DNA from: Halomonas sp. THAF5a
GTDB taxonomy: Bacteria > Pseudomonadota > Gammaproteobacteria > Pseudomonadales > Halomonadaceae
DNA length: 64,000 nt
Reading direction: 5' to 3'
Assembly (NCBI RefSeq): GCF_009363755.1
Contig: NZ_CP045417.1
Location: 806,001 to 870,000 of the forward strand
Below the pieces are notes generated by a model, which was not told the origin of the DNA, did not search any database, and saw only the letters and a list, made by a program, of their open reading frames with translations. Position 1 is the stretch's first letter; the number at the start of each line of letters is the position of its first letter. Both the position numbers and the translations under genes were made by a program. This document shows positions 1 to 64,000 of this stretch, piece by piece.

Positions 1-48
1 GGATGCGCTGGTGCGGCGCCGGACGGCCGCCCGGCGAGCGGTCTCGGT

Positions 49-1992
49 CTAGTCCGTCTCTGCCTCATCCTTGCCCGGGGGCGGCGGGAAGCGCACGTCG
101 AACCCCCTGGCGTCGAGCTGGCGGATGTCGCTGGGGCGGCCCTCGGCGTCGAGCTCCACCAGGCCGATGCCGGCGCCGTTCCAGAGCCTTTCCCCCGCCT
201 TGGCCCGATCGGGGTCGCGCGGCGAGACCACCATGCGGCGACGCTGGGTGAGCCAGTTGAGCGGCGAGCGTGGCGCATAGAGCCAGCGGTTCAGTCGGTC
301 GAACCAGTCGAGCAGGGTGTCGGGGAAGGCGTTCTTCACGCCGCTGGAGGTGATCTGCCAGAGTCTCGGCCCCTCGCGGCGATGGCGGATGTGGATGTCG
401 TAGGCGAAGGAGTAGTGCACGTCGCCGGAGAGGATCACGTAGTGGCCCGGGGTGCGGGAGTGGCGGAAGATGTTCATCATCACGCTCGCCGCGCCGCGGT
501 GGGCCATCCAGTTCTCGGCATCCACCAGCAGTGGCCGGCCGGCCAGGGTGAAGAGCCGCTGGATGGTCTCGATCAGCTTGACGCCGAACATCGGCGCCGG
601 CGAGACGATCACCACCGACGCCGCCCCCATCACGTTCTGCTGGAGCTCCGAGAGCGCCTCCCAGTCCATCAGGCCGGAAGGGCGGGTGGGGCTTCGCTCG
701 CTGCGCCAGCGCCGGGTGCGGGTGTCGAGGATCACGAGCTTCGGGTCGCCCTCGACCTCGACCTCCCAGCCCTGGAAGCGCAGCAGCCGCTCGAGCACCG
801 CATCCTGCTCCCCGGCGGGCAGCCAGCCCGCCTGGTCGGCGGCGCGCTCGAGCAGCGCGGCGGCGTCGTCGAGCGGCGCGGCCAGGCGTTCCGGGTCGTT
901 GCCCCAGCCCTGGCAGAGCAGGTAGGCGAGCAGGGCGTTGCCGATGATCCGCTTCGAGAAGGGGTGGCCGTAAGCGGTGCTTTCCCAGTCCGCGGTGAGG
1001 TTCCAGTCGTCGGTGATGTCGTGGTCGTCGAAGATCATCAGCGAGGGCAGGTGGGCCATCACCCGGGCGGCGGCGGGCAGGCCCGCGGCGAAGCGCTCGA
1101 TCACCGCCCGCTCGGCACGAAAGCGTTCGGCGTGCGTCTCGTCCAGCGCCGGCGCCTCGAGGTTCACCAGGCGCCACGGGGTCGGCGACCAGGCGAGCAG
1201 GTACAAGGCGATCACCTCGGCGAAGCTCATCAGGTGGTTGTGGGCGTTGGCCGAGGTGAACACCGGCTTGCGCGCCCCGCCGAAGAAGCCTTTGCGCACC
1301 TTCTCGCTGCTCTCGGCCTCGGGCAGCAGCGCCTCGCGGCGATAGTAGCTCGCGGGGTCGGCGTAGAGCGCCTGGCTGTCGGCCACGGTGGCGCCCTCCA
1401 GGGTCTCGTCGAAGAGCCCCAGGCGACGGATCAGGGCATGGATGGCGACCAGCATCGGGCCGGCCACGTCGTCGGTGTAGACCTGGTCGCCGGTCATCAG
1501 CAGCCAGGCCGGCCAGGCCTCGGGCGAATCACGGCGCTCGGCGAGCCAGGCGTCGGCGCGCACCAGGCCGTCCGCGCCCTCGTGATGGGGGCGCCGGCAG
1601 GAGCCGTGCATCAGCCGGCCGTGGCGCTCGGCGAGCACGAAGCTGGGGTGCGTGGCGCCCTCGTGCAGCAGGTGGGGCGCCCAGTCCGCTATGCCGGTCG
1701 AGCCCGCCTCGCCGGGGAGCTTCAGGTCGTAGTCGATGCGCACGCCCCGGGGCAGGGGCGTGTCGAGGCGGACGTCGATCAGGTGCAGCCAGGCATCGCG
1801 CCCCAGCGGCAGCCGCCGCAGGCGCGAATCGTTGAGCGTCAGCCGGCGCGGCGTGTGCCCGACCGGGTGCAGCATCAGGCTCGGTGCGAGGGGTCGCGAG
1901 CCCACCAGCCAGATCACCAGGCGCTCCGCGCTCAGGCGACGCAGGATGGGGCCGGCGAGGACCTCGGGCAGGGGGGCGGTGTCGGAGGGCAT
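49..1992 (-). CDS. PhoD-like metallophosphatase family protein
   Basis: Predicted 647-residue phosphoesterase of the PhoD/alkaline phosphatase D superfamily. Visible metal-site motifs are GDQVYTDD near residue 165, DDHDITDDWN near 320 and SGDVHYSF near 520, in the order expected for a two-metal calcineurin-like fold. I see no signal peptide, so it is probably cytoplasmic, unlike the secreted Bacillus PhoD; the substrate cannot be read from sequence. The start at 1992 is preferred because AAAGGA lies five bases upstream; an ATG five codons earlier (2007) has no ribosome site. It stands alone, divergent from the NnrU-like gene. Confidence 0.85.
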   Translation of the reverse strand: MPSDTAPLPEVLAGPILRRLSAERLVIWLVGSRPLAPSLMLHPVGHTPRRLTLNDSRLRRLPLGRDAWLHLIDVRLDTPLPRGVRIDYDLKLPGEAGSTGIADWAPHLLHEGATHPSFVLAERHGRLMHGSCRRPHHEGADGLVRADAWLAERRDSPEAWPAWLLMTGDQVYTDDVAGPMLVAIHALIRRLGLFDETLEGATVADSQALYADPASYYRREALLPEAESSEKVRKGFFGGARKPVFTSANAHNHLMSFAEVIALYLLAWSPTPWRLVNLEAPALDETHAERFRAERAVIERFAAGLPAAARVMAHLPSLMIFDDHDITDDWNLTADWESTAYGHPFSKRIIGNALLAYLLCQGWGNDPERLAAPLDDAAALLERAADQAGWLPAGEQDAVLERLLRFQGWEVEVEGDPKLVILDTRTRRWRSERSPTRPSGLMDWEALSELQQNVMGAASVVIVSPAPMFGVKLIETIQRLFTLAGRPLLVDAENWMAHRGAASVMMNIFRHSRTPGHYVILSGDVHYSFAYDIHIRHRREGPRLWQITSSGVKNAFPDTLLDWFDRLNRWLYAPRSPLNWLTQRRRMVVSPRDPDRAKAGERLWNGAGIGLVELDAEGRPSDIRQLDARGFDVRFPPPPGKDEAETD

Positions 1993-2112
1993 GACAGTCC
2001 TTTGCATCGATGAGCCGTGGCGGCCGAGTTCTCTGGTCGTGGTCGAGTCAACCGACTAGGCTGGCGGCGACAAGGTTCCCCTTGTTCCCTTCCCTCGATG
2101 GAGACCCCGACC

Positions 2113-2679
2113 ATGATCGTGATGCTGCTCGGCCTGCTGATCTTTCTCGGGACGCACTCGGTGCGCCTCCTGGCCGACGACTGGCGAAGCGCCCGGATCC
2201 AGCAGGTGGGCGCGCTGCCCTGGAAGGCGGCCTACTCGGCGGTCTCGCTCCTCGGCCTGGCCCTCGTGATCTGGGGCTACGGCCAGACCCGCCTGGACCC
2301 GGTGTGGGTCTGGCAGCCGCCGCTGGGCCTTCGCCATGCCGTCGCGCTGCTCATGATACCCGCCTTCGTGCTGCTGGTGGCGGCCTATGTGCCGCGCAAC
2401 CACCTCAAGACGAGGCTCGGCCATCCGATGATCCTGGCGGTCAAGCTGTGGGCCTTTTCCCACCTGCTGGCCAACGGCCGGCTGTCGGAAATCGTGCTGT
2501 TCGGCGCCTTCCTGCTCTGGGCGGTGGCCGACTTCCGCGCGGCGCGTCGTCGTCCCCGGCCACCGATCGCCGCCCCGAGCGCGCTCGGCACCGCGGCCAC
2601 GGTGGCGATCGGCCTGGTCGCCTACGGGATCTTCGCTCTCTCCTTGCACGCCTGGCTGATCGGCGTGCCGGTAATCTGA
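2113..2679 (+). CDS. NnrU family membrane protein
   Basis: 188-residue integral membrane protein with five or six hydrophobic segments. It has the family's N-terminal GTHSVRLLADDWR motif and a YVPRNHLKTRLGHPMILAVKLW core with conserved histidines. NnrU was first named in denitrifiers, near nitric oxide reductase genes; its biochemical role is unresolved, though related domains occur in carotenoid isomerase-associated proteins. The ATG at 2113 is chosen because GGAG lies about nine bases upstream; an in-frame ATG at 2098 lacks one. No denitrification genes are adjacent, so a nitrogen oxide role is not supported by context. Confidence 0.85.
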   Translation: MIVMLLGLLIFLGTHSVRLLADDWRSARIQQVGALPWKAAYSAVSLLGLALVIWGYGQTRLDPVWVWQPPLGLRHAVALLMIPAFVLLVAAYVPRNHLKTRLGHPMILAVKLWAFSHLLANGRLSEIVLFGAFLLWAVADFRAARRRPRPPIAAPSALGTAATVAIGLVAYGIFALSLHAWLIGVPVI

Positions 2680-2760
2680 TCCTGCCGGATCGGCCTCCAT
2701 CGCGGCGTCATCTTCTTATCATCGTTCTCTCACTTTCTCGTCACGCGGTGAAAATAAGGT

Positions 2761-2789
2761 TTGACCTGCCCTCGCTGAGGGCGCACTAT
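2761..2789 (+). promoter_or_regulatory. Candidate sigma-70 promoter for the cold-shock gene
   Basis: TTGACC (2761-2766) is followed after 17 bases by CACTAT (2784-2789). Start of transcription near 2797 would leave a leader of about 135 bases before the cold-shock ORF, the long untranslated leader typical of cspA-type mRNAs. The -10 match is moderate. Confidence 0.45.
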
Positions 2790-2931
2790 GCGTGCAGTTG
2801 GTTAGCAATTGGAACGTCCAAGCGGTCATCGAAAGCTCATAGCGTCGATTTCCCGGTGAAAGTTTCTTGTTTTACCCACTGCAACTCGGGTATTTCCCGG
2901 CACAATCTCACGCTATTCGAGGAATTCGATC

Positions 2932-3138
2932 ATGGCTACCGGTACCGTCAAGTGGTTCAACGACACCAAAGGCTTCGGCTTCATCTCTCCGGACGATAAC
3001 GGCGACGACCTGTTCGCCCACTTCTCCGAGATCCAGGCTGACGGCTTCAAGTCCCTGCAGGACGGTCAGAAGGTCTCCTTCGACGTCACCCAGGGCAAGA
3101 AAGGCCTCCAGGCTTCCAACATCAAGGCCCTCGACTGA
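2932..3138 (+). CDS. Cold-shock protein, CspA family
   Basis: 68-residue single cold-shock domain, the usual length. RNP1 (KGFGFISP) and RNP2 (DLFAHFSEI) are intact after the typical [11 protein letters not shown] start. It would bind single-stranded RNA/DNA as an RNA chaperone. A strong site, GAGG, precedes the ATG. Codon use is strongly biased to preferred codons (AAG, GAC, TTC), fitting high expression. The gene is monocistronic, with a long leader and an intrinsic terminator just downstream. Confidence 0.97.
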
Positions 3139-3180
3139 TCGTCGACCGACCGTGATGTGACTGCCTGACGGCAGTCGGAA

Positions 3181-3206
3181 AAGGCCCGCGAACGCGGGCC
3201 TTTTTG
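3181..3206 (+). terminator. Intrinsic terminator of the cold-shock gene
   Basis: GGCCCGCG and CGCGGGCC arms (3183-3190/3193-3200) are followed by TTTTT. A second small hairpin, GACTGC/GCAGTC, lies at 3159-3176 just upstream. Confidence 0.9.
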
Positions 3207-3227
3207 CGTGGGTGGTATCGCGATCTT

Positions 3228-3277
3228 TTATTCTGAAAACTTATTTCTAGATTTCCAAAAATAACTTTTTAGAATAA
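3228..3277. repeat. 50-bp AT-rich imperfect palindrome before the SLC13 gene
   Basis: Arms beginning TTATTCTGAAAAC on the left and ending CTTTTTAGAATAA on the right pair across nearly the whole element, with a few mismatches. It is far more AT-rich than its surroundings and ends 15 bases before the permease start. It could be an operator or a structured leader. Confidence 0.6.
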
Positions 3278-3292
3278 CTGGCGGCGGTCACA

Positions 3293-5095
3293 ATGAAGGT
3301 CGTTTCGTCGCGACCGGATCCTCCCATGCCGCTGGATGCCTGGCTTTCCCTGGCCATCGTCATCGCCGTCTTCCCGCTGATGGCCCTCTCCCGCGTCGGC
3401 CCCGACATCGTGCTGCTCGGTGCGGTGATCCTGCTGCTCACCCTCGGGGTGATCGAGCCGGCCCAGGCGCTGTCGGGCTTCTCGAGCACGGGGCTGTTCA
3501 CCGTGGCCTTCATGTATGTGCTGGTGACCAGCATCCGCGAGACCGGCGGCATCGACCTGATCCTACGCCACGTGCTGGGGCGGCCGCGCACCGAGGGCCG
3601 GGCGCTGCTGCGCCTGCTGCTGCCGGTCGCCTCGCTCAGCGCCCTGCTCAACAACACGCCGGTGGTGGCGACCTTCATCCCGGCGGTGCTGAGCTGGAGT
3701 CGCCGGGTCCGCGTGCCGGCGCACCGCCTGCTGATGCCGCTGAGCTTCGCCTCGATTCTCGGCGGCACCATCACCCTGTTCGGCACCAGCACCAATCTGG
3801 TGGTCCACGGCCTGCTGGTCGACCGCGACCCCTCCCTGGCCATGGGGCTGTTCGACATCGCCTGGGTCGGTGTGCCGGTGGCCGTGGTGGGGCTGCTCTA
3901 CTTGCGGCTACTGGCGCCGCGCCTGCTGCCGGCGCGGCGGGGCGCGGCCTCGGCCTTCGACAATCCCCGCGAGTTCACCATCGAGATGGAGGTGGCCCCC
4001 GAGGGGCCGCTGGTGGATCGCACGGTCGAGGAGGCCGGCCTGCGCCACCTGCAGGCGCTGTTCCTGGTCGAGATCGAGCGCGACGGCAACGTCGTCAGCG
4101 TGGTGGGGCCCGGCGAGCGCCTCAAGGGCGGCGACCGGCTGGTGTTCGCCGGGACCCGCGAGGGTGCCGTGGAGCTGCAGCAGATCCGCGGGCTCGTGCC
4201 GACCCGCCAGGGCGTCTCGAGCCTCGAGAAGGACTTCAAGGAGCGTCGACTGGTGGAGGCGGTGGTCTCCGGCCAGTGCCAGTTCATCGGCCGGCGCATC
4301 CGCGACGGCCACTTCCGCACCCTCTACGGGGCGGCGGTGCTGGCGGTCTGTCGCGGTGGCGAGCGGGTCGCCGGCAACCTCGGCCAGATCCGCCTGCAGC
4401 CCGCCGACGTTCTGCTGCTCGAGGCGCGCCCGCCCTTCATCGAGCGCCACCGCCAGTCCCGGGACTTCCTGCTGATCAGCACCGTCAACGGCGCCGCGCG
4501 CCCGGTCCACGAGAAGGCCTGGCTGGCCTGGGCCATCCTGGCGGGGGTGGTGGCGCTGGCGAGCCTCGGGGTGATGAGCCTGATGAAGGCCGCCATGCTC
4601 GGTGCGCTGCTGGCGCTGGCCACCGGCTGTTGCTCGGTCGGCGCGGCGCGGCGTGGGCTCGACACTCAGGTGCTGCTGACCATCGCCGCCTCCTTCGGGC
4701 TGGGGGCGGCCCTGGAGAGCTCGGGCGCCGCGGCCACGCTGGCCGGTCTGGCGCTGTCGCTCGCGGACGGCAATCCCTGGCTGCTGCTGGTGGGGAGCTA
4801 CCTGCTGGTGGCGCTGCTCACGGAGCTCGTCACCAACAACGCGGCCGTGGTGATCGCCTTCCCGGTGGTGATGGCCGGGGCCGAGAGCCTGGGGGTGAGC
4901 CCCATGCCCTTCGTGGTGGCGGTGATGTTCGCCGCCTCGGCGAGCTTCCTGACGCCGATCGGCTATCAGACCAACCTGATGGTCCATGGTCCAGGCGGCT
5001 ATCGCCTGGGCGACTTCCTGCGCCTCGGCGGCCCCCTGAACCTGCTCATCGCCCTGGTGGCGCTGACCCTGATCCCGTGGGTCTGGCCCTTCTGA
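3293..5095 (+). CDS. SLC13-type permease with central TrkA-C (RCK_C) domains
   Basis: 600-residue inner-membrane transporter of the ion transporter/DASS superfamily, a group moving sulfate, dicarboxylates or other anions, usually with sodium. Both halves carry the expected re-entrant motifs: NNTPVVATFIP and GTSTNLVVHG in the N-half, TNNAAVVIAFP and PIGYQTNLMVHGPGGY in the C-half. Between them, roughly residues 215-400, lies a soluble region that looks like two RCK_C modules (LVDRTVEEAGLRHLQALFLVEIER and a second copy), as in many bacterial SLC13 members. The substrate is not readable. The start may instead be the ATG at 3326 (MPLDAW); neither has a clear ribosome site. Confidence 0.88.
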   Translation: MKVVSSRPDPPMPLDAWLSLAIVIAVFPLMALSRVGPDIVLLGAVILLLTLGVIEPAQALSGFSSTGLFTVAFMYVLVTSIRETGGIDLILRHVLGRPRTEGRALLRLLLPVASLSALLNNTPVVATFIPAVLSWSRRVRVPAHRLLMPLSFASILGGTITLFGTSTNLVVHGLLVDRDPSLAMGLFDIAWVGVPVAVVGLLYLRLLAPRLLPARRGAASAFDNPREFTIEMEVAPEGPLVDRTVEEAGLRHLQALFLVEIERDGNVVSVVGPGERLKGGDRLVFAGTREGAVELQQIRGLVPTRQGVSSLEKDFKERRLVEAVVSGQCQFIGRRIRDGHFRTLYGAAVLAVCRGGERVAGNLGQIRLQPADVLLLEARPPFIERHRQSRDFLLISTVNGAARPVHEKAWLAWAILAGVVALASLGVMSLMKAAMLGALLALATGCCSVGAARRGLDTQVLLTIAASFGLGAALESSGAAATLAGLALSLADGNPWLLLVGSYLLVALLTELVTNNAAVVIAFPVVMAGAESLGVSPMPFVVAVMFAASASFLTPIGYQTNLMVHGPGGYRLGDFLRLGGPLNLLIALVALTLIPWVWPF

Positions 5096-5174
5096 GCGCG
5101 CTCGCCGCCGGGCGGCGTTTGCGGTAGGGTGTCGTCCTTCGACCGACCCGATTTCCGGCCCTGGAGGCGACTTC

Positions 5175-5843
5175 ATGAACCATCCCGGCGAACTGATCAT
5201 CGAGCCGAGGAACGGCCAGCCGGCCGATGCCTGCGTCATCATCCTGCACGGCCTGGGCGCCGACGGCCGTGACTTCGAGCCACTGGTGCCGGCGCTCTCC
5301 CTGCCCGACGATGCCGCGGTGCGCTTCATCCTGCCCCATGCGCCTCGCCTCCCGGTCACCGTCAACGGCGGGATGACCATGCCGGCCTGGTACGACATCA
5401 AGGAGATGAGCCTCGATCGCCAGATCGACGAGCCGCAGCTGCTGGCCTCCGCCGAGCGCATCCAGGCGATGCTGCGCGAGCAGATCGAGCACGGCATCGA
5501 CAGCCGCCGGATCATCCTGGCGGGCTTCTCCCAGGGCGGCGCGGTGGCCTACCAGGCGGCGCTCTCCTTCGAGGCGCCGCTGGGCGGCCTGCTGGCGCTC
5601 TCCACCTACTTCGCCACGGCGGACAGCGTGACCCTCGCCGAGGGCAACCGCACCCTGCCCATCGAGGTCCACCACGGCAGCTTCGACCCGGTGGTGCCCG
5701 AGTCGCTGGGCCGGGCCGGGTACGATCGCGTGCTCTCGCTCGGCTATCCGGCGCACTACCGCCGCTACCCGATGGCCCACGCGCTCTGCCCGCAGCAGAT
5801 CGGCGATATCGGCCGCTGGCTGGGCGAGCGTCTCGCGCGCTGA
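5175..5843 (+). CDS. Alpha/beta hydrolase, carboxylesterase/phospholipase family
   Basis: 222-residue cytoplasmic hydrolase of the EstB/acyl-protein thioesterase-like family. The nucleophile elbow is GFSQGG (Ser about residue 118). The acid is in HGSFDPVVP and the histidine in YPMAHALC. The N-terminal HGLGADGRDF oxyanion motif is typical, as is the length. It would hydrolyse short-chain esters or thioesters. A GGAGG site precedes the ATG. It lies 79 bases after the permease gene and may be cotranscribed. Confidence 0.9.
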   Translation: MNHPGELIIEPRNGQPADACVIILHGLGADGRDFEPLVPALSLPDDAAVRFILPHAPRLPVTVNGGMTMPAWYDIKEMSLDRQIDEPQLLASAERIQAMLREQIEHGIDSRRIILAGFSQGGAVAYQAALSFEAPLGGLLALSTYFATADSVTLAEGNRTLPIEVHHGSFDPVVPESLGRAGYDRVLSLGYPAHYRRYPMAHALCPQQIGDIGRWLGERLAR

Positions 5844-6047
5844 GCGGGCGCCGGCCATGCCCGATCGCGACGCCCGCCTGATGGCCGGCTGGCGATGCCG
5901 ATTCATCCGCCGAAGACCCTGGCTCGCCGCTCCGGCGTGCCGTCAGACCGAGCGGCATGTGGTCACGACCATCCTGGGCTAGGCTGTGTGAGGGAAGAAG
6001 GGCGCAAGATCCTTCATCGGCACGCGGGGACTCCCGGGGCGGTGGGC

Positions 6048-7388
6048 ATGGGACGCATCAAGGATCACTGGCGACACTGGGTGTCGTCCGGGCAACAACG
6101 GGCCTCGCTGGCCGCGTCGTTGCTGGACGGCTTCCCGGGCGTGGCGATGCTCGTCAATGGAGACGGCGTCATCCTCTATGTCAATCCGGGTTTCGAGCGC
6201 TACAGCGGTCACCCGGCGCACACGATGCTGGGCCGTCGCATCACCTGCCTGGACGTGGACCCGCTGCACGGCGATATCGGTCGTGCCCTGGCGCACAGTG
6301 TGACGCGACGTGCCGCCTGGCGCGGGGTGTTGACGTGTCGCCGGGCCGATGGGCGGGTCACCCACCAGCAAGGTGTCTTCCAGCCGCTGGAGACGCGCTC
6401 CGGGGATCCGCTGCGCCTGCTGGTGACCCTGCAGGACATTACCGCGCTGCACCGAGGCGCCGTCGACGATCATCACCGGCTCTCCGCCCTCCAGGACACG
6501 GTGGACCGGCTGCCCGGCGTGGTCTTCCAGCTTCGCCAGTCGGTGCGCGGCGATCTCGCGTTTTGCTACCTCAGTGCCGGACTCCAGGCGCTGGCGGGCC
6601 TGTCATCGCGGGACGCGATGGAGAGCGCCGAGACGCTGCTGGCGAGGATTTACGACGAGGATCGCCAGCGCCTCAACACCTCCCTGGCCCAGTCGGCGGT
6701 GAGCCTGGCGCCCTGGTCGCTGGAGTTCCGTCTCGCCCAGGGTGACGAGGTCCGCTGGCTCGAGGCGCGGGCCACGCCCCGGCGGCAGCGGGATGGCGAT
6801 ACCCTGTGGGACGGCGTGCTGCTGGACATCACGGCGCGCAAGGAGGAGGAGCAGCGTACCCAGACACTGGTCCGTACCGATATGCTCACCGGGGTGCTCA
6901 ATCGTCGCGCCTTCTTCGACTACGGCGAGGCCGTGCGGGCCCTGGCCGCGCGCCATGGGCGGTCGGTACCCCTGGCCATGCTCGATATCGATCACTTCAA
7001 GCGGCTCAACGATACCCACGGCCATGCCGCCGGCGACCTGGCCCTGCAGGCGTTCGCCACCACCTGTCGCGACTGCCTGCGCCCCTACGACCTCTTCGCG
7101 CGCATCGGCGGCGAGGAGTTTGCCGTCATGCTGGTGGATACCTCCCCGGAGGAGGCCCTGGGCGTGCTGGACCGCCTGCGCAGTGCGGTGGAGGCGCTCG
7201 AACTGGATGTGCAGGGCGCATGCCTGAGGGTCACGGTGAGCCTGGGGCTGGCGGTGATTCCCCCGCAGGGAAGCCTCGACTTCGCGCTCTCCCAGGCCGA
7301 TGCCGCGCTCTACCGCGCCAAGCGCGAGGGCCGCAACCGCCTCATCGTGGCGCCGGGCTATCCCACGGCCCCTGAACGCCTGCGTTGA
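6048..7388 (+). CDS. PAS-domain diguanylate cyclase (GGDEF)
   Basis: 446 residues. An N-terminal PAS fold (GVAMLVNGDGVILYVNPGFERYSGH) is followed by a second PAS/PAC-like segment (LSALQDTVDRLPGVVF to DITARKEEEQ). The C-terminal GGDEF domain has active-site GGEEF near residues 354-358, so it should make cyclic di-GMP from GTP. An inhibitory I-site RPYD lies exactly five residues before GGEEF, so product feedback inhibition is expected. No membrane segment is seen, so sensing is probably cytosolic. The start at 6048 (MGRIKDHW) is chosen because the upstream in-frame sequence is not domain-like; the ribosome site is weak. Confidence 0.88.
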   Translation: MGRIKDHWRHWVSSGQQRASLAASLLDGFPGVAMLVNGDGVILYVNPGFERYSGHPAHTMLGRRITCLDVDPLHGDIGRALAHSVTRRAAWRGVLTCRRADGRVTHQQGVFQPLETRSGDPLRLLVTLQDITALHRGAVDDHHRLSALQDTVDRLPGVVFQLRQSVRGDLAFCYLSAGLQALAGLSSRDAMESAETLLARIYDEDRQRLNTSLAQSAVSLAPWSLEFRLAQGDEVRWLEARATPRRQRDGDTLWDGVLLDITARKEEEQRTQTLVRTDMLTGVLNRRAFFDYGEAVRALAARHGRSVPLAMLDIDHFKRLNDTHGHAAGDLALQAFATTCRDCLRPYDLFARIGGEEFAVMLVDTSPEEALGVLDRLRSAVEALELDVQGACLRVTVSLGLAVIPPQGSLDFALSQADAALYRAKREGRNRLIVAPGYPTAPERLR

Positions 7389-7469
7389 TCGGTGGTCCGA
7401 CGGCTGGAGAAACCTCGCCGAGACCGGCAGGATGGGGATTCCCTACACCGCAACACGAGGAGCCATGCC

Positions 7470-7688
7470 ATGTCGCTATCGGAAGACTTTCGCCTTCCCG
7501 TCGCCTGCCCGAGTTGCGGCAGTCACCTGATGCGCGTCTCCAGCGTCAAGAATCCCGATGATCAGGTGCACTGCGCCTCCTGCCACCGCTTCGTCTGCCT
7601 GTGGCACGAGGCGCAGGCCGTCGTGAAGAAGGGGCCCGGCAGCGAGAGCGAGGCGCTGATCGAGAAGGCGGTGAACCGCGGCGCCTGA
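7470..7688 (+). CDS. Small zinc-ribbon protein
   Basis: 72-residue protein with two CxxC-type pairs, CPSCGSH and CASCH about 22 residues apart, forming a likely zinc ribbon. The tail is charged and helical. GAGGAG lies a few bases before the ATG at 7470. I do not recognise a named family; it could be a small nucleic-acid-binding or adaptor protein. It sits 81 bases after the diguanylate cyclase gene on the same strand. Confidence 0.7.
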   Translation: MSLSEDFRLPVACPSCGSHLMRVSSVKNPDDQVHCASCHRFVCLWHEAQAVVKKGPGSESEALIEKAVNRGA

Positions 7689-7738
7689 GGCGTTACCCAA
7701 GGGCGGAACATCGTCGGGGGAACGAGGCCAGCGCGTGG

Positions 7739-7843
7739 TCGACCATCGCCAGGCGAGCCATGGCGAGGCGCACCATCACCCGGCGTACTTTCTCCTGGCG
7801 TACTTTCTCTCGACGTACGTTCTCTCGACGTACCATCGGGAAG
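7739..7843. repeat. Seven degenerate 15-bp tandem repeats
   Basis: Units of exactly 15 bp start at 7739, 7754, 7769, 7784, 7799, 7814 and 7829. The clearest are CGTACTTTCTCCTGG, CGTACTTTCTCTCGA and CGTACGTTCTCTCGA; the outer ones follow CGnaCCATcnccaGG. The array lies between the zinc-ribbon gene and the convergent phoH gene. Its last unit runs into the phoH terminator hairpin. Confidence 0.8.
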
Positions 7844-7869
7844 GGCCGGGCCGTGAGGCGCCGGCCCTT
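7841..7869 (-). terminator. Hairpin downstream of the phoH gene
   Basis: Perfect 9-bp arms AAGGGCCGG and CCGGCCCTT are separated by 11 bases, 24 bases after the phoH stop. There is no clear U-run, so termination is probable but not certain. Confidence 0.6.
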
Positions 7870-7892
7870 CATCGTTTCCGGTCGTCGAGTGA

Positions 7893-9305
7893 CTAGAGCA
7901 GCTCCTCGCCGGCCAGGGCCAGGCGCGAGCGCTCGACGCTCTTGAGGGTGACGTGTCCTGCGTGGGGCCAGTCGCGGAAGTTCTGTACCACCGCCGCCAT
8001 GCCGCAGGTGTTGGCGGTGAGGTAGGGCGTGTCGATCTGGCCGACGTTGCCGAGGCAGACGATCTTGGTGTTGCGCCCGGCCCGGGTGATCAGCGACTTG
8101 AGCTGCTTGGGGGTGAAGTTCTGCGCTTCGTCGATGATCAGGAAGGTATCGTTGAGGGTGCGCCCGCGCATGAAGCCGGGGGCGCGGATCTGCACCCGTG
8201 AGCCCAGCAGCTGACGAGTGGCATCCTGGTTCCAGGTGCTGCTGCCGTCGTGCTCGTCGCGCAGCAGGTTGTCCATGTTGTCGTGGAAGGCGCCCATCCA
8301 GGGCGACATCTTCTCCTCCTCGGTACCGGGCAGGAAGCCGATGTCCTCGCTCATGGAGATCGGCGCCCGGGTGAAGACGATGCGCTCGAAGCGCTTGCTG
8401 TCCAGGGTCTGCTGGAAGGCGGCGGCGAGCGTCATGAAGGTCTTTCCGGTGCCGGCACTGCCGGCGATGGTGACCAGGTCGATCTCGTCGTCCATCAGCA
8501 GGTTGAGGGTGAAGTTCTGCCGGCTGTCGTGGGCGTGCACGCCCCAGACGCTGGCGCCGTGGCGGTAGTTGGTCAGCAGCTCCAGGTGGGCGTGCTTGGG
8601 GCCCATCTCGCGGACGATGGCCTCGAAGCTGGCGCCCTCGTCGCTGTCGGAGACCAGCATGCCCAGGTGCCACTCGCGGGGCATCTCGCCGGCGAGCCGG
8701 TAGACGACGCGATGCGCCTGGCGCTCGACCTTCACGTCCGCCGCGAGGCTGTCCCACAGCCCGCTGCCGTCGTGGCCGGCATCGGGGTAGATGCGGGCGC
8801 CGTCGGTCATGGCGTCGCTGTCGTCGAAGGCGCGGTCGGTGAGGTAGTCCTCGACCGGCACTTCCAGGGCCGCCGCCTTGACCCGCAGGTTGATGTCCTT
8901 GGTGACCAGGATCACCGAGGCGTCGGGGCGCTCGTCGCGCAGCCGACAGGTCTCCGCCAGCAGGCGGTTGTCGGGGCTGTCGTCCAGCGGGTCGAGGGAT
9001 CTCAGGTCGTGGTAGCAGAGCAGGCGCAGGCGGCCCTCGGGGCCGACCAGCCGCGGGATGGGAATGCCGTCGCGAATCTGGTCGACGTCGACGTTGGCGG
9101 TGAGGTCCGAGAGGGTGCGGCTGACTTGGCGGGCGGTGCGGGCGATCTCGCGGATGCCGTTCTTGTGCTTGTCGAGCTCCTCGAGCACGGTCATGGGGAT
9201 CACGACCTCGTGCTCGTCGAACTGGTAGAGGGCGGCGGGGTCGTGGATCAGGACGTTGGTGTCCAGCACGTAGAGCCGGGTGGCCTTCTTGTCGATGCGT
9301 ACCAT
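7893..9305 (-). CDS. PhoH family ATPase with N-terminal PIN domain
   Basis: 470 residues. The PIN ribonuclease domain occupies about residues 1-130 (LYVLDTNVLIHDP with conserved Asp, then EELDKHK and TKDINLRVKA). The PhoH P-loop ATPase follows, with Walker A GSAGTGKTF near residue 280 and Walker B LIIDEAQN. This PhoH2-type fusion is known for RNA unwinding and cleavage in vitro in actinobacterial homologues; the in vivo role is unclear. The start at 9305 has AGGAGAA upstream; an extended frame to 9377 lacks support. The gene ends at a hairpin and appears monocistronic. Confidence 0.92.
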   Translation of the reverse strand: MVRIDKKATRLYVLDTNVLIHDPAALYQFDEHEVVIPMTVLEELDKHKNGIREIARTARQVSRTLSDLTANVDVDQIRDGIPIPRLVGPEGRLRLLCYHDLRSLDPLDDSPDNRLLAETCRLRDERPDASVILVTKDINLRVKAAALEVPVEDYLTDRAFDDSDAMTDGARIYPDAGHDGSGLWDSLAADVKVERQAHRVVYRLAGEMPREWHLGMLVSDSDEGASFEAIVREMGPKHAHLELLTNYRHGASVWGVHAHDSRQNFTLNLLMDDEIDLVTIAGSAGTGKTFMTLAAAFQQTLDSKRFERIVFTRAPISMSEDIGFLPGTEEEKMSPWMGAFHDNMDNLLRDEHDGSSTWNQDATRQLLGSRVQIRAPGFMRGRTLNDTFLIIDEAQNFTPKQLKSLITRAGRNTKIVCLGNVGQIDTPYLTANTCGMAAVVQNFRDWPHAGHVTLKSVERSRLALAGEELL

Positions 9306-9567
9306 CGGCGCAGTTCTCCTGGTGTCATGGTGTCGACACTGCCGGCGCGCGATGTCAGGGAGGTGACAAGGGCGCAAGCGCTGTCGTCCCGCTTGGTCTC
9401 TGTCGTCTCACCTCCTGGTGGCCTGCTGATGAAGGCCGGCGAGGGGCATACGGATCCCCCCCGCCTGGCCAGTACTGACTCAGACGCTAGAGTCGTGGCC
9501 TGGTTCGAGCATGGACGCCGTTGGCCGGCGCTGCAATGCAATATCATGATGAGCCATCAACGCTGGC

Positions 9568-10602
9568 TCAGCGAGCGGACTCGACCTCCTGGAAGATGTG
9601 CTCCATATCCAGCGTGGAGTGCTCGCCCAGCGCCGCAAAGTGATCGGCCAGCCAGGCCTCGGTGGCCTCGCGCCCCAGGTCGTACAGATGGCAGAGGAAG
9701 GCCCATTCGGCATTGAGCTTGCTGGATACCGAGAGGTGCGACAGCGGCTCATCCCCGCTGAGGTGGTGGAGCCTGGCCTCGCCGTAGCAGCCGATGTCGA
9801 TGTCGTGCTCGCCGAGAAGCTTCTGCAGCGTCGCGATCATGCGCACTTCCTTGATCAGGGCGGCATTGAAGGTGATCTCGTTGAGCCGGTTGAGGATGTC
9901 GGCGGCGCTGGTGGGCAACTCCTCACGGCGCATGGGCGTGATCTGCACCAGCAGGATGTCGCCCGCCGTGCAGTCGTGCAGCAGGGGCGAGAGCGAGGGG
10001 TTGCCCATGTAGCCGCCGTCCCAGTAGGCCTCGCCGTCGATCTCCACGGCCTGGAAGACGGTGGGCAGGCAGGCCGAGGCCATCACCGCATCGAGACTCA
10101 TCTCCTCTCGGGAAAAGATGCGCTGCTTGCCGCTGCGCACATTGGTGGCAGTGACGAAGAGCTTGAGCCGCTCGCAGGCTCGCACTCGATCGAAATCGAC
10201 CCGCTCGGCGACGATGTCGCGCAGCGGATTGAGATTGAAGGGGTTGAAGTGGTAGGGCGAGACCAGCCGGCTCATCAGGTCCAGGGCGATGTAGCCGGGG
10301 GAGTGGTCGAGGCTCCAGTTGCCGGTCATCACGTCCAGCGGGGTGCGGCGCACGGGGCTTGCCATGCCGGCTCGGCTCACCGCTTGCCAGAAGTCACGTA
10401 GCGCCTGTCGGGCGGTCGCCTCGTCGCCGCGGGTCAGGGCGTCGGCCATCACCACGCCGTTCATGGCCCCGGCACTGGTGCCACTGATGCCCTCGATCTC
10501 GATGCGTTCATCCTCGAGCAGGCGGTCCATCACACCCCACGTGAAGGCGCCGTGGGCGCCGCCACCCTGCAGGGCCAGGTCGAGCCGTTTTCTCTTGCTC
10601 AT
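9568..10602 (-). CDS. Patatin-like phospholipase family protein
   Basis: 344-residue cytoplasmic serine lipase. The glycine-rich oxyanion loop (ALQGGGAHGAF) is at the N-terminus, the nucleophile motif GTSAG near residues 41-45, and the catalytic Asp in YWDGGYMGNP. This Ser-Asp dyad is complete, so it should hydrolyse acyl esters of lipids. A C-terminal extension resembles the DUF3734-type tail of proteobacterial patatins. GGGAG lies upstream of the ATG. It stands 262 bases upstream of the phoH gene on the same strand, with no other gene between. Confidence 0.9.
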   Translation of the reverse strand: MSKRKRLDLALQGGGAHGAFTWGVMDRLLEDERIEIEGISGTSAGAMNGVVMADALTRGDEATARQALRDFWQAVSRAGMASPVRRTPLDVMTGNWSLDHSPGYIALDLMSRLVSPYHFNPFNLNPLRDIVAERVDFDRVRACERLKLFVTATNVRSGKQRIFSREEMSLDAVMASACLPTVFQAVEIDGEAYWDGGYMGNPSLSPLLHDCTAGDILLVQITPMRREELPTSAADILNRLNEITFNAALIKEVRMIATLQKLLGEHDIDIGCYGEARLHHLSGDEPLSHLSVSSKLNAEWAFLCHLYDLGREATEAWLADHFAALGEHSTLDMEHIFQEVESAR

Positions 10603-10928
10603 GTCCGCTCCCTCGGTCGTCTAGACGGCACGCGACTGCCTGACGTCACGCCCAGCATAATGCTCGATCGGGGCAGCGGCCAGTCGGCCAATATCTCGCT
10701 TTACGACTGCTTTCCCTTCATGAACAGCGCCCTCTTGCCGATAGTGGTCGACGCCTCGTCGGCTGGCTCGCAGGCACTGTAACGTTCGTGAATCACTTTG
10801 CTGAGTATGTCTAACCAAATGTTTTTCAAAAGAATAAAAGCGCTATCGGACTTTTTCTCCAGTGCCATGTTCAGCTCACGGAGCACTCACGGTTCTGCAA
10901 CAAATGGACGGGCGCATCGGTCTGCTGT

Positions 10929-10942
10929 CTTGGAAGTCCAAG
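10929..10942. promoter_or_regulatory. Candidate activator site upstream of the sigma-54 promoter
   Basis: CTTGGAAGTCCAAG has perfect 6-bp arms around AG and is centred about 63 bp before the -24 element. AT-rich sequence with AAATT/AATTT arms (10943-10956) follows, a plausible bending or IHF region. It may bind the activator encoded at 15706-17115. The remainder of the 526-base gap 10603-11128 is AT-rich, and I see no gene in it. Confidence 0.4.
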
Positions 10943-10979
10943 AAATTTATTAATTTGTCTCTTTTACAGTTGCTTACAT

Positions 10980-10995
10980 CGGCGACGCGTCGCCG
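10980..10995. repeat. 16-bp perfect palindrome abutting the sigma-54 -24 element
   Basis: CGGCGACGCGTCGCCG reads identically on both strands and ends directly before the TTGGCAC of the promoter. A protein bound here would contact or block sigma-54 polymerase, so a repressor site is possible. Confidence 0.6.
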
Positions 10996-11012
10996 TTGGC
11001 ACAGTTCATGCT
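10996..11012 (+). promoter_or_regulatory. Sigma-54 (-24/-12) promoter of the glycine-rich protein operon
   Basis: TTGGCAC (-24) with ATGCT (-12) gives the diagnostic GG-N10-GC spacing (GG 10998-10999, GC 11010-11011). It matches TGGCAC-N5-TTGCT except at one -12 base. Transcription would start near 11023, leaving about 106 bases of leader before the ATG at 11129. Confidence 0.75.
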
Positions 11013-11128
11013 CATGGCAATACGACTGCGAGCGGGAAGCGTCATTCAAGGGGGTCCAGTACCGGCAAGTCATGGACGCTGGCGCAAGTTCGCAGGCTGC
11101 AGCAGACACAACAAATGGAGACATGATC

Positions 11129-12277
11129 ATGAAAAAGCATCTTGTACTCGCGGGTACGCCCCTGCTGGCTCTGGTGTTGGCCATCTCCACGGCGCACGCC
11201 AACCCCGGGGTTGGGTATGCCGAGGGTGATGTTGACCAGCAGGTGGACTCGACCGCAAGGGCGGTCGGTGGAAACAGCGGCCATGCCAACGGTGGTGACG
11301 GTACCGGTCGGGGCGTTGGTGGACATGCCAATGGAGGAACCAACACCGACGACTCCAATGATGACGAGTCTTCCGGGGCCAATGGCGGCACTGGTGGCTA
11401 TGGCGCTGGTACCGGCATGGGCGGAGCCGGCGGCTCCACCGGTCGTGGCGGCGACGCCTGGGCCATGAGCGAGTCTCATAACACCTCCACCAACGTCATT
11501 TCGATGCAGGAGATGAATTCCGAGGTCAGTGGCATGGCAATCACCATCTATGGTGGCCAGGGCGCCCGTGGTGCTGCCGGTGGCTACGGCGGTGAGGCTT
11601 ATGCGGAGAGCTTCGGCGAGGGCACCGGCGGCGATGGCGGCGATGGCGACGGTGGTGATGGCGGTCTCGCCAGGGCGCACGTCGGCATGGCAGGCGATGG
11701 CGGTGATGGCAACGGCAACGGCACTGGCACCGGTACCGGTACCGGTACCGGCGGACACGCTAACGCCAATAACGCCGATACCTACGCCAATGGCGGAGCG
11801 GCCGACGGCTATGCGTCTGTCGATGCCGGTGACTTCGACGACGACAACACCAACGATGCCGCCAACGACAGCACCAATGGTGATGCCAACGCCAGCTCCG
11901 CCGCGGCGGGTGGCACCGCGGGCTCCGGCACTGGCACCGGATCAGGCACCGGGTCAGGCACTGGCACCGGTGGCGCTGGCGGTAACGGCGGCACGGCCAC
12001 GGCAGCCAGCGGCAACGGCGGCGCCGGCAACGGCGGCGGCGGTGGCATGGGTCAGGGCACTGGCGGCAATGCCTATGCCTATGCCGGTAACGGCGGCGCC
12101 GGCGGCGACGGCGGCGACGGCGGGGCAGCCAGTCTGGCCACCGGAGCAGCCAACGTCTCCGTGGGAGGCGGTGTGTTCGGTGGTATCAACAACATGAACG
12201 TGTCCACTGGCCTTTACAACTCCCAGCTGTCCGGCACCAGCGTGGCGGCTCACAGCAACGTGAGCATCGGCAACTGA
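11129..12277 (+). CDS. Secreted glycine-rich repeat protein, candidate matrix/fibre subunit
   Basis: 382 residues with a clear Sec signal peptide (MKKHLVLAGTPLLALVLA to STAHA, cleavage near residue 24). The mature chain is dominated by Gly, Asn, Ala, Thr and Asp in low-complexity runs such as GGDGGDGDGGDGG, GTGTGTGTG and NGGAGG. A non-repetitive segment (about residues 115-150, SESHNTSTNVISMQEMNSEVSG) interrupts them, and an ordered-looking C-terminus ends NVSIGN. There are no Cys residues and no RTX nonapeptides. GGAG lies 8 bases before the ATG at 11129; the ATG two codons earlier is less well placed. First gene of a probable four-gene operon with a C39 peptidase-like protein. I know no named family; a structural extracellular protein is inferred. 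Confidence 0.8.
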   Translation: MKKHLVLAGTPLLALVLAISTAHANPGVGYAEGDVDQQVDSTARAVGGNSGHANGGDGTGRGVGGHANGGTNTDDSNDDESSGANGGTGGYGAGTGMGGAGGSTGRGGDAWAMSESHNTSTNVISMQEMNSEVSGMAITIYGGQGARGAAGGYGGEAYAESFGEGTGGDGGDGDGGDGGLARAHVGMAGDGGDGNGNGTGTGTGTGTGGHANANNADTYANGGAADGYASVDAGDFDDDNTNDAANDSTNGDANASSAAAGGTAGSGTGTGSGTGSGTGTGGAGGNGGTATAASGNGGAGNGGGGGMGQGTGGNAYAYAGNGGAGGDGGDGGAASLATGAANVSVGGGVFGGINNMNVSTGLYNSQLSGTSVAAHSNVSIGN

Positions 12278-12315
12278 TCCGGAGCGCATGACGCGTTGAG
12301 ACGACGCAAGCGTCG

Positions 12316-12345
12316 GGAGCCGGTGGGGGACACTCCACTGGCTCC
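12316..12345 (+). terminator. Intra-operon hairpin after the glycine-rich protein gene
   Basis: GGAGCCGGTGG pairs with CCACTGGCTCC with one mismatch. There is no U-run. It may act as an attenuator or 3' stabiliser that favours the first gene over downstream genes, or be incidental. Confidence 0.4.
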
Positions 12346-12387
12346 TCGATCAAGTGTCCCTGTGGTCGCCGTTCGGGAGTTCACGCC

Positions 12388-12867
12388 ATGAATCACGTCA
12401 TCACATGCACGACCATCAGTTCCTACCCCGCCCGTAGCCGTCATCGCCGTACGACGCCGATGGCCTTCCTCCTGGCGACGCTGCTGCTGGCGGGGGCATC
12501 GAGTAGTCAGGCGGAGACGAGGACCTCCCTGTACCACGAAGCCGCCGTCGTTGGAGGTGGCATCGGTGAACGGGTGAGTGAAGGCTTCGCGGCCATGGAG
12601 CGGCTGGATCTCTCCGCGATGGAGGACAGCAGGGCCCGGGAAGGGCAGATGACCGTCAACGTCAACACTGTCAAGAGCGTCCAGAAAATGCAGGCGTCGG
12701 TGAACGACACCTCATTTGATGTCGGGGGCAACATGGTGTCGGGGAACATCACCTTCGCGCCGGAAGCGCTGGGCAGCTATAGCGGCACCGGCATCTTCAG
12801 TGCCGTGACCGGCAACGGCAATTCCATCAACAGCGCGGTGGGCATCAGCGTGTTCATCGCCAACTGA
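12388..12867 (+). CDS. Small secreted protein of the glycine-rich protein operon
   Basis: 159 residues. A long basic N-region and hydrophobic core (MAFLLATLLLAGASSSQA) form a signal peptide, with cleavage near residue 43. The mature part has an acidic helix (GFAAMERLDLSAMEDSRAREG) and then a Gly/Asn/Ser-rich C-half ending GISVFIAN. That ending resembles the terminus of the preceding glycine-rich protein (NVSIGN). No known domain is recognised. GGGAG precedes the ATG at 12388; an internal ATG at 12460 would give a shorter signal peptide. Its position suggests a minor subunit, nucleator or chaperone for the glycine-rich protein. Confidence 0.75.
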   Translation: MNHVITCTTISSYPARSRHRRTTPMAFLLATLLLAGASSSQAETRTSLYHEAAVVGGGIGERVSEGFAAMERLDLSAMEDSRAREGQMTVNVNTVKSVQKMQASVNDTSFDVGGNMVSGNITFAPEALGSYSGTGIFSAVTGNGNSINSAVGISVFIAN

Positions 12868-12915
12868 CACGATGCACGTCCGTTGCACGACGCGCCCACC
12901 GAGGAACCATTCGCC

Positions 12916-13620
12916 ATGAGTGTGCATCGACACGTCTATTGCGGGCTGGCATCACTGCTGCTCATTGCGGGCAGCGTGGAGGCCCTTGCCGGTCAGGTCT
13001 CTATCGCCAACCGGTTCGGCAACTTCCAGGTCGAGGCCAAGAGCCTGCAGGAGAAAGGCTGGGATCGGGTGATTCGACAGCAGTACGACTATAGCTGCGG
13101 GTCGGCCGCCGTGGCCACCCTGCTGACGTACCACTACCAGCGCGACACCTCCGAGGCCGAGGTCTTCGAGACGATGATTCGTGCCGGCGATGCCGAGCAG
13201 ATTCAGCGTCACGGGTTTTCCATGCTGGACATGAAGCGCTATCTGGATCGCCGCGGGCTCAACGCCGACGGCTTCCGGATCTCGCTGGATGATTTCATTC
13301 GCGTCGGCGTTCCGGCCATCACCATGGTGAATACCGGAGGCTACAAGCACTTCGTCGTCGTCAAGGGTATCGATGACGACAATATTCTGGTGGGAGATCC
13401 CGCTGTCGGGACGCTGGTAGTGCCTCGCGAGCAGTTCGAGCAGCTGTGGAGCGGGACGGTCCTCGGTGCTCGTGCCGAGATCGAAGTGGCCCGCCGGCAT
13501 TTCAATCATGATCAGGACTGGGCCGTGCGCCCTGACTCTCCGCTCGCCAGGGGCGTGAATCGCTCGAGCGTCGGTGCCAGCCTGCTGACCCTGCCCGCCT
13601 ACAACGAGCTGGGGCGTTAA
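12916..13620 (+). CDS. Periplasmic C39 peptidase-like protein (FapD-like)
   Basis: 234 residues with a signal peptide (cleavage near residue 26, VEALAGQ). The peptidase C39 fold is visible: QQYDYSCGSAAVATLL with oxyanion Gln and Cys61, GGYKHFVVVKGI with His145, and VGDPAVG with Asp161, so the catalytic set is complete. Unlike C39 domains of bacteriocin exporters it is free-standing and exported, as in FapD of the Pseudomonas Fap amyloid system. There it is needed for secretion, probably by processing a component. Start chosen at ATG 12916 with GAGGAA upstream. Its substrate here is probably one of the operon's secreted proteins. Confidence 0.88.
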   Translation: MSVHRHVYCGLASLLLIAGSVEALAGQVSIANRFGNFQVEAKSLQEKGWDRVIRQQYDYSCGSAAVATLLTYHYQRDTSEAEVFETMIRAGDAEQIQRHGFSMLDMKRYLDRRGLNADGFRISLDDFIRVGVPAITMVNTGGYKHFVVVKGIDDDNILVGDPAVGTLVVPREQFEQLWSGTVLGARAEIEVARRHFNHDQDWAVRPDSPLARGVNRSSVGASLLTLPAYNELGR

Positions 13621-13635
13621 CGAGGAGATGGCACG

Positions 13636-14334
13636 ATGAACTCTCGAGCTTTGGGAGGAAGGAGGGCGAGCCGGCTGGGCGTCGCCCTCGTGACGGCGCT
13701 ATGCCTAACGGCGGTCTCCCAGGCGGAGACGCTCTCTTCTGGAGGGCCAACCATGGCGCTCCAACGACAATCGCTGTCCTCGCTCCAGGACGCGGACAGG
13801 CTCTATGCCGAGGTCTCGCGTTCTCGGGGTGCTCGGGATGGTTTCCACCGCGGGGCGGTGATCGCGGATGATGAGATGGGCCAGATGCGTGCCGGCTTCA
13901 ACTTCGGAGGACTCGACGTGGACTTCGGCGCTCGTCTTCAGACCCTGATCGACAACCGCGTCGAGCTGGTGTCCGTTGTGAACTTCACCCGGGCAGGGGC
14001 CAATATCGTCTCCCAGACCTTCAGTGATCCTGGCGGGAGCGCGATGCAGGTGGGCAACGGTGCCGTCTCGGTGACCGACGTGACGCCTGTTGGGGTGAAT
14101 CTGGCGGGCCTGGCCGATTTTTCGGGGATCGCCTTGAACGATACCAAGGGGTTCACCACCGCCCTGCATAATATCACCCGGGACGCCATCGTCAGCGGCG
14201 TGGTCAGCAACGCCTCGGGGCGAGATATTCAGCAGCGTCTCGATATCAATGTTCGGCTCAATAACCTCGGTGCCCTGGATGCGGCCAGGAAACGGGCTGC
14301 GATAGTGGAGTCCTTCTCCGGTATCCTGCGTTGA
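13636..14334 (+). CDS. Secreted protein of the glycine-rich protein operon
   Basis: 232 residues with a signal peptide (cleavage near residue 30, VSQA/ETL). A helical segment is followed by IADDEMGQMRAGFNFGGLDVDFGARLQTLIDNR. The DDEMGQMRAG stretch resembles the acidic, helical leader that precedes C39 cleavage sites, although it ends Ala-Gly rather than Gly-Gly. The rest is rich in Asn, Val and Thr and looks beta-stranded. No named family recognised. GAGGAG precedes the ATG, 15 bases after the C39 gene, so cotranscription is likely. A FapE-like accessory or minor subunit role is possible. Confidence 0.75.
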   Translation: MNSRALGGRRASRLGVALVTALCLTAVSQAETLSSGGPTMALQRQSLSSLQDADRLYAEVSRSRGARDGFHRGAVIADDEMGQMRAGFNFGGLDVDFGARLQTLIDNRVELVSVVNFTRAGANIVSQTFSDPGGSAMQVGNGAVSVTDVTPVGVNLAGLADFSGIALNDTKGFTTALHNITRDAIVSGVVSNASGRDIQQRLDINVRLNNLGALDAARKRAAIVESFSGILR

Positions 14335-14371
14335 TATCGGCTATCCCATTTTTATGTCATCGGATGAGAGT

Positions 14372-14411
14372 ACAACACGAGGCTGCTCTTGCGGGGCAGC
14401 CTCGTTGTTGT
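14372..14411. terminator. Hairpin between convergent genes
   Basis: Arms CGAGGCTGC and GCAGCCTCG, extended by ACAAC/GTTGT, lie between the end of the four-gene operon and the end of the barrel gene. It could terminate both; U-runs are weak. Confidence 0.6.
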
Positions 14412-14447
14412 CATCTGCTCATTGCTTGTTGCGATGCGTGTCCATTC

Positions 14448-15566
14448 CTAGAAGACGTTCATGCCGATGGGCATGCGCAGGGTCAGGGTGGTATCCGGGG
14501 CATCCTCGGTAATGCCGAGCTCGAGCCCGAGATTGACGTTCACGTCGGGGCTCAGCGCGTAGTTCCAACCCAGCAGCAGGGACCCCACGTTCAGTGTCTG
14601 CGATTCTACCCGGGTCGTGCTGCCATTGTCTGTGTTCACGTATTCGGTCTTGGTCTTGCCGATGAAGTCATTCTTGTAACCCAGGGTGAACGACGTGCGA
14701 GGATTGATCGCATAGGCCATGCCGAAGCTCAGGCGTACCGCGTCGCCCGGATCGACGTCGCCCACAACAACATTGACGGGACTGCCATCATTATCCTCGC
14801 CAGATAGATTCTGGTTAACATTATCTTCGAGATGAAAGACATAGCCCAGGTTGGCGAAGTAGACCGCCGGCGCCGAGGGCAGCAGCATGGTGATGCTGGG
14901 TTCGATCGAGTGAAAGCCGGTGCCGGTCGAGAGCTCCAGCGGGTTGCCCGAGCTGTCTCGATCGATATCGAAGGGGCCAGTGCCGGTGGTGCTCTTGTAG
15001 CGCAGGTTGCCGATGAAGAAGGGCATGCCGTTTTGCCCGCGGTTCAGCTGATAGTGGGCCGCCAGTTCGATGTCGCCCAGGCCGTCGCCGGAGAGTTCCC
15101 GGTCGAGGCTGAAGACATCATCTTGGCTATCCTCGATGGGGACGTTGACCCTCTCGTTCTCGTCCCGATAGACGTAGGGCACCTTCATCTCGAGCTCCAG
15201 TCGGTCGGTGAAGCCCAGGCGGCCGGTGAGAGACGCCGTGTAGTTATCGCGGTCGACGTCCTGGGCCGTGAATACCCCGATCAGCAGCGTGCTGAGCACG
15301 CTGACCCCTTCGAAGGTCATGCGGTTGATGCTTTCGTGCGAGTACTGGAATTCGGGCTCCAGAATGAGCCGGCCCTTGGGCGTGAGCACCCCTCCGTACT
15401 CGGCGGCGGCCTGGACCTGTGGCCGTCGTGCCTCCTGTGCTTCGGGTTCCTGGCCCACCGGTTGGATCTGAGCGTTCTGTGCTGCCTCCTGGGCTAGGGC
15501 CGGCAGGCAGGCAACCATCGTGAGAAGGCCCGCAGCATAGCGGATGGTGGTGTTTCCTGAGCTCAT
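14448..15566 (-). CDS. Outer-membrane beta-barrel protein, FapF-like transporter
   Basis: 372 residues with a signal peptide (cleavage near residue 26, ALAQ/EAA). A Gln/Glu/Ala-rich periplasmic stretch of about 40 residues is followed by alternating amphipathic strands to a C-terminal Phe (MPIGMNVF), the mark of an outer-membrane barrel. The entry segment LTPKGRLILEPEFQYSHESINR and TGRLGFTDRLELEMKVPYVYRDENERV resemble FapF-type channels. It would export the glycine-rich protein or its partners. It is convergent with the operon rather than inside it. AGGA lies about 9 bases before the chosen ATG. The assignment to the FapF family is from memory. Confidence 0.75.
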   Translation of the reverse strand: MSSGNTTIRYAAGLLTMVACLPALAQEAAQNAQIQPVGQEPEAQEARRPQVQAAAEYGGVLTPKGRLILEPEFQYSHESINRMTFEGVSVLSTLLIGVFTAQDVDRDNYTASLTGRLGFTDRLELEMKVPYVYRDENERVNVPIEDSQDDVFSLDRELSGDGLGDIELAAHYQLNRGQNGMPFFIGNLRYKSTTGTGPFDIDRDSSGNPLELSTGTGFHSIEPSITMLLPSAPAVYFANLGYVFHLEDNVNQNLSGEDNDGSPVNVVVGDVDPGDAVRLSFGMAYAINPRTSFTLGYKNDFIGKTKTEYVNTDNGSTTRVESQTLNVGSLLLGWNYALSPDVNVNLGLELGITEDAPDTTLTLRMPIGMNVF

Positions 15567-15705
15567 GGCTTCCGTCCTGTTTTCTTGTTGCTTGTCAGGC
15601 GCCTCACCGGCGATGCCTCGAGACGCACAGTGATCCCCGTTGCTTGGACCCATTCCCCCTGGGCTTAGCCGACATTCTCCGGCACGAACCGGTCTCGACT
15701 AATGT

Positions 15706-17115
15706 TCAGGTTAGTTGAATCGTCTTGGATGTCGACGGAAAGTCTGATGCCGACTCATCCTGGCCGCCGTTCCTGTCGATGCCATGTTTCTCGAGCAGTC
15801 GATACAGGGTGACCCGAGAGATGCCGAGCTCGCGCGACGCGTGCAGTATCTTGTGCTTGTTGCGCGCCAGCGCGGCCTTGATCGCTTCGCACTCTGCTGT
15901 ATCGCGGGCCTGCTGCAGGGAATCGGCGTCCCGTGAGTGTCCATTGCGCCGTTCCAGCCCCAGGTCGCCGGGGCTGATCAGGCGATGCTCGCACATGATC
16001 ATGGCGCGCCTGACCCGGTTCACCATCTCGCGGATGTTTCCCGGCCAGCGATGCTGTTGCATCACCACCAGGCTGTCGTGACGGAATCCTCGCACCTTGA
16101 TCGGCTTGTCGTCGGAGAAGCGGTGAAAGAAGAAATTGGCCAGTGGCTCGATATCTTCCGGGTGCTCCCTGAGCGCGGGCGTCTGCACCTGCAGGACATT
16201 GAGCCGGTGGTAGAGGTCTTCCCTGAACTCCCCCTTCTCGACGGCCTGCTCGAGATCGACATGGGTCGCCGCCAGTACCCTGACATCGACGGGGATCTCC
16301 TTGAGTCCGCCGACACGAAACACCGTCAGGGTTTCCAGGAACCGCAGCAGATTGACCTGCATGTCCAGGGGAAGGTCGCCGATCTCGTCCAGGAAGAGCG
16401 TGCCGTCCTGTGAATTCTCGATGATGCCGGGCTTGCGCTGATTCGCGCCGGTGAAGGCGCCCTTTTCATGGCCGAAGAGCTCCGACTGGATGAGTCCTGC
16501 GGGCAGCGCGCCGCAGTTGACGACGTTGAAGGGCCCGTGACGACGCGACGAGAGATCGTGAATGGCCCGAGCCGTGAGCTCCTTGCCGGTGCCGGACTCT
16601 CCCGTGATCAGCACGGGGGCGTCGAAGGCGGCCACCTTGTGGATGGTGCGGTAGAGATGCTGCATGACCGGCGTATCGCCCACCATGCGCAAGTCTCCAT
16701 CATGACAGCCCGCTCGGCAGGCGTCGTGTTGGTCCTTGAGCTTGGCCATGCCCAAGGCGCTCTCCAGGAGCACGCTAACGCTGCGGGCGTCGAGAGGAGC
16801 TGCCAGATAGGCAAAGCAGTCGCTATAGATCATATCGCGAGCCTTGTCGCTGAGCCGGTCGATATTCTCCACCAGCACGACCCAGTGAAGGGCTGAGAGC
16901 CCGGGGTAGCGTTCCAGCTCGAGCGGAAAGGAGTCGGCTCCTTCCCTGAGAAAGATCAGCCCTATCTTGCAGTCATTCTTGCCGATGAACCCCAGCGCCT
17001 CTGTGAGATCGTCGGCCTGGAAAATCGACCAGTCATGGTGGGGGAGCTCCTCGATGATGGCCTGAAACAGCAAGTGATTGCCGATGGCCATGATCTGCCG
17101 AGATGATTCCATCAT
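15706..17115 (-). CDS. Sigma-54-dependent activator with degenerate receiver domain
   Basis: 469 residues. The N-terminal 125 residues look like a receiver fold without the phospho-acceptor Asp (LIFLREGA at the expected strand), as in VpsR/FleQ-type regulators. The AAA+ domain has Walker A GESGTGKE (172-179), the sigma-54 contact GAFTGA (219-224) and Walker [12 protein letters not shown] Fis-type helix-turn-helix ([21 protein letters not shown]) ends it. It should activate sigma-54 promoters, probably the one at 10996. Sensing may involve cyclic di-GMP, as in VpsR and FleQ; this is inference. The start at 17115 has AAGGACAACGG upstream. Confidence 0.88.
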
Positions 17116-17456
17116 CCGTTGTCCTTTGGGTTGTTCCTGGCAACCATCATTGATGGTGATCAGGGCCCTGCGAAGCCTGTCGTCAGTCGCGGGTATAGTC
17201 CCACTTGTCATCATCCCGCAGTGAACCGCATGATTTCCGTCATGTCTCTCCGGGACATGAACATGCCCGCGCCCAACACTGACAGAAGAAGACACGGGGT
17301 GTCGTATCGACGACTGCATGATCGCTCACCGGCGCCTGCCGTTCCCAGTGTTGGCGGCTCCCCGTTGATTGTAAAGTCATGTTACAGAGCGGTTTGCGGT
17401 CGGTGCTTTTGGAGTGGCTTCTTATGTACGAGAAATCATCGATTTATCATGGGGTT

Positions 17457-17479
17457 GAATCATCAATGGGAGATGATTC
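17457..17479. repeat. Palindrome with 8-bp arms upstream of the activator gene
   Basis: GAATCATC (17457-17464) and GATGATTC (17472-17479) flank AATGGGA. A nearby AAATC/GATTT pair and another GAATCATC near 17565 lie in the same AT-rich stretch. The gap 17116-17869 holds no gene I can support. Confidence 0.55.
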
Positions 17480-17731
17480 TGAGTGCACGTCAGGCCATTT
17501 TTATCATGAAATTGGTACTCGATGCTGACAGGAATAGTCGGCTTAATTCTTGGGTAGGAAGAATCATCATCCCCGCCTATTAGCGGGCCCATCTCGCCGA
17601 CATGCGTCGTCTCCGAACACATGCATCATCGGGTTTGGCGCGGTACACCTGGGACTGGCTCGTGTCGTTCCACCGACCGGACCGGCTAGGTGTCGTGGAG
17701 CGACGCTGTTGCCATGCGGACGGGGTCTCGG

Positions 17732-17766
17732 TCGACACGCGTGTGCTGTGCTCGACACGCGTGTCG
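17732..17766. repeat. Two direct copies of a palindromic 13-mer, 20 bp apart
   Basis: TCGACACGCGTGT occurs at 17732-17744 and 17752-17764; each contains the palindrome ACACGCGTGT. A 20-bp period is two helical turns, which suits paired regulator dimers. It lies about 100 bases past the 3' end of the SDR gene. Confidence 0.55.
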
Positions 17767-17869
17767 CTCTATGCGGGGCGCGGCGTGGGCACTGCGGCCA
17801 CCCGTGGCGCAGGTCAGTCGGGAAAAGCTCGCTCGATGAGGGGAGATCCGTGGTGGCGGGAAAGGAGGG

Positions 17870-18562
17870 CTACTCCACGTCCACGGGGGGCGTGGGGCGA
17901 ATCAGGATCTCGTTGACGTCCACATGCGCCGGTTGACCCAGGGCATAGATCACCGCGTTGGCGATATCGCGATCCTCGAGGGCGTACTCCGGCGGCTCAT
18001 CGAAGAATGGGGTGTCCACCATGCCGGGCTCGAGCAGCGTGACCCGAATGCCGCTGCCGCGCAGTTCTTCCCGAAGGTTGTAGCCGATGCCGGTGACCGC
18101 CCACTTGGTGGCGCTGTACATGGAGCCGGGAATGGTGGCCCGGCCGGCGGCAGAGCCCGTCAGCAGCACCTGGCCGCGACTGCGGCGCAGCGCCGGCAGG
18201 GTCGCCTGCAGGGTCAGGCCCACCCCGTAGACGTTGGTCAGGATCATCTCGCGCCAGGCCTCGTGGTCGGCGCCGCTGAAGCCGCCCGGCGAGCCGCCGC
18301 GCCCCGCATTGGCGAACACCGCATCGAGGCGCCCGAAGCGCTCCAGGGCCTGTTCGACCATGGCCTGCTGCTCCTCCAGGGAGGTCACGTCGCAGCCGAC
18401 GGCGAGGACGTTTTCCGGACCCAGCTCCTCGGCCAGGGCCGTCAACTTCTCACGGCTGCGGGCCGCCAGCACCAGCTTGTAATTCTCTCGGGCGGCGGCC
18501 CGTGCCGTGGACGCGCCGATGCCGCTCGACGCCCCGGTAATCAACAATACCCGATCTCTCAT
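17870..18562 (-). CDS. SDR family oxidoreductase
   Basis: 230-residue classical short-chain dehydrogenase. It has the nucleotide-binding TGASSGIG at the N-terminus, NAG (ANAGRGGS) and the catalytic Ser plus YSATK (YxxxK). An Arg at the end of beta2 (LAARSREKL) suggests NADP(H) preference. The C-terminus (RPTPPVDVE) matches the YdfG/NADP-dependent short-chain family acting on hydroxy acids or similar alcohols. AGGAGAGG precedes the ATG at 18562. Just upstream, GTGCCT is repeated four times (about 18573-18596), a slippage-prone tract in the leader. Confidence 0.9.
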   Translation of the reverse strand: MRDRVLLITGASSGIGASTARAAARENYKLVLAARSREKLTALAEELGPENVLAVGCDVTSLEEQQAMVEQALERFGRLDAVFANAGRGGSPGGFSGADHEAWREMILTNVYGVGLTLQATLPALRRSRGQVLLTGSAAGRATIPGSMYSATKWAVTGIGYNLREELRGSGIRVTLLEPGMVDTPFFDEPPEYALEDRDIANAVIYALGQPAHVDVNEILIRPTPPVDVE

Positions 18563-18728
18563 CGTCCTCTCCTGTGCCTGTGCCTGTGCCTGTGAGTCGT
18601 GAGTCGCCAGTCTCCAGCATGCCCAGTCCCAGTCATGGCGGCAATCTCTCCGCTCAACGCACCGCCATGGGCTCATGGCAGTGTGGCCGGGAGTGGCGCC
18701 TGCCGTCAGATCATCGGCGGGGGTGGCC

Positions 18729-19451
18729 TCAGTTCATGGCCAGCGGCGCCCCGCCGCGGTCGCAGCGCAAGAAGTCCGAGCTTGCCAGCCACGCCGGGTC
18801 GGGGTAGTAGGTGAAGAGGTACTGATCCTCCTTGAGGCTGTCGATCAGCGGCGTCGCCACGTCCTGGCGAACCGCCGGACAGCCGTGGCTGCGGCCGAGG
18901 CGACCGGTCTGCTCGATGAAATCCTCGCTGACGTAGTCGGCGCCGTGGATGACGATGGCGCGCTCGTAGGCCAGGTCGTTGACGCCGGGTTCCAGCCCCT
19001 CGAGCCGCAGGGAGTAGCCGTTGCTGCCCTGGTAGCTGTTCATGGTGCGAAACAGCCCGATGCTGGACTGGTGACTCTCCGGGACGTTGGAGAAGCGGCT
19101 GGCCATGGCATTGCCCGAGCCCTGGCCGTGGGAGACCAGCTCCCTGAACAGCAGCTGCCGATTCTGAAGGTCGAAGACCCACAGGCGCGGCTCGCTGGAG
19201 GGCAGCGAGAAGTCGATCACCGCCAGCCGCTCGGCGTTGGGGTCGGCGCAGGAGAGCGCGCGGGCCGCCAGGCGCATCACCCGGGCATCGGCGTCGGGTG
19301 CCAGCCGCTGCAGGGCCTGGGCGAGGGGGCCCGGGGACGCAGGGGGCGCCGCCTGCGTGTCCTCGCTGGCCGGGGCAGGGAGGGCGTTCAGCAGCAGGGC
19401 GACAACGAGAAGCGCGCCGGGCAGCCATCGGCGCGGGGCGAGGATCGGCAT
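18729..19451 (-). CDS. Periplasmic murein L,D-transpeptidase catalytic domain protein
   Basis: 240 residues with a signal peptide (LLVVALLLNALPAPAS, cleavage near residue 29). The catalytic region has the IHGADYV histidine and GRSHGCPAV nucleophile motifs of the YkuD_2-type family, close to the proteins annotated as murein L,D-transpeptidase catalytic domain family. It would make or edit 3-3 peptidoglycan links, or attach substituents. The start at 19451 gives a standard signal sequence. It is divergent from a second, larger L,D-transpeptidase; the two share a 167-base promoter region. Confidence 0.87.
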   Translation of the reverse strand: MPILAPRRWLPGALLVVALLLNALPAPASEDTQAAPPASPGPLAQALQRLAPDADARVMRLAARALSCADPNAERLAVIDFSLPSSEPRLWVFDLQNRQLLFRELVSHGQGSGNAMASRFSNVPESHQSSIGLFRTMNSYQGSNGYSLRLEGLEPGVNDLAYERAIVIHGADYVSEDFIEQTGRLGRSHGCPAVRQDVATPLIDSLKEDQYLFTYYPDPAWLASSDFLRCDRGGAPLAMN

Positions 19452-19618
19452 TCGGGAAACCTGTCGGGTGGGGCGCGGCCGGCTCGACCTCCGTGCCGGG
19501 GCGCCGCGGTGATCGCGCAAACGGGCGAGCGGCTTCCCTGCGGCTCGGGATCAGACACTATGATGATGTGAAGCATCATAATGAACCAGCCACCGACATC
19601 AACCTTGCGGAGGTCGCC

Positions 19619-21232
19619 ATGTTCCGGGCCATTGGATGGATTCCGCGAGGTCTCGCGGTGGTGATCCTGCTGAGGTCGATCGCCTCGGCGCCGGCTGAGG
19701 CGGAAGCGGACTCCCTGACCGAGCACCTCGCCGAGCGCCTGGCGCAGCAGTCGCCATCCCTGCGGGCGTTCTATGCGGTCCGTGATGGACGGCCGGCCTG
19801 GCAGGAGGCTGCCACCGTGGCGGCCCTCGCCAACGCCCTGCATACCCTCGACGCCGACGGCCTGACGCCCCAGGACTATCGGCCGGATACGCTGGTGGCC
19901 GCGCATCGCCAGGCCCTCGAGGCGACGAGTCCACCGGAGGCGCGGGTGCGCTTCGAGCTTCGCGCGAGCCAGACCCTGTTGACGGCCCTGCGCCACCTGC
20001 AGCGCGGCAAGGTGGACCCCTATCGCATCGATCCGGACTGGGAGGTGCCCATCGCGGCGCCCCCGCTGGACCTTGCCGAGATCTCGCAGTCGGTCGACAC
20101 CCGGGCGTTCGACCGGGCCTTCGCCGCGGCACGCCCCTCGGCGCCGCCCTACCAGCGCTTGCGAGCGAGCCTTGCGCGCTACCGGCACATCGCCCGACAG
20201 GGGGGCTGGCCGATGATGCCGCCCCGCCCGCGGTCGCTGCGCCCGGGGGAGGTCCATGACGATGTGCGGCGGCTGCGCGAGCGCCTGGCGCTGCTGGGGG
20301 AGCTGGAGGTGATGGCGGGAGAGCCGTGGTCCGATCCCGCCTCGATGCCGCCCGATCCGCGCCGCTATGACGAGCGTCTGGTCGCGGCCGTGGAGCGCTT
20401 CCAGCGCCGCCACCTGCTGGAGGTGGACGGCATCGTCGGGCCCCGCACGCGCTCGGCCCTGAACGTCCCCGTGACCACGCGCATCGACCAGATCCGCGTC
20501 AACCTGGAGCGCGCGCGCTGGCTGCTCCACGGCCTGCCGGACTCCTTCGTGCTGGTCGATATCGCGGGCTACCGGATCCGCTACTTCCGCCCGGACGGCG
20601 GCGTCTGGCGCTCGCGCATCGTGGTGGGCCGGCCCTATCGCCGCACCCCCTCGCTGCGCTCGCAGATCACCCACCTGACGATCAACCCCACCTGGACGGT
20701 GCCGCCGACCATCCTGCGCGAGGACGTGCTGCCCCGGGTTCGTCGCCACCTCGGCTACCTGTGGGAGCAGGACCTGATGGTGCTGAGTCCCTCCGGCCGA
20801 CGCCTCGACCCGCGGGACGTCGACTGGTGGCGCCCCGGCAACGTCATCCTGCGCCAGCGTGCCGGCCCCCGGAATGCCCTGGGGCGCGTGGTGTTGCGCT
20901 TCCCCAACCGGCACCTGGTCTACCTGCACGACACCCCGGCCCAGGGGCTCTTCGAGCGCGAGCAGCGCGCCTTCAGCTCGGGCTGCATCCGCGTGCAGGG
21001 GGTGCTAGAGCTCGCCCAGCAGCTCTTCGACGACACCGGCACCGACGCCCGGGTCGGCGCTCTGGTCGCCGCCGGTCGCACCCGCAATATCGACCTGGCG
21101 CGTTCCGTGCCGGTCATCCTGCACTACTGGACGGTGCACCCGGACGAGGCGGGCCGGCTGGTCTTCCGCCCCGACATCTACGCGCGTGACGGGGCGCTGC
21201 TCGAGGCGTTGGACGCGCCTCTCGCTCCCTAG
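19619..21232 (+). CDS. L,D-transpeptidase, YcbB/LdtD-like
   Basis: 537 residues with an N-terminal signal or anchor (IPRGLAVVILLRSIASAPAEA). An N-terminal scaffold domain precedes a peptidoglycan-binding motif (LVAAVERFQRRHLLEVDGIVGPRTRSALNV, near residues 255-285). The YkuD catalytic domain has TINPTWTVPP, HDTPAQGLF and SSGCIRVQ with the nucleophilic Cys. Domain order matches E. coli LdtD (YcbB), which forms 3-3 crosslinks. GCGGAGG lies close to the ATG at 19619. The upstream TATGATG/CATCATA inverted repeat (19559-19580) may be a regulatory site. Confidence 0.92.
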   Translation: MFRAIGWIPRGLAVVILLRSIASAPAEAEADSLTEHLAERLAQQSPSLRAFYAVRDGRPAWQEAATVAALANALHTLDADGLTPQDYRPDTLVAAHRQALEATSPPEARVRFELRASQTLLTALRHLQRGKVDPYRIDPDWEVPIAAPPLDLAEISQSVDTRAFDRAFAAARPSAPPYQRLRASLARYRHIARQGGWPMMPPRPRSLRPGEVHDDVRRLRERLALLGELEVMAGEPWSDPASMPPDPRRYDERLVAAVERFQRRHLLEVDGIVGPRTRSALNVPVTTRIDQIRVNLERARWLLHGLPDSFVLVDIAGYRIRYFRPDGGVWRSRIVVGRPYRRTPSLRSQITHLTINPTWTVPPTILREDVLPRVRRHLGYLWEQDLMVLSPSGRRLDPRDVDWWRPGNVILRQRAGPRNALGRVVLRFPNRHLVYLHDTPAQGLFEREQRAFSSGCIRVQGVLELAQQLFDDTGTDARVGALVAAGRTRNIDLARSVPVILHYWTVHPDEAGRLVFRPDIYARDGALLEALDAPLAP

Positions 21233-21335
21233 GTGACCCCTGCCTGTGCGCCTCGAGCCAGCCACCGACGGTCTGACGACCTGGCATCTCGTCTCCTGCG
21301 TGGTCGGGCGCAGGTGACACGCCGAGCGGCCAGGG

Positions 21336-21710
21336 TCACGCCTGGAGCATCACCTCGTCGCCCTCGAGGCGCACCGGCCAGGTGCGCAGGCGGATCGCCT
21401 CGTCCTCCAGGCACTGGCCGTCGTCGAGGCGGAAGTGCTGCTTGTAGAGCGGCGAGGCCACCACCGGCTCGCCCCGGGCGTCGCCGACGATGCCGCGGGC
21501 GATGACGTTGGCGCCGGAGAAGGGATCGCGATGATCCACGGCGTAGAGCTCGGTGGCGTGGCCAGGCAGGTAGAAGAGGGCCACCTGGGCCGTGCCCTCG
21601 GCGGTCTCGATCCAGGCGGCGACGCCGGAGTGGGCCACCAGGTCGGCGCGGGTGCAGAGGGTCTGCCAGGTCGGGGTCATGGTCGGGGCTGCTGCGGTTG
21701 CGGTGGTCAT
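21336..21710 (-). CDS. nirD: Nitrite reductase (NADH) small subunit
   Basis: 124 residues with the Rieske-type fold of NirD but without the Cys/His cluster ligands (VDHRDPFSGANVIARGIVGD and SPLYKQHFRLDDGQCLED are typical). NirD supports the NirB siroheme enzyme that reduces nitrite to ammonium in the cytoplasm. GAGGAATATCC precedes the ATG. It follows nirB by 173 bases, and that gap holds a dispersed repeat. It is the last gene of the nir operon. Confidence 0.95.
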   Translation of the reverse strand: MTTATAAAPTMTPTWQTLCTRADLVAHSGVAAWIETAEGTAQVALFYLPGHATELYAVDHRDPFSGANVIARGIVGDARGEPVVASPLYKQHFRLDDGQCLEDEAIRLRTWPVRLEGDEVMLQA

Positions 21711-21760
21711 GGATATTCCTCGGGAGCGAATGGCCAGGTATCAATGGCGGTCGACTCTCC

Positions 21761-21827
21761 GGCGACAAGCCACGCGAGGGCGCTATGAACCCATCCCTGG
21801 GCGCTACTTTGGCCATCCATGGCCAAA
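21761..21827 (+). repeat. Dispersed intergenic repeat, copy 1 (between nirB and nirD)
   Basis: Begins GGCGACAAGC and contains TGAACCCATCCCTGGGCGC, then the hairpin TTTGGCCATCCATGGCCAAA. A second copy lies at 43741-43806 in the opposite orientation. The core is nearly identical and the hairpin differs by compensating changes. Confidence 0.85.
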
Positions 21828-21883
21828 AACCCCTCGCTTAGGCTTGTCCCCGGCGTCGATCCCGCTATCGGAAGCGCGATGCC

Positions 21884-24400
21884 TTACGCGGGTCTCAACT
21901 GGCCGCGCTCTTCGGTGACGATGATGTCCGGGTCGGGGCGCGCATCGTTGACGAAGCTGCGGAAGCGCTTGAGCTTCTCAGGATCGTTGATGGCGCCCGC
22001 CCACTCGCACTCGTAGTTGTTGATCACGGTCTGCATCTGGGCCTCGAGCTCCTCGTTGATTCCCAGGCTGTCCTCGAGCACTACGGCCTTGAGGTAGTCG
22101 AGGCCGCCCGCCAGGTTCTCGCGCCACACCGAGGTGCGCTGCAGGCGGTCGGCGGTGCGCACGTAGAACATCAGCAGGCGGTCGATGATCGCGATCAGCT
22201 GCGCGTCGTCGAGGTCGGTGGCGAAGAGCTCGGCGTGGCGCGGGCGCATGCCGCCGTTGCCGCACACGTAGAGGTTCCAGCCGTGCTCGGTGGCGATCAC
22301 GCCGATGTCCTTGCTCTGGGCCTCGGCGCATTCGCGGGTGCAGCCGGAGACGGCGAACTTGAGCTTGTGCGGCGAGCGAAGGCCCTTGTAGCGATGCTCG
22401 AGCCGGATCGCCATGCCCACGCTGTCGGCCACCCCGTAGCGGCACCAGGTGCTGCCGACGCAGGACTTCACGGTGCGCAGCGACTTGCCGTAGGCGTGGC
22501 CGGTCTCGAAGCCGGCCGCGATCAGCTCGCCCCAGATGTCGGGCAGGTCCTCCAGGCGGGCGCCGAACAGGTCGATGCGCTGGCCGCCGGTGACCTTGGT
22601 GTAGAGCCCGTATTCTTGCGCCACCTGGCCCAGCACCACCAGCTTGTCCGGGGTGATCTCGCCGCCCGGCACCCGCGGCACCACCGAGTAGGTGCCGTTC
22701 TTCTGCATGTTGGCCATGAAGGTGTCGTTGGTGTCCTGCAGCGGGATGTGCGCGGCGTCGGTGATCGGCTCGTTGAAGCAGGAGGCCAAGATCGAGGCCA
22801 CCGCCGGCTTGCAGATATCGCAGCCCAGGCGATGGTCGTGGGAAGCGCCATGCTTGTCGATCAGCTCGCCGAAGGTCCGGATGCCCTCGACCCGCACGAT
22901 GTCGTAGAGCTCCTGGCGGGTGTGGGCGAAGTGTTCGCAGATCGAGGTGTCGACCTCCACGCCGCGGGCCTCGAGCTCGTGGTCGACCACGTTCTTGAGC
23001 AGCGCCGCGCAGCCGCCGCAGCCGGTGCTGGCCTTGGTCTCGGCCTTGACCGCGCCGAGGTCCATGGCGCCGGCGTCGAGGCTTTCGCAGATCGCGGCCT
23101 TGGTGACGTTGTGGCACGAGCAGATGGTGGCGTCGTCGGGCAGGGCGTCGGCGCCGAGCGTCGGCGCGCCCTCGGAGGACGGCACGATCAGCGCCGCCGG
23201 ATCCTCCGGCAGCTCCAGGCCATTGCTGTAGTACTGCATCAGAGTGTCGTAGGCGTCGTTGTTGCCCACCAGCATGGCGCCGAGCAGCTTCCTGCCGTCG
23301 CCGGAGACCACCAGCTTGCGGTATTCCTGCTTGAGCTCGTCGAGGTAGCGGAAGGTCCGGGCGCCGGGGCTGCGGCTGCCGTGGGCGTCGCCGATGGCGC
23401 CCACGTCGACGCCGAGCAGCTTGAGCTTGGTGCTCATGTCGGCGCCGTCGAAGGTCAGCTCGCCGCCCAGCAGGGTGTCGGCGGCGGCCTTGGCCATCTG
23501 GTAGCCGGGGGCCACCAGGCCGAAGATGCTGTTCTGCCACAGCGCCACCTCGCCGACGGCGAGGATCGCCGGGTCGCTGGTCAGGCAGCGGTCGTCGATC
23601 ACCACGCCGCCGCGCTCGCCGATCTCCAGCGCGCAGTCGCGGGCCAGCTGGTCGCGGGGGCGGATGCCGGCGGAGAACACGATCAGGTCGGTCTCCAGCA
23701 CCTTGTCGTCCTGGAACACCATGCGGTGGCGGCTGGCCTGGCCGTCCTCGATGTGCTGGGTGGCGCGGTCGGTGAGCACCTGCACGCCCAGCGCCTCGAT
23801 CTTCTCGCGCAGCAGCTCGCCGCCCTCGGCGTCGACCTGCATCGGCATCAGCCGGGGGGCGAACTCGACCACGGCGGTGTCGAGATCCAGGCCGCGCAGG
23901 GCGTTGGCCGCTTCCAGGCCCAGCAGGCCGCCGCCGACCACCACGCCGGTGGTGGCGTCCACGGCCGCCGCGCGGATGGCGTCGAGATCGTCCAGGGTGC
24001 GATAGACCAGGCAGTGGTCGCGCTCGTGGCCGGGAATCGGCGGCACGAAGGGGAAGGAGCCGGTGGCCAGCACCAGCCGCGCATAGGGATAGCGGCCCCG
24101 CTCGGTGATCACCTCGCTGGCGTCGCGATCGATGGCGGTGACCTCCTCGGCGAGGCGCAGCTCGATGCCGTGCTCGGCGTAGAAGTCGGCGTCGCACAGG
24201 GCCAGGGACTGGGCGTCCCGGCCGGCGAAGTACTCGGACAGGTGAACGCGGTCGTAGGCGCGGTGGCGCTCCTCGCCGAACACCGTGATGCGGTAGTGCT
24301 CGGTGGCGCCGCGTTCGATCAGCTGCTCGACCAGATGATGGCCGACCATGCCGTTGCCGATGATGATCAGCGGGGGAGTTGCTTGGCTGGGCGTGTTCAT
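21884..24400 (-). CDS. nirB: Nitrite reductase (NADH) large subunit
   Basis: 838 residues, the normal size. The N-terminal pyridine nucleotide-disulfide oxidoreductase part has FAD motif IIGNGMVGHHLVEQL and NAD motif VVVGGGLLGLEAAN. A BFD-like [2Fe-2S] segment follows (CSCHNVTKAAICESL and TGCGGCAALL). The C-terminal siroheme/[4Fe-4S] half contains CVGSTWCRYGV and VSGCTRECAEAQSKDIGV ligands. It reduces nitrite to ammonium with NADH for assimilation. AGGAGGAAG precedes the ATG, which overlaps the upstream gene's stop by four bases (ATGA), indicating translational coupling. Confidence 0.97.
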   Translation of the reverse strand: MNTPSQATPPLIIIGNGMVGHHLVEQLIERGATEHYRITVFGEERHRAYDRVHLSEYFAGRDAQSLALCDADFYAEHGIELRLAEEVTAIDRDASEVITERGRYPYARLVLATGSFPFVPPIPGHERDHCLVYRTLDDLDAIRAAAVDATTGVVVGGGLLGLEAANALRGLDLDTAVVEFAPRLMPMQVDAEGGELLREKIEALGVQVLTDRATQHIEDGQASRHRMVFQDDKVLETDLIVFSAGIRPRDQLARDCALEIGERGGVVIDDRCLTSDPAILAVGEVALWQNSIFGLVAPGYQMAKAAADTLLGGELTFDGADMSTKLKLLGVDVGAIGDAHGSRSPGARTFRYLDELKQEYRKLVVSGDGRKLLGAMLVGNNDAYDTLMQYYSNGLELPEDPAALIVPSSEGAPTLGADALPDDATICSCHNVTKAAICESLDAGAMDLGAVKAETKASTGCGGCAALLKNVVDHELEARGVEVDTSICEHFAHTRQELYDIVRVEGIRTFGELIDKHGASHDHRLGCDICKPAVASILASCFNEPITDAAHIPLQDTNDTFMANMQKNGTYSVVPRVPGGEITPDKLVVLGQVAQEYGLYTKVTGGQRIDLFGARLEDLPDIWGELIAAGFETGHAYGKSLRTVKSCVGSTWCRYGVADSVGMAIRLEHRYKGLRSPHKLKFAVSGCTRECAEAQSKDIGVIATEHGWNLYVCGNGGMRPRHAELFATDLDDAQLIAIIDRLLMFYVRTADRLQRTSVWRENLAGGLDYLKAVVLEDSLGINEELEAQMQTVINNYECEWAGAINDPEKLKRFRSFVNDARPDPDIIVTEERGQLRPA

Positions 24401-25764
24401 GCGGCTTCCTCCTGCGGGGAGCGGTCCTGGGCGTGGGGCGTGGCGGGATTCGGTGCTTCGGCCTTCGTGGCGTCGAGCAGGGCCCTGGCATCGGCCGGGC
24501 CGAACAGCAGCGCCTGACGGCAGGCGTCGAGATGGCGGCCGGACAGCGCCTCGGCGAAGTACCAGGGGCCGGCGGCGGTATCGCCGTAGAGCACGGCGCC
24601 CTCGAGGCGGCCGTCGCGCAGCAGCAGCCGGCGATAGTCGCCGTGTTCGGGGTCGTGGTAGGTCAGCACCTCGTGGTCGACGTCGGGCTCGATGGGGCCG
24701 AAGGCGTACAGCGAGATGCCGCTGACCTTGAGCTTGGTCGCGGTGGGCGCTTCCACGTAGCCCTCGACGTCCTCGCCGGCCAGCCGGGCGGCCAGCACCT
24801 CGACCTGGCGCCAGATCGGCTCGACCAGGCCATAGGTGCGGCCCTCGAACTCGCAGCATTCGCCCAGGGCGTGGATGGCCGGGTCGCTGCTGGTCAGGCG
24901 GTCGTCGACGCCGATGCCGCGGTGGACCTCGAGGCCGGCCCGGCGACCCAGTTCGACGCTGGGCGCGATGCCGATGGCCAGCACCACGCAGTCCGCGGGC
25001 AGCCGGCGGCCGTCGGCCAGGCGCACGGCGCAGACGCGGCCCCGGCCGTCGTCCTCCAGGCGTTCCAGGTCGGCGCCGGTGACGATCTCGAGCCCGCGGC
25101 CCTCGAGCTCGGCCTGGAGCAGGCCGGCGGCGGTGGCGTCGAGCTGGCGGTTCATCAGCCGCGAGGCACGCTGGAGCACGCTCACCGACATACCGGCACG
25201 CGCTCTTTTGCGTAGCCCCTCGGCGGCCTCCAGGCCCAGCAGGCCGCCGCCGATCACCACCGCGCGGCCGCCGCGCTCGGCGGCGCGGGTCAGGGCGGCG
25301 GCGTCGTCCAGATCGCGGAAGGCGTGCACGCCGTCGAGTTCGAGGCCGTCGACCGGCGGCAGGGCGGGGGTGGAGCCGGTGGCCAGCACTAGGCGATCGT
25401 AGGCGATCTCGCGGCCGCCGACGGTGGTCAGGCGGCGGGCGGCGCGATCGATGCGCTCGACCCGTTCGCCGAGCACCAGCTCGACGCCGCGCTCGGCGTA
25501 CCAGTCGGCGTCGCGCAGGGTCAGCGCCTCGCGTTCCATCTCGCCGGCCAGCAGCGGCGACAGCAGGATGCGGTTGTAGGCGGGGCAGGCCTCCGCGCCG
25601 ATCAGGGTGATGCGGCGCGGCGCGCCCTCGCGCTGGACCAGCGCCTCGACCAGTCGCTGGCCGGCCATGCCGTTGCCGACGATCACCAGGTGATCGACGG
25701 GCGCCGCGGGCGATGGCATGGGGCCATCGGGCAAGGCGACGGTTGTCGGGTCATCGGGACTCAT
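24397..25764 (-). CDS. FAD-dependent oxidoreductase of the nitrite reductase operon
   Basis: 455 residues resembling the flavoprotein half of NirB: FAD motif VIVGNGMAGQRLVEAL, ATGSTPALPP, NAD motif VVIGGGLLGLEAAEGL and a C-terminal substrate-binding tail. It lacks siroheme and iron-sulfur motifs. In some proteobacteria an extra flavoprotein of this kind passes electrons from NAD(P)H to the nitrate reductase or NirB; that role is inferred here. GGAGGGAATCC precedes the ATG. It is the first gene after the NasT-type RNA leader and is coupled to nirB by an ATGA overlap. Confidence 0.87.
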   Translation of the reverse strand: MSPDDPTTVALPDGPMPSPAAPVDHLVIVGNGMAGQRLVEALVQREGAPRRITLIGAEACPAYNRILLSPLLAGEMEREALTLRDADWYAERGVELVLGERVERIDRAARRLTTVGGREIAYDRLVLATGSTPALPPVDGLELDGVHAFRDLDDAAALTRAAERGGRAVVIGGGLLGLEAAEGLRKRARAGMSVSVLQRASRLMNRQLDATAAGLLQAELEGRGLEIVTGADLERLEDDGRGRVCAVRLADGRRLPADCVVLAIGIAPSVELGRRAGLEVHRGIGVDDRLTSSDPAIHALGECCEFEGRTYGLVEPIWRQVEVLAARLAGEDVEGYVEAPTATKLKVSGISLYAFGPIEPDVDHEVLTYHDPEHGDYRRLLLRDGRLEGAVLYGDTAAGPWYFAEALSGRHLDACRQALLFGPADARALLDATKAEAPNPATPHAQDRSPQEEAA

Positions 25765-25787
25765 CTCGGATTCCCTCCATAAACGCA

Positions 25788-25869
25788 GAAGACGCCTCGA
25801 CGCTCCCCGGCATTGGGGAGCGTGGAGACGTCTTCGTCTGGACTTCGAGGTGCGATCGCCGTTGACCGC
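25788..25869 (-). ncRNA. ANTAR-type two-hairpin leader RNA of the nir operon
   Basis: Reading the minus strand, hairpin P1 (25869-25852) is GCGGTC-AACGGC-GATCGC. Hairpin P2 (core 25822-25801) is CGCTCCCC-AATGCC-GGGGAGCG, extended by CGTCTTC/GAAGACG to span 25835-25788. Both have six-base loops with A at position 1 and G at position 4, the known ANTAR recognition signature. nasT, encoding an ANTAR protein, is 1.2 kb upstream. P2 ends 24 bases before the start codon, so it may act as terminator or block the ribosome site unless NasT binds. Confidence 0.82.
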
Positions 25870-25903
25870 CGAAGGGCCGGGCCCTCCGTTCTCGCCTGTT
25901 CCT

Positions 25904-25919
25904 ATCAAGGTTCGGGCCA
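25904..25919 (-). promoter_or_regulatory. Sigma-54-like promoter of the nir operon
   Basis: The minus strand reads TGGCCCG-AACC-TTGAT, close to TGGCACG-N4-TTGCW, but -12 has GA instead of GC. It lies about 35 bases before hairpin P1, giving a leader of about 125 bases. Nitrogen control by NtrC would be expected. Confidence 0.5.
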
Positions 25920-26005
25920 GGACAGGGTGAAAGTCAGAAAACTCAGAAAGTTAAATAATCATCGCCGGGCGATGACCGCCGCCGGGGCGGCCCCTGACGG
26001 CGCCG

Positions 26006-27037
26006 TCATGCACGCTCCTGGTGCGTCGCGGCATCGAAATGCACGGGGCTGTAGCAGGCCTCGACCACGCCGCGCCGGAGGGGGACGTCGAGCTGGCGGG
26101 CCAGGTGGTCCACGACCCTTGCCATCTCGCCGACCTCCGGGCGCAGCCCGGTGAGTCGCTGTGCCACCGGCGGCTCGCCCAGCGGCAGCGTCGACAGATG
26201 CTCCAGGGCGCGATCCAGATAGGGCGGCAGGGCCAGCCAGCCCCGGGCCTGGCGGCGGTGCTCGGGCGCCTCGGCCAGCCAGTCGGCGGCGGCGACCAGG
26301 GCGCGGATCATGGCCGCGAGGGTGGCGGGGTGGCGCCCGGCCCAGTCGCGGGTCACGCCGAGCATCTTCTCGGGATGGTCGGGCCACAGCTGGGCGCCGG
26401 TGGCGACGACATGCCCGCCGCCGCGCTGGGCGGCCTGGCTGCCCCAGGGCTCGCCGACGCAGAAGCCGTCGATGCGCCCCTGCTCGAGGGCCTCGACCAT
26501 GCGCGACGGCGGCAGGGCGACCAGCTCGACGTCGCGATCGGGGTCGAGGCCGCCCAGGGTCAGCCAGTCGCGCAGCTGGTAGTGGTGGCCGGAAAAGGGA
26601 TGGACCATGGCCAGCCGCGGACGTGGCGCGCCGCGCCGGCGCAGCCGCTCGGCGAAGTCGCGGGCGTTGACGGCTGGGTCCCGGCCGCCGGGCGAGCCGT
26701 CGAGGGGCGTCGCCATGCCTTCCGCCCAGTAGGACGACAGCACCAGGGTATTGCCGTTGCGGCCGAGCACCAGCGGCGCCAGGACGTCGCAGGGCGGCCC
26801 GGAGGCGCCGAGGCTCATGGCCAGCGGCAGCGGGGCCAGCAGCTGGGCGCCGTCGAGCATGCCGGCGGCCAGCTTGTCGCGCAGGGTCGACCAGGCGCTC
26901 TCCCGCGACAGCGTGACGTCGAGCCCTGAGGCGGCGAAGAAGCCGCCTTCCCGAGCGACGATCGGCAGGGCGGCGTCCAGCAGCGGGACGATGCCCAGGG
27001 TCAGTCGGGGACGCTCGGGGGCATGGGGCATGCTCAT
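26006..27037 (-). CDS. nasS: NasS-type nitrate-binding sensor protein
   Basis: 343 residues of the NrtA/CmpA periplasmic-binding fold (LTLGIVPLLDAALPIVAREGGFF, GMLDGAQLLAPLPLAM, IDGFCVGEPWG) but with no signal peptide, so cytoplasmic. That is the hallmark of NasS, which holds NasT inactive until nitrate or nitrite binds. It overlaps nasT by four bases (ATGA). The start at 27037 is fixed by this coupling. No ABC permease or ATPase gene is nearby, supporting a sensing rather than transport role. Confidence 0.9.
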   Translation of the reverse strand: MSMPHAPERPRLTLGIVPLLDAALPIVAREGGFFAASGLDVTLSRESAWSTLRDKLAAGMLDGAQLLAPLPLAMSLGASGPPCDVLAPLVLGRNGNTLVLSSYWAEGMATPLDGSPGGRDPAVNARDFAERLRRRGAPRPRLAMVHPFSGHHYQLRDWLTLGGLDPDRDVELVALPPSRMVEALEQGRIDGFCVGEPWGSQAAQRGGGHVVATGAQLWPDHPEKMLGVTRDWAGRHPATLAAMIRALVAAADWLAEAPEHRRQARGWLALPPYLDRALEHLSTLPLGEPPVAQRLTGLRPEVGEMARVVDHLARQLDVPLRRGVVEACYSPVHFDAATHQERA

Positions 27038-27627
27038 AGGCCTTTCTCCAGTCCTTCGAGGATATCGATCACGTTGCCGGCCACCTCGCCGATGCGCTGG
27101 CCGCGGTCCATGGCCAGCTTGCGCAGCGTCTGGTAGGCCTGGGGCTCGTCGCAGTCCTGGTGCTTCATCAGCATGCCCTTGGCCTTCTCGATGCGCTTGC
27201 GGTCGGCGAGCTGGGTGCGGGTGCGGTCGAGCTCCTGGCGCATCGACTGGAAGGCGTCGAAGCGGGCCACGGCGACCTCGAGGATCGCCCGGACCCGGGT
27301 CGGCACCAGGCCGTCGACCACGTAGGCGCTGACGCCGGCCTTGAGGGCGGCCTGCATGGAGTCAGGGTCGTGCTGGTCGGCGAAGAACACCACCGGCCGC
27401 GGGTTCTCCCGGTTCAGCTGCGACATGCTGTCGAGGGTGTCGCGGTCGGGGGATTCCATGTCGATGATGACCACGTCGGGCGCGTGTCGCTCGACCATGT
27501 CGTTGAGGCTGGCCGGGCTCTGCAGGTGGCAGATCACTTCGTGCCCCTCCTGGCCGAGGGCCTCCTCGACCATGGCGGCGCGCACGCTCTCGTCGTCGAC
27601 CAGCAGGATTCGCAAGGGCTGGGGCAT
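27034..27627 (-). CDS. nasT: NasT-type ANTAR response regulator
   Basis: 197 residues. An N-terminal receiver-like domain (ILLVDDESVRAAMVEEAL, IIDMESPDRDTLD) is followed by a helical linker and the C-terminal ANTAR RNA-binding domain (RKRIEKAKGMLMKHQDCDEPQAYQTLRKLAMDRGQRIGEVA). ANTAR proteins bind paired hairpins with A1/G4 loops and block transcription termination. Targets visible here are the leaders at 25788-25869 and probably 34187-34225. First gene of the nasTS pair, divergent from the nitrate reductase gene. Confidence 0.95.
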   Translation of the reverse strand: MPQPLRILLVDDESVRAAMVEEALGQEGHEVICHLQSPASLNDMVERHAPDVVIIDMESPDRDTLDSMSQLNRENPRPVVFFADQHDPDSMQAALKAGVSAYVVDGLVPTRVRAILEVAVARFDAFQSMRQELDRTRTQLADRKRIEKAKGMLMKHQDCDEPQAYQTLRKLAMDRGQRIGEVAGNVIDILEGLEKGL

Positions 27628-27840
27628 GGCATAGGGCTCGTGATGGGGAAACGGTCAGGCCCTGTTCATGCAAGAGCCATTCCAGCCGCATCGGCGCCGA
27701 GCGTCGGTGGTGCATCGGTCGCCGGCGCCGTCCTTTTGCACCACGAAGGAGCGGAGCGGGGCAAAAAATGCCGCCGGCTGGTGCGGGCAAGATCGCCGAG
27801 ACGGCCGCGATGGCTTGAGTGCCGACGCTTTCCTTCCGCC

Positions 27841-27856
27841 TGGCATGCCGTTTGCT
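27841..27856 (+). promoter_or_regulatory. Sigma-54 promoter of the nitrate reductase operon
   Basis: TGGCATGCCGTTTGCT has the invariant GG (27842-27843) and GC (27854-27855) ten bases apart and matches TGGCAYG-N4-TTGCT. It lies 125 bases before the start codon. Confidence 0.75.
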
Positions 27857-27878
27857 TTTCTCATGGAAAGACATTCCC

Positions 27879-27950
27879 GAGTCGCCACGGCGGCGACTCA
27901 CGGCAACGACGCCCACCCCCGTGCCCACCCGGCATGGCGGTGGGCGTCGT
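27879..27950 (+). ncRNA. Structured leader of the nitrate reductase operon
   Basis: The first hairpin is GAGTCGCC-ACGGC-GGCGACTC (27879-27899). The second has arms ACGACGCCCACC (27906-27917) and GGTGGGCGTCGT (27939-27950). Position suggests NasT control as in the nir leader, but the first loop has five bases, or seven if its closing pair opens, so the ANTAR signature is not canonical. Confidence 0.5.
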
Positions 27951-27980
27951 CGTGTCGGGACCATGATCGAGGAGAGCAGC

Positions 27981-30779
27981 ATGCAACAGGCGCGCACCAC
28001 CTGCCCCTACTGCGGCGTCGGCTGCGGCGTCACGGCCGACATCGAGGACGGGCATATCACCGGCGTGGAGGGCGACGGCGACCACCCGGCCAACTACGGG
28101 CGGCTGTGCGTCAAGGGCTCGGCGCTGGCCGAGACCCTGGGCGATCACGGCCGCCTGACCCGGCCCCGGGTCGACGGCGTCGAGGTCGACTGGGACACCG
28201 CCCTCGAGGCGGTGGCCGGCCGCCTCCAGGCCACCCGCGAGCGCGCCGGCGATCACGCCGTGGCGGCCTACCTGTCCGGCCAGCTGCTGACCGAGGACTA
28301 TTACGTCGCCAACAAGCTGTTCAAGGGCTTTCTCGGCACGCCGCATCTGGATACCAACTCGCGGCTGTGCATGGCCTCGGCGGTGGCCGCCTACAAGCGC
28401 TCGCTGGGCGCCGACGCCGTGCCGTGCAGCTACGAGGACCTGGAGGAGGCCGAGCTGGTGGTGCTGGTGGGGTCCAACCTGGCCTGGAACCATCCGGTGC
28501 TCTATCAACGCCTGCGCACCGCCAAGAGTCGCAATCCGCTGATGCGGGTGGTGGTGATCGACCCGCGGGTCACCGACAGCTGCGAGATCGCCGACCTGTA
28601 CCTGGGGCTCAGGCCCGGCAGCGACGCCCGGCTGTTCACCGGCCTGCTGGCCTGGATGGCCGACAAGGGCCGGCTCGACGACGTCTATCTGGGCAAGCAT
28701 ACCGACGGGCTCGACGCGGCCCTGGCCGCGGCCCGCGAGGACGACGTGTCCATCGCGGCCATCGCCGCCGACTGCGACGTCGACGCCGAGCGGCTGGAGA
28801 CCTTCTTCTACTGGTTCGCCAGCCAGCTGCACGTGGTGACCCTCTACTCCCAGGGCATCAACCAGTCGTCCAGCGGCACCGACAAGTGCCAGGCGATCAT
28901 CAACTGCCACCTGGCCGGCGGCAAGATCGGCCTGCCCGGCGCCGGGCCGTTCTCGATCACCGGCCAGCCCAACGCCATGGGCGGCCGCGAGGTGGGCGGG
29001 CTGGCCAACCAGCTCGCCGCCCACATGGACTACGACTCCCCCGGCGCGCGCGACCGCGTGACGCGCTTCTGGGCCACCGACCACCTGACGCCGACCCTGC
29101 CCGAGGCGCCTGGGCACAAGGCGGTGGCGCTGTTCGAGGCCATCGAGCGCGGCGAGATCCAGGCGCTGTGGGTGATGGCCACCAATCCCGCGGTCAGCCT
29201 GCCCGACGCCAATCGGGTGCGGGCGGCGCTCGAGACGTGCCCGCTGGTGATCGTCTCCGAATGCATGGCCGACACCGACCTGCTGCCCTACGCCGATATC
29301 GTGCTGCCGGCCTCGTCGTGGTCGGAGAAGGACGGCACCGTGACCAACTCCGAGCGTCGGATCTCGCGCCAGCGCGGGATGCTGCCGCCGCCGGGCGAGG
29401 CGCGCCACGACTGGTGGATTGTCTGCGAGGCGGCGCGCCGGCTGGGTTTCGGCGAGGCCTTCGACTACGGCCATCCCGGCGAGATCTTCGCCGAGCACGC
29501 CCGGCTCTCCGGCTTCGAGAACGCCCCCGGGCAGCCGGGCCACGAGGCGCGGCCGTTCGACATCTCGGCGCTGGCGGGGCTCGACCGCGCCGGCTACGAC
29601 GCCCTGGCGCCGATCCAGTGGCCGGTGACCGCCGAGGCCCCCCGCGGCACCGCGCGGCTGTTCGAGGACGGTCGCTTCGCCACCGCGGACGGCCGGGCCC
29701 GGCTGCTGCCGGTGCGTCCGCGCGGCCCCGAACAGGCGCTCAGCGCCGCGCGTCCGCTGCGCCTCAACACCGGCCGGGTGCGCGACCAGTGGCACACCAT
29801 GACCCGCACCGCCCGGGCGCCGCGGCTGATGAATCACCGCGCCGAGCCCTTCATCGAGATCACCCCCGAGGACGCCGCCGCCTTCGGCGTCGGCGACCAG
29901 CAGCTGGCGCGGCTGACCGGCGCAGGCGGCGAGTACCGCGCCCGGGTGCGGCTGACTAAGGGCCAGCGCCGCGGCGAGGCCTTCGTGCCGATGCACTGGA
30001 CCGACCGCTTCACCGGCGCGGCGCGCACCGGCGGCCTGCTCGCCGCCCATCTCGACCCGATCTCCGGCCAGCCCGAAGCCAAGCACGGCGCGGTGAGCCT
30101 GGCGCCGCTGGCGGTGGGCTGGGAGGCGACCCTGCTGATCGCCCCGGGCGAAGCCGGCGACTTCGAGGGGCGCGACGACGGCGCCTACTGGGCGCGCATC
30201 CCGCTGGACCACTGCCAGCGCTGGCAGCTGGCCGGCGGCGAGCCGGACGATGCGCCGCGCGACTGGCTGGCCTGGGTGCGGCAGTGGCTGCCCACGGCGC
30301 CGAGCCTGTGGAGCGATGACCCGGCCGGCGGTCGGCTGCGCGCCGCGGGGCTCGAGAACGGCCGGCTGCGCTGGTGGCTGATGGTGGCGCCGCCCGCCGA
30401 GCTGCCGGGGCTTTCCTGGCTCGATGCGCGCTTCGCCGAGGCGACGCTCGAGGGCGACGTGCGTCGCCGGCTGCTGGCCGGCTGCGACGCCGGCGAGGCC
30501 GATGCCGGCCCGCTGGTGTGCAGCTGCCATCAGGTGGGCCAGACGACCATCGTCGAGGCCATCCGCGCCGGCGACGCCAGCGTCGAGGCGCTGGGCGCAC
30601 GGCTCGCCTGCGGCACCCAGTGCGGCAGCTGCATTCCCGAGCTCAAGTCGCTGGTCGAGGAGCATGCTCCGGACACCGTCGACGCCGGCGCCGATGCCCA
30701 GGCGCTCGATTCCACGACACAAGAGGAGAGTGGCCATGCGCGCTCCGAGCAAGCCAAGATCCCCGTTCGCGTCGCCTGA
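27981..30779 (+). CDS. nasA: Assimilatory nitrate reductase catalytic subunit
   Basis: 932-residue cytoplasmic molybdopterin oxidoreductase. An N-terminal [4Fe-4S] motif (CPYCGVGCGV ... CVKG) is followed by Mo-bis-MGD domains (NSRLCMASAVAAYKRSLG, SQGINQSSSGTDKCQAIINCHLAGGKIG) and a C-terminal molydopterin-binding domain (LNTGRVRDQWHTMTRT). A BFD-like [2Fe-2S] domain (CSCHQVGQ ... CGTQCGSC) ends it. It reduces nitrate to nitrite for assimilation. No Tat signal, as expected. GGAG lies upstream of the ATG at 27981; an in-frame ATG at 27963 is less likely. Confidence 0.95.
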   Translation: MQQARTTCPYCGVGCGVTADIEDGHITGVEGDGDHPANYGRLCVKGSALAETLGDHGRLTRPRVDGVEVDWDTALEAVAGRLQATRERAGDHAVAAYLSGQLLTEDYYVANKLFKGFLGTPHLDTNSRLCMASAVAAYKRSLGADAVPCSYEDLEEAELVVLVGSNLAWNHPVLYQRLRTAKSRNPLMRVVVIDPRVTDSCEIADLYLGLRPGSDARLFTGLLAWMADKGRLDDVYLGKHTDGLDAALAAAREDDVSIAAIAADCDVDAERLETFFYWFASQLHVVTLYSQGINQSSSGTDKCQAIINCHLAGGKIGLPGAGPFSITGQPNAMGGREVGGLANQLAAHMDYDSPGARDRVTRFWATDHLTPTLPEAPGHKAVALFEAIERGEIQALWVMATNPAVSLPDANRVRAALETCPLVIVSECMADTDLLPYADIVLPASSWSEKDGTVTNSERRISRQRGMLPPPGEARHDWWIVCEAARRLGFGEAFDYGHPGEIFAEHARLSGFENAPGQPGHEARPFDISALAGLDRAGYDALAPIQWPVTAEAPRGTARLFEDGRFATADGRARLLPVRPRGPEQALSAARPLRLNTGRVRDQWHTMTRTARAPRLMNHRAEPFIEITPEDAAAFGVGDQQLARLTGAGGEYRARVRLTKGQRRGEAFVPMHWTDRFTGAARTGGLLAAHLDPISGQPEAKHGAVSLAPLAVGWEATLLIAPGEAGDFEGRDDGAYWARIPLDHCQRWQLAGGEPDDAPRDWLAWVRQWLPTAPSLWSDDPAGGRLRAAGLENGRLRWWLMVAPPAELPGLSWLDARFAEATLEGDVRRRLLAGCDAGEADAGPLVCSCHQVGQTTIVEAIRAGDASVEALGARLACGTQCGSCIPELKSLVEEHAPDTVDAGADAQALDSTTQEESGHARSEQAKIPVRVA

Positions 30780-31680
30780 TGCCCTGCGCCGCGGTTTCTC
30801 TGCCCTGGCCCGGCTGGGCTCGGCCAGGCTGGGCCTGTCGCCGCGTGGGAGGGCCGGTCGCGTCGGCGAAGCGGACGATGACGCCGCGCGGGTCTCGCGG
30901 CGCGGCGAGTGTCGCCCCGGGCGGGTCCATCTGGTCGGCGCCGGCAGCGGCGACGTCGAGCTGCTGACGCTGAAGGCCGCGCGGCTGCTGGCCCAGGCCG
31001 ATGCCGTGGTCTATGACCGGCTGGTCGGCGAGGAGGTGCTGGCGCTGATCCCCGCCGGCCGCGAGCGCTACTACGTCGGCAAGGCCAGCGGCCACCACAG
31101 CGTGCCCCAGGACGAGATCGGCGCGCTGCTGGTGACGCTGGCGAGGCAGGGCAAGTCGGTGGTGCGTCTCAAGGGCGGCGACCCCGGCGTGTTCGGCCGC
31201 ATGGGCGAGGAGCTCGCGGCCCTGGCCGAGGCCGACGTCCCGGCGGAGATCGTGCCCGGCATCACCGCCGCCTCGGCGGCCTGCGCCTCGATGGGCATTC
31301 CGCTCACCGACCGCGCCCACGCCCAGCAGCTGCGCTTCGTCACTGCGCAGCTGTGCCGCGAGGGCGGCGCGCCGGATTGGCAGGCGCTGGCCCGCCGCGA
31401 CGAGACCCTGGTGTTCTACATGGGGCTGGCCAAGGTCGAGGCGATCTGTGCCGGGCTTCGTGGCGCCGGTCTGCCCGACGACTGGCCGATCATGCTGGTG
31501 GCCAACGCCAGCCTGCCCGAGCAGGCCGCCTTGACCGGCACCCTGGCGGACATGCCGGCGCGCCTCGCCGAGACGCCGCTGCCGTCGCCCTGCCTGATCG
31601 TGGTGGGCAGCGTGGTGCGCATGGTCGAGGCCCACCCGGCGGCCATGGCGCGGTCTGAGGCCGGCCCATCCCGGGCGTGA
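30736..31680 (+). CDS. cobA: Uroporphyrinogen-III C-methyltransferase
   Basis: 314 residues. The SUMT/CobA core begins at VHLVGAGSGDVELLTLKAARLL and includes VYDRLVG, VRLKGGDPGVFGRMGEE and PGITAASAACASMGIPLTDR. It methylates uroporphyrinogen III twice to precorrin-2, the siroheme precursor that NirB needs. There is no CysG N-terminal domain for oxidation and iron insertion. The start at 30736 has GAGGAG upstream and overlaps the nitrate reductase end by 44 bases; it yields a basic extension of about 58 residues before the domain, which is atypical. A later start is possible. Confidence 0.92.
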   Translation: MRAPSKPRSPFASPDALRRGFSALARLGSARLGLSPRGRAGRVGEADDDAARVSRRGECRPGRVHLVGAGSGDVELLTLKAARLLAQADAVVYDRLVGEEVLALIPAGRERYYVGKASGHHSVPQDEIGALLVTLARQGKSVVRLKGGDPGVFGRMGEELAALAEADVPAEIVPGITAASAACASMGIPLTDRAHAQQLRFVTAQLCREGGAPDWQALARRDETLVFYMGLAKVEAICAGLRGAGLPDDWPIMLVANASLPEQAALTGTLADMPARLAETPLPSPCLIVVGSVVRMVEAHPAAMARSEAGPSRA

Positions 31681-31699
31681 CGTTGGCGGCCTTGCCCGG

Positions 31700-32560
31700 T
31701 CAGTCGTTATCGTTGAGGGTGGCGTCCAGAGTCAGCAGCGCCGCCTGCCAGGAGGCGGCATCGGCGGCGGCATCGTAGGCCAGGGGCAGGTCGTGCTGGG
31801 CGGCGAAGGCATCGGCCTCGGGGTTCGTGAAGCCGTGACTGGCCCCCGGATAGTTCGTCACCATGACGTCGGCGCCCTGGGCCTTGAGCGCCCCGGCCAT
31901 CGCCACCAGGTCGTCGCGCGCCACGAAGCCGTCCTCGGCGCCATTATGGATGCGCACGCTGCCCTCGAAGGCCTGGGGCATGTTCACGGCCACCGTCGGC
32001 ACCCCGTGAAAGCTGATCGCGGCCTCGAGCGGCATGCCGGAGAGCGCCATGTTCATCACCACGCTGCCGCCGAAACAGTAGCCGATCGCCGCCATGCCGC
32101 CATCGGCCACCGCCGGATGCTCCCCCAGCCTGGCCATCGCGGCCTCGAGCCTGGCGCGTGCCGCCGGCCAGTCCTGCATCACTCGGCTGGAGAACTCCTT
32201 GGCCTCGGCGGGGTGTCCCGCCAGCTTGCCATCGCCGTACATGTCAACGGCCAGGGCCACGAAGCCGAGTGCTGCGAGCTGATCGGCCCGCGCCCGGGCA
32301 TAGCCGTCCAGTCCCCACCATTCGTGCACCACCAGGACCGCCGGCTGTGGCTGGTCGATGCTGGCATTGCGTGCCAGGTAGCCCTGATAGGTGGTGCCGC
32401 CGGTGGCATACTCGAAGACCTCTCCGACCACGCGGGGCCCGGACTGCAGGGCGACCTGCTCCGCCTTGGGCGAGGAGGCGGGCTCGTTCTGGGCCTGAAC
32501 GCCGATTGCGCCCGTGAACAGGCATGTGCCCAGGCATGCCAGGGTGAATAGGTGTCGCAT
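31700..32560 (-). CDS. Secreted dienelactone hydrolase family protein
   Basis: 286 residues with a signal peptide (LFTLACLGTCLFTGAIGVQAQ). The alpha/beta hydrolase core carries the DLH-type nucleophile motif GYCFGG (Cys rather than Ser), VVHEWWGL with the family Glu, and His in ASHGFTNP. The Cys-Asp-His set is complete. It is probably periplasmic; the substrate is unknown. GGAG lies 7 bases before the ATG. It sits between cobA and the nitrate transporter gene without an evident metabolic link. Confidence 0.88.
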   Translation of the reverse strand: MRHLFTLACLGTCLFTGAIGVQAQNEPASSPKAEQVALQSGPRVVGEVFEYATGGTTYQGYLARNASIDQPQPAVLVVHEWWGLDGYARARADQLAALGFVALAVDMYGDGKLAGHPAEAKEFSSRVMQDWPAARARLEAAMARLGEHPAVADGGMAAIGYCFGGSVVMNMALSGMPLEAAISFHGVPTVAVNMPQAFEGSVRIHNGAEDGFVARDDLVAMAGALKAQGADVMVTNYPGASHGFTNPEADAFAAQHDLPLAYDAAADAASWQAALLTLDATLNDND

Positions 32561-32720
32561 CAGGGGGTCTCCTTGCCTGTGATCGGGGTCGTCCTCGACA
32601 TCCGTCGCCTTCGCTCATACCTGCGTTCTTACCATAGCCAGCCCGGAGGTCGAGCGTCACGCGTTTTGTCGCCAAGAGGTGTCGGTGGTTTCCCGGGCGG
32701 CGCGCGCCCGCCAGCGCAAA

Positions 32721-32750
32721 CGCCATCGCCGCGGTGAGGCGGCGATGGCG
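32721..32750 (-). terminator. Terminator-like hairpin after the nitrate transporter gene
   Basis: Perfect 12-bp arms CGCCATCGCCGC and GCGGCGATGGCG around GGTGAG; the minus strand then reads GTTTGC. It lies 41 bases after the transporter stop. Confidence 0.75.
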
Positions 32751-32791
32751 TGGCGAGGGAAGTGGGGCGTCCCTGCCCCCGGAGCGCTGGC

Positions 32792-34141
32792 TCAGCGCAG
32801 CGACAGGGCCGCCGAGGGCGCCGCCCCGGCGGCGTCCTGGTAGGCGGCGTTCTCCTCGGCCTCGACCGCGGGGGAGAAGCGCACCACCAGGGCGCACAGC
32901 GAGGCGATGATGACCGCGATGCCGAGATAGAACAGGCCTTCCTGGTAGGTCAGGGCCTCGGAGCGGAACAGGAAGCCCGCCGCTACGGCCCCGGCGTTGC
33001 CCCCGGCGCCGACGATGCCGGCCACCGCGCCCAGCGCCTTCTTGTTGACGAAGGGCACCACGCCGAAGGTGGCGCCTTCGGCCATCTGCACGAAGAGGCT
33101 GAACACCAGCATGATGCCGATGGCGAGCGCCAGCACCTGCATCTGGGAGAAGAACAGCAGCGCGATGCCCTCGCAGAGCATGGCGATGAACAGCCAGCGC
33201 ACCCGGCCCTTGAGGCCGGCGTTGCGGGCGAATAGATCGGAGAAGACGCCGCCCAGGGTGCGGGCGAAGAGGTTCATCAGGCCGAACAGGCCGGCAATCA
33301 GGCCGGCGGTGGCCAGCGTCAGGTCGAAGTTGTCGAAGAAGTAGATGGCGGCGATATTGTGGAGGGTCAGCTCGACGCCGAAGCAGGCGGCATAGACCAC
33401 GAACAGCGCCCAGACGCGGATGTCCTTGGCGGCGGTGGCGAAGCTCGCGGCCATGCCGTGCTCGCCATTGGCCTCGGGCAGCTCGCCGCGGGCCCGTAGC
33501 TCGTCGAAGTTGCCGTTGGGGGCGTCCTGGGTAAACAGGTAGTAGGCGATGCCGGTGAGGAACAGCACCACGCCGGGCACCACCATGGCTAGGCGCCAGC
33601 CGAGGGTTTCGCTCACGCCGAGCATCAGGATGCCGGAGAAGATCAGGGGCATCAGGATCTGGGTGGTGCCGCCGCCGAGGTTGCCCCAGCCGGCCGAGGT
33701 GGCATTGGCGGTGCCCACCACGTTGGGCGCAAACATCACCGAGGTGTGGTACTGGGTGATGACGAAGGAGGCGCCGATGGCCCCGATGGCCAGGCGTGCC
33801 AGGAAGAAGGACTCGAAGCTGTCGGCGAAGCCGATGCACATCACCGGCACCGAGCCCAGGCACAGCAGCCAGGTATAGGCGCGGCGCGGGCCGATCTTGT
33901 CGCACAGCACCCCGATGGCCAGGCGCACGATCACGGTGATGGCCACCGAGGCGATGATGGTGTTGCCGATCTGGGTCTTGGTCAGGCCGAGGTCGTCTCG
34001 CACCACCGCCATCAGGGGGGCGATACCGAACCAGCCGAAGAAGCAGATGTGGAAGGCGAACCAGGAGAAGTGGAAGGCGCGCATCTGCGGCGTCTTGCCG
34101 TTGAACAGACGTATCCTGTTGGCCTTGTTTTGGATTTCCAT
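32792..34141 (-). CDS. narK: NarK/NasA-type MFS nitrate/nitrite transporter
   Basis: 449 residues with about twelve membrane segments. The nitrate-porter signatures are recognisable: ATSAGWGNLGGGTTQILMP in the first half and GAGGNAGAVAAGFLFR in the second. FHFSWFAFHICFFGWFGIAPL is the typical first segment. In this cluster it should import nitrate for assimilation, or exchange nitrate and nitrite. GAGG lies before the ATG. Upstream are a sigma-54-like promoter and leader hairpins matching those of the nir operon. Confidence 0.93.
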   Translation of the reverse strand: MEIQNKANRIRLFNGKTPQMRAFHFSWFAFHICFFGWFGIAPLMAVVRDDLGLTKTQIGNTIIASVAITVIVRLAIGVLCDKIGPRRAYTWLLCLGSVPVMCIGFADSFESFFLARLAIGAIGASFVITQYHTSVMFAPNVVGTANATSAGWGNLGGGTTQILMPLIFSGILMLGVSETLGWRLAMVVPGVVLFLTGIAYYLFTQDAPNGNFDELRARGELPEANGEHGMAASFATAAKDIRVWALFVVYAACFGVELTLHNIAAIYFFDNFDLTLATAGLIAGLFGLMNLFARTLGGVFSDLFARNAGLKGRVRWLFIAMLCEGIALLFFSQMQVLALAIGIMLVFSLFVQMAEGATFGVVPFVNKKALGAVAGIVGAGGNAGAVAAGFLFRSEALTYQEGLFYLGIAVIIASLCALVVRFSPAVEAEENAAYQDAAGAAPSAALSLR

Positions 34142-34186
34142 GGGGCATACCTCGTCGAATGACGTTCGAACACACGATCTCTTGGG

Positions 34187-34225
34187 CCTTCGCCGTTGAA
34201 GGTCGGGTCCGACGCACTCGTACCC
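34187..34225 (-). ncRNA. ANTAR-type leader hairpins of the nitrate transporter gene
   Basis: On the minus strand, hairpin 34225-34205 (GGGT/ACCC with inner CGA/TCG) is followed after two bases by CCTTC-AACGGC-GAAGG (34202-34187). The AACGGC loop is identical to P1 of the nir leader and fits A1/G4. The first hairpin is not a clean six-base loop. Confidence 0.6.
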
Positions 34226-34266
34226 CGGGGGCCTGGTCTACGTCTGGCACTCTCTGTCATTGACTA

Positions 34267-34282
34267 TGCATAAGCAGGGCCA
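34267..34282 (-). promoter_or_regulatory. Sigma-54-like promoter of the nitrate transporter gene
   Basis: The minus strand reads TGGCCCTGCTTATGCA, with GG and GC exactly ten bases apart. It lies about 125 bases before the start codon, the same distance as at the nitrate reductase promoter. In the remaining part of the gap, 34283-34523, I see no gene. Confidence 0.5.
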
Positions 34283-34523
34283 TGCCAGGAAGATGTCTTC
34301 TTTTTCAGTTCTTTGAGGACTTCTTGGGCGATGGGCGAGCCGGCATGGAGCGCGAAATGGTGCATGTCAGCCGGCTCTGCCGGGTCCCTGCCCCGGCGTG
34401 GTGCCTCTTCGCATGGAGGCGCGGCGGTCCCAGCCGAGGGGGAGGAGGCGGGCGCCGGTACTGCGAAAGGCCAGGCAGGCTCCCGGTGCGCCAGGGCTCG
34501 AGGGGGCTTTCCCTGGTCGCCTG

Positions 34524-36377
34524 TCACGCGTAGCCCTTCGCCTGCAGGCGGAACAGCCGCGCGTAGCGGCCGCCCTCGGCCATCAGGCTCGCATGGTCGC
34601 CCTGTTCGAGGATCTCGCCGCCGTCGATCACCAGGATCCAGTCGGCGGCACGGACCGTCGAGAAGCGGTGGGAGATCAGCAGGGTCATGCGGTCGCGGCT
34701 GTGCTCGCGGAAGTCGGCATAGACGGCGGCCTCCGCCGCGGCGTCCATGGCCGCGGTGGGCTCGTCGAGCACCAGGATGTCGGCGCCCTCGCGCATGTAG
34801 GCCCGGGAGAGGGCGATCTTCTGCCACTGGCCGCCGGAGAGCTCCTGGCCGCCCTTGAACCAGCGGCCCAGTTGGGTGTGGTAGCCGCCCGGCATCTCGG
34901 CGATGAAGGCGTCGGCCAGGCCGCGGCGCGCCGCCTCCTGCCAGCGTGCCTCGTCGCCGAAGGCCTCGACGTCCCCGGCGCCGAGGTTCTCGCCCACCTT
35001 CATCTGGTAGCGCACGAAGTCCTGGAAGATCACCCCGATGCGCCTGCGCAGCGTGGCGATCTCCCAGTCGCGCAGGTCGCTGCCGTCGAGCAGGATGCGC
35101 CCCTCGGTCGGCTCGTAGAGCCGGGTCAGCAGCTTGATCAGGGTGGTCTTGCCCGAGCCGTTGGCGCCCACCAGGGCGAGGCTCTCGCCCGGCTGCAGGT
35201 GCAGCGAGACCCCTGCGAGCGCCGGCGTCGTGCTGCCCGGATAGGTGAAGCCCACGCCCTCGAAGCGGATGCCGTCGCCCGGCCGCGCGCCCTCGGTCAG
35301 GGTGCCGCCCTCGGTGGGCACCGGCTGCTCGAGGTACTCGTAGAGGTTCGAGAGGTAGAGGTTGTCCTCGTACATGCCGCCGATCGCCGTGAGGCTCGCC
35401 GAGAGCGCCGCCTGGCCCTGCTTGAAGACCATCAGGTACATGGTCATCTCGCCCAGGGTCAGCGCGCCGGTCACGGTCTCCACCACGACCCAGGCGTAGG
35501 CGCCATAGAAGGCGAGGGTGCCCAGCAGGCCGAGCAGGAAGCCCCAGGTCTCCCGGCGGAGGGTCAGGCGTCGGTCCTCGTCGTAGAGGGTGTCAAAGAT
35601 CGTCCGGTAGCGATCCAGCAGCAGCGGCTCCAGGCCGAACAGCTTGACCTCCTTGATGCTGTCCTCCCGGGCCAGCACCGTCTCCAGGTACATCTGCATG
35701 CGGGTCTGGGGGGAGCGCCAGCGGAACAGCCGGAAGGCGTCCCCCGAGAACTTGGCCTCCGAGACGAACACCGGCAGGGCGCCGATCACCAGCACCAGGA
35801 TCGCCCAGGGCGAGAACTGCACCAGCAGCACCCCGAAGCTCGCCAGCGAGATGGCGTTCTGGGCCAGGCCGAAGGTCTTGTTGACCAGGCCCAGCGGGCG
35901 CGTCGAGGCCTCGCGGCGGGCGCGGGTCAGCTTGTCGTAGAACTCGGAGTCCTCGAACTGCGCGAGCGACAGGGTGCCGGCCTTCTCGAGGATCATCACG
36001 TTGACCTTCTGGCCGAGCAGGGCGCGCAGCAGCGACTGCTGGGCGGCCAGGCCGCGCTGGGCCAGGGCGATGGTGGCGATCACCCCGGCCTCCGCCAGCA
36101 CGTAGCGCAGCACTCCCCACCACTCGACGCGGCCGGTCTCGCGATGCAGCGCCATCGCCGCGACCACGGCGTCGACGATCAGCTGGCCGATCCAGGCCGC
36201 CACCGCCGGCAGCACGCCGGCGACCAGGGTGCAGAGCGCGAGCCCCAGGGTCAGCGGCCGCGAGGTCTGCCAGACCAGCGCCAGGGCGCGATGGCTGTAG
36301 CGAAAGACGCCGAGGAAGCTGGCGAGCATGCCGCCCGGGCGCGGCGCGGAGGAGGCGGGTGCATGAGGTGAGGACAA
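34524..36377 (-). CDS. ABC transporter, fused permease and ATPase (exporter type)
   Basis: 617 residues. The N-terminal permease has about six membrane helices (TLGLALCTLVAGVLPAVAAWIGQLIVDAVV onward). The C-terminal ATPase has Walker A GANGSGKTTL, signature LSGGQWQKIALSRA and Walker B ILVLDEPTAAMD. The LSGGQ-WQK variant and permease style match exporters next to lantibiotic or lipid export genes; the substrate is unknown. The start is uncertain. TTG at 36377 has AGGAG eight bases upstream and avoids overlap with the upstream gene; an ATG at 36329 lacks a ribosome site. It follows the MocR gene by 35 bases and may be cotranscribed. Confidence 0.87.
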   Translation of the reverse strand: MSSPHAPASSAPRPGGMLASFLGVFRYSHRALALVWQTSRPLTLGLALCTLVAGVLPAVAAWIGQLIVDAVVAAMALHRETGRVEWWGVLRYVLAEAGVIATIALAQRGLAAQQSLLRALLGQKVNVMILEKAGTLSLAQFEDSEFYDKLTRARREASTRPLGLVNKTFGLAQNAISLASFGVLLVQFSPWAILVLVIGALPVFVSEAKFSGDAFRLFRWRSPQTRMQMYLETVLAREDSIKEVKLFGLEPLLLDRYRTIFDTLYDEDRRLTLRRETWGFLLGLLGTLAFYGAYAWVVVETVTGALTLGEMTMYLMVFKQGQAALSASLTAIGGMYEDNLYLSNLYEYLEQPVPTEGGTLTEGARPGDGIRFEGVGFTYPGSTTPALAGVSLHLQPGESLALVGANGSGKTTLIKLLTRLYEPTEGRILLDGSDLRDWEIATLRRRIGVIFQDFVRYQMKVGENLGAGDVEAFGDEARWQEAARRGLADAFIAEMPGGYHTQLGRWFKGGQELSGGQWQKIALSRAYMREGADILVLDEPTAAMDAAAEAAVYADFREHSRDRMTLLISHRFSTVRAADWILVIDGGEILEQGDHASLMAEGGRYARLFRLQAKGYA

Positions 36378-36412
36378 GCGCGTGGCTCCTGGCAGTGGAA
36401 GGGGTGGGGGCG

Positions 36413-37834
36413 TCAGACCAGCGGCGAGACCCGCCGGGGCTCTTCCTCGAGCAGCGCGGCCAGCCGGCATAGCCCCTCGTCGAGCCGGTCGCGCTCCGCG
36501 GGCGGCGTCACGCAGATCCTCACCGCCTGGGGGGCGGGCTGGCTGCCCACGCAGAAGGGATCGGCGCCGAGCAGGGTGACGCCGCGCTCGGCGGCGCGCG
36601 CCACCACATCCACCGCCCGCCACGGCTCGGGCAGGCGCAGCCAGGCGTGGAAGCCGCAGGGGTGGGCGATGATCTCATGGCCTTCAAGGCGCTGGGCGAG
36701 CAGGTGCTGGCGCGCGGCCACCTCCTGCCACTGCCACGCGATCAGGGTATCGGCCTCGTCGCCGGTCAGCCAGTCGACGGCGGCGTGGGTCATCAGCGCC
36801 GGCATCGCCCAGCACTGGGCACGTAGGGCGGCGGTGAGGCGCGGCATCAGGTTGCTCGGCGCCCGCAAGGCGCCCAGGCGCAGCCCCCCGGCGAGCAGCT
36901 TGGAGACGCTGAAGATGTAGAGCGCGCGCTCCGGGGCCAGCCGATAGAAGGGCGTGCCGCGGGTCGCGGCGGTAACGAACTGCACGCCGTCCTCGAGCAG
37001 CAGCAGGTCATGGCGCCGGGCCACCTCGACGATCGCCTGGCGCCGCGCCTCGCCCATCCGCGCGCCGGTGGGGTTGTTGTGCTCGGGCATGACGTAGAGC
37101 AGGCGGATGCGCTGCTGCTGGCAGAGCCGTTCCAGCGCCTCGGGCCGGATGCCCTCGTCGTCCATCGGCACCGCCACGTGCTTGAGGCCCAGCTGGCGGC
37201 CGGTGGCGATCATGCCGGGGTAGGTGAGGGCCGCCGAGGCGACCGCCTCGCCGGGCTGCACCAGCGCCTGCAGCGCCAGGAAGTCGGCATGCTGGCCGCC
37301 GGCGGTGAGGATCAGCTCCTCGGCCGACATCGGCAGGCCCTGGCGGGTCAGCCAGTCGGCCAGCGCCTCGCGGCAGGCCGGGCTGCCCTGCTCGGAGGGG
37401 TAGGCCAGGGCGGCCTCGACGGCGGACGGAGAGTGGCTGAGCCGCGACAGCACCCCGGCGAGCTGCTCGGCCCGCCAGGGGTGGGGGATCGGCACGCTCA
37501 GCGAGAGGTCGATGCTGCCCGCCTCCGCCCGGGAGAGGTGGTGGAAGCGGGGCGCCTCGGGGGAGGCCGAGCGTACCCGGGTGCCACTGCCGACCCGGGC
37601 CTCGACCAGGCCGCGGCGCTCGGCCTCACGGTAGGCGCGGGTGATGGTGCCGACGGTCACCTTGAGCGCATCGGCCAGCAGGCGCTGGGGCGGCAGGCGC
37701 TCGCCGGGGGCGAGGGTGCCGGCAGCGATGTCGGCAGCCAGCTGGTCGACCAGCGCCTGGTAGCGCGGGGTGTCGGCGCCCTCGAGGTCGGGCAGCCAGC
37801 GGCAGCGCGCGCGGGCCTGGGCCTGGATGTCCAT
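36413..37834 (-). CDS. MocR-type GntR/aminotransferase-like regulator
   Basis: 473 residues. The N-terminal GntR winged helix (RLPPQRLLADALKVTVGTITRAYREAERRGLVEARVGSGTRV) is fused to a class I aminotransferase-like domain with the PLP lysine in IFSVSKLLAGGLRLG. MocR regulators sense amino acids or vitamin B6-related compounds. It is divergent from a LysE-type exporter gene, a common arrangement in which it regulates that exporter. TGGAGAG precedes the ATG at 37834. Confidence 0.92.
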   Translation of the reverse strand: MDIQAQARARCRWLPDLEGADTPRYQALVDQLAADIAAGTLAPGERLPPQRLLADALKVTVGTITRAYREAERRGLVEARVGSGTRVRSASPEAPRFHHLSRAEAGSIDLSLSVPIPHPWRAEQLAGVLSRLSHSPSAVEAALAYPSEQGSPACREALADWLTRQGLPMSAEELILTAGGQHADFLALQALVQPGEAVASAALTYPGMIATGRQLGLKHVAVPMDDEGIRPEALERLCQQQRIRLLYVMPEHNNPTGARMGEARRQAIVEVARRHDLLLLEDGVQFVTAATRGTPFYRLAPERALYIFSVSKLLAGGLRLGALRAPSNLMPRLTAALRAQCWAMPALMTHAAVDWLTGDEADTLIAWQWQEVAARQHLLAQRLEGHEIIAHPCGFHAWLRLPEPWRAVDVVARAAERGVTLLGADPFCVGSQPAPQAVRICVTPPAERDRLDEGLCRLAALLEEEPRRVSPLV

Positions 37835-38065
37835 GGGCGACTCTCCAGCGGATGACGATAGCGGCATGCGCACGGCCTTCGCCGCATGACCGGGCGCGGG
37901 CAATGTCTGGGTGACAAAGCGCTCCTTGAACGGCGATGCGGACGACGCATACTGGGATTGTGCGCGCAATTCCCGCCTCTGTCAGGCGGTTTGCGTGAAA
38001 TTGTACCCCTGCAATCGTCGTTCCTCGCCCCGCCTCGACGCGCTCCCCGAACCCAAGGAGTCCCC

Positions 38066-38686
38066 ATGACCCTCCCGCTGCCCGAGCTGCTTGCCCTGGT
38101 CGGCCCGATGATCCTGTTCGCGATCAGCATGTCCGCCACGCCCGGTCCCAACAACATGATGCTGACCGCCTCGGGCGCCAACTTCGGCTTCCTGCGCACC
38201 CTGCCGCACATGCTCGGCATCTCGATCGGCGTGATGGGGCTGATGGGCGCCGTGGCGCTGGGGCTCGGTGCGCTGTTCGAGCAGTGGCCGCCGCTGCAGC
38301 AGGGGCTGAAGCTCGTCGGCAGCGCCTACCTGCTGTGGCTGGCCTACCGGATCGCTACGGCGCCGCCGCCGAGCGGCGAGGGCGCCGATGCCCGGGCGCG
38401 GCCGCTGACCTTCTGGCAGGCCGCGGCCTTCCAGTTCGCCAATCCCAAGGCCTGGGTGATGGCGATCTCGGGGATCGCCTCCTTCACGCTCTCCGGCGAT
38501 GCCTTCCTGGCCTCGGCGGTGGTGGTGATTGCGGTGATGGGCATGACCAACCTGCCGTCGATCGCGCTCTGGGCGGGCTTCGGGGTGGCCGTCGGCCGCC
38601 TGATGACCACCCGGCGCCACTGGCGGATCTTCAACGCCGTGATGGGCCTTCTGACCGCGGCCTGCGTGGTGATGATCCTCGGCTGA
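38066..38686 (+). CDS. LysE family translocator
   Basis: 206 residues with six membrane segments. The LysE/RhtB signature (MSATPGPNNMMLTASGANFGF) is near the N-terminus, followed by GAAYLLWLAYRI-like (GSAYLLWLAYRIA) and FQFANPKAWVMAI. It would export amino acids or derivatives. AAGGAG lies 6 bases before the ATG. Divergent from the MocR regulator, 231 bases apart. Confidence 0.93.
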   Translation: MTLPLPELLALVGPMILFAISMSATPGPNNMMLTASGANFGFLRTLPHMLGISIGVMGLMGAVALGLGALFEQWPPLQQGLKLVGSAYLLWLAYRIATAPPPSGEGADARARPLTFWQAAAFQFANPKAWVMAISGIASFTLSGDAFLASAVVVIAVMGMTNLPSIALWAGFGVAVGRLMTTRRHWRIFNAVMGLLTAACVVMILG

Positions 38687-38703
38687 ACCGGCTCCAGACG
38701 ACC

Positions 38704-38726
38704 GCGCCCCGCACGAGGCGGGGCGC
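38704..38726. terminator. Bidirectional terminator-like hairpin
   Basis: Perfect 9-bp arms GCGCCCCGC and GCGGGGCGC around ACGAG between the convergent LysE-type and M23 peptidase genes. No U-run on either strand. Confidence 0.6.
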
Positions 38727-38750
38727 GGGGGCGTCGATGGCGAGGGGCGA

Positions 38751-40484
38751 TCAGCCCTCGTCGTCATCCTCGGCCGACGGCTCGGTACTCGCCACCACGG
38801 CGCCGGTCTCGCCGCTCGCCAGTGCCGCCAGCATCGGCTCGGCCTGGCGCTGGAAGGCCACCAGGCGCTCGCCCTCGAGGCTCTGGTTGTCCGGCAGGGC
38901 GACCTTCATGGCGTTCACCTGTCGGTTGTTGACCAGGACCTCGTAGTGCAGGTGCGGTCCGGTGCTGCGGCCGGTGTTGCCGGAGAGGGCGATGCGCTCG
39001 CCCATGGTGACGCGCTGGCCGTTGCTGACCATCGGCCGGGAGAGGTGCAGATAGCGGGTCTTGTAGCCGTTGTCGTGGCGGATCACCACATAGCGGCCCG
39101 CCGCCGGATGGTGGCCCACCTTCTCGACGCGGCCGTCCGCCGGGGCGTGCACCGCGGTGCCGATCGGCATGGCGAAATCGGTGCCCTTGTGGGGGCTGAT
39201 GCGGCCCGTGACCGGATGCAGGCGCCTGGGATTGAAGTGCGAGCTCAGCCGGTAGCGGCCCTCGAAGGGGTAGCGGTTGAAGGCCGGGTCGAGGCTGTCG
39301 CCCTCCGGGGTGTAGAAGCGGTTGTCGTCCGGGTTGCGCACCACGGTGAGGTTCATGCGCGCGCCCTCGTAGGCCACCGCGAGCACGCGCGGGTCGAGGC
39401 TCTCGCCGTCGATGATGTCGGACTCCACCAGCACCTGGAAACGATCGCCGCGACGAGTGTCGCGGCGAAAGTCGAGTTTCTTTTCCAGGACGCGGGAGAG
39501 CTCGGCGACCTCGGCGCTGGTCAGGCCGGTGGCCTTGGCCGATCGTGCGAAGCTGCCGCTGATGGTGCCGGCGAACAGGCGCTGGGTCGCTTCCCCGGCG
39601 CGCTCGATGGTGGCGACCTCGAAGGCATTCTCCTGGCGCTCGATGAGGTAGCCGTCGCGGGCGTTCTTCATCATCCTCAGGGCCAGCAGGTCGCCCTGCT
39701 CGTCGAGCTGGTACTCGAAACGGTCGCCGACCCGCCAGTGGGTCAGCAGGCGCGGTTCGGGAAGCGTGTCGATCAGGCCCATCACCTCGCTGTAGCCCAT
39801 CTCGAGATGCTCCTGGGCCATGATCGCGAAGGTGTCGCCGCTCTGCACGGTATAGGTCTGCCACTGCGGGACGTAGGGCTCGTTGGCGGCGATCTCCTGA
39901 TCGAGGACGATCGGGCCCTCGTCGAACAGCGCCAGCTCGTCCTCGCTGACCTCCTCGTAGGAGGTGGCATCGGCCACCACGCCGTCCTCGAGCTCGAGCA
40001 TGCCGGCGGCGATGGTGCCGATGACCATGGCCATGTGCTGGGCGCCCTCGTCCAGGCGCACCGCGTCGTCTTCGGCATCGGCCTCGGCACCGCGCGGGGC
40101 GGGGCCCGACGCGGCGGGCATGGCGAGGGTCTCGGGCACCCCGGTCTCGGTCCGCTTGGCGCGTGCGGCCTCGATGAAGTCGACGTCGATGATTTCCGAG
40201 GCGGTCAGCGAGGAGATCGGCACGTGGCCGCGCGTCGCGTCCAGCGCCTGGTTGGCCCTCGCCAGGGCGCCGCTCACCGCGTCGCGCCTGGCATCGAGGT
40301 TGGGCAGGCCGGGGCTGGCGTCGGCCTCGAGGGGAACGTGCACGGTATCGAGCGACTGGCGATCACGTTGAACGTCTTCGAAGGTGGTGAGGACCTTCTG
40401 GGCTCCCAGCACGGTTACCATGGTGGCGACGGGTAACAGCAGCAGTTTATGGGTGCGGGGTAGCGAATGAAGGATTCGCATCAT
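38751..40484 (-). CDS. M23 family murein endopeptidase with LysM/OapA-like region
   Basis: 577 residues. An N-terminal membrane anchor (LLLLPVATMVTVLGAQKVL) is followed by an acidic linker, then a LysM-type segment (YTVQSGDTFAIMAQEHLEMGYSEVMGL, near residues 212-240) and OapA-like sequence. The C-terminal M23 domain contains HKGTDFAMP and HLHYE, the zinc ligands of active LytM peptidases. It should cleave peptidoglycan cross-bridges during growth, like MepM (YebA). The start is at the first ATG of a double ATG. It is monocistronic. Confidence 0.92.
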   Translation of the reverse strand: MMRILHSLPRTHKLLLLPVATMVTVLGAQKVLTTFEDVQRDRQSLDTVHVPLEADASPGLPNLDARRDAVSGALARANQALDATRGHVPISSLTASEIIDVDFIEAARAKRTETGVPETLAMPAASGPAPRGAEADAEDDAVRLDEGAQHMAMVIGTIAAGMLELEDGVVADATSYEEVSEDELALFDEGPIVLDQEIAANEPYVPQWQTYTVQSGDTFAIMAQEHLEMGYSEVMGLIDTLPEPRLLTHWRVGDRFEYQLDEQGDLLALRMMKNARDGYLIERQENAFEVATIERAGEATQRLFAGTISGSFARSAKATGLTSAEVAELSRVLEKKLDFRRDTRRGDRFQVLVESDIIDGESLDPRVLAVAYEGARMNLTVVRNPDDNRFYTPEGDSLDPAFNRYPFEGRYRLSSHFNPRRLHPVTGRISPHKGTDFAMPIGTAVHAPADGRVEKVGHHPAAGRYVVIRHDNGYKTRYLHLSRPMVSNGQRVTMGERIALSGNTGRSTGPHLHYEVLVNNRQVNAMKVALPDNQSLEGERLVAFQRQAEPMLAALASGETGAVVASTEPSAEDDDEG

Positions 40485-40591
40485 GGGAAGTAAGGCCGTG
40501 ACAGTTGAAGAGGAAATAACGGAAAAATGGCCTTAGAACCATACTCGATGATGTATGAGATGCCTAGTCTGTACGGATATACAGAAAGGCC

Positions 40592-40624
40592 CGCTCGAGG
40601 CGCCAGGGCGGCGGTCCTCGAGCG
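40592..40624 (-). terminator. Terminator of the pirin gene
   Basis: The arms CGCTCGAGG and CCTCGAGCG are perfect 9-mers separated by 15 bases; on the minus strand GGGCCTTTCTGT follows. Confidence 0.65.
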
Positions 40625-40703
40625 AGCTTGTGGGGCGTGAACGCCGTTGTCTTAAGCGTATTGAATAGTGCGATGCGCGGATTTTCAACCCGCGCGTGAG
40701 CGA

Positions 40704-41552
40704 TCACTCGGCGAGGGTACCCTCGCGGTAGTCCCGAAGCGCCTGATCCAGCTCCTCCTGTCGGTTCATCACGAAGGGGCCGTAGTGGGCGATCGGTTCG
40801 CCGTGCGGTTCGCCACCGAGCAGCAGGGCCTCTCCGCCCTCGACGCCGGTGAGGCGCAGCGCGTCCCCGTCGCCCAGGCGCGCGAGCTGCCCCGTCTCGA
40901 CGCGAGTGCCGGCGACGTCCAGGCTGCCCGAGAAGACGTAGACCAGCAGCATGGTGGCGGGCGCCGCCAGCTCGAGCGTGCCGCCGGACGAGAGCCGCGC
41001 ATGGGCCACGGCCCCCTGGCCGGCCAGCCGCGCCAGGGGACCGTCGACCCCGTCGCCGGCGAGGGTCTGCCAGTGGCCGCCCAGCGCCGTCAGTGAGGCG
41101 CGGTCACCGCTCAGCCGCGGCATCTCCTCGGCACGCACGTCCCGGTAGGTCGGGGCGCTGAGCTTGTCCCTGGCCGCCAGGTTCAGCCACAGCTGGAAGG
41201 CATGGAGCCCCCGGTGGTCGGTCAGCGGCATCTCGGAGTGGATGATGCCGCGGCCGGTGTGCATCCACTGGGCATCGCCCGCCTGGATGGTGCTCGCGTG
41301 GCCGAGGTGATCCTCGTGGGTCAGGCCGCCGTGGATCAAGTAGGTCAGGGTCTGGATCCCCCGGTGGGGATGCGGCGGGAAGCCGCCGATGTAGTCGTCC
41401 GGCCGGTCGGAGCCCAGTTCGTCCAGCATCAGGAAGGGATCCAGTCCGCCGTCGAAGTCGTGCAGGCGCTGGATCTTGACGCCGTCGCCATCCTGGCTGG
41501 GCCGGGTGTCCCTCAGGTGCATGACCTGCCGGGTGGTCGCGGGGGTGGTCAT
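40704..41552 (-). CDS. Pirin family protein
   Basis: 282 residues, double cupin. The N-terminal cupin has the metal-site pattern FPPHPHRGIQTLTYLIHG and GRGIIHSEMP; the C-terminal cupin is less conserved (LVYVFSGSLDVAG). Bacterial pirins include quercetinases and regulators of pyruvate metabolism; the role here is open. GGAGA precedes the ATG at 41552. Divergent from a LysR-type regulator 118 bases away, which probably controls it. Confidence 0.93.
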   Translation of the reverse strand: MTTPATTRQVMHLRDTRPSQDGDGVKIQRLHDFDGGLDPFLMLDELGSDRPDDYIGGFPPHPHRGIQTLTYLIHGGLTHEDHLGHASTIQAGDAQWMHTGRGIIHSEMPLTDHRGLHAFQLWLNLAARDKLSAPTYRDVRAEEMPRLSGDRASLTALGGHWQTLAGDGVDGPLARLAGQGAVAHARLSSGGTLELAAPATMLLVYVFSGSLDVAGTRVETGQLARLGDGDALRLTGVEGGEALLLGGEPHGEPIAHYGPFVMNRQEELDQALRDYREGTLAE

Positions 41553-41670
41553 GAGCGTGTCTCCATCAGCGGTGGAATGCGTGATCGGTGGAAGGCATGA
41601 CTGGCATTCTAGGTCGTTTTTTTCGAAGATTAAGCGCAATGTTTCGCCGTTCACGTTCGAGGAATTCGAA

Positions 41671-42573
41671 ATGTCCCGTGTCACTCTGGCCCAATGGCAG
41701 ATGCTGGCCGCCGTGGTCGATCATGGCGGCTTCGCGCGTGCCGCCGAGGCCATCCACAAGAGTCCGTCGACGCTTAACCATGCGGTGCACAAGCTGGAGC
41801 AGCAGCTCGGCGTGAAGGTGCTGGAGCCCGTGGGGCGTCAGGTGCGGCTGACCGAGGCCGGCGCGATGCTGCTGCGACGCGCCCGCCAGCTGATCGAGGG
41901 CGCCGAGGCGCTGGAGGATGTCGCCGGCAGCCTGGCCGAGGGGCTGGAGGCCGAGGTGGTGCTGGCGGTGGACCAGGTGTTTCCGTCGGACGCCCTGGCG
42001 CGCGCGCTGGCCACCTTCTCGGCGGCCTTTCCTCATGTGCGAGTCCAGCTCCACGAGACGGTGCTCAACGGTGGCATCGAGATGCTCTACGACGGCAGTG
42101 CCGACCTGGTGGTCTCCGGGCTTGCCGCACAGGGCTTCCTGGGGGAGCCGCTGGTGACGGTGCGCTTCGTCGCCGTGGCCCACCCCGAGCACCCGCTGCA
42201 TGGGCTTGGCAGGACCCTGGATCTGCGCGACCTGGTGCAGCATCGCCAGCTGGTGGTGCGCGATTCGGCCCAGCGGCAGTCGCTCGACTCCGGCTGGCTC
42301 AAGGCGGAGCAGCGCTGGACCGTGAGCCACCTGGAGACCTCCATCGACATGGTGAAGCGCGGCCTGGGGTTCGCCTGGCTGCCGGAGACCCGCCTCGGCG
42401 AGGCGCTCACCGTCGGGCAACTCGTGCCGCTGCCGCTGGCCGCCGGCGGTATCCGCGAGATTCCGGTGCAGCTGATCCATCGCGACCGAGACCGTGCCGG
42501 GCCGGCCACCCGAGCCCTGGCCCACCATTTGCAGGAGGCCGTCACGACCTGTGCTCCTGGCGCGGATGGCTGA
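41671..42573 (+). CDS. LysR family transcriptional regulator
   Basis: 300 residues. The N-terminal winged helix (LAQWQMLAAVVDHGGFARAAEAIHKSPSTLNHAVHKLEQQLGVKVLEPVGRQVRLTEAG) is followed by the effector-binding domain. GAGGAATTCGAA precedes the ATG at 41671. LysR genes usually regulate the divergent neighbour, here the pirin gene; the 118-base intergenic region would contain the operator. Confidence 0.93.
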   Translation: MSRVTLAQWQMLAAVVDHGGFARAAEAIHKSPSTLNHAVHKLEQQLGVKVLEPVGRQVRLTEAGAMLLRRARQLIEGAEALEDVAGSLAEGLEAEVVLAVDQVFPSDALARALATFSAAFPHVRVQLHETVLNGGIEMLYDGSADLVVSGLAAQGFLGEPLVTVRFVAVAHPEHPLHGLGRTLDLRDLVQHRQLVVRDSAQRQSLDSGWLKAEQRWTVSHLETSIDMVKRGLGFAWLPETRLGEALTVGQLVPLPLAAGGIREIPVQLIHRDRDRAGPATRALAHHLQEAVTTCAPGADG

Positions 42574-42665
42574 AAAAATCGAATGGTTTGACGGAAAAAG
42601 TGCGCTTGAGCTTCAATTTTATGGAATTAAGCTGGGCCCATCGCATTTCAACCGAGGAGGCCGAG

Positions 42666-43670
42666 ATGGGGCTCTTGATCGACGGGCAGTGGCACGACCA
42701 GTGGTACGACACCAAGAAGCATGGCGGCGAGTTCGTGCGGGAATCGGCGAAGCTTCGTGACTGGATCTCGCCCGAGGGTTCTCCGGGGCCCCAGAATCAG
42801 CCGGGTCTGCCGGCCGAGGCGGGGCGCTATCATCTCTATGTCTCCCTGGCCTGCCCCTGGGCGCACCGCGTGCTGATCATGCGACGCCTCAAGGGCCTGG
42901 AGGGGCTGATCGGCGTCTCCCACACCAGCCCGCTGATGCTCGGTCAGGGCTGGAGCTATCACCGCGAGGAGGGCGCGAGCGGTGACGACGTGAACGGCGT
43001 GGACTACCACCACGAGCTCTATACCCTCACCGACCCGCACTACACCGGCCGGGTGACCGTGCCGGCCCTGTGGGACAAGCGGCAGGGGCGCATCGTCAAC
43101 AACGAGTCGGCCGAGCTGGTCCGCATGTTCAACGGCGCCTTCGACGGCCTCACCGGCAACCGGTTGGACCTCTATCCGGCCGACCTGCGGGAGACCATCG
43201 ACGCCGTCAATGCCGACGTTTACGAGCACGTCAACAACGGGGTCTACAAGTCGGGCTTCGCGACCGATCAGGGCGTCTACGAGAAGCACGTGATGGCGCT
43301 GTTCGACGCCCTGGATCGCCTCGAGGCGCGCCTCGACACGCACCGCTACCTGGCGGGGGAGTGGCTGACCGAGGCCGATATCCGGCTGTTCACCACCCTG
43401 GTCCGTTTCGACGCCGTCTATCACGGCCACTTCAAGTGCAACCTGCGGCGCATCGAGGACTACCCGAACCTCGCCCACTACCTGCGCGAGCTCTACCAGT
43501 GGCCGGGCATCGCGGAGACGGTGGACTTCGATCATATCAAGCGCCACTACTACTACAGCCACGACACCATCAACCCGACCCGCATCGTGCCCGCCGGTCC
43601 GCGCCTCGACCTCGAGCGGCCCCACGACCGCGAGCGCCTGCCGGGGCAGGGTATCCGCGAGAAGGGGTAA
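42666..43670 (+). CDS. yqjG: Glutathionyl-hydroquinone reductase (ECM4/YqjG family)
   Basis: 334 residues, the xi-class glutathione transferase length. The catalytic motif is CPWAHR (in LYVSLACPWAHRVLIMRRLKGL), with NNESAELVRMFN for glutathione binding and a C-terminal helical domain. It would reduce glutathionyl-hydroquinones with glutathione. GAGGAGG lies 6 bases before the ATG at 42666. It follows the LysR gene by 92 bases on the same strand. Confidence 0.93.
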   Translation: MGLLIDGQWHDQWYDTKKHGGEFVRESAKLRDWISPEGSPGPQNQPGLPAEAGRYHLYVSLACPWAHRVLIMRRLKGLEGLIGVSHTSPLMLGQGWSYHREEGASGDDVNGVDYHHELYTLTDPHYTGRVTVPALWDKRQGRIVNNESAELVRMFNGAFDGLTGNRLDLYPADLRETIDAVNADVYEHVNNGVYKSGFATDQGVYEKHVMALFDALDRLEARLDTHRYLAGEWLTEADIRLFTTLVRFDAVYHGHFKCNLRRIEDYPNLAHYLRELYQWPGIAETVDFDHIKRHYYYSHDTINPTRIVPAGPRLDLERPHDRERLPGQGIREKG

Positions 43671-43740
43671 GCGACTGTCGCGGGTAGCGTGATCCTGGCA
43701 GGCGGAGAGCGGCGCTGGGGACAGAGCGAAGCGGAGGTCT

Positions 43741-43806
43741 TTTTCCAGGGATGGAAAAAGTAGCGCCCAGGGATGGGTTCACAGCGCCTCCGCGCAGCCT
43801 GTCGCC
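43741..43806 (-). repeat. Dispersed intergenic repeat, copy 2
   Basis: Reverse-strand copy of the element at 21761-21827. It shares TGAACCCATCCCTGGGCGC, but the hairpin reads TTTTTCCATCCCTGGAAAA: the GGCC arms of copy 1 are replaced by other pairing arms. It lies between yqjG and the convergent yaiI gene. Confidence 0.85.
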
Positions 43807-43864
43807 AGGAAAGCCGCTCGCTACTTCTGCCGCGCCAGCCAGCACAATGGGCGCGGCTTCGGCC

Positions 43865-44320
43865 TCAGCGGTGTTGGTTCTTGGCCAGCCACCGATCCAG
43901 GGCGTTGGCGAACTCGCGACGATCGGCGTCGGAGTAGCCGCTGGGGCCGCCGGTGTGTTCGCCGCTGGCCCGCAGGGTCTCCATGAAGTCCCGCATCTGG
44001 ACCCGCGCGCGGATGTTGTTGGCATCCAGCGCCTCCCCGCGGGTGGTCATCACCCGCGCCTCGCGCTCGATCGCCTCCAGGGCCAGCGGCAGGTCCGAGG
44101 TGATCAGCAGGTCGCCTTGCTGGATGCGCTCGACGATCTCGTTGTCGGCGGCGTCGAAGCCCTGGCTCACCGCCAGGCCCTTGACCCACTTCGAGGGCGG
44201 CAGCGGCACGGCGTGGTTGGCCACGAACCAGGTCGGCGTGGCGGTGCGCTCGGCGGCGCGGACGATGATCTCGCGGGCTGCCCGGGGGCAGGCGTCGGCA
44301 TCGACCCAGAGGCTCGGCAT
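43865..44320 (-). CDS. YaiI/YqxD family protein (UPF0178)
   Basis: 151 residues, complete. The family hallmark LWVDADACPRAAREIIVRAAER is at the N-terminus, with DLLITSDLPLA, NNIRARVQMRDFMETLR and GGPSGYSDADRREFANALDRWL. It is distantly PIN-like (conserved acidic residues), so a nucleic-acid role is possible but unproven. No operon partner. Confidence 0.93.
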   Translation of the reverse strand: MPSLWVDADACPRAAREIIVRAAERTATPTWFVANHAVPLPPSKWVKGLAVSQGFDAADNEIVERIQQGDLLITSDLPLALEAIEREARVMTTRGEALDANNIRARVQMRDFMETLRASGEHTGGPSGYSDADRREFANALDRWLAKNQHR

Positions 44321-44768
44321 GTAGGGCTCCTGAAGGGGGGAACGAATAAGGCTGGCCAGGTCATCGCGACGATGGTAGCATGCGCGCTCCTCGCATGTGT
44401 TGACCCCACCATCATGACGACGCGACCTCCCCCGACGGGCGAGGCAAGCGCCGAAGCGGGAAGCCCAGCCACCTGTGCATCATGCATCAAGAGCTGCGCC
44501 TCACGCGTTCGAATTGTGTAGATGGAGCGCCACCGAGATCCGCCACCCGGGCGAGATCGGCGCCAACGGTCGCCACAGCGGCTCATGCGGCCATCGATTG
44601 CGATGGCATGGGCCGAATGCCAGGTGCGACCGGCGTCCCCGACTCCGATTTACGCTCTGCTCCGCCGCCTTCGGGCCGACGGTCGGCAGGGTGCCTTGAT
44701 GGCTTTACCGCGTCAGGGGCGCCACCGATGTTACCTGCCGGCGATGCCGGCCTATTAAGGTGTGATTC
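44321..44768. other. 448-base gap before the DEAD-box helicase gene
   Basis: I see no supported gene. It holds the divergent promoters of yaiI and the helicase gene. Long leaders are usual for deaD-type cold-inducible mRNAs, but I could not pick a convincing promoter or a stable structured element. Confidence 0.4.
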
Positions 44769-46472
44769 ATGACCTCGACTTCTGTCGTCTCGCCGAGCTT
44801 CGGCGAACTGGCCCTGCTGCCTGCCGTTCTTTCTGCTGTTGAATCCCAGGGGTACACCACCCCGTCGCCGATCCAGGCGCAGACCATCCCCGCGCTGCTG
44901 GAAGGTCGCGACATGCTGGGCCAGGCCCAGACCGGTACCGGCAAGACCGCGGCCTTCGCCCTGCCGCTGCTCTCGCGCCTCGAGCTGACGCGCCGCGAGC
45001 CCCAGGTGCTGGTGATGGCCCCCACCCGGGAACTGGCCCAGCAGGTGGCCGTCTCCTTCAGCAAGTACGGTCAGAACCTCAAGGGCCTGGAAGTCGCCAC
45101 CCTCTGCGGTGGCCAGGAATACCGCGAGCAGCTCTCCGCCCTGCGCCGCGGCGCCCAGGTCGTGGTCGGCACCCCGGGCCGCATCATCGATCACCTGGAT
45201 CGCGGCAGCCTGAAGCTCGACGGCCTCTCCGCGCTGGTGCTCGACGAAGCCGACGAGATGCTGCGCATGGGCTTCATCGACGACGTCAAGCGCGTGGTCG
45301 CCGACACCCCCCAGAACGCCCAGCGGGTCTTCTTCTCCGCGACCCTGCCGACCGAGATCGAGCGCATCGTCAACCGCTACCTCGTCGACCCGGTCAAGGT
45401 CTCCATCGCCGCCAAGGTCGGCACCGCGGCGAGCATCGACCAGCGCATGGTGCGGGTCGACGGCGGCGCCAAGCAGGAGGCGCTGGCGCGCATCCTCGAG
45501 GTCGAGCCGGTCGATGGCGCCATCGTCTTCGTGCGCACCCGGGCCGCCTGCACCACCCTGATGGAGCAGCTCTCCGCCCGCGGCCTGAGCGTCGCCAGCC
45601 TCTCCGGCGACCTCGACCAGAGCCTGCGCGAGCGCACCATCCAGCGCCTCAAGCGCGGCAAGGTCGACGTGCTGATCGCCACCGACGTGGCCGCCCGCGG
45701 CCTCGACGTGCCGCGCATCACCCACGTCATCAACTACGACCTGCCCCAGGATGCCGAGGCCTACACCCACCGCATCGGGCGTACCGGCCGCGCCGGCCGC
45801 ACCGGCGTCGCGATCACCTTCGTCGGCTTCCGCGAAGGCCGCAAGGTGGGCTGGCTCGAGCAGGCCACCGGCCAGAAGATGAGCGAGATGGCGCTGCCCG
45901 ACGAGAAGGCCATCCGCGCCCATCGCGACGAGATGTTCCACCAGCGCGTGGTGGCCGCCCTGACCGCCGGTGCCGACGAGCAGCGTGCGCTGATCGAGCG
46001 CCTGGTCGAGGAGGGTCACGACCCCATCGAGCTGGCCTGCGCCTTCTCGCGCATGGCGCGTGCCGACGAGCCGCCGATCGGTCGCCTGCAGGCGCCCCGC
46101 GCCGAGCGCAACAACGACCGCCACGCGCGTGACGGCAAGCCGAAGCGTCGCGACAGCGCGCCGCGCGAGGGCATGACCCGCTACCGCGTCGCCGTGGGCC
46201 ACCAGGACGGCGTCAAGCCGGGCCAGCTGGTCGGCGCCCTGGCCAATGAGGGCGGCATCGAGGGCAACCGCATCGGTCGCATCGACATCCGCACCGCCTT
46301 CTCCGTGGTCGAGCTGCCGAGTTCGCTGCCGGAGAGCATCCTGGCCAAGATGGCCCGGGCCCGCGTCGCCGGTCGTCCGCTGGAGATCAGCGAGGACAAG
46401 GGCGCGCCGGAGCGGGCGCCGCGTCGTCGCCGCGACGACGATGGGCCGGTGAAGCGTCGCGAACGGGCCTGA
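44769..46472 (+). CDS. DEAD-box ATP-dependent RNA helicase with DbpA-type C-terminal domain
   Basis: 567 residues. The Q motif region (GYTTPSPIQAQTIPALLEGRD) is followed by Walker A AQTGTGKT, PTRELAQQ, DEAD (LVLDEADEML), SAT (FFSATLP) and, in the second RecA domain, HRIGRTGRAGRTG. The C-terminus contains a DbpA-like RNA-binding fold (YRVAVGHQDGVKPGQLVGALANEGG to GRIDIRTAFSVVELP) and a basic tail. This is the DeaD/CsdA architecture: ribosome assembly and RNA unwinding, often in cold. AAGGTGTG precedes the ATG. Confidence 0.93.
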   Translation: MTSTSVVSPSFGELALLPAVLSAVESQGYTTPSPIQAQTIPALLEGRDMLGQAQTGTGKTAAFALPLLSRLELTRREPQVLVMAPTRELAQQVAVSFSKYGQNLKGLEVATLCGGQEYREQLSALRRGAQVVVGTPGRIIDHLDRGSLKLDGLSALVLDEADEMLRMGFIDDVKRVVADTPQNAQRVFFSATLPTEIERIVNRYLVDPVKVSIAAKVGTAASIDQRMVRVDGGAKQEALARILEVEPVDGAIVFVRTRAACTTLMEQLSARGLSVASLSGDLDQSLRERTIQRLKRGKVDVLIATDVAARGLDVPRITHVINYDLPQDAEAYTHRIGRTGRAGRTGVAITFVGFREGRKVGWLEQATGQKMSEMALPDEKAIRAHRDEMFHQRVVAALTAGADEQRALIERLVEEGHDPIELACAFSRMARADEPPIGRLQAPRAERNNDRHARDGKPKRRDSAPREGMTRYRVAVGHQDGVKPGQLVGALANEGGIEGNRIGRIDIRTAFSVVELPSSLPESILAKMARARVAGRPLEISEDKGAPERAPRRRRDDDGPVKRRERA

Positions 46473-46530
46473 GCCCTGAAGCGTCGCCGCCCGGGGTGAA
46501 GCCCCGGTTCGGCAGGCGTCCGTGACCATG

Positions 46531-46556
46531 GCAGGCCGGGGATCTCCCCGGCCTGC
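46531..46556 (+). terminator. Terminator of the DEAD-box helicase gene
   Basis: GCAGGCCGGGG and CCCCGGCCTGC form a perfect 11-bp stem around ATCT, followed by TTGT. Confidence 0.75.
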
Positions 46557-46597
46557 TTGTCGTTGATGAGATCGAAGGAAAGAGGAGGAACACGAGC

Positions 46598-47575
46598 ATG
46601 TGGAAGCGCTTACCGTTCCGGCTGCGGGGCTACCTGATCACCATGACCGGGGTGCTGCTCCTCTCGCCGGACGCCCTGCTGGTCAAGGGGACCAGCGTCT
46701 CGCCTGTCACGTTCCTGTTCTGGCGCGGCCTGCTGCTGGGCATCGTGCTGCTGCTGATCGCCCTGGCGCGCTACGGCCACCGCCTGCCCGAGGCGATCCG
46801 CGCCTGCGGGCCCGCCGCCTGGTGGTGCCCGCTGGCCTTCGCCGCCAGCGGCTGGGCCTTCGTCATCGCCAACCGCTTCACCTCGGCGGGCAACGTGCTG
46901 GTGATGATGAACCTGGCGCCCCTGGTGGCCGGGCTGATCGGCCTGGTGTTCTTCCGCCAGCGCCTGCGGCGCCAGACCTGGGTGGTGATCGCCCTCTGCG
47001 TCGCCGGGGCCAGCCTGATGGCGGCCGGCGAGATGGGCCAGGGCAGCCTGCTGGGGCTCGGCGTCGCGCTGTTCGTGCCGATCTCCATCGCCATCAATAC
47101 CACCGTGGCCAGCGCCCAGAAAGGCGAGCGGCGCCGCGGCATCGACACCACGGTGATCCTGCCGCTGGGCTGCCTGGCGATGCTGCTGCCGGCCGTGCTG
47201 GGCGGCGGGGCGACCCTGCCGCCGGCAGAGGACGTGCCGCTGCTGGCGATCATGGCGCTGTTCCTGCCGGCGGCCTACTTCCTGATCCAGACCGGAGCGC
47301 GCTACCTGCCCGGCGCCGAGGTCAGCCTGGTGCTGCTGCTGGAGACCCTGCTCGGCTCGCTGCTGGTGTGGTGGTGGGTCGGCGAGGTGCCGACCCGGCT
47401 GGCGCTGATCGGTGGCGCCATCATCGTCGTCACCATGATGACGAGCTCGCTGCGCGACCTGCATCGCCAGCGCCGCAAGGCAGCCGGCGGGGCCCCGGAC
47501 ATCGGGCGCATCCAGCAGCAGGCCGTCGAGGAGGAGGCATCCAAGGGCGACGCCGCCGAGGCGTCATCCCGCTAG
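46598..47575 (+). CDS. DMT family (EamA) transporter
   Basis: 325 residues with about ten membrane segments arranged as two EamA repeats (LLLSPDALLVKGTSVSPVTFLFWRG; second repeat from ALFVPISIAINTTVASAQKG). It is a metabolite exporter or importer of unknown substrate. AGGAGG lies upstream of the ATG at 46598, at slightly long spacing. A strong terminator follows. Confidence 0.9.
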   Translation: MWKRLPFRLRGYLITMTGVLLLSPDALLVKGTSVSPVTFLFWRGLLLGIVLLLIALARYGHRLPEAIRACGPAAWWCPLAFAASGWAFVIANRFTSAGNVLVMMNLAPLVAGLIGLVFFRQRLRRQTWVVIALCVAGASLMAAGEMGQGSLLGLGVALFVPISIAINTTVASAQKGERRRGIDTTVILPLGCLAMLLPAVLGGGATLPPAEDVPLLAIMALFLPAAYFLIQTGARYLPGAEVSLVLLLETLLGSLLVWWWVGEVPTRLALIGGAIIVVTMMTSSLRDLHRQRRKAAGGAPDIGRIQQQAVEEEASKGDAAEASSR

Positions 47576-47605
47576 TCGACGGGCCGCTCGGCATGCCAAT
47601 ACAAG

Positions 47606-47633
47606 CGCCCCCGCACCGTCCGGTGCGGGGGCG
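47606..47633 (+). terminator. Terminator of the EamA transporter gene
   Basis: CGCCCCCGCACCG and CGGTGCGGGGGCG form a perfect 13-bp stem with a two-base spacer, followed by TTTT. Confidence 0.9.
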
Positions 47634-47666
47634 TTTTGGTTGGCGCTTTAGCCAATCAGCTAAGGT

Positions 47667-48410
47667 TCAGGCGACGCTTGCCGGGCGCACCAGCTGCTCG
47701 GCGAAGCGGGCGATCAGGGCGCCGGCCTCGGGGGTGGGCGTGACCGCATCGAGCCGCGCCTCGGGGTCGTCGCCCTGGTCGGCGAGGGCCGCGCGCTGGT
47801 GGGCGAGGTAGGCCCGCATCACGGGGGGGCTGAACTCCGGGTGGAACTGCACGCTCCACTGCCGCGGCCCGTGGCGCAGCGCCTGGAAGGGGTCGTGGTC
47901 GTTGTCGGCCAGCACCTGGGCCCCCGGCGGGGCGGTGAGCACCGACTGGGAGTGGGTCAGCTGGGCGGTGAAGGTCGCCGGGAGGGCGCCGAACAGCGGG
48001 TCCGTCTGCCCTGCCTCGGTGAGGCGCAGTCGGCGGGTGCCGACCTCGCGGCCGGCCGGGTGGTAGCCGCTCACTCCGCCGAAGGCCGCCGCCATCAGCT
48101 GGTGGCCGTAGCAGACGCCGAGCATGGCGACGCCGCGCGCGCGGGCCTCGACGAGCCAGGGCTTGAGCGCCTCGCTCCAGGGTTCGGCGTCGCTGACCAT
48201 GGCGTGGGAGCCGGTGATCACCACGCCGTCCCCGGCGGCCGGCACCGGCGGGACGCCCTCGTGGCGGGCATCGTGGACGGTCAGGGTGAGCGCATCGCGC
48301 GCCTCGGCCAGCGGGGCCAGGGCGGCGAGGAAGAGGTCCTCGAAGTCGCCGTGGTCGCGGACCACGTCGGCGAAGCTGTCTCCGGTCTTGAGGATCGTCA
48401 GGCGCGGCAT
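47667..48410 (-). CDS. Class I glutamine amidotransferase (GMP synthase-like)
   Basis: 247 residues. The nucleophile elbow GVCYGHQLMA contains the catalytic Cys and QFHPEFS the His-Glu pair, so the triad is complete. It is a stand-alone domain, as in the GuaA-like amidotransferases of unknown acceptor or gamma-glutamyl hydrolases. It ends close to the EamA terminator on the opposite strand and lies 33 bases after argE, so it may be the second gene of an argE operon. Confidence 0.9.
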   Translation of the reverse strand: MPRLTILKTGDSFADVVRDHGDFEDLFLAALAPLAEARDALTLTVHDARHEGVPPVPAAGDGVVITGSHAMVSDAEPWSEALKPWLVEARARGVAMLGVCYGHQLMAAAFGGVSGYHPAGREVGTRRLRLTEAGQTDPLFGALPATFTAQLTHSQSVLTAPPGAQVLADNDHDPFQALRHGPRQWSVQFHPEFSPPVMRAYLAHQRAALADQGDDPEARLDAVTPTPEAGALIARFAEQLVRPASVA

Positions 48411-48443
48411 GGGGGCTCCGGGCAGGGGCGGGAAGCCGGCATT

Positions 48444-49598
48444 CTACTGCCGCCGCAGCCGCTCGCCCAGCGCCGCCATGAACTGCGCGCCCGCCTCGAG
48501 CTGCTCGCGGTCGATGTACTCGTCGGGCTGATGGGCCTGGCCGATGCTGCCCGGCCCGCAGATCACCGTGGGCAGCCCTTCGCGCTGGAACTGGCCGGCC
48601 TCGGTGGCGTAGGCCACGGCCCCGGTGGGGCGCTCGTCGAGCAGCTCGCGGCAGAGCGCCAGCACCTCGGCATTGTTGTCGTCGGCGAGCGCCGGCACCG
48701 TGGTGTTGAGCGCCTCGGTGACGATGCCGGCTTCCGGCGCGCGCGTCTTCATCTCGGCCTCGAGCTCGGCGGCGGTGGCGTTGACGCGCTCGAGGAGTGC
48801 CTCGAAGCGATCGCTCGGCAGGTGGCGGATCTCCCACTCGAACGTGCACTCCCGGGCCATGATGTTGATCGCCGTGCCGCCGGCGATCTTGCCCACGTGC
48901 AGGCTCGAGTGCACCACATTGAAGGCCTCGTCGACCCGGCCCTCGGCCTTGAGCTCGGCCATCACGTCCTCGATGCGGGTGACCAGGCGCGCGGCGACGT
49001 GGATCGCCGAGACGCCCTGGTTGACCTGGCTGGAGTGGGAGGCGCGGCCGGTGACGGTGGTGCGCAGGTTGGTGGCGCCCTTGTGGGCCACCACCGGGTG
49101 CATCAGGGTCGGCTCGCCGACGATCACCGCCGATGGGCGCGGGTGGTCGGCGAGGAGCCGCTCGATCATGCGCGGGGCGCCGACGCAGCCCACTTCCTCG
49201 TCGTAGGAGAGGGCGAGCCAGATCGGCGTGTCGAGCTCGAGGGTCGTCCAGCGCGGGACTTCGGCCAGGGCGCAGGCGAGAAAGCCCTTCATGTCGCAGG
49301 TGCCCCGGCCGTAGAGGCGCCCGTCGCCCTTGTCGGTGAGCGTGAAGGGATCGGTGGACCAGGGCTGGCCGTCCACCGGCACTACGTCGGTATGGCCGGA
49401 GAGCACCACGCCGCCGGCCACGTCGGGCCCGATGCGCGCCAGCAGGTTGGCCTTGCTGCCATCGTCACTCTCGACGCGCCAGTGCTCCACGCCATGCTCG
49501 TCCAGGTAGCCCTCCACGAAGGCGATCAGGTCCAGGTTCGAGTCCCGGGAGACGGTGGCAAAGCCCACCAGGCGGTTCAGCAGCTCGGCGGCATTCAT
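48444..49598 (-). CDS. argE: Acetylornithine deacetylase
   Basis: 384 residues of the M20 zinc peptidase family, with LSGHTDVVPVDGQPWSTDPF (metal His/Asp), GRGTCDMKGFLA, SYDEEVGCVGA (catalytic Glu) and CGPGSIGQAHQPDEYI. Length and motifs match ArgE, which removes acetate from N-acetylornithine in arginine synthesis. AAGGAG lies 6 bases before the ATG at 49598. Four 10-bp tandem repeats lie immediately upstream. Confidence 0.93.
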   Translation of the reverse strand: MNAAELLNRLVGFATVSRDSNLDLIAFVEGYLDEHGVEHWRVESDDGSKANLLARIGPDVAGGVVLSGHTDVVPVDGQPWSTDPFTLTDKGDGRLYGRGTCDMKGFLACALAEVPRWTTLELDTPIWLALSYDEEVGCVGAPRMIERLLADHPRPSAVIVGEPTLMHPVVAHKGATNLRTTVTGRASHSSQVNQGVSAIHVAARLVTRIEDVMAELKAEGRVDEAFNVVHSSLHVGKIAGGTAINIMARECTFEWEIRHLPSDRFEALLERVNATAAELEAEMKTRAPEAGIVTEALNTTVPALADDNNAEVLALCRELLDERPTGAVAYATEAGQFQREGLPTVICGPGSIGQAHQPDEYIDREQLEAGAQFMAALGERLRRQ

Positions 49599-49611
49599 GG
49601 CGCGCTCCTTA

Positions 49612-49651
49612 CAGTAATCGGCAGTAATCGGCAGTGATCGGCAGTGATCGT
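49612..49651. repeat. Four 10-bp tandem repeats upstream of argE
   Basis: CAGTAATCGG twice, then CAGTGATCGG and CAGTGATCGT, contiguous and starting 14 bases before the argE start codon. They would lie in the argE leader or promoter, where copy-number change could alter expression. Confidence 0.85.
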
Positions 49652-49696
49652 GGCCCGAGCCTATCACGGGCGGCCGGGGCGATATGACCTCCGCCC

Positions 49697-50608
49697 TCAG
49701 GCGGAGGCCAGCCGGTAGCCCTGGGCGGTCAGTCGCTCAGCGAGGGCGGCGATGTGCGCCGGGCTCACCTCGCAGCAGCCGCCGACGATGGTGGCGCCCT
49801 GGGCGATCCAGCGGCAGGCGTGTTCGGCATAGCCCTCAGGCCCCAGGTCCTCGCGGGTCTCCAGGCCTTCGACCGTGCCGCCGGGGGCGAGGTCGGCCGC
49901 CGCGGTGAAGCCGTTGGCGTAGCCGCCGAAGGGTACGTCGAGGTCGCCAAGCTCGCCCATGGCGGTGGTGAGCGCCTCGGGCACCGAGCAATTGACCAGC
50001 ACCGCCGCGGCGCCGGCCGCCACCACCGCCCGGGCGGCCTCGGCCAGCGGCTCGCCGGAGCGCAGGCGGGTGCCGTCGCCGTCGCTCACGGTGAAGGCGA
50101 CCCATACCGGGATGCCCCGCGCCACGGCCGCGCGGGTCGCCGCCAGCGCCTCGCGGGCAAGCGTCATGGTCTCGCAGATGAAGAGGTCGACCCCGTCGGC
50201 CTGGGCCTCGACCAGCCGGCCGTAGTCGCGCTCGCAGGTGGCGTCGTCCGGCACCAGTTCGTGGTGGTAGCTCGCCACCAGCGGCGGCAGGCAGCCGGCG
50301 ATGCGCACTGCCCGGCCGCTCTCGTCGCGGGCCTGGCGGGCGGCCCCCAGCGCGGCGGCATGGAGCGGCGCGAACAGGGCGGGGTCGCCGTCGCGGGCCA
50401 GGCGCTGCGGTGTGGCGCTGTAGTTGTTGGTGGTGATGATCCGGGCGCCGGCGTCGATGAAGTCGCGGTGCACCGCGGTGACCAGCGCCGGTTCGTCCAG
50501 CATCACCTGCGCGGACCACAGCGGCGTGACGGGGCGCTCGCTGCGCCGCCGGAGTTCCTGTCCCATGCCCCCGTCCAGCAGCACGATGCGGTGTTCTTCA
50601 GCGCTCAT
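49697..50608 (-). CDS. Homocysteine S-methyltransferase family protein
   Basis: 303 residues, a TIM-barrel methyltransferase with zinc ligands in VLVNCSVPEA and the C-terminal GGCCEVSPAHI. The N-terminal LLDGGMGQELRRR and TNNYSATPQRL are typical of the MmuM/BHMT family. It would transfer a methyl group from S-methylmethionine or a betaine to homocysteine, giving methionine. In a halophile a betaine donor is attractive, but sequence does not decide. Monocistronic. Confidence 0.92.
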   Translation of the reverse strand: MSAEEHRIVLLDGGMGQELRRRSERPVTPLWSAQVMLDEPALVTAVHRDFIDAGARIITTNNYSATPQRLARDGDPALFAPLHAAALGAARQARDESGRAVRIAGCLPPLVASYHHELVPDDATCERDYGRLVEAQADGVDLFICETMTLAREALAATRAAVARGIPVWVAFTVSDGDGTRLRSGEPLAEAARAVVAAGAAAVLVNCSVPEALTTAMGELGDLDVPFGGYANGFTAAADLAPGGTVEGLETREDLGPEGYAEHACRWIAQGATIVGGCCEVSPAHIAALAERLTAQGYRLASA

Positions 50609-50712
50609 TGGGTCACTGTCCCTCTGTCGACATGGCCATGGTGCCGCCGGCTCTGCGGCGGCACCTGGACCCTAGCCGTAAATGGCGAGCCGCTCAAGAG
50701 GGCAGCGGGGCG

Positions 50713-51291
50713 TCATGCCCTGCGCTGGTGCAGCCGGCGGCGGAAGAGCGCCAAGGGGGTGAGCTCGCCGCGCAGCCACGGCCCGAGCAGGCGCATGGAG
50801 AGGGGGATGAACACGAAGACCATCACCGGGGTGAGCATCAGGGTGGCGATCAGCACCCGTGGCAGCAGGGGCAGCGGGGCGAGCGCCTCGCCGAACAGCG
50901 CCTGGAACGCCAGCGAGACCGGGAAGAAGGCCAGCCAGATGGCGATCGCCTGCTTCCAGCGCGGCGGCGCCTGGCCGGTGGCGTCCTGGAACCAGCCCTC
51001 CAGGCCGGTGGCACGGTGCTCGTGGGGCGCCTCGAAGAGCCCCTCGCCGCGGGCCAGCCAGGCGCGGCGCGAGGCGGAGTGCTCCCAGGTGGCCAGGGTC
51101 TCGGCGTCGCGGAAGCGGAAGATGATCTGGTACTCATCCTCGCCCGGTGGCGGAGCCAGCACACCGGAGCCCAGGTAGCCGGTGAAGTCGCAGGCGAGCT
51201 CGCGGCCCTCCTCGAGCCAGGCGGTGAAGTCGCGGTAGCGGCCGCGGGCCACGCGGCGCGCCACCATCAGGGTAACCGGATCGGATGACAT
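50713..51291 (-). CDS. Antibiotic biosynthesis monooxygenase-like membrane protein
   Basis: 192 residues. The N-terminal ABM-type ferredoxin-like domain (VTLMVARRVARGRYRDFTAWLEEGRELACDFTGYLGSGVL ... YQIIFRFRDAETLATWEHS) is followed by a linker and two membrane helices (AIWLAFFPVSLAFQAL; LIATLMLTPVMVFVFIPLSM). This matches the TIGR-type proteins annotated as antibiotic biosynthesis monooxygenase with a C-terminal membrane tail; the reaction is unknown. AGGAGAAACC precedes the ATG at 51291. The frame extends upstream to 51525 but that part is not protein-like. Confidence 0.85.
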   Translation of the reverse strand: MSSDPVTLMVARRVARGRYRDFTAWLEEGRELACDFTGYLGSGVLAPPPGEDEYQIIFRFRDAETLATWEHSASRRAWLARGEGLFEAPHEHRATGLEGWFQDATGQAPPRWKQAIAIWLAFFPVSLAFQALFGEALAPLPLLPRVLIATLMLTPVMVFVFIPLSMRLLGPWLRGELTPLALFRRRLHQRRA

Positions 51292-51378
51292 CAGGTTTCT
51301 CCTTGTTTGGCCCGGCGCCCGGGTAGGGCGCCGTGATCTCTCGGGCCGGGTAGGCCCTCGTGATCTATTAAGCAATAA

Positions 51379-51403
51379 GCATACCAGGTTATAGGCATAC
51401 CAG
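51379..51403. repeat. Direct repeat of GCATACCAG in the mntR-side promoter region
   Basis: GCATACCAG occurs at 51379-51387 and 51395-51403, 16 bp apart, in the AT-rich middle of the 314-base divergent region 51292-51605. The region holds no gene that I can support. Confidence 0.45.
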
Positions 51404-51605
51404 ATGCCCTCTTGGTGCAGGTTGATCACCTGTGTGAAGGCTCGATAGGCAGCGGTTTGCCCTGCCTGAAGGGGCGCGACTGGCGAGCGAGCCGACAGGC
51501 CGCCGCGGCGCCGACGAAATTGCAATCTCGCTGCCAGCAGGCATCATGAGGGGTTCAGGGCGCACGCTTTCCCGCCAGCTCGTTATCCCGTCAGGTCAGG
51601 ATCCG

Positions 51606-52052
51606 ATGACATCAGCGCTGCCTCACCGCCATGGGCGACTCATCGAGCCGGATAGCCACGTGCAGGGCTTTCGCAAGGCGCGCGATGCGCGTCGCACCGA
51701 GCTGGCGGAGGACTATGTCGAGCTGATCTCGGACCTGATCGCCGACGCCGGCGAGGCCCGGCAGATCGATATCGCGCGTCGCCTCGGCGTCGCCCAGCCC
51801 ACCGTGGCCAAGATGCTCAAGCGCCTGGCGGAGGAGGGGCTGATCGTCAAGCGCCCCTACCGGGGGATCTCCATGACCGAGGCCGGGGAGCGCCTCGCCG
51901 CCGAGAGCCGGCGGCGCCACCGCCTCGTCGAAGCCTGCCTGCGCAAGCTGGGGGTGAGCGCCGAGACGGCTCGACTCGATGCCGAGGGCATCGAGCACCA
52001 CGTCAGCGGCGAGACCCTGGCCGCCCTCGAGCGCTTCCTCGACGAGGGCTGA
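51606..52052 (+). CDS. mntR: MntR-type (DtxR family) metalloregulator
   Basis: 148 residues. The N-terminal winged helix ([65 protein letters not shown]) is followed by the helical metal-binding and dimer region ([35 protein letters not shown]). It lacks the SH3-like third domain of DtxR, so it is MntR-like and should repress manganese uptake when metal is replete. The start at 51606 has AGGA upstream. It lies 170 bases before the ABC transporter operon, with a palindromic operator between. Confidence 0.92.
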
Positions 52053-52171
52053 CACGCCGTCGCGCAGCGAGTCAGGGCGTCGACGGCATCCCTCGCGGCA
52101 CCCCAGCACGCCATCGCGTCCATGTTGAGAAGGGCACTATCGGGTCGATAAGAAATGTATACTCTGCTGAG

Positions 52172-52189
52172 ATATAGCAAAGGCTATAT
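52172..52189. promoter_or_regulatory. Candidate MntR operator
   Basis: ATATAGC-AAAG-GCTATAT, a perfect inverted repeat with 7-bp arms, lies 33 bases before the solute-binding protein gene and 120 bases after mntR. TATACT (52158-52163) just upstream could be the -10 element. Confidence 0.65.
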
Positions 52190-52222
52190 TGTCGACGGTG
52201 ATCACGTTCACGGAGAGGGCAT

Positions 52223-53197
52223 ATGAGACGCTGGAAGAGCACACTCGGCCTGCTGGCGCCGCTGGCGCTGAGCGGGCAGACCATGGCGGCCGAGCCGCCG
52301 GTGACCACCGTGACCACCATTGGCATGATCGCCGACGTGGCCCGCGAGGTGGGCGGCGAGTGCGCCGACGTCTCGGCGATCATGGGGCCCGGGGTCGATC
52401 CCCACCTCTACCAGGCGAGCGCCCGGGACGTGGCGACCCTGCAGCAGGCCGAGCAGATCTTCTACTCCGGCTACTCCCTGGAGGGCCAGCTCGGCAACGT
52501 GCTGGAACGCTTCGCCGAGATCACCCCGACCGTGGCGGTGGCGCCGTCGTCCATCGACACGGCGAGCCTGATCACCGTGCAGGACGTCTATGGCATCGAC
52601 CCGCACCTGTGGATGGACGCCTCGCTCTGGGCCCAGATCATTCCCACCCTGGCCGACGCCTTCGTCGAGGTGCGTCCCGACTGCGAGGCCGACATCCGCG
52701 CCAACGCCGAGGCTTACGCCACCCAGCTTGAGGCGCTGCACGGGTGGATCGAGGCGAGCATCGCGACCATTCCCGAGGAGCAGCGCATCCTGGTCACCGC
52801 CCACGACGCCTTCAACTACTACGGTCGTGCCTACGGCATCGAGGTCGCCGGCATCCAGGGCATCAGCACCGAGACCGAGACCGGCGTGGCGGACATCCGC
52901 CGCATGACCCAGGTGGTCATCGAGCGCGAGGTGCCCGCGGTGTTCGTCGAGAGCACCATCAACCCGCGCACCGTCCAGGCGGTGATCGACGCCGCCCGGG
53001 AGAAGGGCCACGAGGTCGAGATCGGCGGCCAGCTCTACTCCGATGCCATGGGCGAGGCGGGCACCGTCGGCGGCACCTACATCGGCATGCTCCACGCCAA
53101 CACCCGGCACATCGTCGAGGCGCTCGGCGGCGAGCCGGTTACGCTGCCCGCGCCCCTCGCGGACTGGGCCGAGCGCTGGGAGATCCCCGCGGACTGA
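52223..53197 (+). CDS. Metal ABC transporter substrate-binding protein (Mn/Zn, cluster 9)
   Basis: 324 residues with a signal peptide (LGLLAPLALSGQTMAA). It has the cluster 9 metal-binding fold: VDPHLYQ (first His), DPHLWMDAS (second His), VFVESTINPRTVQAV (Glu) and GGQLYSDAMGEAGT (Asp), a 2-His/Glu/Asp set typical of manganese or iron binders such as MntC/SitA. There is no His-rich loop of the ZnuA type, supporting Mn rather than Zn. It is the first gene of a four-gene operon behind the MntR operator. Confidence 0.92.
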   Translation: MRRWKSTLGLLAPLALSGQTMAAEPPVTTVTTIGMIADVAREVGGECADVSAIMGPGVDPHLYQASARDVATLQQAEQIFYSGYSLEGQLGNVLERFAEITPTVAVAPSSIDTASLITVQDVYGIDPHLWMDASLWAQIIPTLADAFVEVRPDCEADIRANAEAYATQLEALHGWIEASIATIPEEQRILVTAHDAFNYYGRAYGIEVAGIQGISTETETGVADIRRMTQVVIEREVPAVFVESTINPRTVQAVIDAAREKGHEVEIGGQLYSDAMGEAGTVGGTYIGMLHANTRHIVEALGGEPVTLPAPLADWAERWEIPAD

Positions 53198-53249
53198 CCG
53201 CCGTTTTACCTATCACTGCCCCTGGAACCGCCATCCCGCGGGAGAGCCC

Positions 53250-54050
53250 ATGTCGACCACGCTTCACGAACCGGATCTGGCCCTGCACGTCGAGGACCTG
53301 ACCGTCAGCTACCACAGCAAGCCGGTGCTGTGGGACATCGACTTCGACGTGCCGCCCGGGGTGATGGCGGCCATCGTCGGCCCCAACGGCGCCGGCAAGA
53401 GCACCCTGATCAAGAGCGTGCTGGGGCTGGTGCCCACGGTGGCGGGCCACGTCACCCTGCACGGCCGGCCCTACAAGGCCCAGCGCCGCCGGGTGGGCTA
53501 CGTGCCGCAGCGCTCGAGCGTCGACTGGGACTTCCCCACCACCGCGCTGGACGTCGTCACCATGGGGCTCTATGGCCGGCTGGGCTGGCTGCGCCGCCCC
53601 GGCCGCCGCGAGCGCGACGAGGCGATGGCGGCGCTGGAGCTCGTCGGCATGGCCGACTTCGCCCGCCGCCAGATCAGCCAGCTATCCGGCGGCCAGCAGC
53701 AGCGGGTGTTCCTGGCCCGGGCGCTGGTGCAGAAGGCCGACGTCTACTTCCTCGACGAGCCCATGGCCGGGGTCGACGCCACCACCGAGCGCGCCATCGT
53801 CGACATCCTTCGCCGCCTGCGCGACGAGGGCAAGACGGTGATCGTGGTGCACCACGACCTGCAGACGGTGCGCAGCTACTTCGACTGGCTGCTGATCCTC
53901 AACGTGCGGGTCATCGCCCAGGGGCCGGTCGCCGAGGTCTACACCGCCGAGCACCTGCGCCAGGCCTACGGCGGCCAGATCGCCCTGCTCGACCAGGCCA
54001 CCTTCCCCGCCGGGGACGCGGCCGCCGAGCCCGCGGAGCGGGCCGAATGA
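53250..54050 (+). CDS. Metal ABC transporter ATP-binding protein
   Basis: 266 residues with Walker A GPNGAGKSTL, signature QLSGGQQQRVFLARAL, Walker B VYFLDEPMAGVD and the switch His in IVVHHDLQTV. GGAGAG precedes the ATG. Its last bases overlap the first permease gene by four (ATGA), so the two are translationally coupled. It energises uptake for the adjacent permeases. Confidence 0.95.
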   Translation: MSTTLHEPDLALHVEDLTVSYHSKPVLWDIDFDVPPGVMAAIVGPNGAGKSTLIKSVLGLVPTVAGHVTLHGRPYKAQRRRVGYVPQRSSVDWDFPTTALDVVTMGLYGRLGWLRRPGRRERDEAMAALELVGMADFARRQISQLSGGQQQRVFLARALVQKADVYFLDEPMAGVDATTERAIVDILRRLRDEGKTVIVVHHDLQTVRSYFDWLLILNVRVIAQGPVAEVYTAEHLRQAYGGQIALLDQATFPAGDAAAEPAERAE

Positions 54051-55192
54051 GCGTCGTCGAGCTGCTCTCCGACTACACCATCCAGAACGTCGTCGCCGGG
54101 GCGGCCCTCTTGGGGCTCGTCAGCGGGGTGCTCGGCACCTTCGCGGTGCTGCGCCGCCAGAGCCTGCTCGGCGACACCATGTCCCACGCGGCGCTGCCCG
54201 GGGTCTGCCTGGGCTTCATCATCGCCGGCACCCGGGAGATCGGCAGCATCCTGCTCGGGGCGCTCGCCACCGGGGCGCTGGCCGCCCTGGTGATGCTGCT
54301 GCTGACCCGCATGAGCCGGCTCAAGACCGACGCCGGCCTCGGCATCACCCTGAGCGTCTTCTTCGCCATGGGCGTGGTGCTGCTGACCCATATCCAGGGC
54401 ATGAACAACGCCTCCCAGGGCGGCCTCGACGCCTTCCTGTTCGGCCAGGCGGCGGCGACCCTTCGCTCCGACCTGTGGATCATGGGCGGCATCACCGCCG
54501 TGGCCCTCGCGCTGGTCGCGGCGCTGTGGAAGGAGTTCAAGCTGGTCTCCTTCGACCCCGAGTTCGCCACCTCCCTGGGCATGCCGGTGGCCTGGCTCGA
54601 GGTGCTGCTCACGGTGATGGTGGCGCTGGCCGTGGTGGTCGGGCTGCAGATGGTCGGGGTGGTGCTGATGGCGGCGATGATCATCGCCCCGGCGGTGGCC
54701 GCCCGCCAATGGAGCCGCCGCCTCGAGGACATGGTGCTGCTGGCCGCGCTGATCGGCGTGGCCGGCGGCATCTTCGGCGCGCTGTTGAGCGCGCTCTCCC
54801 GGGGGCTCGCCACGGGGCCGCTGATCATCCTCAGCGTCTCCGGCGTGGTGCTGGTGTCGATGACCCTGGCGCCGGAGCGCGGTTTCCTCTGGGAGGCGCT
54901 GCGCCGGGTGCGCGCGCGGCGCCGGCTGCGCCATCAGCAGGTGCTGACCACCCTCTACCGGCTCGCCGTGCACCACGACGACCCGGTCTACCGCACGGAG
55001 CAGGGCATGCTCGACACCTACCACGGCCTGCGCACCCGCGCCGTGCTGCACCAGCTCGAGCACCGCGGCCTCGCCGCATGGCAGGCCTCGCCGCCCGGCG
55101 AGCCGGGCCCGGCCCGGCGCTGGGTGCTGACCCCGGCGGGCATCGCCGAGGCCGAACGGGTGCTGGATGCCCTCGGCCGGGAGGACGCCTGA
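54047..55192 (+). CDS. Metal ABC permease 1 with C-terminal winged-helix-like domain
   Basis: 381 residues. The first about 285 residues are an ABC-3 type permease (GLVSGVLGTFAVLRRQSLLGDTMSHAALPGVCLGF and KEFKLVSFDPEFATSLGMP). An extra cytoplasmic domain of about 90 residues follows (HQQVLTTLYRLAVH ... LEHRGLAAW ... RRWVLTPAGIAEAERVL), resembling a winged helix of the DtxR-like type. The stop overlaps the start of permease 2 (TGATG). Confidence 0.9.
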   Translation: MSVVELLSDYTIQNVVAGAALLGLVSGVLGTFAVLRRQSLLGDTMSHAALPGVCLGFIIAGTREIGSILLGALATGALAALVMLLLTRMSRLKTDAGLGITLSVFFAMGVVLLTHIQGMNNASQGGLDAFLFGQAAATLRSDLWIMGGITAVALALVAALWKEFKLVSFDPEFATSLGMPVAWLEVLLTVMVALAVVVGLQMVGVVLMAAMIIAPAVAARQWSRRLEDMVLLAALIGVAGGIFGALLSALSRGLATGPLIILSVSGVVLVSMTLAPERGFLWEALRRVRARRRLRHQQVLTTLYRLAVHHDDPVYRTEQGMLDTYHGLRTRAVLHQLEHRGLAAWQASPPGEPGPARRWVLTPAGIAEAERVLDALGREDA

Positions 55193-56331
55193 TGCTCGCC
55201 GCCCTGCTCGACAACGTGCCTCTGCAGATCATGCTGGTGGGCGCCCTGGTGGGCATCGCCTCCACCCTGGTGGGCACCTTCCTGGTGCTGCGCGGCACCA
55301 GCATGCTCTCGGATGCCATCGGCCACTCCATCGTCTTCGGCATCGTCATCGTCTGGCTGATCACCCATCAGCAGAGCGGCCCGGTGCAGATCCTCGGCGC
55401 CGCCCTGGCGGGCGTGCTCACGGTGTTTCTCACCGAGCTGTTGGTCAGCACCCGGCGGGTCAAGAAGGACGCCGCCATCGGCCTGGTCTTTCCCGTGCTG
55501 TTCTCGATCGGCGTGCTGCTGCTCAACCTCTACGCCCGGGACGTGCACATCGACACCCACACCGTGCTGCTCGGCGAGATCGGCTTCGTGTGGCTCGATA
55601 CCGTGACTCTCGGCGACTACCGGGTGCCGCGCTCGCTGCTCTCCATGGGCGCCATGACGCTGCTCAACGCCGCCTTCGTGGCGCTGTTCTTCAAGGAGCT
55701 CAAGCTCGCCACCTTCGACGAGGCGCTGGCCAAGGCCCTCGGCCTGGCGCCGGGGCTCTTGTTCTACGCGCTGCTGCTGCTGACCAGCGGCACCGCCGTG
55801 GCCGCCTTCGACGCGGTGGGGGCGGTGCTCTTCGTCGCCTTCGTCATCGTGCCGCCCTCGACGGCCTACCTGCTCACCGACCGGCTGTGGCTGATGTTCC
55901 TCTACGGCATCGCCGTCTCCATCGCCTCGAGCGTCAGCGGCTACGCCCTGGCGGTGGCCTGGGACGTCTCGATCGGCGGCATGATGGCGGTGATGACCGG
56001 CGTCTTCCTGATGCTGGCCTTCCTCGCCGGGCCGCGCTACGGCGTGGTCGCCCAGCTGCTGCGCCGCCGCGGCCAGCGTCGCCACAACGAGATCCGCACC
56101 CTCGCCGTGCACCTCTTCAACCATGAGGGCGAACCGGAGCAGGGCGAGGAGAACGTCATCCGCGCCCTGCGCGACCACCTGCGCTGGGACGCCGCCAAGG
56201 CCGCCCGGGTGGTGCAGCGCGGCAGCGACCAGCGGCTGATCGTGCGCGAGGGCGAGGCCCTGCGGCTCACCTCCCGCGGCCGCGAGATGGCTAGGGAGAT
56301 CCTCGACCCCAGCGGCCGCCGCTCCGCCTGA
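55192..56331 (+). CDS. Metal ABC permease 2 with C-terminal winged-helix-like domain
   Basis: 379 residues, paralogous to the preceding permease (STLVGTFLVLRGTSMLSDAIGHSIVFGIV and KELKLATFDEALAKALGL). It too carries an extra C-terminal domain (HNEIRTLAVHLFNHEGEPEQGEENVIRALRDH then RLIVREGEALRLTSRGREMAREIL) that ends in the winged-helix wing pattern. It is the last gene of the operon, with a REP-like element 20 bases downstream. Confidence 0.9.
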   Translation: MLAALLDNVPLQIMLVGALVGIASTLVGTFLVLRGTSMLSDAIGHSIVFGIVIVWLITHQQSGPVQILGAALAGVLTVFLTELLVSTRRVKKDAAIGLVFPVLFSIGVLLLNLYARDVHIDTHTVLLGEIGFVWLDTVTLGDYRVPRSLLSMGAMTLLNAAFVALFFKELKLATFDEALAKALGLAPGLLFYALLLLTSGTAVAAFDAVGAVLFVAFVIVPPSTAYLLTDRLWLMFLYGIAVSIASSVSGYALAVAWDVSIGGMMAVMTGVFLMLAFLAGPRYGVVAQLLRRRGQRRHNEIRTLAVHLFNHEGEPEQGEENVIRALRDHLRWDAAKAARVVQRGSDQRLIVREGEALRLTSRGREMAREILDPSGRRSA

Positions 56332-56350
56332 TGCCTTTCCTCGCGGGCTA

Positions 56351-56402
56351 GCTCCACTCCTTGTGGGAGCGGTGCTTGCACCGCGAATTGCGCCGCAGGC
56401 GC
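56351..56402. repeat. REP-like palindromic element
   Basis: Three small hairpins in series: GCTCCAC/GTGGGAGC, CGGTGC/GCACCG and GCGCC/GGCGC. The core GTGGGAGCGG...CCGCGAAT matches the widespread Pseudomonas-type REP sequence. It probably stabilises the 3' end of the metal transporter mRNA. The gap 56332-56736 otherwise holds only the motif array below. Confidence 0.75.
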
Positions 56403-56420
56403 CTGAAGTGCCAACTCGCT

Positions 56421-56554
56421 TCGACATGTTTACGGAGTGCGTTTGTTTTCGACACGTCACATGGATGTGTCGATGCAGTAAACATGTCGACCAGACATGT
56501 TTAAAAAATCCGTTTCCTTCGACATGTCGGTTGGAGTTGTCGATGCCATCGACA
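56421..56554. promoter_or_regulatory. Dense array of TCGACAYGT-type motifs upstream of the helicase-nuclease gene
   Basis: Forward sites: TCGACATGT (56421, 56519), TCGACACGT (56449) and GACATGT (56494). Reverse sites: ATGTGTCGA (56465) and ACATGTCGA (56482). The array ends in a perfect palindrome TGTCGATGCCATCGACA (56538-56554). Seven related sites occur in 134 bp, 183 bases before the ATG. A repressor-controlled operator is likely. The region is less GC-rich than its surroundings. Confidence 0.65.
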
Positions 56555-56736
56555 CGCGCTCACGACCCGCCATATCCAGCAGCGATTGCCCCAGGGGCTA
56601 CAGCCTCGAGCCGGTAGCCGTATTGCCCTTTAAGCAACCTCGTAGGGTGACAAAGCTAGTCCTCAGCCCGCTTTGGTGTCAGCCTTCATGGCTGCGCCCC
56701 CATCCCCCCACGAGCGACAAGAAGCGAGAAAACGGC

Positions 56737-59700
56737 ATGAGCGACGCCACCCCAGTTCCTTCGGTTTCCCAGTGGCTGCGCTACTGGCGCAACTCCCTGG
56801 CGGACGCCGAGAGTGGCCGCGGGGCCCTCGGTGAGAAGGAGCTCAAGGCGCTGAGCCCGGTGGAGACGGCCGTCTACAGGAACGGGCGGATCCCGTCGTC
56901 GGCCCCGCTGCTGGCCGAGCTGTTCGAGGGCGAGCCGGAGGAGACGCGGCTGGTGCGCGTGGTGCTGCGCCCCGCCGTCTACCGCTCGCGTCAGGAGCAT
57001 GGCACGCAGAAGCAGGCCCTCTACCCCGAGGTGGTGACGCCGCTGACCTGCGTGCTGTGGGTCTCCCGCCAGGGCGATATGCTGCCGGCCGAGCCGCCGG
57101 TGATTCCCCGGGACCTGCTGAGCCCCCAGGCCGACGATCGCTTCACCCTGGGCGAGGTGGAGGCGCAGGACCGGCTGTTGACCCGCGAGGCGGTGAGCGT
57201 CTGGTCGGAGCAGGAGGCGACGGCACTGCTCGAGGGAGAGGGCGCCGAGCGCCACGAGATACTCTGGCAGGCCTACTATCGCGTCTCGCGCCGGCTGTTC
57301 GAGCAGCTGGTCGACCTCGAGCGCCTCAGGAGCGGCTTCGAGAACCTGGGCGAGGCGCGCCTGCTCAAGGTGGAGCCCCAGGCCAAGGGGGCGGCCCGGC
57401 ATATCCTCAATCTCTATGACTGGCTCGGCGCCACGCCCCGGGCATGGCCGCTGCTGGAGCGCTATGCGCTGGCATGCCCGGAGGCGCAGTATCGCCCCTG
57501 CACCGAGGCGCTGGCTCGGCTGGATACCCGTCTGGGGCATGCCAACACCGCCTATCCCCTGGCCCGCGCGCAGCGCGATGCCCTGGCGCAGGCCATGGCG
57601 ATGGAGGAGGGCGAGATCCTCGCCATCAACGGGCCACCGGGTACCGGCAAGACCACCTTCGTGCTCTCCGTGGTGGCCTCGCTGTGGGTCGGGGCGGCGC
57701 TCGAGGAGGCCGAACCGCCGCTGATCGTGGCGGCCTCGACCAACAATCAGGCGGTCACCAACATCCTCGCGGCCTTCGCCAAGGACTTCGAGGAGGGCGA
57801 CGGCCCCCTGGGCCGCCGCTGGCTGCCGGGCGTCGACAGCTACGGCGGCTTCTATCCGGCCCGCAGCCGCGAGGACGAGGCCGCCAGGGAGTACCAGACC
57901 CCCGCCTTCTACCGCCGTCTCGAGCGCCCCGACTACCTCGAGGGCGCCGAGGGGACCTTCCTGTCGCGGGCCCGGGCGGCCTTCGATGACGAGGCCCTGC
58001 AGGACGTGCCCTCGGTGCGTCGACGCCTGCATGGCGAGCTAGTGGCGATGCGAGACCGGCTGGTCGACATCCGGCATCGCTGGGACACGCTCAGCGAGCT
58101 GGCGGAGCGCCTGGGCGAGGACGCCGAGGCCAGGCAGCAGGAGGCACGCCGCACGCTCGCGGCGCTGGAGGAGGAGCGGGACGCGATCGAGGCAGCGCTG
58201 CGGCAGTGGAAGCGCTTCTGCGCCGACGAGTCGCTGTGGCTCTCGCTGCTCAGCATCCTGCCGCCGGTCGCGAGGCGTCGCCGCCTGCAGCGTGAGCTCT
58301 TCATCGACGAGTCCCTCGACGAGCGGGCCAGGGCGATCATCCACGAGGCCGCCCAAGCGTCTCCGGAGGCGGCCCTGCGGGCCTGGCTCGAGGAGCGTCA
58401 GGCGCGCGGCGAGCGGCTGCTCGGGGACATCGAGGAGCGCCAGGCGCTGCTGGAGGAGCGCGCCGCCGAGGCCGCGCGGCTGCGCACCCTGCTGCCGGCG
58501 GACGTCGCCCCCGACGATCTGGCGGCCATCGACGCGTCGCTGGATACCTCCCTGCGCTACTCGCTGTTTCGTCTGGCCGTCCACTACTGGGAGGCGCGCT
58601 GGCTGGAGGACTGTCGTGCCCAGGCACGGGTGCTGGCCGAGGAGGCCCAGCGAGCCGAGAAGACCGGCCTCAAGGCGGTACGTCCCCGCTGGCGTCGGCG
58701 CATGAAGCTGACCCCCTGCATCGTCTCGACGCTGCACTCTCTACCCAGCCATATGATGCACTCGGTGTACGAGGGGCCGGATCGCTATCGCCAGGAGTAC
58801 CTGGAGAACGAGATCGACCTGCTGATCATCGACGAGGCGGGCCAGGTCGCACCCGAGGTGGCCGGGGCCTCCTTCGCGCTGGCCAAGCGCGCCCTGGTGA
58901 TCGGCGACGTGCATCAGATCCAGCCGGTCTCCACCCAGGTCGAGGCGGTCGACGTGGGTAACCTTCGTCATCAGGCGCTGTTGGAGTGCGTCGAGCACTA
59001 CGATGAACTTCGCGAGACCGGGCGCAGCGTGGTCGACGGCAGCGTCATGCGCATCGCCCAGCAGGCGAGCCGCTACCGCTACCTCGACGAGGCCGAGCCG
59101 GGCATGTTCCTGCAGGAGCATCGGCGCTGCCTGACTGCGATCATCGCCTACTGCAACGACCTCTGCTATCGCGGCCTGCTGCTGCCCAGGCGGGAGACGC
59201 CCCCCAGGGACCCCACCTGGCCGCCGTTCTCCTATGTACACGTCGACGGTCGCGTCGAGTCGCTGCCCTCGGGCAGCCGCATCAACCGGCAGGAGGCCGA
59301 GACCCTCGCCGAGTGGTTGGCCACGCATCGCGGCGCCCTCGAGGAGCGGCACGGGGCGCCGCTGCAGGAGATCGTGGGGGTGGTGACGCCCTTCAAGGCC
59401 CAGGCCCTGCTGATCCAGGCGGCGTGCCGCACCCGCGATATCCCGGTCGCGGGCGACGAGCGCGCCGTGACCGTCGGCACGGTGCACGCCCTGCAGGGAG
59501 CCGAGCGCCCGGTGATCCTCTTCTCGGCGGTCTACTCGCGTCACGACGACGGCGGCTTCATCGACCGTGACCCCTCGATGCTCAACGTGGCGGTGTCGCG
59601 CGCCAAGGACAGCTTCATGGTGTTCGGCGACATGGACGTGATTGCGGGGGCCGCCCCCGGCTCGCCGCGCCACCTGCTGGGCCGCTACCTGTTCGCCGAC

Positions 59701-60294
59701 GAGGACAACGCCCAGGCCTTCACCATCGATCGCGCGCGCCCCGACCTGCTGGCGCTATGCCGTTCGCCGCAGGTCATCAACGACGCCGAGGCGCACGACC
59801 GCTGCATCCGCCAGCTGCTGGAGCGCGTGCGCCTGCGCGTGGCGCTCGTCTCGCCGTGGATCTCCCTCGAGCGGCTGCGCGAGACCGGGCTGCTGCAGTG
59901 CCTCACACAGGCGGTCGAGCGTGGGGTGGAGGTCAGCGTCTATGTGGACCACCACTTCAACACCACCAGCGCCAACCGGACGGATGCCCAGAAGGCCGCC
60001 CGGCTCGACCAGTGCCGGGACGCCCTGCAGGAGGAGGGAATCAGGGTGCGGGTCGTTAAGGGGGTGCACAGCAAGCTGATCATGGCCGATGATCGCTTCA
60101 TATGCGTGGGCTCCTTCAACTGGGCCAGCGCCGCGAGGAGCGGGCCCTACAAGAACATGGAGACCTCCATGCTCTACAGCGGCAATCTCTGCGAAGAGAT
60201 CCAGCTCCAGCTCGAGGCCCTGAACCACCGCGCCCTGCCGGACGCGCGTCACGAGTCGCTCGGCTTCGCGGAAGAGGGGGGCGGTCAGGTGTAG
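56737..60294 (+). CDS. SF1 (Dna2/Upf1-like) helicase fused to phospholipase D nuclease; Mokosh type II-like
   Basis: 1185 residues. Walker A INGPPGTGKTTF is near residue 298, a long Glu/Arg-rich helical insert spans about 430-690, and motif II LLIIDEAGQVAPEV is near 694. Motifs V-VI (GTVHALQGAERPVILFS, NVAVSRAKDSFMVFGD) are near 913-965. The C-terminus has a single PLD motif, HSKLIMADDRFICVGSFNWAS, near 1110. COG1112-type helicase plus PLD nuclease in one protein is the reported architecture of MkoC of the Mokosh type II anti-phage system. The start ATG at 56737 follows AGCGAGAAAACGGC. No partner gene is adjacent. Identity as a defence gene is inferred from architecture. Confidence 0.8.
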   Translation: MSDATPVPSVSQWLRYWRNSLADAESGRGALGEKELKALSPVETAVYRNGRIPSSAPLLAELFEGEPEETRLVRVVLRPAVYRSRQEHGTQKQALYPEVVTPLTCVLWVSRQGDMLPAEPPVIPRDLLSPQADDRFTLGEVEAQDRLLTREAVSVWSEQEATALLEGEGAERHEILWQAYYRVSRRLFEQLVDLERLRSGFENLGEARLLKVEPQAKGAARHILNLYDWLGATPRAWPLLERYALACPEAQYRPCTEALARLDTRLGHANTAYPLARAQRDALAQAMAMEEGEILAINGPPGTGKTTFVLSVVASLWVGAALEEAEPPLIVAASTNNQAVTNILAAFAKDFEEGDGPLGRRWLPGVDSYGGFYPARSREDEAAREYQTPAFYRRLERPDYLEGAEGTFLSRARAAFDDEALQDVPSVRRRLHGELVAMRDRLVDIRHRWDTLSELAERLGEDAEARQQEARRTLAALEEERDAIEAALRQWKRFCADESLWLSLLSILPPVARRRRLQRELFIDESLDERARAIIHEAAQASPEAALRAWLEERQARGERLLGDIEERQALLEERAAEAARLRTLLPADVAPDDLAAIDASLDTSLRYSLFRLAVHYWEARWLEDCRAQARVLAEEAQRAEKTGLKAVRPRWRRRMKLTPCIVSTLHSLPSHMMHSVYEGPDRYRQEYLENEIDLLIIDEAGQVAPEVAGASFALAKRALVIGDVHQIQPVSTQVEAVDVGNLRHQALLECVEHYDELRETGRSVVDGSVMRIAQQASRYRYLDEAEPGMFLQEHRRCLTAIIAYCNDLCYRGLLLPRRETPPRDPTWPPFSYVHVDGRVESLPSGSRINRQEAETLAEWLATHRGALEERHGAPLQEIVGVVTPFKAQALLIQAACRTRDIPVAGDERAVTVGTVHALQGAERPVILFSAVYSRHDDGGFIDRDPSMLNVAVSRAKDSFMVFGDMDVIAGAAPGSPRHLLGRYLFADEDNAQAFTIDRARPDLLALCRSPQVINDAEAHDRCIRQLLERVRLRVALVSPWISLERLRETGLLQCLTQAVERGVEVSVYVDHHFNTTSANRTDAQKAARLDQCRDALQEEGIRVRVVKGVHSKLIMADDRFICVGSFNWASAARSGPYKNMETSMLYSGNLCEEIQLQLEALNHRALPDARHESLGFAEEGGGQV

Positions 60295-60383
60295 GGCCCC
60301 GGATGATTAGTTAGATCAGTGTTCTCGATTGATGGGTAGGATCAAATCAATTGGCAGGCGCTTCGATAGGGCCACTTGAGCGT

Positions 60384-62009
60384 TTATTCGGGCGCTCGGC
60401 TCGGACAGCTTTCTCGTCCCTCCCCAATTGGCGTGAAGAGCTCTGCAAGAACTGGCGGGTAGGCCTCGTCCTGGACATAGCCTGGCGTTTCTTCGTACCA
60501 GTAATGACCAAGCATCGTGCTCCCACGTCCGGTCGTCCAAGTGCAGGTCAGCACCAGCGCTCCTTCTGCACGCAAGGTACTGAAGGCGCCGGGAAAGGCC
60601 TCGGCTATGGGGTCGTTAGGCATGATCACTCTGCGCAAGATTTCAAATTCCGATATTTCGCCGAGGCTCTGTCGGGTAAGCTGGCCAGGCTCCTTGCGGG
60701 TAAGGAACCGCATTTGCAGGGGCCAGTTATCGCGGGCGTCTTTAGGGAGCGGTGGTTCGAAGTCGTCGGGAACGGCGTTCTCCCAATCGATTGTGGTGTA
60801 GACACCCTGCGTCCAGCGCCGTGCCCCTTCTGGCGCGGCAGCAACCGTACCACCGGTCGCGCAATCGACCTCCACGCTGCCCCAGCTCCGTGAGGTAAAC
60901 TCGGGGCGACAAACCTCGTCGGGGATCAAGAACGTTCCCCAGGCCGCGCGGTAGACGCAGTCGGTACGTCCGTCGTCACGCGGGTTTTCTGCGACAAGGC
61001 AGGCCGTTGGCTTCTCGCGGTAGGACTCACGCGGATCGCCTGCTCGAAAGTGCTGAGCGGTGCACTCAAAGACGGCGTCTCCGCCGGGCAGCGCGGTAAT
61101 GCGGTGGATGGGGCTCGCGCCCGCGAACGGGTCGCTGGCGAGCGCGTCGACCGTTGCTTGCGGTGGGGAAAGGCGGTATAGCGTGTCGACATAGCAACCG
61201 CACCAGGCGGCGTCCTTTTCCGAGAAGGCTTTGCGGTTACAGTTCCTGATGATCTCGCGATAGGCACCGCCCTCCGCCGTATCGGCGGGCGGCAGTCTGG
61301 CAGACCGGAACATTCGGCCAGGTGCTCCGCGGCCGAAATCTCGTAATCCTTCAGCCAGATGCCTTGCCTGAGGAGAGTTGCAGCCATAGCGGTCGAGAAA
61401 AAGCGCCACATCCCACCGCGCATCCGGCGATGGCAGTACACCCAAGTCTCTTCGCGCAGCCGAGGCGTCGTCACACATTGCCTGTGCCTGATCGCGCGTC
61501 ATGGAACCGGAGGAGTCCCAACTGCAGGCGTTAGAAGCATTGATCCCGAGAATCGCCACCCAGCCTGCCTGCAAGATCTCGCTGTCCGATAGGTTGCCTG
61601 ACTGGAACCGTTCGAATAAGTCAGCGGCGGAGGCAAAGATATAGGGCAGCGCCTCGTGCGATACACTGTCGAGTCCGAGCGCAGGACAGGCGGCTGCTAG
61701 GTCGGCCAGCGAGGTTGCCCAGTAGCGGGTGTTGTCGAGGCCGCGCGCCGGCGCCCTATTGAACCGTTCGGCGAAAATCTCGGGCAGAAAATCGGGGCGG
61801 CGATACCCGGAAGGGTCGAAATCGGGGAGTTCAGCGGCCCGCTCTGATAAGCGCTCGGTCCAGCCGCGCGGTATCGCCCCATCATCGATCGTCAAGATGC
61901 GCGGGCCTTCAACGGTCGCACCCTGCTGGGCGACAGCAGGTGCCGCGCTAAGCTGAGCGAACGCAACAGTAGGGATCCACAGCATGAGCAGAGTCAATTG
62001 ACCGACCAT
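60384..62009 (-). CDS. Secreted cysteine-containing protein of unknown function
   Basis: 541 residues with a signal peptide (LTLLMLWIPTVAFAQ). At least ten Cys are spread through the mature chain (for example NCNRKAFSEKDAAWCGCYVD, CTAQHF, DCVYRAAWG), so disulfides are likely and the protein is probably periplasmic or secreted. I recognise no domain. GC content is visibly lower than neighbours, which suggests acquisition. GGAG lies about 10 bases before the ATG. It is convergent with the helicase-nuclease gene, 89 bases from its end. Confidence 0.7.
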   Translation of the reverse strand: MVGQLTLLMLWIPTVAFAQLSAAPAVAQQGATVEGPRILTIDDGAIPRGWTERLSERAAELPDFDPSGYRRPDFLPEIFAERFNRAPARGLDNTRYWATSLADLAAACPALGLDSVSHEALPYIFASAADLFERFQSGNLSDSEILQAGWVAILGINASNACSWDSSGSMTRDQAQAMCDDASAARRDLGVLPSPDARWDVALFLDRYGCNSPQARHLAEGLRDFGRGAPGRMFRSARLPPADTAEGGAYREIIRNCNRKAFSEKDAAWCGCYVDTLYRLSPPQATVDALASDPFAGASPIHRITALPGGDAVFECTAQHFRAGDPRESYREKPTACLVAENPRDDGRTDCVYRAAWGTFLIPDEVCRPEFTSRSWGSVEVDCATGGTVAAAPEGARRWTQGVYTTIDWENAVPDDFEPPLPKDARDNWPLQMRFLTRKEPGQLTRQSLGEISEFEILRRVIMPNDPIAEAFPGAFSTLRAEGALVLTCTWTTGRGSTMLGHYWYEETPGYVQDEAYPPVLAELFTPIGEGRESCPSRAPE

Positions 62010-62175
62010 GCGAGTGATCTCCGAGATGATAATGAGAATAAGCTAGCTTGCGGCAACTAACCCTGCAACCTCACCCAGAGTTACATCGCTTCGACACTGG
62101 CAGCAGCTGAACGGTTGGCTATTGGAAGACTTCTTGGCCTGGCTGATAGTGTTCCCCGAGCGTACGCCGTGCTGC

Positions 62176-62325
62176 CGTTGCACCGGGCAGAGTGTCTTGG
62201 TGCTGGAGATGGTCATTACCTTCGAACGGGTGACCGGTTAGCAGGTGCCGTATCGCATTGCCCCGCGCCGCGAGGGCGATCTTGCCGTCCTCTGGGCCGA
62301 CGCAGCCAAGGCCGAGCTGGCACAC
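62176..62325 (+). pseudogene. Remnant of UDP-glucose 4-epimerase (galE) C-terminal region
   Basis: The plus-strand frame reads TGQSVLVLEMVITFERVTG, then an in-frame TAG (62239-62241), then QVPYRIAPRREGDLAVLWADAAKAEL. This matches the GalE segment TG..SVLEV..AFE..SG..VPY.IAPRREGDLA..WADASKAE.EL. Both sides are cut: upstream sequence lacks the Rossmann part, and similarity ends before the last helix. It is therefore a decayed fragment, not a gene. It fills most of the 325-base gap 62010-62334. Confidence 0.75.
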
Positions 62326-62334
62326 CGTGCGCGG

Positions 62335-64000
62335 CTAGTGGCCAACCAGCTTCGCCCGACTGGTGCCGTTGCCGAGCGGCTCCACCTGGATCTGCACCGG
62401 GATGCGTTCGTGCATCTCCTGCACGTGGGAGATCACGCCCACCCGGCGGCCCAGCGCCTGTAGGCCGTCCAGTGCCTCCATGGCCAGCGCCAGGGATTGC
62501 GGGTCGAGGCTGCCGAAGCCCTCGTCGATGAACAGCGATTCGATGGTGAGCTCGCCGGAGGCCATGGAGGCGAGCCCCAGTGCCAGGGCCAGCGAGACCA
62601 GGAAGGTCTCGCCGCCGGAGAGCGAGTGCACCGAGCGGCGCTCGTCGCCCATGTCGACGTCCACCACCAGCAGGCCCAGGGGGCTGCCGCCCCGCACCAG
62701 CCGGTAGCGGCGGCTAAGGCCGCTCAGGTGCGCGTTGGCGTGCTCCAGCAGCTGCTCGAGGTTGTAGGCCTGGGCGATGCGCCGGAAGGCCTTGCCGTCG
62801 GCGGAGCCGATCAGCTCGCTGATCTGGCCCCAGCGGCGGAACTCGGCCTGGGCGGCCTCCAGCTCGGCCTGGCCGGCCTTGCGCCGCGCCCGCTTGCGAT
62901 CGTCATCGCTCAGGGCGAAGGCGGCGGCGTCGCGGGCTTGCTGGGCCTCGTCCAGGCGCGGGGCCAGGTCGGCCTGGGCCTCTTCCAGGGCCTCCCGACG
63001 GCGGCGCAGCTCGTCGGCCACGGCGTCGCCGAGCAGCGCCTTGTCGCGGTCGTCTTCGCGACTCACTTCCTCGGTCTCCTCGATCAGGCCTTGGTCGCGG
63101 CGATGGCGCAGCAGGGCGTCGCGGCGCTCGGTGAGGGTGGCGGCGGCGCGCTGGTGGGCCTGGTCGGCGGCCTCGATCTGCCGCTCCTCGTCTAGGGCCG
63201 CCTCGTCGGACTGGGCGAGCAGCCGCGTGAGGGTGGCGTCGGTCAGCTCGGGGTGCGCCGCGCGCCAGTCGGCAAGCTCCCGGGCGAGGGTGTCGCGCTC
63301 CCGGTGAAGCCCCTCGAGCCGCTCGGCCTCGTGCTCGACCCGCTGGGCGAGGCGCTGCTGCGCCTGCTGGGCCGCGTGCCAACGCGCCTGGGCGGCGTCG
63401 CGGGCCTGGCGGGCCTGCTCCTGGCGAGCGTCGAGGTGCTGCTGCCAGGCGTCCGGCGAGGCGTGCTCGCCGAGCCGGGCGGCGAGTCCGCGGGCGAGTG
63501 TCTCGCGTTCGTCGCGCAGCGGCGGCAGCCGCTCGTCCAGCTCGGCCAGGGCCGTGTCGGCATGCTGCCTCTCGGCTTCCAGGCGCGCCAGGGCGACATG
63601 GCCCTCCTGCAGCGCCTGCTCCAGCGGGGCGAGCTCGGCCTCGGCCCGGGCCAGCTCGTCCAGGCGCTCTCGCGCCTCGCGGCGGCGGGTCTCGCTCGCC
63701 TCGCGCTCGGCCTCGAGCCACTCCTTCCGCTCGCTCGCATCATTGGCGGCGAGCTCGTGCTGGAGGGGATGCGCCTCCAGGGCCTCCCGGGCGGCGTCGC
63801 GCTGCCGCTCGGCCGTTTCATTGTCCTGCCGGTGGCGGGCGAGGGCGGCCTCCACGGCGCGATACTCGCCGAAAAGCTCGTCGCGTTTCTTCTGGGCCGC
63901 GTCGCGCGCCTCGCGAGCCGCGTCGAGCTGGCGGGTTTCCTCCGCCTCCTGGGCCTCGAGCTGGGCGGCCTCCGGCGTGGCCGGCGGGTGCTGCCGCCAG
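62335..64000 (-). CDS. sbcC: Exonuclease SbcC, C-terminal part (runs off the window)
   Basis: 555 codons are present; the frame is open to the window edge, so the N-terminal ATPase half and start are missing. A long coiled coil (Ala/Arg/Glu/Leu-rich) runs to about 62,950. Next are the ABC signature LSGGETFLVSLALALGLASM, Walker B ESLFIDEGFGSLDPQSL and a C-terminal ISHVQEMHERIPVQIQVEPLGNG. SbcC with SbcD cleaves hairpin and double-strand DNA ends. sbcD is expected beyond the right end. The stop lies at the galE remnant boundary. Confidence 0.93.
   Translation of the reverse strand, partial: WRQHPPATPEAAQLEAQEAEETRQLDAAREARDAAQKKRDELFGEYRAVEAALARHRQDNETAERQRDAAREALEAHPLQHELAANDASERKEWLEAEREASETRRREARERLDELARAEAELAPLEQALQEGHVALARLEAERQHADTALAELDERLPPLRDERETLARGLAARLGEHASPDAWQQHLDARQEQARQARDAAQARWHAAQQAQQRLAQRVEHEAERLEGLHRERDTLARELADWRAAHPELTDATLTRLLAQSDEAALDEERQIEAADQAHQRAAATLTERRDALLRHRRDQGLIEETEEVSREDDRDKALLGDAVADELRRRREALEEAQADLAPRLDEAQQARDAAAFALSDDDRKRARRKAGQAELEAAQAEFRRWGQISELIGSADGKAFRRIAQAYNLEQLLEHANAHLSGLSRRYRLVRGGSPLGLLVVDVDMGDERRSVHSLSGGETFLVSLALALGLASMASGELTIESLFIDEGFGSLDPQSLALAMEALDGLQALGRRVGVISHVQEMHERIPVQIQVEPLGNGTSRAKLVGH

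Follow-up and report, generated by a model that had tools for sequence, protein, structure and literature searches.

The closest described system to the locus reported here is Fap of Pseudomonas (FapABCDEF). According to Rouse 2017, FapD acts in the periplasm and its Cys is required for secretion, and FapE is the sole Fap protein for which complete N-terminal processing was seen by MS (PMC5557850). Two papers describe the target of FapD as unclear or as still to be determined; FapE is suspected, as is FapF, which Rouse 2017 also considers (PMC5557850, PMC6173800). In P. fluorescens, fap is controlled by the enhancer-binding protein BrfA (PMC13101488).

Three other systems share parts with our locus, whose exported proteins are here called GRP, S2 and S4 (Table 1). 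The Neisseria nap island (NapA-C, NapP, NapF) resembles it in having a C39 protease, a FapF-related barrel and a double-Gly motif in the substrates; in contrast, the nap substrates are small cationic autolysis-promoting peptides, and the parts of the source describing them mention no large low-complexity subunit (PMC11798529). The putative Fil pilus of Acinetobacter (FilB, FilC) is approached by our C39 protein (FilB model, E 9e-37) and our barrel (FilC model, E 3e-20), but both scores are far below the curated cut-offs (127/475 and 73/630 bits), and GRP, S2 and S4 matched no Fil model at E 1. The double-glycine protease transporters LahT/PCAT have the C39 fold family and the active site in common with our protease; there, however, the protease belongs to an ABC transporter and faces the cytosol, whereas the THAF5a C39 protein is predicted to be exported and to stand alone. 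For LahT/PCAT, the passages on the leader give the spacing Leu-12, Glu-8 and Leu-7 (PMC6363468).

We read the locus, including the whole mechanism proposed below, as a Fap-like nucleation and secretion system of a clade beside canonical Fap, and we put the probability of this reading at about 0.7. The likeness to Fap lies in the FapD-like exported C39 protein, the FapF-like barrel, the FapE-related protein, whose leader is of the type seen in FapE, the pair of a small and a large subunit, and the control by an enhancer-binding protein. The locus differs from Fap in that the barrel gene is convergent with the rest and has the activator beside it, that one short C-terminal module and a Gly-rich bulk stand in place of the Fap repeats, and that no FapA counterpart was recognised when the six genes were looked over in general.

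Layout, conservation and promoter of the locus

The window was a stretch of 64,000 nucleotides from the salt-loving bacterium Halomonas sp. THAF5a, in which the six genes occupy positions 11129-17115. The first-pass annotation had described four co-oriented genes, a convergent barrel gene ending in Phe and a sigma-54 activator; the reading frames agree with this, and the C-terminal residue of the barrel is Phe. The locus that it placed from 10929 onwards is real, but that position is upstream of the conserved start of GRP (11129).

Table 1. Features of the locus, with positions in the window
Feature	Position	Strand	Details
Sigma-54 type -24/-12 promoter	10997..11012	+	TGGCACAGTTCATGCT; 132 bp before GRP start; conserved upstream of 11 relatives
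Conserved 5' leader RNA of GRP transcript	11010..11125	+	8-bp outer stem, two compensated pairs
GRP, glycine-rich exported protein, proposed main extracellular subunit (FapC counterpart)	11129..12277	+	382 aa
GRP signal peptide	11129..11200	+	24 aa; by eye; conserved in alignment
GRP internal conserved segment	11444..11554	+	RGGDAWAMSES...NTSTxVISxQEMxSxVxG; alignment
GRP C-terminal module	12131..12274	+	last 48 aa; related to S2 end and other sister-clade subunit ends
S2, small exported protein, proposed nucleator (FapB counterpart)	12388..12867	+	159 aa
S2 leader motif (predicted)	12604..12639	+	residues 73-84 (Leu-12, Met-7, Arg-3, Ala-2, Arg-1)
Exported C39 protease, FapD-like	12916..13620	+	234 aa; Cys61/His145/Asp161
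S4, exported protein, FapE-related	13636..14334	+	232 aa
S4 leader motif (predicted)	13861..13896	+	IADDEMGQMRAG; predicted cut after Gly87; motif pattern and S4 model
Outer-membrane barrel, FapF homologue	14448..15566	-	372 aa; short stretch before barrel
Sigma-54 enhancer-binding activator	15706..17115	-	VpsR/REC-like N-terminus, Fis-type HTH

The order of all six genes was kept in 18/18 named Halomonas/Vreelandella loci, and thus the arrangement is not due to chance. The full set was present in 36 of the 37 Halomonadaceae loci, a count that leaves aside L053 and the THAF5a locus itself and takes L103-L105, which repeat L006, L016 and L018, only once; the single exception, L099, has no recognisable GRP. 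That is, the homologous loci do keep these genes together, as the first reading of the sequence had supposed.

It had also proposed sigma-54 control, and the locus has both features of a sigma-54 regulon, the -24/-12 promoter and an activator with GAFTGA. In the Halomonadaceae clade, 33/37 loci have a -24/-12 site 60-200 bp before the first subunit gene, where letter shuffles would give 0.29. This count excludes L099 as well as five sister-clade loci in which no subunit was recognised, and again takes L103-L105 together with L006, L016 and L018 only once. In canonical Fap loci the site was found in 1/24, an unfair comparison in that the operon there often begins with a gene other than the first one found. 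The activator matched the sigma-54 interaction domain at E 2.5e-68, and GAFTGA is also present in the activator homologue of 34/38 loci of the Halomonadaceae clade; outside this clade, a homologue was nearby in only 11 of 27 sister-clade loci, within the stretches examined. The conserved 5' leader RNA had no Rfam match at E 1, and the THAF5a sequence of it alone folds no better than shuffles (z -0.80).

Export machinery and its clade

Residues 63-366 of the barrel match the FapF crystal chains 5O65, 5O67 and 5O68 (E 1e-29 to 9e-29), which bears out the earlier view that the barrel is FapF-like. Against the NCBIfam FapF model the E value was 1.2e-41, but the score of 143 bits is well under the 700 bits that the family requires. 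On these alignments, the barrel is a FapF homologue rather than FapF proper. The C39 protein, whose signal peptide was recognised by eye, likewise matched the FapD model (E 4e-40) below the cut-off (137 bits against 330), and we call it FapD-like. It also aligned with the solved double-glycine protease 6MPZ (E 3.7e-8). Cys61, His145 and Asp161, which we take to be the catalytic triad of the C39 family, all aligned with identical residues of 6MPZ and are intact, as had been claimed.

In a tree of 105 proteases, the THAF5a locus fell into a supported clade of 66 rows (support 100/97) from gamma-, beta- and alphaproteobacteria, and canonical Fap formed a separate clade of 28 rows (100/98) beside it; the tree was rooted at the midpoint, and the word sister, which we use for the THAF5a clade, is valid only if the root falls on or within the third group. 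L026, L051, L059 and identical rows were omitted, and L001 was replaced by the THAF5a sequence; the broken protease frames of L026 and L059 were left unchanged. The tree has long branches and should be read with caution at three long-branch joins (the L075 group with L077, L062 with L067, and L042 with L043). Among the loci from 369 genomes of the class, taken from the best-scoring 40 places of a longer match list, the sister clade occurred in 15 genomes and canonical Fap in 16, so the two were about equally common there. The first-pass annotation had supposed a related Fap export system with an exchanged subunit. The relationship stands, but the machinery itself belongs to a separate clade that is spread over many Proteobacteria. 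Full-text searches of an open-licence collection of papers found neither the sister clade nor the leader described below.

We consider it unlikely that the locus is an ordinary diverged Fap operon, merely with fast-evolving subunits. It is true that the gene roles and order are those of Fap (large subunit, small subunit, FapD-like protein, FapE-like protein, barrel), that the leader is FapE-like, and that the subunits of L045 and L046 gave weak FapB matches (E 0.023 and 0.081). However, the protease clade is separate with full support, and a segment of the type [VLI]xT[PR]xG before the barrel was found in 34/34 and 23/26 sister-clade barrels, compared with 1/20 canonical ones. In addition, GRP, S2 and S4 matched no FapB, FapC, FapE or FapF model at E 1, whereas the proteins of the canonical Fap operon that the THAF5a genome also carries, our positive control, matched these models. 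The statement that the subunit differs from FapB/FapC agrees with this result.

Another motif before the barrel, VGxPE, occurred in 21/34 and 16/26 of the sister-clade-only loci and in 0/20 of the canonical-only loci, and so is no clean marker. We dropped the FapF coiled coil as a discriminator, because the length of the pre-barrel stretch does not separate the branches: THAF5a has a short one in both its sister-clade and its canonical barrel, whereas several other sister-clade barrels have a long one.

Subunits and the double-glycine-type leader

The mature part of GRP consists of 32% Gly, has neither Cys nor Lys, and carries a net charge of -30. A polyglycine-II fibre would call for triplet periodicity of Gly and for packed helices; the Gly residues of GRP are only mildly periodic (pair ratio 1.32 for a spacing of 3, 1.40 for a spacing of 2), and the AlphaFold model (pLDDT 36) was uninformative on such a fold. 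In a protein-database search, none of the 7990 candidates that were scored reached E 0.001, probably because of this composition. The C-terminal module of GRP was matched to S2 (E 5.7e-4, score 23.7; the top of 40 shuffles was 22.7) and to the other sister-clade subunits (E 0.011; 1/200 shuffles equally high). For S4, the profile comparisons omit L001, L022, L025, L052, L053 and L078; for S2, they omit L021 and L025. Sister-clade subunits are hypervariable low-complexity proteins, Asn/Ser/Asp-rich or Gly-rich, with a short C-terminal module, and the Gly-rich composition is one end of this spectrum. From these comparisons, S2 would behave like the counterpart of FapB and GRP like that of FapC, with the module common to both. 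We dropped the idea that GRP is itself a repeat protein of the FapC type: its module had no significant direct match to the canonical FapC repeats, as 25/200 shuffles scored equally high and the reversed profile scored better (14.9 vs 12.8). By eye, VVAxSxLxGxVTG segments in distant subunits resemble the internal segment of GRP.

The spacing of C39-cut double-glycine leaders, for which the criterion was Leu-12 X3 Glu-8 Leu-7 with Gly at -2, recurs in a leader of S4 and of canonical FapE and, with less uniformity, in one of S2. With patterns written after inspection of the data, the leader was found in non-redundant sets of S4 (33/37), FapE (20/22) and S2 (23/38), compared with 0/49 C39 proteins and 3/68 subunits as controls, and the spacing in S4 and FapE was far above that of shuffles. 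The exact literature consensus, L...EL....G, was present in 11/22 FapE but in only 3/37 S4 and 5/38 S2. The last leader residue of canonical FapE is Lys or Arg, not Gly, and the leader of THAF5a S2 is weaker than that of its relatives because position -8 is Ala instead of Glu. An S4 protein could be picked for 96 and an S2 protein for 78 of the 112 C39 rows; the leader counts omit third-branch loci, wrong picks of S4 (L052, L053) and S2 (L021), sequences more than 70% alike, and seven subunit rows (L022_-485, L022_712, L043, L063, L079_844, L080_-422, L099).

The profile of sister-clade S4 proteins from outside Halomonadaceae matched the FapE profile at E 4.8e-8 over 35 columns, which are the leader and the residues following it, and 0/40 shuffles scored as high. 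The Halomonadaceae S4 profile alone matched FapE at E 7.2e-5, in a C-terminal stretch and not in the leader. The sister-clade S4 proteins are, as far as their profiles indicate, related to FapE through the leader region. The S4 model was of middling quality (mean pLDDT 62, pTM 0.46), its confidence climbs just past the predicted cut, and the better-modelled part begins at about residue 91; in a fold search with it, the best PDB match had E 0.08 and none reached E 0.001.

A peptide export system after the manner of the nap island, whose GG-motif peptides are accompanied by a C39 protease and by a barrel related to FapF (PMC11798529), would also use such leaders. In that case S2 and S4 would be signals or bacteriocin-like peptides that the C39 protein and the barrel mature and export, and GRP would be a passenger with another role. 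That S2 and S4 carry the leader, which the subunits as a rule do not, fits this idea, but we think it improbable, since components of Fap are the closest relatives that have been characterised, and since in the sister-clade loci where we could recognise it, S2 is preceded by a large exported protein of low complexity whose C-terminal module is conserved, as fapB/fapC precede fapD. We reject the reading of the barrel as an uptake channel for hydrophobic compounds with unrelated neighbours, because its best solved match is FapF and its neighbourhood is conserved, despite a weak match to Pfam PF13557 (E 9e-4, below its cut-off) and the database name of its relatives, MetA-pathway of phenol degradation.

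Proposed mechanism and meaning

For a Fap-like nucleation and secretion system, we propose the following sequence of events. GRP, S2, S4 and the C39 protease would reach the periplasm by their predicted Sec-type signal peptides. There, as the motif, its spacing and the S4 model suggest, the C39 protease would remove the double-glycine-type leader from S4 and probably also from S2. By analogy with Fap, processed S4 may prime or gate the FapF-like barrel, through which GRP and S2 would leave unfolded. S2 may then nucleate GRP via the module that both possess, and outside the cell the Gly-rich part would make up most of an acidic fibre or matrix. That is, we infer both the secretion and the fibre formation of GRP. 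Transcription would start from the sigma-54 promoter, which is seen as a sequence footprint, and would be driven by the neighbouring activator, perhaps in response to c-di-GMP, as with BrfA and fap.

We also suggest, tentatively and at a little less than even odds, that fibre secretion of this sort forms a larger superfamily with two branches of similar frequency, only one of which is canonical Fap. The second would export interchangeable low-complexity polymers, Asn/Ser/Asp-rich in some lineages and Gly-rich in Halomonadaceae and some others, each with one Fap-like module as its tag. In either branch, export would be turned on when a periplasmic C39 protease cuts a double-glycine leader hidden in proteins of the FapE and nucleator types.

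The predicted leader would name a concrete candidate cut site for FapD, and would place it exactly in Pseudomonas FapE as well as in THAF5a S4. Screens that depend on finding the FapB/C repeat, for example that of PMC12822426, would tend to miss the sister branch. Glycine-rich and Asn-rich low-complexity proteins are apparently exported by one type of machinery, a point of interest to biofilm research and to work on protein materials.

The six-gene locus and its relatives

All six genes of the first-pass annotation were found in the window sequence: GRP, the Gly-rich exported protein; S2 and S4, two small exported proteins; a FapD-like C39 protease; a FapF-like barrel; and a sigma-54 activator. 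The S2, C39 and S4 genes lie downstream of GRP and on the same strand. The protease, aligned with the double-glycine protease 6MPZ, keeps Cys61, His145 and Asp161.

Features of the locus and its upstream side (window coordinates)
Feature	Position	Strand	Remarks
Upstream neighbour	9568-10602	minus	presumably a patatin-type phospholipase (GGGAHG and GTSAG motifs, by eye)
5' leader RNA of GRP transcript	11010-11125		110-nt, between promoter and GRP; strongly conserved in close Halomonas/Vreelandella loci
GRP	11129-12277	+	signal peptide; mature part 32% Gly, no Cys or Lys, net charge -30
Barrel	15566-14448	opposite to GRP/S2/C39/S4	matched FapF structures, E 1e-29
Sigma-54 activator	17115-15706	opposite to GRP/S2/C39/S4

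The window's genome is a single contig of 3.8 Mb, and its nearest named relatives are Halomonas, with the H. denitrificans protease at 94%. The six-gene order was kept in 18 of 18 named loci, and in Halomonadaceae all six genes were present in 36 of 37 loci within the fetched stretch. The protease was matched in 45 of the 151 sampled genomes of the family, and the match scored at least 228 bits in 33. The best places from 23 of these 33 genomes, the window's included, all fell inside the clade of the window locus in the protease tree below.

Protease groups

We gathered protease genes from a class sample (match in 49/369 genomes), a phylum sample (39/398) and plasmid records. The tree of 105 proteases showed three groups, namely canonical Fap (28 rows, support 100/98), the clade of the window locus (66 rows, 100/97) and a third group (99/88), where 10 of 11 loci have the barrel gene no more than about 120 bp away from that of the protease. 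We call the second group the sister clade, a name valid under the midpoint root of this tree. One branch within it holds Halomonadaceae together with L053, a locus from another family (39 rows, 100/97). Among class-sample genomes with higher-scoring matches, 16 had a canonical locus and 15 a sister-clade locus, two of them having both.

The sister clade also includes alphaproteobacterial plasmid-borne loci, from Croceicoccus, Polymorphobacter and Indioceanicola. In contrast, Fap was detected only in beta-, gamma- and deltaproteobacteria by a 2013 survey (PMC3792158). The third branch (L060-L067, L085-L087) consists of a C39 protease and a FapF-like barrel, mostly without an intervening gene, and some of its loci have an upstream small exported protein with a leader-like stretch, for example LTEAQMDQVSAGA in L062.

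A second locus of the window's genome, at about 3.01-3.02 Mb, encodes proteins that match the NCBIfam models of FapB, FapC, FapE and FapF, with scores under the curated cut-offs. The window system therefore coexists with a canonical Fap operon in one genome. This canonical-type operon (G000:C1 ~3009500-3023000; L002/L031) has a sigma-54 activator homologue nearby. Both systems were also seen within 19-20 kb in stretches of four genomes, G762 (L091), G779 (L089), G801 (L098) and G868 (L096).

These results bear on the earlier comparison with Fap, which was right in its direction and can now be refined: judged from sequence, the most fitting description of the window locus is a Fap-like, sister-clade system with a Gly-rich subunit. 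The finding is based on sequence, synteny, phylogeny and motif; the order of export, the cleavage, the fibre and a role in biofilm are putative. An earlier paper had noted homologues of fapD and fapF lying together outside Fap systems (PMC6173800), so that part of the wider family had been seen before. The sister clade, its subunits and the leader were not found in full-text searches of open-licence literature.

Promoter, activator and 5' leader RNA

A -24/-12 site upstream of GRP is conserved in the aligned upstream regions. Such a site was found 60-200 bp before the first subunit in 33 of 37 Halomonadaceae-clade loci (shuffle expectation 0.29) and in 10 of 22 other sister-clade loci (0.14). 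GAFTGA is present in the window activator, whose N-terminal domain is VpsR-like (Pfam E 3e-6). Homologues of this activator were present in the stretches of 38/38 Halomonadaceae-clade loci, only 11/27 other sister-clade loci and also 23/27 canonical loci; the activator thus does not distinguish the sister clade. Since BrfA, an enhancer-binding protein of P. fluorescens, is described as sensing c-di-GMP and driving fap (PMC13101488), the window system and fap may, by analogy, have regulatory wiring in common.

The outer stem of the 5' leader RNA has 8 bp; among 15 sequences, two of its pairs are compensated and none is broken. The window's own copy, the single one found in its genome, folded no better than shuffles (z -0.80), and Rfam gave no match to the leader at E 1. 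When 34 sources were searched with a model of this leader RNA, it found the window, the close relatives L005, L016, L017, L020 and L102, and perhaps L092 (E 0.066), with none at E 1 in the other 27.

Subunits, S4 and the peptide leader

In sister-clade loci with recognisable subunits, S2 is preceded by one or two exported proteins that are large, of low complexity and variable in composition. GRPs have 27-35% Gly (L099 was left out, its frame looking broken or misread), and 23-32% Gly was found in subunits of Cupriavidus (L022), of its tree neighbours L058, L079, L080 and L084, and of L049. Those of L048, L052, L054-L057 and L075 are Asn-rich (17-29% Asn, 2-8% Gly), and the remaining ones are intermediate. 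Gly-rich subunits lie on separate tree branches, which implies more than one gain or loss of the trait. In L075 the subunit, S2 and C39 genes are tandemly duplicated, and the proteins are near-identical.

A short module of the type FxxxxGIxxxxQNxGxxSxxQQxVxVxAN closes, by eye, nearly all sister-clade subunits. In profile comparisons, subunit ends from outside Halomonadaceae matched S2 (E 5.3e-9, 0/40 column shuffles as high). The GRP module matched Halomonadaceae S2 (E 5.7e-4, 0/40, the top shuffle being close, 22.7 vs 23.7) and the other sister-clade subunits (E 0.011, 1/200). Against canonical FapC repeats, the subunits from outside Halomonadaceae were marginal (2/200), and GRP was not significant, with 25/200 shuffles as high and the reversed profile scoring above the true one. 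By these profile links, the S2-GRP relation would somewhat resemble that of FapB and FapC; descent of GRP from a Fap repeat is not proven. In a scan of 10 sister-clade subunits, two gave weak FapB matches (E 0.023 and E 0.081), and all stayed well short of the Fap cut-offs.

S4 of Halomonadaceae is related to S4 of the other sister-clade loci (E 2.9e-14, profile comparison). The latter matched FapE at E 4.8e-8 (0/40 shuffles as high) over 35 columns, that is, the stretch LxDxELAxxRGxFxx and what comes after it. Halomonadaceae S4 alone matched FapE at E 7.2e-5, but over a C-terminal stretch. One S4 (L045:7349-7831) had a weak Pfam match, below cut-off (E 0.054), to RHIM, an amyloid-forming motif of animal proteins.

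Counting back from the end of the leader, position -12 is Leu/Ile, -8 is Glu, -7 is Leu/Met, -4 is in many cases hydrophobic, -3 is Arg and -2 is Gly/Ala; position -1 is Gly in the sister clade and Lys/Arg in canonical FapE. This spacing is that of leaders cut by C39 proteases, described as Leu-12 X3 Glu-8 Leu-7 before the double glycine (PMC6363468). With sequences more than 70% alike removed, the Arg-3 pattern, which was composed after the data were seen, occurred in 33/37 S4, 20/22 FapE and 23/38 S2 sequences (maxima of 300 shuffles 3, 2 and 2), and in 0/49 proteases and 3/68 subunits as controls. The exact literature consensus was found in 11/22 FapE, 3/37 S4, 5/38 S2, 0/49 proteases and 0/68 subunits. 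The leader is also present in the three loci L068-L070, where the downstream protein scores above the curated cut-off for FapE.

Confidence in the model of S4 (mean pLDDT 62, pTM 0.46) is low to residue 91 and better in the beta domain that comes next, and the predicted cut would fall after residue 87. A 2025 review gives the N-terminus of FapE and part of FapF as the presumed targets of FapD (PMC12822426). The leader, as read from sequence, would give a site for FapD-type processing.
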